Of a stretch of DNA of 32,373 nt, positions 1 through 32,373 are shown in pieces (position 1 is the stretch's first letter; each line of letters starts with the position of its first letter). Made by a program: the position numbers and the translations under genes. The notes below the pieces were generated by a model. The model made no database searches, was not told the origin of the DNA, and saw nothing but the letters and a program-made list of their open reading frames with translations. This DNA is from an uncultured Methylococcaceae bacterium (GTDB lineage: Bacteria > Pseudomonadota > Gammaproteobacteria > Methylococcales > Methylomonadaceae). Location: assembly GCA_903918335.1 (NCBI GenBank), contig CAIXDX010000118.1, forward strand, positions 1 through 32,373. Direction: 5' to 3'.

Positions 1-1188
1 CCCGACTTATATTTAAAGAAAAACGAAGACAAACGCTTACGTAAAGGCCATTTATGGGTGTTTAGCAATGAGGTGGATACCAAACGATCGACATTAGATC
101 AGTTTACTGCTGGCGAATTAGTCAATATTAGAAGTGACGACGGAAAAATATTAGGCACTGCCTATATCAATCCCCAAACACTCATTTGCGCACGTTTGCT
201 ATCTAGAAAAGCTAATTTAAAATGTGGCGCAAACTTTTTTAAAGAGCGTCTATCTACTGCGTTAACCCTACGCGAGAAAATATTTCCTAACCCCTTTTAT
301 CGTCTAGTCTTTAGTGAAAGTGACGGCCTACCTGGTTTAGTAATTGATCGTTTTGGTGATGTATTATCCTTACAGATTACAACGGCCGGTATAGAAATTC
401 GTAAAGAAGCTTTAATAACCGCTCTTATTGAACTATTAAAACCGACCGCCATCATTTTAAAAAATGATAATAGTCAAAGACAATTAGAAGGCTTAAGTCA
501 AGAATCTGAAGTGGTTTACGGACAATTACCTGAAAACCTAATCATCGAAGAAAATGGCGCGAAATTTAAAGTCGATATTTTAGAAGGACAAAAAACGGGA
601 TGGTTTTATGATCATCGTAGTAGTCGCGCACAATTAGCCTCATTTTCTAAAGACCAACGCGTCTTAGATTTATTTTCTTATACTGGTGCTTGGGGGATTC
701 CTGCTGCAATCGCTGGGGCGACTGAAGTCACCTGTGTAGATGCATCAGAAGGTGCCTTAGCCATCGCTCAAGAAAATGCCCAGCTTAATCTGGTGGCCGA
801 TAAGATGCAATTTGTGCGTAGTGATGTATTTGACTTTCTTAAGCAAGCCCGCTTAGATAATCAAGTCTATGATATTATCGTGCTAGATCCACCAGCATTG
901 ATTAAGCGTAAAAAAGATTTTAAATTAGGTTATGAAGCCTATAGACGACTTAACCATCTGGCATTACAAGTATTATCAAAGAATGGCATTCTAATTTCCG
1001 CTTCGTGCTCATTTCATCTCAGTCGTGAAAATTTACATGAAATATTACGTAGCTCTGGTCGTCATATTGATCGACATTTGATCTTTTTTGCGACAGGCGG
1101 CCAAGGCCCTGATCATCCGATTGATCCAGCCTCACCTGAAAGTGAATATTTAAAAACTTTCTTTTGTTCGGTATCAACAAGTCTATAA
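1..1188 (+). CDS. rlmI: class I SAM-dependent 23S rRNA (cytosine) methyltransferase, RlmI-like (5' end truncated by window)
   Basis: Frame 1 is open from base 1 (PDLYLKKNEDKRLRKGHLWVFSNEV...), so the listed GTG start at 58 is internal. PUA-like N-terminus, VLDLFSYTGAWGIPAA SAM motif, DIIVLDPPALIKRKKD, and SASCSFHLS near the C-terminus. Confidence 0.88.
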   Translation, partial: PDLYLKKNEDKRLRKGHLWVFSNEVDTKRSTLDQFTAGELVNIRSDDGKILGTAYINPQTLICARLLSRKANLKCGANFFKERLSTALTLREKIFPNPFYRLVFSESDGLPGLVIDRFGDVLSLQITTAGIEIRKEALITALIELLKPTAIILKNDNSQRQLEGLSQESEVVYGQLPENLIIEENGAKFKVDILEGQKTGWFYDHRSSRAQLASFSKDQRVLDLFSYTGAWGIPAAIAGATEVTCVDASEGALAIAQENAQLNLVADKMQFVRSDVFDFLKQARLDNQVYDIIVLDPPALIKRKKDFKLGYEAYRRLNHLALQVLSKNGILISASCSFHLSRENLHEILRSSGRHIDRHLIFFATGGQGPDHPIDPASPESEYLKTFFCSVSTSL

Positions 1189-1321
1189 AAGCATTGAGCC
1201 ATCTTTATTACCATTATAAAATGTAGTTTTTTTATACACGTTTCAAAATTAGCACTGATACTAAATTCGTTAGTGCGCCCAATAGAACAATAATTATTAT
1301 TTAAATGAGGATATTAAATTA

Positions 1322-1858
1322 ATGAAAGCCTGCGAATCATGTAGTCGTGTAGAGATCGGTAAAAATCATAACCAAGTACCTGTTTTACGAAGAGCCATCG
1401 GTTTAGTATTTGTCTATCTCCCTATCTTGACCTTACCTTTTGTTTTTTTAAGTGCGTACCTCACTTACTACCACTTGATCTTAATCGGTGGCAAAAATAT
1501 TAAAAAATACTCTGACTTTCTGCCAGAAAGAAGCTCACATCGTTATGATTTAAAAAATCAAATCACAATGGATGGTTCTTTTAAATTAAGCTTAGCTCAA
1601 TCAAAATTGTATTGGATATTAAACTGCACATGGTATTGCCCAGTGAGTGTGGCGGTATTCGAATGGCATGCTTACATGGTTAAAATTGTTGAAAACTGGT
1701 GGTGTCCGTTCACCCACGAGAAAAAAGAAGGTTACAGCAACGCAAAGATTGATAAGTCTTTCTGGCACATTTACCCTGAAGATGCGGTTAAATTAAACCC
1801 AGAAGATCTTAATAATCCCATTTGGAACGAAGACACAGATACTTCAGAGTCTAAATAA
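1322..1858 (+). CDS. hypothetical protein with N-terminal CxxC and one hydrophobic segment
   Basis: 178-aa ORF preceded by GAGGATATTAAATTA. Has CESC, a hydrophobic stretch VFVYLPILTLPFVFLSAYLTYYHLILI and a Trp/Cys-rich region NCTWYCPVSVAVFEWHAYMVKIVENWWCPF. Family not recognised. Confidence 0.75.
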   Translation: MKACESCSRVEIGKNHNQVPVLRRAIGLVFVYLPILTLPFVFLSAYLTYYHLILIGGKNIKKYSDFLPERSSHRYDLKNQITMDGSFKLSLAQSKLYWILNCTWYCPVSVAVFEWHAYMVKIVENWWCPFTHEKKEGYSNAKIDKSFWHIYPEDAVKLNPEDLNNPIWNEDTDTSESK

Positions 1859-1880
1859 ACGACTCACTAAAAGTGATTTG

Positions 1881-2843
1881 ATGCAAATCGGTACCTATTC
1901 ATTAAAAAACAAATTAATTCTTGCCCCTATGGCTGGCATTACAGATCGGCCATTTAGAGAATTATGTAAAGAAATGGGTGCCAGCTTGGCTGTATCTGAG
2001 ATGGTTGCATCAAATCCGGCCTTACGCTATCATAAAAGAACACTACTAAAATCTGATCATACAGGCGAATCTGGTTTACGATCTGTACAAATTTTAGGTA
2101 CTGATCCTCAGCAAATGGCTGAAGCAGCGCAGTTTAATGTTGCTCGTGGCGCCCAAATTATTGACATTAATATGGGGTGTCCGGCAAAAAAAGTCTGCTC
2201 AGTAGCCGCAGGCTCAGCCTTATTAAGAGACGAAATCTTAGTAAAAAAAATTTTAGACGCTGTGGTTAATTCCGTTGATGTTCCGGTAACGCTCAAGATA
2301 AGAACTGGCTGGGACCTACAAAATCGTAATGCGGTAGAAATAGCTAAAATTGCTGAACAAGCAGGTATTTCTGCTCTCACATTACACGGCAGGACACGCG
2401 CCTGTAAGTTTAACGGGCAAGCAGAATACGAAACGATCAGAAATGTTAAAGCCGCTGTCAATATTCCTATTATTGCCAACGGTGATATTGATTCAGCTGA
2501 AAAAGCCCAAACTGTCCTTGACAGTACGGGAGCCGATGCCATCATGATAGGCAGAGCAGCACAAGGAAATCCATGGTTATTTTCTCAAATCAATCATTTC
2601 CTAGTCACAGGAAAAACGTTACAAAAACCGACGCGAACAGCTATACAATCTACATTGTTAACCCATTTAGAACATCTCTATAGTTTCTATGGAAACACTA
2701 CCGGTGTTAGAATAGCTAGAAAACATATATCTTGGTACTTCAATCATATTGATAACATCCATCAGGATACGAAAAACAAAGTCAATCAAGCTCAATGTCC
2801 GACTGAACAAATATTGCAAGTTAATTTAGCCTTTAATTTTTAA
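1881..2843 (+). CDS. dusB: tRNA-dihydrouridine synthase B
   Basis: LAPMAGITDRPFRELCKEMGA, INMGCPAKKVCSVAAGSALL, TLHGRTRACKFNGQAEY, IIANGDIDS, IMIGRAAQGNPW; followed by fis. The ATG at 1881 is preferred over the TTG at 1878. Confidence 0.95.
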   Translation: MQIGTYSLKNKLILAPMAGITDRPFRELCKEMGASLAVSEMVASNPALRYHKRTLLKSDHTGESGLRSVQILGTDPQQMAEAAQFNVARGAQIIDINMGCPAKKVCSVAAGSALLRDEILVKKILDAVVNSVDVPVTLKIRTGWDLQNRNAVEIAKIAEQAGISALTLHGRTRACKFNGQAEYETIRNVKAAVNIPIIANGDIDSAEKAQTVLDSTGADAIMIGRAAQGNPWLFSQINHFLVTGKTLQKPTRTAIQSTLLTHLEHLYSFYGNTTGVRIARKHISWYFNHIDNIHQDTKNKVNQAQCPTEQILQVNLAFNF

Positions 2844-2858
2844 ATCTGGATAGTGTTA

Positions 2859-3149
2859 ATGACCACGAATGTATCACTAAAAAATTCTGAAATTATTAAC
2901 ATGGACGCTAAAAGCACTGCGCTTTTACCTCTTTCAGTCTATGTAAAACAAGCGATTGAACAATATCTAACTCAATTGAGCGGTCATGATGCTATTGGTT
3001 TACACGCCCTAGTTATTAATGAAGTTGAAAAACCATTATTAGAAGCTGCGCTGGAGCATGCTGGATACAATCAAACTAAAGCGGCTAAAGCGTTAGGATT
3101 AAGTAGAAGTACCCTTCGTAAAAAATTAGAACAATACAATATTTCTTAA
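2859..3149 (+). CDS. fis: DNA-binding protein Fis
   Basis: Fis C-terminal HTH: LLEAALEHAGYNQTKAAKALGLSRSTLRKKLEQYNIS; directly downstream of dusB. The ATG at 2859 is preferred over the GTG at 2853. Confidence 0.93.
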   Translation: MTTNVSLKNSEIINMDAKSTALLPLSVYVKQAIEQYLTQLSGHDAIGLHALVINEVEKPLLEAALEHAGYNQTKAAKALGLSRSTLRKKLEQYNIS

Positions 3150-3174
3150 AACTTGTGACACACAGCAAGTTTTT
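3148..3174 (+). terminator. putative intrinsic terminator after fis
   Basis: AAAACTTG - TGACACACAG - CAAGTTTT followed by T; 8-bp arms immediately after the fis stop. Confidence 0.45.
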
Positions 3175-3217
3175 CGCTTTACCACCTACCTATCAATACA
3201 AATAAACAAAGGTCTGC

Positions 3218-4777
3218 ATGAACAAAAAAATAACTCGAGCTCTGATCAGCGTCTCAGATAAGACTGGCATTATCGACTTTTCTAAAGCTTTGAGTGATCT
3301 AGGAATAGAGCTTCTATCTACGGGTGGTACTGCAAAAATCCTAGCCGAAAATAATATCCCCGTCACAGAAGTATCTGACTATACGGGCTTTCCTGAAATG
3401 ATGGATGGACGTGTTAAAACTTTACATCCTAAAGTTCACGGTGGCATATTAGGTCGTAGAGGTATTGATGACACAGTCATGGCCAATAATGGCATTAAAC
3501 CGATTGATATGGTCGTGGTTAATCTTTATCCTTTTGAGCAAACCATAGCTAACCCAAACTGTGATTTTGAGACCGCTATAGAGAATATCGATATTGGCGG
3601 CCCGACTATGATTAGAGCTGCCGCTAAAAATCATGCCGATGTAGCTATTATTGTAGACCCCAGCGATTATGCAGCGACCTTAGCTGAATTAAAAAACACG
3701 GCTAATGCTTTATCTGCCGAAACTCGCTTTAACTTAGCCTTAAAGAGTTTCGAACACACCGCGCGTTATGACACTGCAATTGCGACCTATTTAGGTAATT
3801 TAAGCGGCACACAATTCCCTGAAACACTTAACTTACAATTTTATCGCAGCCAAACCATGCGTTATGGTGAGAATCCTCATCAAAATGCCGCTTTCTATCG
3901 TGAGAAAGCACCTGAGTCGGGCACAATTGCTGCTGCACGTCAATTACAAGGTAAAGAATTATCATATAACAACATTGCCGATGCCGATGCCGCTTTAGAG
4001 TGTGTTAAATCGTTTAATGCTAAACCCACTTGCGTGATAGTTAAACATGCAAATCCTTGTGGTGTAGCAGAAGCTGATAATTTATTGGGCGCTTATGATA
4101 AAGCGTATGCAACTGATCCAACTTCTGCTTTTGGCGGCATTATTGCTTTTAACCAAGAATTAGACGCAGATACTGCGGCTGAAATTATTAAACGTCAATT
4201 TGTTGAAGTGATTATTGCCCCAAGCTTAACACCTGCAGCAATCGCTGTTTTATCAGAAAAGCAAAACATCCGCGTTTTAGAATGTGGCGGTTGGACTGCG
4301 AAACCTGAACCCTCTTTTGACTATAAACGTGTTGCCGGTGGCTTATTAGTTCAAGATAAAGACCTAGGTGAAGTTAACCCTGCTGACATTAAAGTGGTTA
4401 GTCAACGTAAACCTACTGAACAAGAATTCGCGGACTTACTATTTGCTTGGAAAGTGGGTAAGTTTGTGAAATCTAATGCCATTGTGTATTGTAAAAATGG
4501 TCAAACTATTGGGGTCGGTGCAGGCCAAATGAGCCGAGTCTATTCAGCCAAAATTGCGGGCATCAAAGCAGCAGATGAAGGTCTAGAAGTACCCGGTTCT
4601 GCGTTAGCATCAGATGCGTTCTTCCCTTTTAGAGATGGAATTGATGCCGCGGCTGAAGCTGGGATTACTGCCATTATTCAACCAGGCGGATCAGTCCGTG
4701 ATAATGAGGTTATTGCAGCAGCTGATGAACATAATATCGCTATGGTATTTACTGGCATGCGTCATTTCAGACATTAA
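3218..4777 (+). CDS. purH: bifunctional AICAR formyltransferase / IMP cyclohydrolase
   Basis: [69 protein letters not shown]-terminal [32 protein letters not shown]. Confidence 0.97.
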
Positions 4778-4795
4778 TTTAGAGTGAGTCATAAC

Positions 4796-6067
4796 ATGAA
4801 AGTCTTGATCGTTGGTAGTGGTGGTCGTGAACACGCCCTTGCTTGGAAAACCAAACAATCACCTAAAGTATCTAGCGTTTTCGTTGCTCCGGGTAACCCA
4901 GGGACTGCCTTAGAAGATAACATCTCTAATGTGGCTATCGCTGTTGATGATATTGCTGGCTTATTAGCATTTGCCCTAGCGGAAAAAATCGACCTGACTA
5001 TTATCGGCCCTGAAGTGCCTTTAGTATTAGGTGTGGTTGACCAATTTACTGCTGCGGGACTTAAATGCTTTGGTCCCACTGCACAGGCAGCGCAACTAGA
5101 GGGCTCGAAGTCTTTCTGTAAAGACTTTATGATTCGCCATCATATTCCAACAGCAGCTTATCAGTCTTTTACCGATAAAGATTTAGCCATTGCCTACATT
5201 AAACAACAAGGCGCACCTATCGTTGTTAAAGCCGATGGCTTAGCGGCAGGGAAAGGCGTTATTGTTGCGACCTCAGAAGCTGAAGCCATTGCCGCTGTTG
5301 AAGATATGCTTTCAGGCAATGTATTTGGTGAAGCCGGAAATCGTGTTGTTGTTGAAGAGTTTTTAGTCGGTGAGGAAGCAAGCTTTATTGTCATAGCAGA
5401 TGGCAAACATGCACTGCCTATGGCTACTTCACAAGACCATAAGGCTCGTGATAACGGCGACAAGGGGCCTAATACGGGTGGCATGGGAGCTTATTCTCCA
5501 GCACCCGTAGTCACTCAAGAGATTCACGATATTGTGATGCGTGATATCATTAATCCTACCTTAAAAGGTATGGAAGAAGACGGTCTACCTTATACTGGAT
5601 TTTTATATGCTGGATTAATGATTAGCAAAGACAACACCGTTAAAGTTTTAGAATACAACTGCCGTTTTGGAGACCCAGAAACACAACCGATTATGATGCG
5701 TATGAAAAGCGACTTAATTGAATTGTGTAGCGCGGCATTAGAAGGCAACCTTGATAAAACTACTAGTGAATGGGATGATCGAGCGGCTTTAGGTGTTGTA
5801 CTAGCGGCAGGCGGCTATCCTGATACTTACCAAAAAGGCGATATTATTTCTGGTTTAGGAACCGATACTCCCTCAGATAGAAAAGTATTCCATGCAGGTA
5901 CACAGCAACAAGGCGATAACATTGTTACTTCCGGAGGCCGTGTGTTATGTGCTTGCGCCTTAGGTGAAAGCATTCAAGAAGCTCAAACTAAAGCTTATGA
6001 ATTAGTCGATACCATTCAGTGGGACAACATGTTTTATCGCACCGATATTGGCTTTAAAGCACTGTAA
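4796..6067 (+). CDS. purD: phosphoribosylamine-glycine ligase
   Basis: MKVLIVGSGGREHALAWK, PIVVKADGLAAGKGVIVA, GPNTGGMGAYSPAPV, LEYNCRFGDPETQ; follows purH. The ATG at 4796 fits better than 4784. Confidence 0.97.
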   Translation: MKVLIVGSGGREHALAWKTKQSPKVSSVFVAPGNPGTALEDNISNVAIAVDDIAGLLAFALAEKIDLTIIGPEVPLVLGVVDQFTAAGLKCFGPTAQAAQLEGSKSFCKDFMIRHHIPTAAYQSFTDKDLAIAYIKQQGAPIVVKADGLAAGKGVIVATSEAEAIAAVEDMLSGNVFGEAGNRVVVEEFLVGEEASFIVIADGKHALPMATSQDHKARDNGDKGPNTGGMGAYSPAPVVTQEIHDIVMRDIINPTLKGMEEDGLPYTGFLYAGLMISKDNTVKVLEYNCRFGDPETQPIMMRMKSDLIELCSAALEGNLDKTTSEWDDRAALGVVLAAGGYPDTYQKGDIISGLGTDTPSDRKVFHAGTQQQGDNIVTSGGRVLCACALGESIQEAQTKAYELVDTIQWDNMFYRTDIGFKAL

Positions 6068-6074
6068 GCCTTAA

Positions 6075-6108
6075 ATTAAACGGTGCAGAACTATCTACAC
6101 CGTTTAAT
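6075..6108. terminator. bidirectional terminator-like hairpin between convergent purD and the M18 peptidase gene
   Basis: Perfect 11-bp inverted repeat ATTAAACGGTG ... CACCGTTTAAT (6075-6085 / 6098-6108) with a 12-nt loop, between convergent genes. Confidence 0.6.
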
Positions 6109-6121
6109 CTCAGCAATACCG

Positions 6122-7426
6122 CTACGAAATAAAAAATTGCCTCAATACTTTAATCATATAGTGATGATCTAAGACCCCTGCACTTTCTCTAATACTGTGC
6201 ATGGCCCACAATGGATTCCCCACATCAATTGATCTAACCCCTAATTTAGCAGAAGTAATAGGGCCGATGGTACTTCCACACGCTAAATCACTACGGTGGG
6301 AATAAGTTTGATAAGGCACATCTGCTTGGTTACACCAATCTATGAAGCGGGCTTGAGAAATACTCTCAGTACTGTATCGATGACTCGCATTCACTTTAAT
6401 GACAGGACCTTTATTAACAATAACTTTATGATCAGGTTCATATGCTAAAGGAAAACTGGGTTGATAAGCATGCGCCATATCAGCACTAATCAAGAAACTT
6501 TTTGCTAAAGATCGTGCATAATCTTCGGGTGAATAACCATTCGTCACCGCTATACGCTGTAAAACATCACCTAAGAAACTACCGTCTGCGCCTCGATTAC
6601 TGCCACTACCAATTTCTTCATGATCAAAAAAAGCGCACACTAAAGTACTATCACTATTTAAAACACACTCGTCTAACAATGCTTGGATAGCCGCATGACA
6701 AGACGCTAAATTATCAAGTTGACTGTCCGCATAAAACTCTTGTTCTGCACCCCAGATAACACCTTTTTGAGTGTCATAAACGGCTAAGTCCCAAGACAAG
6801 ATTTTATCTGATCCACAGCCTAATTTATCTTGTAATAACTTTGCAAAATACTCAGCAGGTAAAGCATCTTGAATTGCTGTTGACAGAATTAAGGGTAATT
6901 CCATTTGCTTGTGCAATTTTAAACCTTCTTCATTCACTGTTCTATTCATGTGAATAGCAAGATTAGGCAGGCGCAATAAAACTTCATCAAACTTAATCAA
7001 CGTACTGACAATTGCGTTATCCGCATTTTTATAATTAACTCGACCCGCAAGACTTAAATCTCTATCAGCAAAAGTAGCGATAATGGGACCACCATACACC
7101 TCTACTCCTAAACGGAACAAACCATCAATAGCCGTAATGGGATTAGGTTTAATTCTAAAACCTGGTGAGTCAGTATGAGCACCGACTAACTTAAAACCTG
7201 TTTCTACCAATGATTTATGCCCTTGAACAAACAGAACGATCGACGAGTCGTCTCTAATAACATAATATCTGCCACCCGCTTTCAGATCCCAAGCAAGTGT
7301 TTCTTCTATCTTTACAAAATCAAAGGCTTTTAATTGAGTCTCTACACTTTTAACAGCGTGCCATGGACTTGGGCTCGCATCTATAAAATCTAATAAGTTT
7401 TGTACCTGCTGTTGGGCATTTATCAT
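6122..7426 (-). CDS. apeB: M18 family aminopeptidase
   Basis: [107 protein letters not shown]. Confidence 0.94.
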
Positions 7427-7818
7427 TTTGTTTTTAAGTCCAAAGAAGCTGAATTAATGCAATAACGAAGACCTGTAGGCAAAGGACCATCTTCAAACAC
7501 ATGACCTAAATGTGCATCACATACTTTACAGGTCACTTCAACTCTTCGCATACCATGGCTGGTATCAGTATGCTCGTTTACGCTATCATCTGATAGGCTC
7601 GCCCAAAAACTTGGCCAACCTGAACCTGAATCATATTTTGTTTCCGAGCTAAACAAGGCATTATCACAACAGATACAATGATAAACACCTGATGTTTTGC
7701 AATCATTGTATTTGCCCGTAAAAGGTGCTTCTGTTCCTTTTAAGCGACAGATACTAAATTGTTCAGGAGATAACTTGCCTACCCACTCATCATTATTATT
7801 TGTTTTTTGTTCTGACAT
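7423..7818 (-). CDS. msrB: peptide-methionine (R)-S-oxide reductase MsrB
   Basis: [66 protein letters not shown]: zinc CxxC pairs and the catalytic RYCIN motif. Confidence 0.95.
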
Positions 7819-8035
7819 AGTCGTATTAAATACCTTGTTCTATTGAAGTTAATCCATTTTACGCGATGATAGTGCCATCTCCAAAATACATAACGATTAA
7901 CAGTTTCCCCACTTGATATATCCGCAAAGAAACTTTTATCAAATCTAACGAAAGCCCCCTACTACGTCATCTAATTGCAATACAAATCAATAAAATTCCC
8001 TGTAAAATACAAACTGTTTAAAGCGAGTCATAAAA

Positions 8036-8063
8036 TTGAACCAGTCATTGATTCATTTATAAT
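8036..8063 (+). promoter_or_regulatory. putative sigma70-type promoter for ugd
   Basis: TTGAAC (8036-8041), 16-nt spacer, TATAAT (8058-8063); leaves a 46-nt leader before the ATG at 8110. Confidence 0.5.
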
Positions 8064-8109
8064 CAGAATTAATTAATCCCATTTCAAACAATATCTCCCA
8101 AATAAAACG

Positions 8110-9438
8110 ATGAAAATCAGTATTATCGGCAGTGGTTATGTAGGTTTAGTGAGTGGCGCTTGTTTTGCTCAAATGGGCAATAACGTCACATGTGTGGATA
8201 TAGATGAAGCTAAAATCAATAACCTTAAACAAGGTATTGTGCCTATCTATGAGCCTGGCTTAGAAGAACTGATTCAGGAAAATATTAAACAAAATACCTT
8301 GCAGTTTACGACGGATAGCGATTCAGCCATCGCCGCCTCTACTATCATCTTTATCGCTGTAGGGACACCCATGGGCGAGGATGGTAGTGCTGATCTACAA
8401 TATGTTTTAGCGGTTGCTAAAAACATTGGCAAAGCTATTAAACATCACGTTGTCGTTGTTGATAAATCGACGGTCCCCGTGGGTACTGCCGACAAAGTTC
8501 GCGCCACTATTCAGGCTGAATTAGACGCTAGAAAGAGTGAACTGACTTTTGATGTGGTCTCAAATCCAGAGTTCCTTAAAGAAGGCGCGGCTATTCAAGA
8601 CTTTATGAGTCCTAATCGAGTTGTTATCGGCGCAGATAATGATAAAGCGATGGATTTAATGCATGAACTCTATACTCCGTTCATGACTAAAAATGATCGT
8701 TTTATTGGTATGGATATTAAAAGTGCTGAAATGACCAAATATGCCGCTAATGCAATGTTGGCGACTAAAATTTCTTTTATGAATGAAATTGCCAATATTT
8801 GTGAACAAGTGGGGGCCGACGTTAATCAAGTGCGCAATGGTATTGGTTCAGATCAACGTATTGGCTTTAGTTTTATTTATCCAGGCTGCGGTTATGGGGG
8901 TAGTTGTTTCCCTAAAGACGTACAAGCCTTAGTTAGGACCGCGAAAAACCTAGGCTACAATCCCAGACTATTAGAAGCCGTTGAAGCCGTTAATACAGAT
9001 CAAAAATCAGTACTCGCCCACAAAGTTATCCAGCGTTTAGGATCAGACCTGGCGGATAAAAAATTTGCAATATGGGGCTTAGCCTTTAAACCAGAAACGG
9101 ATGACATGCGTTCCGCTGCAGCCATCACTATTATTAACATATTAACGGCACACGGCGCAGAAATCGTTGCCTACGACCCTAAAGCCCGCCATGAAGCCGA
9201 AACATTCTACTTAAAAGATAATAAGAAAGTTAGCTATGTTGACAGTAAGTATGAAGCACTTAAAAATGCCGATGCTCTCTTACTCATCACCGAATGGCAA
9301 GAGTTTAGAAGCCCTGATTTTGATGAAATCAAAAAACTGCTGAAATACCCCTTATTCTTTGATGGGCGTAACCAATTTAAACAACAACGCATGGAAACCA
9401 TGGGATTTGAATATATTCAAATCGGTGTTAGCTCCTAA
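8110..9438 (+). CDS. ugd: UDP-glucose/GDP-mannose dehydrogenase family protein, probable UDP-glucose 6-dehydrogenase
   Basis: MKISIIGSGYVGLVSGACFAQMGNNV, PIYEPGLEEL, VDKSTVPVGTADKV, NPEFLKEGAAI, catalytic YPGCGYGGSCFPKDVQAL, WGLAFKPETDDMRSA. Confidence 0.95.
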   Translation: MKISIIGSGYVGLVSGACFAQMGNNVTCVDIDEAKINNLKQGIVPIYEPGLEELIQENIKQNTLQFTTDSDSAIAASTIIFIAVGTPMGEDGSADLQYVLAVAKNIGKAIKHHVVVVDKSTVPVGTADKVRATIQAELDARKSELTFDVVSNPEFLKEGAAIQDFMSPNRVVIGADNDKAMDLMHELYTPFMTKNDRFIGMDIKSAEMTKYAANAMLATKISFMNEIANICEQVGADVNQVRNGIGSDQRIGFSFIYPGCGYGGSCFPKDVQALVRTAKNLGYNPRLLEAVEAVNTDQKSVLAHKVIQRLGSDLADKKFAIWGLAFKPETDDMRSAAAITIINILTAHGAEIVAYDPKARHEAETFYLKDNKKVSYVDSKYEALKNADALLLITEWQEFRSPDFDEIKKLLKYPLFFDGRNQFKQQRMETMGFEYIQIGVSS

Positions 9439-9449
9439 ACAAACTAAAC

Positions 9450-10502
9450 ATGAAAATACTTGTGACCGGCGCGGCTGGTTTTATTGGCTCATTCGTCGTC
9501 AAACAACTATTGTCCAGAGGAGATGAAATCGTAGGACTTGATAATATCAGTGATTATTATGATATTAATATTAAATTAGGCCGTCTTAAACAAGCAGGGA
9601 TTCGCGAAGAAAGTCTCAATTGGTTTAAATTTATACACAGCGAACTACACCCCGACTATCGCTTTATCCGTATGAACCTTGAAGACAAACAAGCATTACA
9701 AATGTTGTTTGCTAACGAGAAGTTTGACCGCGTTTGTCACCTAGCCGCTCAAGCCGGTGTCAGATACTCTATTGATTATCCCGATGCTTATGTAAAAAGT
9801 AATGTCGAAGGCTTTTTAAATATATTAGAAGCATGCCGGTGGCACAACATTGAGCATCTTGTGTATGCTAGCTCCAGTAGTATTTATGGCTTAAACTCGA
9901 AAGTGCCTTTTTCTGAGCACCATTCCATTGCCCATCCCGTCAGTCTCTATGCAGCCACCAAAAAAAGCAACGAGCTCATGGCGCATGCTTATAGTCATCT
10001 TTATCACATTCCGACTACTGGCTTACGTTTCTTTACTGTGTATGGTCCTTGGGGCAGACCGGATATGTCACCGTTTTTATTTGCAGATGCCATCTTAAAT
10101 GAGAAACCCATTAAGGTTTTCAATAACGGAGATATGTTACGAGACTTTACCTATATCGATGACATTACAGAAGGCGTAGTAAGGTGTATTGATAAAATAG
10201 CAGCCCCCTGCCCAACTTGGAATGCAGAAAACCCAGACCCTAGTATCTCATCAGCACCCTATCGACTTTTTAATATCGGCAACTCAACACCCATAAAACT
10301 GATGGACTTTATAGAAGGTATTGAAAAGGCCTGCGGTAAAGAAGCGACAAAAAACTATTTACCGATGCAACCCGGTGATGTGTACCAAACCAATGCGGAT
10401 ACACAGGACTTAGAAACCTATATTGGTTATAAACCAACCACCAGCATCGCCACCGGCATTAAAAAAACCATCACATGGTTTAAAGATTACTATCAGCTTT
10501 AA
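9450..10502 (+). CDS. NAD-dependent epimerase, probable UDP-glucuronate 4-epimerase
   Basis: MKILVTGAAGFIGSFV, HLAAQAGVRYSIDYPDAYVKSN, YASSSSIYG, YAATKKSNELMAHAYSHLY, RFFTVYGPWGRPDM; adjacent to ugd. Confidence 0.9.
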   Translation: MKILVTGAAGFIGSFVVKQLLSRGDEIVGLDNISDYYDINIKLGRLKQAGIREESLNWFKFIHSELHPDYRFIRMNLEDKQALQMLFANEKFDRVCHLAAQAGVRYSIDYPDAYVKSNVEGFLNILEACRWHNIEHLVYASSSSIYGLNSKVPFSEHHSIAHPVSLYAATKKSNELMAHAYSHLYHIPTTGLRFFTVYGPWGRPDMSPFLFADAILNEKPIKVFNNGDMLRDFTYIDDITEGVVRCIDKIAAPCPTWNAENPDPSISSAPYRLFNIGNSTPIKLMDFIEGIEKACGKEATKNYLPMQPGDVYQTNADTQDLETYIGYKPTTSIATGIKKTITWFKDYYQL

Positions 10503-10846
10503 ACAACAAGCTGTTTAGCAAAACTATGCACCCATACTAAACTGTCTGGGTTCCATGTCATGCCCGTATGCATGCTTAAAATAATTTGCTTATACACTTC
10601 TAAATTGGGATATCCCTCTGCATGCGCGTGTTCATCCGTCATATCACCAATGCGTTGACGCGATAAATCAGTCACCACAAATGTTATTCCTTCTAACTCA
10701 AATGTTTCCTCAGGAAAACCATAGACACCATCACGACGCTGTTGAGTTTTAGTACCTGCCAAAGTAGCAGCCACTAATTTAGGATGTGTTACCAGGCGAT
10801 CAATCGAACACGTTCTTTCAGGATAAGTAGTCAAGAAATACTCCAA
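10499..10846 (-). CDS. ASCH/PUA-like domain protein
   Basis: 115 aa with HPKLVAATLAGTKTQQRRDGVYGFP... and ...LSRQRIGDMTDEHAHAEGYPNLEVYKQII; convergent, overlaps the end of the epimerase gene by 4 nt. Confidence 0.7.
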   Translation of the reverse strand: MEYFLTTYPERTCSIDRLVTHPKLVAATLAGTKTQQRRDGVYGFPEETFELEGITFVVTDLSRQRIGDMTDEHAHAEGYPNLEVYKQIILSMHTGMTWNPDSLVWVHSFAKQLVV

Positions 10847-10876
10847 CTAGAGAAATGAAAACATTATACACGAGGT

Positions 10877-10916
10877 TAAACTTTACTCACCCAAACCCAG
10901 TAAGACGTAAAGTTTA
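10877..10916. repeat. 10-bp perfect inverted repeat (hairpin or operator)
   Basis: TAAACTTTAC (10877-10886) and GTAAAGTTTA (10907-10916), 20-nt spacer, between the ASCH gene and the CBS remnant. Confidence 0.55.
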
Positions 10917-10932
10917 CGATGAATTTTGACAC

Positions 10933-11091
10933 TTAATATAATGTCAAAAGCACATCTGTTTTAGTCAATTCCCCAATAAGCTTCATATCTTTATTAACCA
11001 CTGGCAATCTCTCTGCCTTTGTTTGTGTAAATAAAATCAATGCATCCGTTAAAAGAGTATCTGCCTGTGATATTAAAAAGTACTTTCATTA
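10933..11091 (-). pseudogene. C-terminal fragment of a CBS-domain protein, no start codon
   Basis: Minus-strand reading between stops gives KYFLISQADTLLTDALILFTQTKAERLPVVNKDMKLIGELTKTDVLLTLY*, a half-CBS pattern (ERLPVV..D..LIGELT..DVL). A TGA/TAA pair lies immediately upstream. Confidence 0.65.
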
Positions 11092-11146
11092 ATTTCAAGT
11101 TAATATTTCAATATAAGGTCTATAAGTTATAAATTGAGGGTTAAAT

Positions 11147-12010
11147 ATGGTGTTGCCAGATAAGTTTTCTTTTGGGGTAATGCAAGATAATGAAGCAGAT
11201 CTACTAAACGACTGGGCAATAAAAGAGGGATGGAATCCTGGAGTATCTGATCAATTAGTTGCTAGAATTTACGATCCTGAGGCATTTATCGCGCTTCGTA
11301 TAAATGATCACCTTGTGGGTGGAGGCTCAATCATTTCTTATGGTGGCTTGTATGGTTTTATGGGGCTCTTTATCATGCATGAAGATTATAGAGGCAAAGG
11401 TTTAGGTGCTAAGTTATGGCACTATCGACGCGATAAATTATTGAGTCGATTGCAACCAAAAACGGCTATAGGTATGGATGGGGTATTTAATATGGCGCCT
11501 TTTTATACACGAGGGGGATTTGCTTTGTCTCATCGTGATCTTAGGTATGAAGGTATTGCGCAAGCTGGTGTTAAATCTTTCAATGTCACTCCATTAAATA
11601 GCATCAATTTTGATGTTTTAGATGCTTATGACCAGCAACACTTCCCAGTACCTAGGTCAGACTTTATTAAAGCATGGATAAATCAAGTCGGTGTCTTTGG
11701 GTATGCAGTACTTAAAAAAGATGTATTAGTGGGATATGGTGTTGCTAGACCTTGTCATGTAGGTTATAAAATAGGGCCCTTATTCGCTGATTCTGCCGAT
11801 ATTGCAGATAATATTTTATCGAGCTTATTGTCAGAAATTAAAGGTGAGTTAGTTCAAATTGATATTCCAGAACCTAATGTAAACGCTATAAAACTAGCGC
11901 AAAAATATCGTTTAGTTGAGTCCTTTGGTTGTGCACGCATGTACTTAGGCAATATTAATGCAGAACCTTTACAAAATATTTATAGTGTAACTTCATATGA
12001 ATTCGGCTAA
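11147..12010 (+). CDS. GNAT family N-acetyltransferase with C-terminal second acetyltransferase-like domain
   Basis: LFIMHEDYRGKGLGAKLWHYRRDKLL (acetyl-CoA loop), FYTRGGFALSHRDLRYEG; the C-terminal half SDFIKAWI...GYGVARPCHVGYKIGPLFAD matches the two-domain GNAT architecture. Confidence 0.85.
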   Translation: MVLPDKFSFGVMQDNEADLLNDWAIKEGWNPGVSDQLVARIYDPEAFIALRINDHLVGGGSIISYGGLYGFMGLFIMHEDYRGKGLGAKLWHYRRDKLLSRLQPKTAIGMDGVFNMAPFYTRGGFALSHRDLRYEGIAQAGVKSFNVTPLNSINFDVLDAYDQQHFPVPRSDFIKAWINQVGVFGYAVLKKDVLVGYGVARPCHVGYKIGPLFADSADIADNILSSLLSEIKGELVQIDIPEPNVNAIKLAQKYRLVESFGCARMYLGNINAEPLQNIYSVTSYEFG

Positions 12011-12079
12011 TAACTGATATTTTATATTATGAATCCATAAACATTAAAATTATAAATATGCTACCTAGATAACTATTTT

Positions 12080-12132
12080 TTAATCCATAAAAAACCATTA
12101 GAATAACAATAAAATAGTAACCTATGGATTAA
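12080..12132. promoter_or_regulatory. inverted repeat, candidate operator for the LuxR-type regulator gene
   Basis: TTAATCCATA (12080-12089) and its exact reverse complement TATGGATTAA (12123-12132), the latter abutting the ATG at 12134. A further direct copy AATCCATAA at 12032-12040. Confidence 0.4.
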
Positions 12133-12133
12133 A

Positions 12134-13240
12134 ATGTCACACAAACCAAAGTTAGAATCCCTTATTGCCCTGCTCTATGAGTCTGTTCTTGAACCATCAC
12201 TTATGAAAGAAGCATTAGGCCTGTGTAGCGACTATACAAGCTCTAATGATGCAATGATTATGACTTTTGATAAGAAAACTGACTTACCTATTAATGCGAT
12301 ACTATCTGAAAAATCAACCTCTTTTGAAGCTATTGATGCTTATGTAAATCATTACATTAGAATCGACCCCAGAACCTACATTAATAAAGCGAGACTTAAG
12401 GAATGGCGTTGTTGTCACGAAATTAATGACCAACATTTTGTCAATCATAACGAGTTTTATCAAGATTATTTATTGCCATCAAATGCAAGATATTTAGCTG
12501 TTACACGTGTCTATGAGGACGCTCAACAATATACTTTACATGCATTATTACGAAATGTCGGTCAAAATCATTTTGATAATTCAAATATTACAGCAGCCAA
12601 TCGTTTTTTTGATCATTTACAAAGAACATTACGCTTACATAAACAAACAGAATCTCTACAACAAAAAATCGATTTAGGTGCTATTGCTATAGATAATTTA
12701 CCTTTGTCTATGATCATAGTGAATAGTAAATGCCAGATTTTACATTTAAATAGGCTGGCTGAAATTTTACTAAATACAAAACAATCAGGCTTGCATTGTG
12801 TCATGAAAAATTTAGTCGCATCGCACCCTAAGGATAGACATAATCTTTCAAATCTTATTATTAATGCTGCAATGCATAATGGTCAAGGTGGACAAATGCA
12901 ACTTAATACCCTGACACCCAGACATATATTTGTAACACCTATCTCTGCGAAATCAACGGTGGCTAATAACTGGCAGACACCATTAGCATTGGTATTAATT
13001 AATAATCATAACCAATTTAATCAATTAGAGTTTATTAAAAACTTTTATTCCTTAACGCCTACTGAATTACGCTTAGTTGAAGCACTAATAAACGGTAAAT
13101 CAATCGAGAACTATAGACAAGAAGTAGGGGTTACTATTAATACCGTAAGAACCCAACTTAGTTCTATATTTAAAAAAACAAATACTTCCAGGCAGGGTGA
13201 ACTGATAGCACTTTTAAAATCTATCCCTTCATACCTATAA
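12134..13240 (+). CDS. LuxR-family transcriptional regulator with PAS-like region
   Basis: C-terminal HTH FYSLTPTELRLVEALINGKSIENYRQEVGVTINTVRTQLSSIFKKTNTSRQGELIALL; PAS-like segment LPLSMIIVNSKCQILHLNRLAEILLN. Confidence 0.88.
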   Translation: MSHKPKLESLIALLYESVLEPSLMKEALGLCSDYTSSNDAMIMTFDKKTDLPINAILSEKSTSFEAIDAYVNHYIRIDPRTYINKARLKEWRCCHEINDQHFVNHNEFYQDYLLPSNARYLAVTRVYEDAQQYTLHALLRNVGQNHFDNSNITAANRFFDHLQRTLRLHKQTESLQQKIDLGAIAIDNLPLSMIIVNSKCQILHLNRLAEILLNTKQSGLHCVMKNLVASHPKDRHNLSNLIINAAMHNGQGGQMQLNTLTPRHIFVTPISAKSTVANNWQTPLALVLINNHNQFNQLEFIKNFYSLTPTELRLVEALINGKSIENYRQEVGVTINTVRTQLSSIFKKTNTSRQGELIALLKSIPSYL

Positions 13241-13329
13241 AAATTTATTAAATTTCATCATTCAAACAGATGATGTGACATCAACATGATTATCTTAGTA
13301 TTCATATAACTTTTGATCATAAAGCTATA

Positions 13330-14037
13330 TTGAATGCAAAAATGCCAGAAACTACAATATCCGAGCAAATAAAAATTTCAATAATTGATAGTAACCCAAT
13401 AAGTAGATTAAGTTTTCATAAACAACTGGAGCTCTTCGGGTATCAAATTGATAATTATGAAAAGGTGGAATTAGTAGAAAACATATCATCTTCACCATTA
13501 AGTGATATTTATATTTTTAAAAATATTCAACTCGCCCACAATAACTTAACAATACTTCATGAACTCAGCATTAAATTTAAGAAAGGTATAATTTTTCTTG
13601 CGGATGCACCTAGATATGAAGATAAAATTTATGCAATAGAACAATGTGCAGATATTTATTTATGTTCATCAGTGGATAATTTTGAGCTTAATGCTTACAT
13701 CAAAAGTCTTTATAGACGCTTAAATCCAATTCAAAATTCATATTGGAAATTCGATACTAAAAACAAAGCATTGATATCTAAAAATAATAGTAGCTTATAT
13801 CTCACTAAAAATGATTTTGTTGTTCTAAAATTACTAATTAATCCATCCAATTCGATAATATCTAGAGAAGAAATTGCTCAATCTTTAAAAATTTCAAATA
13901 AATTTTATCAACTCCAACTCAACACGATCATAAGTAGAATACGTAATAAATTAGAGTATTTCGATACAAGACTTACTATACAAACAGTAAGAGAAATCGG
14001 CTATGTTTATAAAGGACCCAGAATTTTTATAGAATAA
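13330..14037 (+). CDS. OmpR-type winged-helix regulator with degenerate (pseudo-)receiver domain
   Basis: N-terminus ISIIDSNPISRLSFHKQLELFGYQI is receiver-like; C-terminus LTKNDFVVLKLLINPSNSIISREEIAQSL...LNTIISRIRNKLEYFDTRLTIQTVREIGYVYK is an OmpR winged helix. Start could be TTG 13330 or ATG 13342. Confidence 0.82.
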   Translation: MNAKMPETTISEQIKISIIDSNPISRLSFHKQLELFGYQIDNYEKVELVENISSSPLSDIYIFKNIQLAHNNLTILHELSIKFKKGIIFLADAPRYEDKIYAIEQCADIYLCSSVDNFELNAYIKSLYRRLNPIQNSYWKFDTKNKALISKNNSSLYLTKNDFVVLKLLINPSNSIISREEIAQSLKISNKFYQLQLNTIISRIRNKLEYFDTRLTIQTVREIGYVYKGPRIFIE

Positions 14038-14049
14038 AAAATGCATATC

Positions 14050-14068
14050 GAGTATGAAATACTCTTTT
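14050..14068 (+). terminator. weak intrinsic terminator candidate after the pseudo-receiver regulator gene
   Basis: GAGTAT-GAA-ATACTC followed by TTTT, 12 nt after the stop at 14037. Confidence 0.35.
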
Positions 14069-14245
14069 GTTCTATTTAAATTTAGAGCAAGCATTCATTA
14101 AATTAATTTATTCAAGAAGCCGCCGTTGTCATTTCAACTGTTTTCCAATCAGCTTCTGATGTTGGAATACCGCCAATACAGAAAAGAAAGCTAATTTTAA
14201 CAAAAAGTAGACGATATCCATGTATTGATTCTCATTCGGTTAAGC

Positions 14246-14563
14246 TTATAATTTAGAGGGCAAATCTTCAGATTCATCTTTAATAATAGTTTTAGTAGTG
14301 CTATCGCAAATAACTAACCAATTTTTATCTTGATCATTTATCTCGTATTGGTAATGAAAAACATTGTTATCGTTATAAACATTAAAAGAAAATACTTTTC
14401 CTGGATGCGCAGCAATAGCTAATTTACGACATATCTCTTCTGCTGATTTATCTTTGGGTAAAGCATAAGGATCAACTTTTTTGGGTTCAGCCGATAAATT
14501 AATTAACGGCGTTACTAGACATATTAGAACTATTGTAATTCGCTGATATTTAGATAGTTTCAT
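14246..14563 (-). CDS. secreted PepSY-like domain protein
   Basis: N-terminal signal-like MKLSKYQRITIVLICLVTPLINLSAEP; PepSY-like AIAAHPGKVFSFNVYNDNNVFHYQYEINDQDKNWLVICDSTTKTIIKDE. Confidence 0.65.
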   Translation of the reverse strand: MKLSKYQRITIVLICLVTPLINLSAEPKKVDPYALPKDKSAEEICRKLAIAAHPGKVFSFNVYNDNNVFHYQYEINDQDKNWLVICDSTTKTIIKDESEDLPSKL

Positions 14564-14584
14564 TCATAACTCCTATATTCAAAT

Positions 14585-15631
14585 TTAAGGGATATTAAAA
14601 AAGGCAATACCGAGCATAAAATATATCCCTATCAGTTTTGGCCCAGAAACCCAACTGACTGACCCTAAATGTAAAATGTGATTGACTGCTGCCACCGATA
14701 ATATTATGGCAATCACTTCAAATTTAGAAAATAATAAATTCATATCCTGCCCTATTCCTAATCCCATAAAAACTAATAGTGGTGCGACTAATAGGCCAAT
14801 CTGGGTGCTGGATCCGAGAGTTAATGCTAAAGAAATATCGAATTTATTTTCTCGTGAAAATCTAACAGTGTTAATTAATTCTGAAACCATACCAATAGGT
14901 GCTAATAAAAATACGCCAGCAAATATTGGACTTAAACCTAAACGATCTGCCGTTGGTCCAATAGAATCGGTCATTATTTCGCTCATTATGGCTAATCCTA
15001 TACCCGCACCCACTAATTCAATCAGCGGTTTTGCCTTAAATGCATCAGTGGATTGATTGTTATCAGGTTTTATAAGTGATTTTTTATCATTTATATCAAT
15101 ATTAGTTAATGTAAAAATAACACTACTGATATAAATTAATAAAAGAATTATAGATATAGTTAAGCTTATTTCTGTATCTGATTCGACACTATGTTCAAAC
15201 ACAGCGGGAATTATTAAGCCAAAAGTTGTTAATAACAATAAACTACTATAGATGTGGGTGACACTACGATCATAATGCAATTTAGCTTTGTTTTTTATAC
15301 CGCCTGCCAAAATTGATAACCCCAAGCCAAATAATAGATTTCCAATGATGGCTCCAGTTATTGATGCCTTGACCATCTCTATTAGACCATTTTGAAGTGC
15401 AAAAAAACCTATAATTAAATCAGGTACAGTCCCCATTGTTGAATTTAACAAGCCACCTTTTGCAGAGCCTAAACAATGGCTCATTTCCTCCGTTGCATCA
15501 CCAATAAGCTGAGCAAGCGGAATAATGGCTAAAGATGACGCAATAAAAACTAGGAGTGGATTAACTTTTAATAAGTCCAAACCGATGCCCAAGGGAATAC
15601 ATATAAACAACCATTTAAAATTCATAATCAC
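14585..15631 (-). CDS. CAX-like calcium/cation-proton antiporter (CaCA superfamily) with altered alpha-repeat motifs
   Basis: GGLLNSTMGTVPDLIIGFFALQNGLIEMVKASITGAIIGNLLFGLGLSILAGG and the second repeat GMVSELINTVRFSRENKFDISLALTLGSSTQIGLLVAPLLV follow the CAX layout. Confidence 0.82.
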   Translation of the reverse strand: MIMNFKWLFICIPLGIGLDLLKVNPLLVFIASSLAIIPLAQLIGDATEEMSHCLGSAKGGLLNSTMGTVPDLIIGFFALQNGLIEMVKASITGAIIGNLLFGLGLSILAGGIKNKAKLHYDRSVTHIYSSLLLLTTFGLIIPAVFEHSVESDTEISLTISIILLLIYISSVIFTLTNIDINDKKSLIKPDNNQSTDAFKAKPLIELVGAGIGLAIMSEIMTDSIGPTADRLGLSPIFAGVFLLAPIGMVSELINTVRFSRENKFDISLALTLGSSTQIGLLVAPLLVFMGLGIGQDMNLLFSKFEVIAIILSVAAVNHILHLGSVSWVSGPKLIGIYFMLGIAFFNIP

Positions 15632-15637
15632 TCCAAG

Positions 15638-16978
15638 TTAAGCTCTAATAATTCTTAATCGGAGCAAAAGGTAATAAATCAAACTCACAAGTACAAAACT
15701 AATATAGGGACCTACATCCAAATCATCAATCAATTGTGCAGCTACGCCGGTGTAAAGTGGATTAACTGAAAATAATGCCACTGAAATTGCTGAGACTAGA
15801 AACATAATAAAAAAACCTGTTGTAAAACCCTTTGGAGTGTATCTAGAATGTCTGCCATAAACAAACCAATGCACCAGTACAATAGCGGCCCATGGTGTAA
15901 CCCAATGGGCAAATAAAAATAAAAAATCTTCAAAGAATTCAACAAAAGACTGGCTTGCAAAAAGACTAATCACATAACCAATAACCGCTCCCAAAATGGC
16001 TGATGTGGGTCGTGAAAATTTGAATCCAAACGAAATTAATGTGTATGCAGCCGAATTATCATTCATTGCATTTGCAGGTATTGCTGTAAACCAAATGACC
16101 AACAATACAATAGGTGCATAGCTACCTGATAACTTTTGTAATCCCATCATTACACCCTCAGGCGTATGAGTAGCAAAAGCGGAGGCTGTCATGTAACCAA
16201 AAATGGCTAATATAGTTAAAGAAAGAAACAAGGCCATAAAAGTCAATAGAAACACTTTACTATGAGGCGTGCTATTAGGTAAATATCTTGTGTAATCAGA
16301 GGTACAAGTAGTCCATCCTAAGTTATAAGCACTTAATAGAATAAATGCAGATACCAGATTAGAAGAGCCAGTCGATGTTTCAAGTGCTGAAGGTAATCCC
16401 ACTTTATCAATAGAAACAAAGCCAATAATGATGAAGAATACCGCTAAAAGACTGCCGGTATATTTACCCGTAGTTTGAATGAGATGATGCCCATAAACAC
16501 CAATCACTAATTGCAATACAACTAATATAGCCAGGGCAAGCCACATAGGTACTGTAATATTATAGTGAGCTAATAAGACAACGAAAGCAGTAGCCGATAT
16601 GACATTATTAATAACATCCCAGCCAATTGCATTAAGCCAGTTTAAAAAAGCCGGCAACCTTTTCCCTGAAGCACCTAAAGCAAACCGACTAGCTTCAATT
16701 TGTGATAAGCCGGTTTTAGGTCCGATTACACTTGTTACTGCCGGTAATGCACTCCCAACCAAACTGCCGAATACAATAACAAACATAGCATCTACAAAGT
16801 CTAAACCCATCCCGGCAACCAACACGCCTATTAGCCAAGTAGCAATACCTGTATTACCCCCTAAAAACACCCAAAAAGGCTTTTCTATCGCTAATGTTTG
16901 CTCACTTTCTTGTACACCATCATTGATGAATGAATAATGAGTGTTTTCCATGGGAATATTTATACGCTTTAGCACCAT
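15638..16978 (-). CDS. NCS1 family (purine-cytosine permease / allantoin / hydantoin type) transporter
   Basis: FLGGNTGIATWLIGVLVAGMGLDFVDAMFVIVFGSLVGSALPAVTSVIGPKTGLSQIEASRFALGASGKRLPAFLNWLNAIGWDVINN, SAYNLGWTTCTSDYTRYLP; about 12 hydrophobic segments. Confidence 0.85.
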   Translation of the reverse strand: MVLKRINIPMENTHYSFINDGVQESEQTLAIEKPFWVFLGGNTGIATWLIGVLVAGMGLDFVDAMFVIVFGSLVGSALPAVTSVIGPKTGLSQIEASRFALGASGKRLPAFLNWLNAIGWDVINNVISATAFVVLLAHYNITVPMWLALAILVVLQLVIGVYGHHLIQTTGKYTGSLLAVFFIIIGFVSIDKVGLPSALETSTGSSNLVSAFILLSAYNLGWTTCTSDYTRYLPNSTPHSKVFLLTFMALFLSLTILAIFGYMTASAFATHTPEGVMMGLQKLSGSYAPIVLLVIWFTAIPANAMNDNSAAYTLISFGFKFSRPTSAILGAVIGYVISLFASQSFVEFFEDFLFLFAHWVTPWAAIVLVHWFVYGRHSRYTPKGFTTGFFIMFLVSAISVALFSVNPLYTGVAAQLIDDLDVGPYISFVLVSLIYYLLLRLRIIRA

Positions 16979-17202
16979 TAACTCATAGCCACTTAAATTA
17001 ATTACAAATAATCTTTATATTATTATTTGCATAAACACTAAAAGTCTATTATTTTACTGGGTTTTTAGATGATATTAAATGATTTGAAATATTGTTTTTG
17101 TACCCTTACAAATAAAGCTAGATCTTAACAACATAATCATTCTGAAATATTCATATTTTTTATAACTTACAATAAATTAGTATTATATTTTTAATAGAAA
17201 TA

Positions 17203-17961
17203 ATGAATATATACATAGATGATAATTTAAATAAAAATAATATAGATATAGCAGAAAGTTTTTTTTCTACACCCAAACATCGTCCTTTTATAGCGATTAG
17301 TTTAGGAAGTACACCGCCTCCAATTGAAGTAGCTGTGCAAATTTTAAAATGGTCACTAATAAGCCATTCTCCAATAATCCCAATACTTTTTGCTGACGAT
17401 ATTGCAACTATAAATTATCGGGCATTTGGCGACAGTGAAACGAGAGCTATTAAAGAAGTTGATAAAAGTAAACGTAAGCATTTTTTAGTCTGGCAAGAAG
17501 CACTAAATTACCTAGAAAAAAACGAAAAGCCACGTGTACGTTTCATTAATTGGAAGGATATTTTAAACCCTGATGTTCAAGAACAACAAAATTTTGTGCG
17601 AGAAATATTTAATTGCAAGGGTGAATTATATAAATCTATCTTAACATTGGTGGAAAGTTTTATTAGCTCAGCAGGTAAGACTTACACTTTGAAACGTGGA
17701 TTAATAATGGCCGAATATGTTATTCAAGAATTACCATCACTTATTTTTGGGATCAAGTATGATGAAATAAATTATCAGATGACATTATATCCCACATACA
17801 CTTCTCCAAAAGAATTTCAAAACTTTCTCGTTGCAGTAATAAGAAACCCTGATTTCAAATTATATTTCAATAAATACAATAAGAACGAATTAGAATATTG
17901 CAAATTTATTCATATGATAATTTCAGATAAGAATAAAAGAAATGAAAAAAACGACATATAG
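17203..17961 (+). CDS. tRNA-dependent cyclodipeptide synthase (CDPS), probable XYP subfamily
   Basis: FIAISLGSTPPPIEVAVQILKWSL matches the catalytic-Ser region (AlbC GISAGNS); EYVIQELPSL matches NYVLAEAPLF with Tyr and Glu four residues apart (AlbC Y178/E182); LYP matches the Y202-P203 signature of XYP members; middle region KRKHFLVWQEALNYL...RVRFINWKDIL similar in layout. Confidence 0.85.
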   Translation: MNIYIDDNLNKNNIDIAESFFSTPKHRPFIAISLGSTPPPIEVAVQILKWSLISHSPIIPILFADDIATINYRAFGDSETRAIKEVDKSKRKHFLVWQEALNYLEKNEKPRVRFINWKDILNPDVQEQQNFVREIFNCKGELYKSILTLVESFISSAGKTYTLKRGLIMAEYVIQELPSLIFGIKYDEINYQMTLYPTYTSPKEFQNFLVAVIRNPDFKLYFNKYNKNELEYCKFIHMIISDKNKRNEKNDI

Positions 17962-19963
17962 AAATCTTTTTTTAACTTGTTTAATTTACTCATTATTTCA
18001 GGATGTAATTGCATCAGAATCAAATAATGATATTGGTTTAGACGATGAGTTAAAATTTCTCGCAGCAGAAAGGCAATTAGTTATAACAGCCTCAAAACAA
18101 GAAGAAAATGTTTCAAAAACAATCGCGACTACTTCAATTATTACACAAGAAGATATCCGTCAAATTGGTGCTCGTAATTTACTTGATGCATTAAAACTAA
18201 TACCCGGTCTTGGAATAACCGAATCAATGCTTGGTGTTAGGGAAATTGAAGTTCGAGGTGTTAAAAGTTTAGCGTCAGAGAAAGTGCTATTTATGCTAAA
18301 TGGACACCCGCTAGATCATAATTTGCAAAACGCAGGCAGTACCTGGGTTTATGATGACTTGCCCGTCGATAATATTAAACGTGTTGAAGTCATTCGCGGA
18401 CCTGGTTCAGCGCTTTACGGAGCTAATGCTTTTTTAGCCGTTATTAATATCATAACCATGACAGCTAAAGATCTAAATGGTTTTCAAGCATCCACTGGTT
18501 TTGGTAGTTTTGATACTCAACAATATAGAGCAGGCTGGGGAAAGCAATTTTCTAATACCGCCGAAGCGGCCGTTAACTTTAATTATTCATCAACTAATGG
18601 GATACAAGCTCCCGTTTCACAGGACATATTAGGCTCTAGTGGTTTAGCTCCAGGAAATACTCAGCTTAAAGAAGGACGCACGGATCTTGAGTGGAATTTA
18701 GGTTACAACGATTTTAAATTAGATGGTCGATTTATTAATAAACCCACAGGAGCATTTGTAGGTGCAGCTTATGCACTTAGTGATCAAAGTAAACAAAATT
18801 ACGAAGATTATTTTCTCAGACTAAGTCGCAATTTTAATATTACTGAAAAACTTTCAATAAATACACAGGCCTATCACGATAGTTTCAGTTTTGATAATAC
18901 ATTTCAATTACTGCCAAATCAGTTTACTAGAACCGCATTAGTTGATAACCGTAATGGTGGTGAAATTCAAACAAATTATAAAATCACTAACAAACAAAAT
19001 TTAATTGCTGGATTTTCTTATTCTGAAGATATACAAAGTAATCTTTTATCTGAAGCGGGACCTAACACATATCAAATGGTTAACACCCCACTTTTCGGTA
19101 GTAACAGAATTAGAACTCGATGGGGCTTATATGCTCAAGATGTATGGGATCCGTTTGATAATTTAAGATTAACGATAGGTGGACGATATGATCAATATAA
19201 TGATTTTGGTGGTACCTTTAATCCTAGATTAGGTTTTAACTGGGAGTTTATTAAAAATTACTCTATTAAATCGTCGTATGGTACTGCCTACCGCGCACCC
19301 TCTTTTGGTGAAATGGATTTAAGAAATAATCCTGTTTTAGCTGGAAATCCAAACCTTCTTCCGGAACAAGCACAAACCTTTGAAGCAGGACTTATTGGAC
19401 ACCCAACTACTAATCTAATGGCTCAAGCGACATATTATCATACGGATATTACCCAAATCATCAGCACCATTCCAGGCACTATTACCCAGTCAGAATACGC
19501 TAATAACGGCCATATGTTATCTGAAGGTGTCGAACTGGAAAGTAGGTATGATTTTGAAGGTCAGTTAAAAGGGAGTTATATTTCATCGAATGTTGTCTAT
19601 CAACATACTATTCAAAATAATTTACAAGTCCCTGATGTACCCAATGCGCGTGCTAACTTAATAGCAAATTGGGCCTATGACAGGCAATGGAGTGTCTATG
19701 GCCATATGCTTTTCAAAGATTCAACAAGTCGTACTATAGGGGATATTCGAAGCGATGTACCATCGTATGCGGTTTTCGACTTGAGTTTACTAGGTAAGCA
19801 ATTTTTGAATAAACGATTTGACGTTAGTTTTACCATTTATAATTTATTAGATAAACGTGTTTATGATCCATCACCTCTAACAGCAGGAAATGGAAATTAT
19901 CAATTAAGCGATTATCAGCAATCGGGGCGTGCCTTTTTTGGACACATAAATTTACGTTACTAA
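17942..19963 (+). CDS. TonB-dependent outer-membrane receptor
   Basis: TonB-box-like QLVITAS, plug domain DIRQIGARNLLDALKLIPGLGI...VEVIRGPGSALYGANAFLAVINII, beta-barrel repeats, C-terminal GRAFFGHINLRY. Overlaps the CDPS 3' end by 20 nt. Confidence 0.95.
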   Translation: MKKTTYRNLFLTCLIYSLFQDVIASESNNDIGLDDELKFLAAERQLVITASKQEENVSKTIATTSIITQEDIRQIGARNLLDALKLIPGLGITESMLGVREIEVRGVKSLASEKVLFMLNGHPLDHNLQNAGSTWVYDDLPVDNIKRVEVIRGPGSALYGANAFLAVINIITMTAKDLNGFQASTGFGSFDTQQYRAGWGKQFSNTAEAAVNFNYSSTNGIQAPVSQDILGSSGLAPGNTQLKEGRTDLEWNLGYNDFKLDGRFINKPTGAFVGAAYALSDQSKQNYEDYFLRLSRNFNITEKLSINTQAYHDSFSFDNTFQLLPNQFTRTALVDNRNGGEIQTNYKITNKQNLIAGFSYSEDIQSNLLSEAGPNTYQMVNTPLFGSNRIRTRWGLYAQDVWDPFDNLRLTIGGRYDQYNDFGGTFNPRLGFNWEFIKNYSIKSSYGTAYRAPSFGEMDLRNNPVLAGNPNLLPEQAQTFEAGLIGHPTTNLMAQATYYHTDITQIISTIPGTITQSEYANNGHMLSEGVELESRYDFEGQLKGSYISSNVVYQHTIQNNLQVPDVPNARANLIANWAYDRQWSVYGHMLFKDSTSRTIGDIRSDVPSYAVFDLSLLGKQFLNKRFDVSFTIYNLLDKRVYDPSPLTAGNGNYQLSDYQQSGRAFFGHINLRY

Positions 19964-19983
19964 TAAATCATCCATATAACTTT

Positions 19984-20826
19984 ATGAGTATTAATACGTT
20001 TACAAATATAAATCGATGCACTATAAAAACACTTCTGAGTGTGTTTTTTACTTTAGTGCTTTTAATTCAAACAGCGCCTGCGGGTACAACGAGTACTGTT
20101 TTTTTCTATAATCCAGAAAGTAGCGTTGACAATTTTGCTGCCTTAAAATCTGAATTTGATGATTATTTATCTAATCTAGGTGAATTTGCATTTCAACCAT
20201 TTAGTGAACGAGCGACTTTCGAAACTGCCCTAACAGAAAAATCTCAAGGCATTTATCTTTTATCAAGTTGGCACTATACCCAGTTAAATTCTAAAACGCC
20301 GTTAGAAGCTAAACTAGTCGGTGTATCCAAAGGTGAATTACAGCAACGTAAGATTCTTACAGCTAAAGATATTAGTACTATTTCCTCATTATCAGGAGCA
20401 ACCATTGCAGGAGCAGGTAGTGACGAATATATTAAAGGTCAACTACAACAGATGCTTGGTTCTGAATATTCGGTAATTATTCCTAAGATTAAATTATTAA
20501 GTGTACCCAAAGATATCGATGCGTTAATGGCCGTAGGTTACGGTGTGGCTGGTGCAGCAATTTCTTCAGAAACTAGTTTTAATAAACTAGCTATGATCAA
20601 TCCAAAACAACACGCACAATTAAAAAAACTAGCGGATGGTGAGAAAAACTTTTTACTTATTGCTGCGGTTACCAAAGTACAGAAAACAGATGAAACTCCG
20701 CTACTAAAAGTAATTGAAGGGATGCAAGATCAAGAAATTGGAGAGCGTAAATTAAAAATGTTAGGGCTTGATGGTTGGAAACGCATAGATGCGTTGGACG
20801 CCTCTTTATCAAAACAACTAAGATGA
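19984..20826 (+). CDS. PhnD-like periplasmic substrate-binding protein
   Basis: Signal peptide TLLSVFFTLVLLIQTAPAG; periplasmic-binding layout with LEAKLVGVSKGELQQRKILTAKDISTISSLSGATIAGAGSDEYIKGQLQQML and ILTAKDI-type linker. Confidence 0.6.
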   Translation: MSINTFTNINRCTIKTLLSVFFTLVLLIQTAPAGTTSTVFFYNPESSVDNFAALKSEFDDYLSNLGEFAFQPFSERATFETALTEKSQGIYLLSSWHYTQLNSKTPLEAKLVGVSKGELQQRKILTAKDISTISSLSGATIAGAGSDEYIKGQLQQMLGSEYSVIIPKIKLLSVPKDIDALMAVGYGVAGAAISSETSFNKLAMINPKQHAQLKKLADGEKNFLLIAAVTKVQKTDETPLLKVIEGMQDQEIGERKLKMLGLDGWKRIDALDASLSKQLR

Positions 20827-21797
20827 TTGCGCAAATGAAAATGAACTTCTCTAAAAGTATTAATAGACTTATCTTAAAGCTAATTTTTCAATTGGTGATC
20901 TTATTTTTAATGGGAGTCGTTCCTGCGTTTGCAGATAATCCTAGTAAAATCTTTATTGTGAACTCTGACGCAACTGTTACTAAATATCGAGAAGTAAAAT
21001 TAGCATTTATCTCACAATTAAACAAACAAACTAATAGTACCGTAGAGTTTACTATCGATGACAATCATACTCCTGAGCAATTAGAAAAACTTATTAAAAG
21101 TGAAAATCCAGATTTGATTTTCAGTATAGGTTCTCAAGCTTATCAACTATCAAGTCAATATGGAGAAAATAAACCGATATTATTTTCATCGGCTATTAAT
21201 TGGCAAAGATTTGGACATAGAGACAATACTTTTGGCATAGCTAATGAATTATCTATGTCACAAGAATTATCATTATCGCGCTACGTTCTTCCTGGTCTAA
21301 ATCGCATTGGTGTGATTTATGATCCTAAATTTAATACAGAACGCATTGCTGAAGCGCGTAAACAAGCAACTGAGCTTGGCTTAACTCTTGTTGAGCTAAA
21401 TAATTTTGAGGCTGACTCTTTAGAAAAAAATGTTGAAGAATTGCTTTCAAAAATCGATATCCTCTGGCTCATTGCTGATCCAAGTGTACTGTCTGACAAA
21501 GATACTGTTGAAAAAATCTTTAATCTCAGCACAGAACACAAAAAACCAATAATTACTTACAGCAATGCATTTATGAGCTATGGGGCAAGCTTAATTATAG
21601 CCGCTGATACTCCAACAATGGGCCGACAAGCGGCTAATTTGGCTCAGAACATTTTATTACATGAACGAATCAAAGAAGTTGTTCAAACACCCGCCGGATC
21701 TCATATTGCCCTAAATGTTTGTCAGTTGAATAAAATTAACATTCGTTACAATGCTGATGCTTTGGATGCTGTAAACCAAATTATCGAATGTAAATAG
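20823..21797 (+). CDS. ABC transporter substrate-binding protein, ABC_sub_bind (TrpX-like) family
   Basis: Signal peptide; PDLIFSIGSQAYQLSSQ, KPILFSSAINW, LPGLNRIGVIYDPKFNTERIAEARKQATELGLTLVEL, IITYSNAFMSYGASLIIAADTPTMGRQAANLA. The ATG at 20823 overlaps the upstream stop (ATGA). Confidence 0.85.
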   Translation: MIAQMKMNFSKSINRLILKLIFQLVILFLMGVVPAFADNPSKIFIVNSDATVTKYREVKLAFISQLNKQTNSTVEFTIDDNHTPEQLEKLIKSENPDLIFSIGSQAYQLSSQYGENKPILFSSAINWQRFGHRDNTFGIANELSMSQELSLSRYVLPGLNRIGVIYDPKFNTERIAEARKQATELGLTLVELNNFEADSLEKNVEELLSKIDILWLIADPSVLSDKDTVEKIFNLSTEHKKPIITYSNAFMSYGASLIIAADTPTMGRQAANLAQNILLHERIKEVVQTPAGSHIALNVCQLNKINIRYNADALDAVNQIIECK

Positions 21798-21842
21798 TTA
21801 TTAACAAATCTAAAATAACTTTATAGAAATTGGAATTCAACG

Positions 21843-24320
21843 TTGAAAAACTCTAAGGCAGACCGTATGAGAAATTCTCAACAACGACCAAGAAATAGTA
21901 TTCGATGGAAGCTACTCTCAACAATGATAGGACTGATTGTTGCACTGGTAGTAACCATGACAAGTATTGAAGTTATCTTACAGAAGAAATCACTAGAAAA
22001 TGAATTAGGTAAGCGGATTAACTTAATGAAAGTCAACTTGATTGAACGTGGTAACGCCATGTCCAACCTCATGTTGACACAAGTAGAAAATGATGTTGCC
22101 GCTTTTAACTTTTCACGGATCACAGAAAATTTACATAATACGATCAAAGAATCACCGCTATTAGATTATGGGATTCTTATGAATAACGAAGGTATTGTAT
22201 TTATTCATACTAGTCATCCTGAACTCCAACAAGAAGTTTTACAGGACGAACAGAGTCATTACGCCTTAGCGCAACAACAACTAACACATCAAGAATATCC
22301 AGACAATAACGTGACTGAGTTCATCTTACCCATACATTTTGGGACAAAGCAATGGGGTGTCTTAAGGCTTGGATTTAGTTTAAAAGAGTTACAGCAAGAA
22401 ATATCTAATTCTAGAGAGGAAATTACTCATACGACTCAGAATATGATTACAACAACTACTGTCATCGCGTTATTCTTTGTTTTAATAGGTTCAATTATTG
22501 TACTAGTCATCTCAACAACACTATCAAGACCATTAATACGACTAACAGCGTCAGTTAAAGAATTAGCACGTGGTAATTTTGATTCCGCAACCCAACTTTT
22601 AGGCAACCATTCAGGTAATACTAAAACTGATTTTAAAGCCGAAGGTGAAATTGGTGAATTAGCAAATTCTTTTCTTGAAATGGCAAATGAAATACAACAA
22701 TCTCATCAAAATTTAGAAGAATATAACAGGACTTTAGAGCAAAAAGTAAAAGAACGAACGCATGAACTAGAAGAGGTCAATGAAAAATTAAAAGAACTTG
22801 ATCAAATGAAAACTAACTTTCTTTCTACTGTTTCTCATGAATTACGTACACCTTTAACTTCTGTTATTGGCTTTGCACGCATTATGCAGAAAAAGTTTGA
22901 GAGCGTACTTTTTCCTGCATTAGCAGAAAACGAAGACAAAAAAGTTATGAAAGCAATTCGGCAAGTTATAGATAATACTGAAATTATTATTGAGGAAGGA
23001 GAAAGACTGACTTCTTTAATTAACAACGTCTTAGACCTTGCTAAAATGGAAGCAGGACGGGTTGATTGGAATATTACGGAATTGAATATTGAAACTGTCA
23101 TTAATCGAAGTATTGCTTCCACCTCTTCATTGTTCGCTGTTAAACCTGTCAAACTAGTTACAGAAATACCTACAAACTTACCTCTATGTTTGGGCGATTA
23201 TGACCGACTCATTCAGGTTGTTATCAACCTTATCTCTAATGCCATTAAATTTACAAATGAGGGTAAAGTTACCATTAAAGTTGAATACCTCAATGCTGAA
23301 ATTATAACCAGCGTTATCGATAGTGGTACCGGTATAAAAAAAGAAGATCAACCATTAGTATTTGAAAAATTCAAACAAGTTGGCGACACCTTAACTGATA
23401 AACCACAAGGAACGGGCTTAGGGTTACCAATTTGTAAAGAAATCGTAGAGCATTTAGGTGGGCGTATTTGGGTAGAAAGTGAAATTGGGCTTGGCAGTAC
23501 ATTTTCTTTTTCTTTACCCGAATCAATACAACAAAATGAATATAGCAACACATGTGATGATATTGATTACACATCTAAAGGGCTATTAGTAAGCAAAGAT
23601 GGTGAAGAAGTCAGTTATATTTGGCAAACAAATGGTAACAATTTAGAAGACGCTTTAAGTAATAGTTTGGCTCTATTTAATAAACCAAAGCACAAAACCA
23701 ATCCATGCATTTTAATTATTGATGATAATTTAAACATTCGGCAATTTCTTCATCAAGTTTTAAGCACTGCAAGCTATGATGTTCATGAAGCTAGTAGTGG
23801 AACTGAAGGTCTCGAAATCATAAAAAACCTCCTACCTGACCTCATTATTCTTGATGTAAAAATGCCGCAGCTAAACGGCTTTAAGGTGGCTGTAAGACTG
23901 CACGCTAACCCTCTGACACTTCATATTCCTATTATTCTTCATACCATAGCCGAAGATCATGCTCTAGGTGAACAATTAGGTATCGATTGCTATTTAAATA
24001 AACCCGTCAAAGATGACGTTTTATTGGATGCCGTCAAACAATTGCTAGAAACACAAAAAACTCGTAAGAAAATATTATTATTTATAGCAGACAACGATAA
24101 AAGACAACGCTGGGTGAGTTTATTGACTCAATATGGACTTGAAACCGTAGCAACTCAAAACATAGAGGACGGCATTTCTGCGGCGACAGCATTTGATCCG
24201 CAACTTGTAATCGCTGACACAGCATTAGTTCAACAATATAATATTATTGAAAAAATTCGCGATGAGCATCGTTTAGATAAAATAGTATTCACTTTACTTG
24301 ACGAAACCAACTCTGTTTAA
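21843..24320 (+). CDS. hybrid sensor histidine kinase: periplasmic sensor, HAMP, HisKA, HATPase, receiver, plus second C-terminal receiver-like region
   Basis: Two TM segments; HAMP STTLSRPLIRLTASVKELARGNFD; H-box FLSTVSHELRTPLTSVIGF; VINLISNAIKFTNEG; GTGLGLPICKEIVEHLGG; REC ILIIDDNLNIRQFL...LIILDVKMPQLNGF...YLNKPV. Start TTG 21843 or ATG 21867. Confidence 0.93.
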   Translation: MKNSKADRMRNSQQRPRNSIRWKLLSTMIGLIVALVVTMTSIEVILQKKSLENELGKRINLMKVNLIERGNAMSNLMLTQVENDVAAFNFSRITENLHNTIKESPLLDYGILMNNEGIVFIHTSHPELQQEVLQDEQSHYALAQQQLTHQEYPDNNVTEFILPIHFGTKQWGVLRLGFSLKELQQEISNSREEITHTTQNMITTTTVIALFFVLIGSIIVLVISTTLSRPLIRLTASVKELARGNFDSATQLLGNHSGNTKTDFKAEGEIGELANSFLEMANEIQQSHQNLEEYNRTLEQKVKERTHELEEVNEKLKELDQMKTNFLSTVSHELRTPLTSVIGFARIMQKKFESVLFPALAENEDKKVMKAIRQVIDNTEIIIEEGERLTSLINNVLDLAKMEAGRVDWNITELNIETVINRSIASTSSLFAVKPVKLVTEIPTNLPLCLGDYDRLIQVVINLISNAIKFTNEGKVTIKVEYLNAEIITSVIDSGTGIKKEDQPLVFEKFKQVGDTLTDKPQGTGLGLPICKEIVEHLGGRIWVESEIGLGSTFSFSLPESIQQNEYSNTCDDIDYTSKGLLVSKDGEEVSYIWQTNGNNLEDALSNSLALFNKPKHKTNPCILIIDDNLNIRQFLHQVLSTASYDVHEASSGTEGLEIIKNLLPDLIILDVKMPQLNGFKVAVRLHANPLTLHIPIILHTIAEDHALGEQLGIDCYLNKPVKDDVLLDAVKQLLETQKTRKKILLFIADNDKRQRWVSLLTQYGLETVATQNIEDGISAATAFDPQLVIADTALVQQYNIIEKIRDEHRLDKIVFTLLDETNSV

Positions 24321-24326
24321 AAAACT

Positions 24327-25871
24327 ATGATTCCAGACATAAAACTAAAACGCGTTTGTCAAAAAGGTAAATCAGCTGAACTTATCAAGCAATTTTGTAC
24401 AAATCGTTCCGACACACTTAGTATTGTTGAACCAAACTCTACCCTTGTATACGGTTCTATTTCTGAAGGTACCCGCCATGCGATTAAAGTAAATTCTGAT
24501 ACTATTCTAGGCTGGGTTATAGGAGATTCTGACGATGCTATTTATTTAGCAGAGTTAGTAAATTACATCGTCCAGAAAGAATTAGAAAGTAAATTACTCG
24601 CACAGGATACCCTAAGTAAATACAAAGAATTATCGTTACTCTATGAGCTAGGTGAAAAAATATCAAACTGCATTGATATTGATCAACTTGCTAAATTAAC
24701 CATAAATGAGGCTCAAAACTTATTAAATACCAATCAGCCTTTACAAATAGGTATTTTATTAAAAGATCAATCTGATGATAAGTTGGTAATTTTTGCAGGT
24801 AAAGGTGATATTTTTCCTGTTGGCTCAAAATTAGATGCAATTGATGGAATCACGCAATATGTTTTAGCGTCTGGCTCTGCTGAGATCGTTAATAACGTTC
24901 ATGATGATATTCGCTATCAAACAAATCCCGGTGAATTATTAAATATCCATTCTTTATTATGTACACCCATTAAAACCAGTGATCACACTTTTGGTGTTTT
25001 AAGCATCATCAGTATTCAAGAAGTATCGTTTAATGCCGCTGAATCTAAAGTTTTAAACTTACTCGCTTCCCAAATTGCCACAGCAATTGGTCGGGTACAC
25101 TTAATTAATGAACGTGTATCACAAGAAAGATATCAAGAGTCTTTGACTTTATCAAAAAACATTCAAATGGGCATGTTGCCTACCGCTTTCCCAAGATTTA
25201 CAGATGGTAGCAAATTTGATTTATTCGCTTTTATGCAACCCGCTAGAGAAGTGGGTGGGGATTTTTATGATTTTTTCAGACTTAATGCCACAGCATTATT
25301 AGTTGTCGTAGGGGATGTATCTGGCAAAGGAGTTCCAGCGGCACTATTCATGGTGCGCGTAATAACCTTAGTTAGGGCATTAGCAAAACAACATGATGTG
25401 GTTAGCGATATTTTAAATGCCTTAAATATAGAACTATGTCGTGATAATGATGCGATGATGTTTGTAACCATGTTCATTGCTACACTTGATCTAGAAACCA
25501 ATCAATTAAGCTACAGTTATGGCGGACATAATCCGCCTTTATTATTATCAAATTACGGTATCGTATCAATGCTACCAGGTGATTCTGGCATGGCTCTAGG
25601 TATATTAGATTCATCGCATTATTGCTTAGAGTTAATCCAAATAAATAAAGGTGACAGTTTAATTTTGTACACTGATGGCATTAATGAGGCCATGAACATT
25701 CATTATGAAGAATATGGGGATGAGCGTTTTAGTCAATTAGTCACCGGTTTAGATGCTTTAAATGCGCAAGCGTTAGTTGAGACCATTACTAAAGATGTGC
25801 TCAATTTTACAGTAGGAGCCGAGCAATCTGATGACATTACCTTACTAACATTAAAAATTGCTAAAAATTAA
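24327..25871 (+). CDS. GAF domain plus SpoIIE/RsbU-type PP2C serine phosphatase
   Basis: GAF region (INEAQNLLNTNQPLQIGILLK...LLCTPIKTSDHTFGVLSII); PP2C motifs IQMGMLPTAFP, PAREVGGDFYDFF, VVGDVSGKGVPAALFM, SYGGHNPPLLL, LILYTDGINEAMN, EQSDDITLLTLKI. Confidence 0.93.
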   Translation: MIPDIKLKRVCQKGKSAELIKQFCTNRSDTLSIVEPNSTLVYGSISEGTRHAIKVNSDTILGWVIGDSDDAIYLAELVNYIVQKELESKLLAQDTLSKYKELSLLYELGEKISNCIDIDQLAKLTINEAQNLLNTNQPLQIGILLKDQSDDKLVIFAGKGDIFPVGSKLDAIDGITQYVLASGSAEIVNNVHDDIRYQTNPGELLNIHSLLCTPIKTSDHTFGVLSIISIQEVSFNAAESKVLNLLASQIATAIGRVHLINERVSQERYQESLTLSKNIQMGMLPTAFPRFTDGSKFDLFAFMQPAREVGGDFYDFFRLNATALLVVVGDVSGKGVPAALFMVRVITLVRALAKQHDVVSDILNALNIELCRDNDAMMFVTMFIATLDLETNQLSYSYGGHNPPLLLSNYGIVSMLPGDSGMALGILDSSHYCLELIQINKGDSLILYTDGINEAMNIHYEEYGDERFSQLVTGLDALNAQALVETITKDVLNFTVGAEQSDDITLLTLKIAKN

Positions 25872-25920
25872 TCGATCATTATCTACAATAACTTCCTAGG
25901 CCAATAAAGAGATTCAAACC

Positions 25921-26337
25921 ATGGCTGATTACCATTTTTCTAAAATAATCACGAATAATTTAGAGGAACTGCTTGTATTAGCAGAAGACGTTGAATTATT
26001 TGCTGAGCAAACAGAATGGTCACCTGCTGTTACCATGCAAATTAATCTTGTTATCGAAGAGTTAATCGTAAATACCATTAATTATGGTTATTCAGACGCA
26101 AGAGTGGGAAGCATACAAATAACTATCAAATCTACTACTCAACGCATTGTTCTTGAGATAAAAGATGACGGTGATGCTTATAACCCATTACAAAATGATA
26201 TGCCAGATACAACCTTAGAGATAGAAGATAGACCCATTGGGGGCTTAGGCATATTTTTAGTAAAAAACTACATGGATACCTTCGACTACGCTTATAGCGA
26301 AGGTCATAATTGCATCAATCTAAGTAAACAACTATAA
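25921..26337 (+). CDS. RsbW/SpoIIAB-type anti-sigma-factor-like serine kinase (HATPase_c_2)
   Basis: N-box INLVIEELIVNTINYGY, G1 EIKDDGDAYNPL, GGLGIFLVKNYMDTFDYAYSEGHNCINL; 138 aa. Confidence 0.9.
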   Translation: MADYHFSKIITNNLEELLVLAEDVELFAEQTEWSPAVTMQINLVIEELIVNTINYGYSDARVGSIQITIKSTTQRIVLEIKDDGDAYNPLQNDMPDTTLEIEDRPIGGLGIFLVKNYMDTFDYAYSEGHNCINLSKQL

Positions 26338-26344
26338 ATTTAAA

Positions 26345-28354
26345 ATGAGTGAAACAAGTAAACGCATCGGTTTATCCCTAGCCTTAATAATTCTCTGCAG
26401 CTCGTTATTATTATGGTCAGATAGACATAATCGCCATTCTGATTCTGAGGTAACACCCAGTGTTTCTAAAGAAATTCCTATAGCTTTACTACAATTAAAC
26501 ACAAACCCAATTACAGATGAAATGAGAGCTGGCATATACGATGCGTTGGGCGCCAAGGGCTTTAAAGAAGGTAGCAACATTAAAATTACCTATTACAATC
26601 CCGAAGGTGATTTACCTACAGCCAACTTAATGGCACAAAAAATTACAAGTGGCGAATATAAAGTCGCCATCTCTATTACAACATTAATGCTCCAGACCCT
26701 AGCTAATGCAAATCGGTCTAGCCATGTTACCCATGTATTTGGTGCAGTCACCTCCCCTATCATTGCTGGTGTAGGTGTAAAAGCGATTGATAGTTTAGAT
26801 AAACCCCCTTATTTAACCGGTGTTGGCACACCACAGCCCGTTAAAGAGATATTTCGGGTAGCAAAACAACTCAATCCAAATTTAAAAACTGTAGGTGTCG
26901 TTTGGAATCCAGCAGAAGTAAATTCTGAATTTTGTACAAAACAAGCACGGGAAGTTTCAGCGGAATTAGGCTTAACTTTATTAGAAGCCCCCATAGAACA
27001 AGCTAAAGACATCCGCGAAGCCGCACAATCATTAGTAACACGTGGTGTGCAAGCATTTTGGACTGGTGGAGATGCGACAGTTAATTCAAATGTACATGCA
27101 CTGATAGAAGTATCCACTAGCGCAAAAATTCCAGTTATCTCAAACATTACAGGCCACGCTAAACAAGGTGGCTTATTCGATTATGGGTCTGATTACCATG
27201 AAGTGGGCGAACAAGTAGGCCGTATAACTGCCGACATATTAGGAGGTAAAGATCCTAGCACTATCGCAATTACTAATTACACCCCTGAAAAAGTTATTCT
27301 AAATGAACAAGTTCAGAAGACTCTTAAAGAATCATGGACTTTTACGGATGATCTATATAAAAAAGCCATCACTATAATTGATGAAAATGGCAAAGTAAAT
27401 TCTACTAATACCAATACCATCGAAACAAACCCACAATCTAAAGAGCCTAGCATTATCATTGATCCCGATAAGCACTATAAAGTTGGTTTAGCTTATTTTG
27501 CGCCTGAACCCGGTATTGATTCAGTATTAGCCGGTTTAAATGCACAATTAAAACTTTTAGGTTTAGAAGAAGGCAAAAACTTAAGCTTTAAGACTATGCA
27601 TGCCCAAGGTGAAATTGCCCAAATCTCTACAATAGGTCAAGTATTAGACAGTAGTGATGTAGATGCCATTTTAACCTTAACTACACCAGTTCTTCAGGGG
27701 GTGGGCATGATGGCAAAACATAAGCCCGTCGTTTTTACTTATGTAACTGACCCGATTGCAGCCGGTGCAGGAAAATCTTTTACCGAGCATTTACCCCATT
27801 TGACGGGTATAGGCTCATTTCCACCTATCGAAGACATGCTAACGGTTACACAAAAAGTATTACCTAACATTCATAAAATAGGCACTTTATATAATCCTAG
27901 TGAAGTTAATTCAGTAAAAGTAGCCACAGTGATGCGAGATCTTTGTAAACAAAAAGGTTTCGAGTTTATCGAAGCACCCATAAATACAACGGCTGATGCC
28001 GTGCAGGCTGCTCAAAGTTTAGCCGCTCAAAATGTAGAAGCCATATTGTCAGTCAGTGACAATACGATGTATCAAGCCTTAGATGCTATCAGTAACGTTG
28101 CGACAAAAAGTCATATACCTGTGATATTAGATCAACCTGAGTTTATTGATCATGAAGCTCTTATGGTAGTGGGTGTGGATTATAAAGAAAGTGGCACTTC
28201 AGCTGCAGAACCACTAGCTCAAATTTTAACCGGTACTAATCCTGGTTCTATTCCATTTAAAAATGTGAGCAAAAAAGTCATTCTATTAAACGCTAAAGTC
28301 GCAAAAAACTTAAATATAGTCTTTACCGATGAAGTTCGGGCCTTGGCTAAATAA
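26345..28354 (+). CDS. tandem two-domain ABC_sub_bind (TrpX-like) substrate-binding protein
   Basis: N-terminal TM/signal then two homologous halves: LNPNLKTVGVVWNPAEVNSEFCTKQAREVSAELGLTLLEAPIEQAKDIREAAQSL and LPNIHKIGTLYNPSEVNSVKVATVMRDLCKQKGFEFIEAPINTTADAVQAAQSL. Confidence 0.9.
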   Translation: MSETSKRIGLSLALIILCSSLLLWSDRHNRHSDSEVTPSVSKEIPIALLQLNTNPITDEMRAGIYDALGAKGFKEGSNIKITYYNPEGDLPTANLMAQKITSGEYKVAISITTLMLQTLANANRSSHVTHVFGAVTSPIIAGVGVKAIDSLDKPPYLTGVGTPQPVKEIFRVAKQLNPNLKTVGVVWNPAEVNSEFCTKQAREVSAELGLTLLEAPIEQAKDIREAAQSLVTRGVQAFWTGGDATVNSNVHALIEVSTSAKIPVISNITGHAKQGGLFDYGSDYHEVGEQVGRITADILGGKDPSTIAITNYTPEKVILNEQVQKTLKESWTFTDDLYKKAITIIDENGKVNSTNTNTIETNPQSKEPSIIIDPDKHYKVGLAYFAPEPGIDSVLAGLNAQLKLLGLEEGKNLSFKTMHAQGEIAQISTIGQVLDSSDVDAILTLTTPVLQGVGMMAKHKPVVFTYVTDPIAAGAGKSFTEHLPHLTGIGSFPPIEDMLTVTQKVLPNIHKIGTLYNPSEVNSVKVATVMRDLCKQKGFEFIEAPINTTADAVQAAQSLAAQNVEAILSVSDNTMYQALDAISNVATKSHIPVILDQPEFIDHEALMVVGVDYKESGTSAAEPLAQILTGTNPGSIPFKNVSKKVILLNAKVAKNLNIVFTDEVRALAK

Positions 28355-28396
28355 AAATAAATACCCGCGATAACACTATTTATTAAGAGATCTGAA

Positions 28397-29626
28397 ATGG
28401 AAATTACGTCCAAACTCATTAATGATGAAACCATCATTAAACTAAGCGGTAGACTAGACGCCGCCTGGAGTAGTTCTGTAGATAAAGCCTTACAAGATAC
28501 TATCTATGAGGGCTCACATAGAATCGCTTTAGATTTAGCACAAGTCAGTTACATTAGTTCTGCGGGTATCAGAGTACTCGTCATACTAATAAAAAACCTT
28601 AAAGCACTGGGGGGTACTTTTCGACTTATCAATGCCTCACCGGAAGTATCAGATGTTTTGAATTTAGTGGGCTTTACGCAATTATTATCAACACTTAAAC
28701 AAAGTACAGTTACTCATGCACCATCCAATTCGCAACCAGAATCTCAAATATTACACCTTGCTGATAATGACTACTCTGTTTATACCTTAGATATCACTGC
28801 CAGCCAAATAGGCCAAGTAATTGGCGATGCGTCATTACCTAGCCATGAACTAAAGATGACAACTTTGCCAGTTAATCATGATAGCTGGCTTATTGGACAA
28901 GGGTGTCTAGGAAATAGCCCCTACGATACAAATAGTGGTGGCGAATTGTTAGCAGTGTCTGGTTTAGCAATTGCTTTACCCGGTGATGCAGAACAAGCGG
29001 ACTGGATACAAAAAGAACAAGAACTCACCCCGCAAGTTGGTCTTTTTCATGGCCTTAATGTTAATGGAAACTATCGTTATTTACTTAGATTCGGTGAAAC
29101 CGCTGGTGCATTGTCACTAAAACTCAGTGAATTAACTAAAGCCGCATTAGAAATTTGCGCTTCAGATACCGTGTCATTTGTGGCCTTAGCAGAAACAGCG
29201 CATTTAATTGGCGCAGTCGCCCAATTATCTCCTGAACAATATCCTGAAGACTTTTTTTCCTTTCCAAGCATACGCGATCGTTTGCTATTTACTGCAGAAC
29301 CAGCCTATGCAAACGAAACCTGTTTAATAATTGGGGTAATTTCAAGAAAACCTGATCAGCTATTAGCTAGTCAAGTTAGACCCTTAGCTGATGATTCTGA
29401 ACTTAGCATACATGCCCATGCTGGCATAGTGCCGTTTAATCCTATTAAAAAAGGCTACATTGAATTAGGGGATTCTTTAGATAAATTTATGAGCACACAA
29501 ACAATCCGTGGAGTTTTACATTTATTAAACGATGATAGAGACGGTGTAGGTGTAGGGGAAAGTTATCTGCGCAGAGGTGCTTTATGGTGTGCGCCTGTTA
29601 CTTTTAATGGAGAAAACCGAGTATGA
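28397..29626 (+). CDS. STAS domain (anti-sigma-factor antagonist-like) fused to ~290-aa uncharacterised C-terminal region
   Basis: STAS: IIKLSGRLDAAWSSSVDKALQDTI...RIALDLAQVSYISSAGIRVLVILIKNLKALGGTFRLINASPEVSDVLNLVGF; the C-terminal region has no family I recognise. Confidence 0.85.
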   Translation: MEITSKLINDETIIKLSGRLDAAWSSSVDKALQDTIYEGSHRIALDLAQVSYISSAGIRVLVILIKNLKALGGTFRLINASPEVSDVLNLVGFTQLLSTLKQSTVTHAPSNSQPESQILHLADNDYSVYTLDITASQIGQVIGDASLPSHELKMTTLPVNHDSWLIGQGCLGNSPYDTNSGGELLAVSGLAIALPGDAEQADWIQKEQELTPQVGLFHGLNVNGNYRYLLRFGETAGALSLKLSELTKAALEICASDTVSFVALAETAHLIGAVAQLSPEQYPEDFFSFPSIRDRLLFTAEPAYANETCLIIGVISRKPDQLLASQVRPLADDSELSIHAHAGIVPFNPIKKGYIELGDSLDKFMSTQTIRGVLHLLNDDRDGVGVGESYLRRGALWCAPVTFNGENRV

Positions 29627-30558
29627 CACTATTAATAGGCGCATTAACTTTAGGCATAATTTTATCTTTATTAGCACTAGGTGTTTACATATCCTATCGA
29701 ATCTTTGATATTGCTGACATTACCGTAGATGGCTCAATTACCTTTGGCGCTGCTGTTAGCAGTGTGCTGTTAGTCCAAATGGGTGTGCATCCACTATGGG
29801 CGACACTGGCAGGCTTTTTAGCAGGTGCTATAGCCGGTACTGTCAGTGGCATATTACAAACCCACTTTAAAATTAATCCGCTGCTGTCAGGTATCTTAGT
29901 GATGACCGGCTTATACTCGGTTAATTTACATGTAATGGGGCGAAGTAATATACCCTTTTTAGGCACAGTAACCCTGTCTACCTATTGTGAAAAAATAGGT
30001 AATATCGTTTTTGGTGGCAACGAAATCCTCTTGATGGGATGGACGGTTTCAACAACTGATTTAATGACGCTTATCCTAATGTTTTTATTAGTTAGCAGTA
30101 TCTCCTTAGTCTTATGGTTATTTTTTCATACCGATTTAGGGACAGCCATGCGCGCTTCTGGCGATAATCCACAAATGATAAGAGCACTGGGTGGTAATGT
30201 TGAATACTACAAAATATTTGGTTTAGCGCTATCAAATGGCCTAGTAGGATTAGCTGGCGCTTTATGGGCACAATATCAAAATTTTGCAGATGTACAAATG
30301 GGTATTGGCATGGTGGTTTGGGGCTTAGCGAGTGTCATTATCGGAGAAGCTTTAGCCGGAACAGCCAGTGTAGGTACGGCAATTATAGGCACTATCATTG
30401 GCTCAATTTTATTTAGACAATTAGTGGCTATCGCTTTATCGTTTGGCTTAAATCCAAATGACTTAAAATTGATAACCGCCCTATTCGTATTTGCCGCACT
30501 AATTTTACCCAATATGCTCAGTAAATTATCTGTTGGTAAACGCAAGGTGGCGCTATGA
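29623..30558 (+). CDS. ABC transporter permease, TrpY-like
   Basis: SYRIFDIADITVDGSITFGAAVSSVLL, GTVSGILQTHFKINPLLSGILVMTGLYSVNL, GTAMRASGDNPQMIRALGGN; ATGA overlap with the STAS gene. Confidence 0.9.
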   Translation: MTLLIGALTLGIILSLLALGVYISYRIFDIADITVDGSITFGAAVSSVLLVQMGVHPLWATLAGFLAGAIAGTVSGILQTHFKINPLLSGILVMTGLYSVNLHVMGRSNIPFLGTVTLSTYCEKIGNIVFGGNEILLMGWTVSTTDLMTLILMFLLVSSISLVLWLFFHTDLGTAMRASGDNPQMIRALGGNVEYYKIFGLALSNGLVGLAGALWAQYQNFADVQMGIGMVVWGLASVIIGEALAGTASVGTAIIGTIIGSILFRQLVAIALSFGLNPNDLKLITALFVFAALILPNMLSKLSVGKRKVAL

Positions 30559-31406
30559 ACAATCAACAATCTAACGCTAATTTAAATCCTGCTCTGGTTC
30601 AACTGACGGATGTCTTTAAAACCTTTAATGCCGGAACCGTTAATGAAGTTCGCCCCATGCAAGGGGTTAACTTAACAATAACCGAAGGTTCATTTGTTAT
30701 TGTGCTTGGCGGTAATGGTTCTGGAAAATCAACTTTACTAAATGCAATTGCCGGTAGTTTTATGATTGATACCGGTAAGATTGCATTAAATGGAGAAGAC
30801 GTAACGCAATGGCCAGAACACAAACGCGCCACGTTAATAGGTCGGGTATTTCAGAACCCTTTCTCTGGTACAGCACCCTCCATGTCTATTTTAGATAATT
30901 TTTCATTAGCGGCCAAACGCGGCAAGTTTAGAGGTTTAAGTTGGGCGCACTCGTCTAATTTACAAGATGAATTAAAAGATCGGGTAAGTGAACTAAAAAT
31001 GGGCTTAGAAAACCGATTGGATACAGCCATTGGTTCATTATCCGGCGGTCAAAGACAAGCCTTAACTTTATTAATGGCTACTTGGCTAAAACCAAAGTTA
31101 CTCTTATTAGATGAACATACCGCAGCACTTGACCCCAAAAGTGCCGATCAAGTCATTGCATTAACGGAACAAATAATCTCTAAAGAAAAATTAACCACGC
31201 TTATGGTTACCCACTCTATGCAGCAAGCAATTAATTTGGGTGACCGGATTATCATGATGCATAAAGGAAATATGTTACATGACGTTAATGCGCATGAAAA
31301 ACAACGTTTACGCATCGATGATTTACTGTCTAGATTTGAAAATGTAAGACGCAGAGAATTATTAGATGAAAGTGTGGCCGATTTATTACGACTAAGATAT
31401 ATTTAA
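30555..31406 (+). CDS. ABC transporter ATP-binding protein, TrpZ-like
   Basis: Walker A LGGNGSGKSTLLN, signature LSGGQRQALTLLMATWLKPKLLLLDEHTAALDPKSADQ, H-loop MVTHSM; ATGA overlap with the permease gene. Confidence 0.95.
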   Translation: MNNQQSNANLNPALVQLTDVFKTFNAGTVNEVRPMQGVNLTITEGSFVIVLGGNGSGKSTLLNAIAGSFMIDTGKIALNGEDVTQWPEHKRATLIGRVFQNPFSGTAPSMSILDNFSLAAKRGKFRGLSWAHSSNLQDELKDRVSELKMGLENRLDTAIGSLSGGQRQALTLLMATWLKPKLLLLDEHTAALDPKSADQVIALTEQIISKEKLTTLMVTHSMQQAINLGDRIIMMHKGNMLHDVNAHEKQRLRIDDLLSRFENVRRRELLDESVADLLRLRYI

Positions 31407-31459
31407 CCATACCATACACAAAAACACCCTTTAACCAACAAGCTTAGGCATAGACTAAC

Positions 31460-31846
31460 ATGAGTAAAAAACTACTAATAACCGATGATGAACCTCATAT
31501 TAGGTTATTACTTGAACAAGCACTTGAAGACCTAGAAGATCATGATGTGGAATTTTTCTTTGCTGAAAATGGTGAAATAGCTTTAGAAATTATTGAAAAA
31601 GAAAAACCACAATTAGTATTACTTGATGTAATGATGCCCAAAATGAATGGTTTTGATGTGTGCAAAACTGTTAAAAAAGACTGGGGCATGGATGATGTTT
31701 TTATCATTATGTTAACCGCTAAAGGCCAAGAATATGATAAAGAGAAGGGCCTAGAAGTTGGCGCCAATTTTTATATAACCAAGCCATTTAATCCCGATGA
31801 AATCATGGCCCACGCCCTAAAAGTATTTGACATTGAATTAGATTAA
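31460..31846 (+). CDS. single-domain (CheY-like) response regulator
   Basis: LLITDDEPHIRLLLEQAL, LVLLDVMMPKMNGFDVCK, IIMLTAKGQ, FYITKPFNPDEI; no output domain. Confidence 0.93.
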   Translation: MSKKLLITDDEPHIRLLLEQALEDLEDHDVEFFFAENGEIALEIIEKEKPQLVLLDVMMPKMNGFDVCKTVKKDWGMDDVFIIMLTAKGQEYDKEKGLEVGANFYITKPFNPDEIMAHALKVFDIELD

Positions 31847-32373
31847 TGACTATGCAAGCATTTATACATCCTACTTTGAATAAATTATTAGACGGTATCA
31901 AAAATTTTCAACAACGGGTTTATGATCAGCACCTATTCAACATGAAAGATTTAGTAGAAGTCGGGCAACAGCCGAAGGTTTTATTAATTTCGTGCAGTGA
32001 CTCCCGCGTTGACCCTGCTATATTAACCAATGCGGCTCCTGGTGATTTATTTGTATTAAGAAATGTTGCTAACCTTGCGCCAAGCTATGAATTAGAAAGT
32101 AAATACGATGGTGCACGTTCTGCAATTGAATATGCGGTGAGAGATTTAGAAGTTGAGCATATTGTTATCTTAGGTCATGCACATTGTGGCGGCATAAAAG
32201 CTTTACTTAAATCATTATCAGGACAATCAATCCCTAGAGATTTTATTGGTGACTGGGTATCCATCGCTAAAGAGGGTTGTGAACGCTATGTCATAGAGCA
32301 ATTGGGTGATCTGAATAAACCTTTAAAGGAGGCTGATTTGGAGAACTTACATGAACATATACATTTACTTGAG
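31846..32373 (+). CDS. beta-class carbonic anhydrase (3' end truncated by window)
   Basis: Translated by hand: MTMQAFIHPTLNKLLDGIKNFQQRVYDQ...PKVLLISCSDSRVDPAILTNAAPGDLFVLRNVANLAP...EHIVILGHAHCGGIKALL. CSDSR and HAHCGG zinc-site motifs; ATG at 31846 overlaps the preceding TAA. Confidence 0.93.
   Translation, partial: MTMQAFIHPTLNKLLDGIKNFQQRVYDQHLFNMKDLVEVGQQPKVLLISCSDSRVDPAILTNAAPGDLFVLRNVANLAPSYELESKYDGARSAIEYAVRDLEVEHIVILGHAHCGGIKALLKSLSGQSIPRDFIGDWVSIAKEGCERYVIEQLGDLNKPLKEADLENLHEHIHLLE

Follow-up and report, generated by a model that had tools for sequence, protein, structure and literature searches.

Cyclodipeptides are often termed bacterial signals, and the locus described here raises the question of whether a methanotroph reads a cyclodipeptide of its own making. 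The window, by which we mean the whole stretch of 32,373 nucleotides that was analysed, comes from an uncultured Methylococcaceae bacterium and contains an open and intact reading frame of 252 amino acids (17203-17961, forward strand). The initial annotation took it for a cyclodipeptide synthase (CDPS) of the XYP type with no usual tailoring enzymes nearby and with a receptor, sensors and transporters as partners. In the open-licence papers that we searched, we found no account of a receptor/sensor operon that includes a CDPS, and no case of a dedicated cyclodipeptide synthase genetically tied to a receptor and a sensor; what is new here is the operon context of the CDPS and not the enzyme family.

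The synthase and its likely product

The family and the fold of the protein are settled. It matches the Pfam profile PF16715 (E=2.6e-7; 31.1 bits against a curated cut-off of 27), a profile that returned zero matches in 14 control genomes, and phmmer against the PDB retrieves Parcubacteria CDPS structures at E=3e-11. An AlphaFold2 model built on an 18-sequence alignment (mean pLDDT 88.6) has the class Ic aminoacyl-tRNA synthetase-like Rossmann fold of CDPSs. In a Foldseek search of the PDB its top 48 matches were all CDPSs, with class Ic tyrosyl-tRNA synthetases next; ParcuCDPS, AlbC, YvmC, Rv2275, Fdum- and Nbra-CDPS and others are among the best. The profile search and the structure prediction, both proposed as checks in the initial annotation, thus returned the family that it had named. 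Against NCBIfam TIGR04539 the protein scores 29.5 bits, under the cut-off of 45, so automatic pipelines could leave the gene unnamed. It is the sole CDPS detected in its assembly, which is about 76% complete.

The residues singled out in the initial annotation all lie where it placed them: Ser33 in FIAISLGS, Tyr172 and Glu176 in EYVIQELP, and Tyr196-Pro197 in LYP. Asp65 is kept as well, and Ser33, Tyr172, Glu176 and Tyr196 are the equivalents of the catalytic set Ser37, Tyr178, Glu182 and Tyr202 of AlbC. Orthologues occur in six other genomes with every catalytic residue kept, so that the set is complete in 7/7 operon CDPSs. The XYP subfamily is defined by a variable residue at position 40 followed by Tyr202 and Pro203 (AlbC numbering); the window CDPS has Ser36 at position 40, then Tyr196 and Pro197, and is of the XYP type as claimed, X being Ser36. 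Position 40 is Asn in some orthologues from genus g18, where Tyr-Pro is still kept. The operon CDPSs diverge to 36% identity, and dN/dS, where measurable, is 0.12-0.33; the relatives are therefore under purifying selection. With these profile and structure matches, orthologues and selection, the identification as a CDPS is near-certain. The gene probably encodes a functional enzyme, which would join two amino acids from aminoacyl-tRNAs and release the cyclodipeptide.

In a tree the seven operon CDPSs form a single clade that groups with ParcuCDPS (Parcubacteria RAAC4_OD1_1; 7QB8, 7QAQ), which is also the nearest solved structure by sequence and fold. ParcuCDPS shares the catalytic residues, but it is only about 20% identical to the window CDPS and its P1 pocket is His-specific. 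We mapped the pocket columns through an alignment to ParcuCDPS; the mapping is supported by its return of the published ParcuCDPS motifs GAYAWELY/FEWKYTR (PMC5816076 Table 2). For the window CDPS it gives FALIWSLT for P1 and LSFSTTS for P2, the final three letters of P2 being our ungapped reading of residues after Tyr-Pro, where the MAFFT alignment introduces a gap. Read in the same ungapped way, the orthologue from another genus (G065) has FGLVWSLL/LNYSTYA.

One row of the published table, FGLAWSLL/LNYSTYA, accommodates Phe, then Phe/Tyr (PMC5816076 Table 2). We take this row, from its specificity and the row order, to be that of CDPS 91 of Methylovulum miyakonense, which in Escherichia coli yielded cFF (51.5%), cFY (36.1%), cFL (8.2%) and cFM (3.5%) (PMC5816076). 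That enzyme is likewise of the XYP type and from a methanotroph, and the main text of the study describing it carries no mention of a TonB receptor (PMC5816076). The motif so assigned is identical to the G065 pocket at 14/15 residues and differs from the window pocket at 7/15 positions. The window enzyme thus adds a member to a known family, and a likely relative of it has been biochemically tested. Its most likely product, judging from these pockets, would be a hydrophobic and probably Phe-containing (aromatic) cyclodipeptide; an aromatic Phe-containing product is our best guess for this type of CDPS, with less certainty where the window enzyme is concerned.

An operon of uptake and sensing genes

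From the CDPS, which comes first, to a carbonic anhydrase at the window's end, all genes run in the same direction with short gaps. The 3' end of the CDPS gene overlaps by 20 bases the start of a gene for a TonB-dependent outer-membrane receptor (17942-19963, forward strand like all that follow), which has Pfam plug and beta-barrel domains and PDB relatives in BtuB and Cir. Two periplasmic binding proteins come next. The first is weakly PhnD-like (19984-20826; PF12974 below cut-off); its orthologues in the operon are 69-85% identical, no sequence match to it was found in the PDB, and its predicted structure reaches a pLDDT of just 39.9. The second belongs to PF04392 and is TrpX/CD0873-like (20775-21797; PDB 6hni, 3lkv, 3lft). 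They are followed by a hybrid histidine kinase (21843-24320), in which Pfam finds a periplasmic Cache-like sensor (below cut-off), HAMP, HisKA, HATPase and receiver domains, by a GAF-SpoIIE protein phosphatase (24327-25871; Pfam) and by an RsbW-like serine kinase/anti-sigma factor (25921-26337; Pfam HATPase_c_2). The second half comprises a double TrpX-type binding protein with two PF04392 domains (26345-28354; 342 bits with NCBIfam TrpX, missing the cut-off of 390), a STAS-domain protein of the anti-sigma factor antagonist type (28397-29626; Pfam, and TIGR00377 above cut-off), an ABC permease in a TrpY-like position (29623-30558; BPD_transp_2), an ABC ATPase in a TrpZ-like position (30555-31406; ABC_tran) and a stand-alone response-regulator receiver (31460-31846; Pfam). 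Only the start of the beta-class carbonic anhydrase lies within the window (31846-32373); the one in the same place in a near relative, a Methylococcales MAG from Lake Pavin (G029), is identical at 146/176 residues. The arrangement suggests that the CDPS gene belongs to one transcription unit with the receptor, the binding proteins, the kinase and the SpoIIE/RsbW/STAS switch.

As the initial annotation had noted, the usual tailoring enzymes are absent: no cyclodipeptide oxidase, P450 or diketopiperazine-type methyltransferase was recognised in the window, where the only methyltransferase is RlmI-like (58-1188), and no oxidase, P450 or methyltransferase gene was found beside the CDPS among the annotated reading frames of the window or in the orthologous operons. 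In AlbC-, YvmC- and bicyclomycin-type clusters the CDPS is the first enzyme, as here, but those clusters have oxidases, P450s and other tailoring enzymes, whereas this unit has none and holds uptake and sensing genes instead. The aromatic amino-acid importers TrpXYZ and CD0873 (PF04392) share the binding-protein family with the operon, which also has a permease and an ATPase; it differs from them in its double binding domain and in the extra single-domain copy beside the kinase.

The receptor, sensor and transporter neighbourhood that had been proposed is real, in that the receptor, binding proteins and kinase are conserved across genera, but not every neighbour is a partner. The divergent NCS1 permease gene (15638-16978) has been almost entirely lost from G029, where a short 5' remnant is left and the last residues are fused in frame ahead of a Ca/H exchanger (L019:1004-2430), and we dropped this permease as a cyclodipeptide transporter. 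An OmpR-type regulator (13330-14037), for which Pfam shows a DNA-binding domain only, may regulate the CDPS locus; a 44% identical OmpR-type regulator is also found near the CDPS in G029. A promoter scan gave a site count not above that of shuffled sequences, and PADLOC returned no defence match.

Distribution, co-occurrence and synthase replacement

The operon is patchily distributed. A full operon-type CDPS gene is present in 2/35 genomes of the window's genus and in 5/20 of genus g18, no CDPS relative was found by Pfam search in 369 genomes sampled from other families of the class, and no relative of the window CDPS turned up in plasmid records or viral contigs. G024 is an exception: it has only the N-terminal part of a CDPS, at the end of a contig and next to a transposase-like gene (L033:1-1998; IS66-like by eye), and a search of the genome yielded no match to an operon binding protein.

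The gene order in G029, the only match in a contig scan of other genomes, is that of the window, and the core order was found again in two genera. In two genera the CDPS lies directly upstream of the receptor, the two genes overlapping or lying a few bases apart, at a CDPS identity of 36-46%; the receptors directly downstream of the CDPS in other genomes are 63-79% identical. In g18 the order is carbonic anhydrase, NCS2 permease (a nucleobase permease by Pfam), STAS, CDPS, receptor, binding protein, TrpX-like protein, kinase, SpoIIE and RsbW. The STAS gene ends 4-5 bases ahead of the CDPS in G140 and G234, and in G234 the second half, from the double binding protein to the response regulator, is adjacent in divergent orientation. 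Between the window genome (G000) and G029, base identity is about 98-99%, a short dip excepted, over a stretch that begins inside the kinase gene and runs as far as the response regulator (window 23300-31700 against L019), whereas three other genes or gene groups reach 79-84%; so sharp a tract indicates that part of the operon was recently exchanged between the two species. The CDPS diverges faster than its neighbours. The g18 orthologues are 47-55% GC and located in the same operon, so the AT-richness of the window gene alone is no sign of foreign origin, and we rejected the idea that only the CDPS was recently acquired from a foreign source, because orthologues occupy the same operon in another genus.

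Among the 20 g18 genomes, the eight with a CDPS are the same eight with the operon, and 12 have neither (Fisher p=8e-6, treating genomes as independent of kinship, scoring G285 as operon-positive by its receptor alone since its contig is cut, and dividing close from distant operon copies by a line set after inspection of the data). Counting by genus across the family, we obtain p=0.003.

Three of the eight g18 carriers (G210, G292, G298), and G272 from another genus, have in place of the operon-type CDPS a protein of about 390 amino acids in which an aminoacyl-tRNA editing domain (PF04073, YbaK-like) is fused to a CDPS. These fusions (loci L025-L032, for example L029:8306-9466, reverse strand) form a lineage separate from the operon CDPSs. 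In G298 the fusion CDPS heads the same operon: its gene is directly upstream of the carbonic anhydrase and NCS2 permease, and its contig and the one carrying the STAS, receptor and binding-protein genes have the same 28 bases at their ends, within the permease gene. Such adjacency was seen in one of the four genomes; in the other three the fusion gene was not seen next to the operon. Of all the evidence that the cyclodipeptide is important to the operon, the strongest is this substitution, in which the receptor/sensor unit stays the same and a second synthase lineage takes the place of the first. Only standalone CDPSs had been reported in 2010 (PMC2922099) and C-terminal CDPS fusions of other kinds have since been mentioned (PMC5816076); we found no report of an editing-domain/CDPS fusion in the open-licence papers searched.

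Synthases lie beside sensors and transporters at other loci as well. In genus g28 an editing-CDPS fusion shares its locus with two permease genes and with genes for an oligopeptide-binding protein and a PAS-GGDEF-EAL protein (L029:5957-13854, L030:88-8007). At three loci of other gammaproteobacteria (L076:4386-6688, L081:9550-12246, L082:9459-10851) the CDPS is flanked on one side by a small PQ-loop-like protein and on the other by a PAS-domain protein; the latter is a histidine kinase at L076 and at L081, while L082 is cut by the contig end. On account of these loci, the pairing of CDPSs with sensors may be a wider theme.

A proposed self-made ligand and its alternatives

Taken together, we put at roughly 50% the probability that a self-made, probably aromatic and unmodified cyclodipeptide is the ligand of this receptor/sensor system and is taken up and read as a putative signal. 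Starting from the observed enzyme family, catalytic residues, fold, gene order, conservation and co-occurrence, we infer a circuit in which each later step, from catalytic activity and product to export, re-import and sensing, is conditional. The CDPS would produce an unmodified hydrophobic cyclodipeptide from aminoacyl-tRNAs, which would leave the cell; the TonB-dependent receptor would return it, or a complex of it, to the periplasm, where the binding proteins and the Cache-like hybrid kinase would read it, and the SpoIIE/RsbW/STAS partner switch would convey the output. The TrpXYZ-like importer may import the product or its amino acids. The CDPS fold, conserved residues, purifying selection, gene order in two genera, co-occurrence in g18 and lineage replacement all count for this reading, as do the G065 pocket match and the lack of a tailoring gene in the conserved unit. 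PF04392 has tyrosine- and tryptophan-binding members, CD0873 (PMC6816091) and Streptococcus suis TrpX (PMC9382623), and an aromatic ligand, or what it breaks down to, would be in keeping with this. Linkage of a synthase gene to a receptor or sensor gene, a criterion for quorum sensing, is seen here in the conserved operon and the co-occurrence. Against the self-made ligand count the differences in the window pocket, the three fusion genes not seen beside the operon, and our failure to identify an exporter for the product.

The sensing genes also occur apart from the synthase. In genus g15 a receptor that is 56-61% identical to that of the window is accompanied by two binding proteins (L057:6898-10682, L066:6330-10108), yet we found no CDPS in that genus, nor a kinase beside these genes; the ligand of the operon need not, then, be self-made. 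The trio of binding proteins and kinase is more widespread still, with unrelated receptors and in several genera lacking a CDPS, so the ligand may also come from outside, which lowers our confidence in a self-signal. Both observations would suit a nutrient-sensing operon for an outside compound in which a co-regulated CDPS makes a toxin or antagonist against competitors or hosts, as would the faster evolution of the CDPS, but no immunity or export gene was recognised beside the CDPS and the tight STAS-CDPS-receptor placement is preserved between species; we consider this unlikely. A lower probability still attaches to the CDPS accompanying the operon by chance, functionally unconnected to it. 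The patchiness of the unit and its partial exchange between G000 and G029 would agree with such a passenger, but a tight order that persists at 36-46% CDPS identity, the one-to-one co-occurrence in g18 and the arrival of a second CDPS lineage as replacement argue against it.

The cyclodipeptide, perhaps modified by enzymes whose genes lie elsewhere, might instead bind iron, copper or a lanthanide, with the receptor importing the complex and the kinase sensing the metal. We think this improbable to much the same degree as an antagonist, although the nearest solved relatives of the receptor are BtuB and Cir. Metal complexes are common cargo of TonB-dependent receptors, which speaks for a metallophore, but hydrophobic plain cyclodipeptides are poor chelators. 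The CDPS-made pulcherriminic acid does chelate iron (PMC5767969), but it requires an N-oxidising P450, and neither a P450 nor another tailoring gene is part of the conserved unit; the PF04392 relatives, moreover, bind amino acids.

Returning to the self-made ligand, we propose only tentatively, and with some doubt, that it forms part of a self-contained cyclodipeptide signalling system of methanotrophs, in which a dedicated receptor and paired binding proteins would feed a kinase and a partner switch, a fast-changing synthase would set strain-specific signals, and two CDPS lineages would fill the same slot. With synthase, outer-membrane receptor, binding proteins and kinase in one conserved unit, the idea of a cyclodipeptide as an evolved signal can be put directly to the test, and a comparison of the ligand of the g15 receptor would bear on the self-signal idea. 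A signalling circuit of this kind would suggest a role for a type of CDPS whose measured products had no known purpose.
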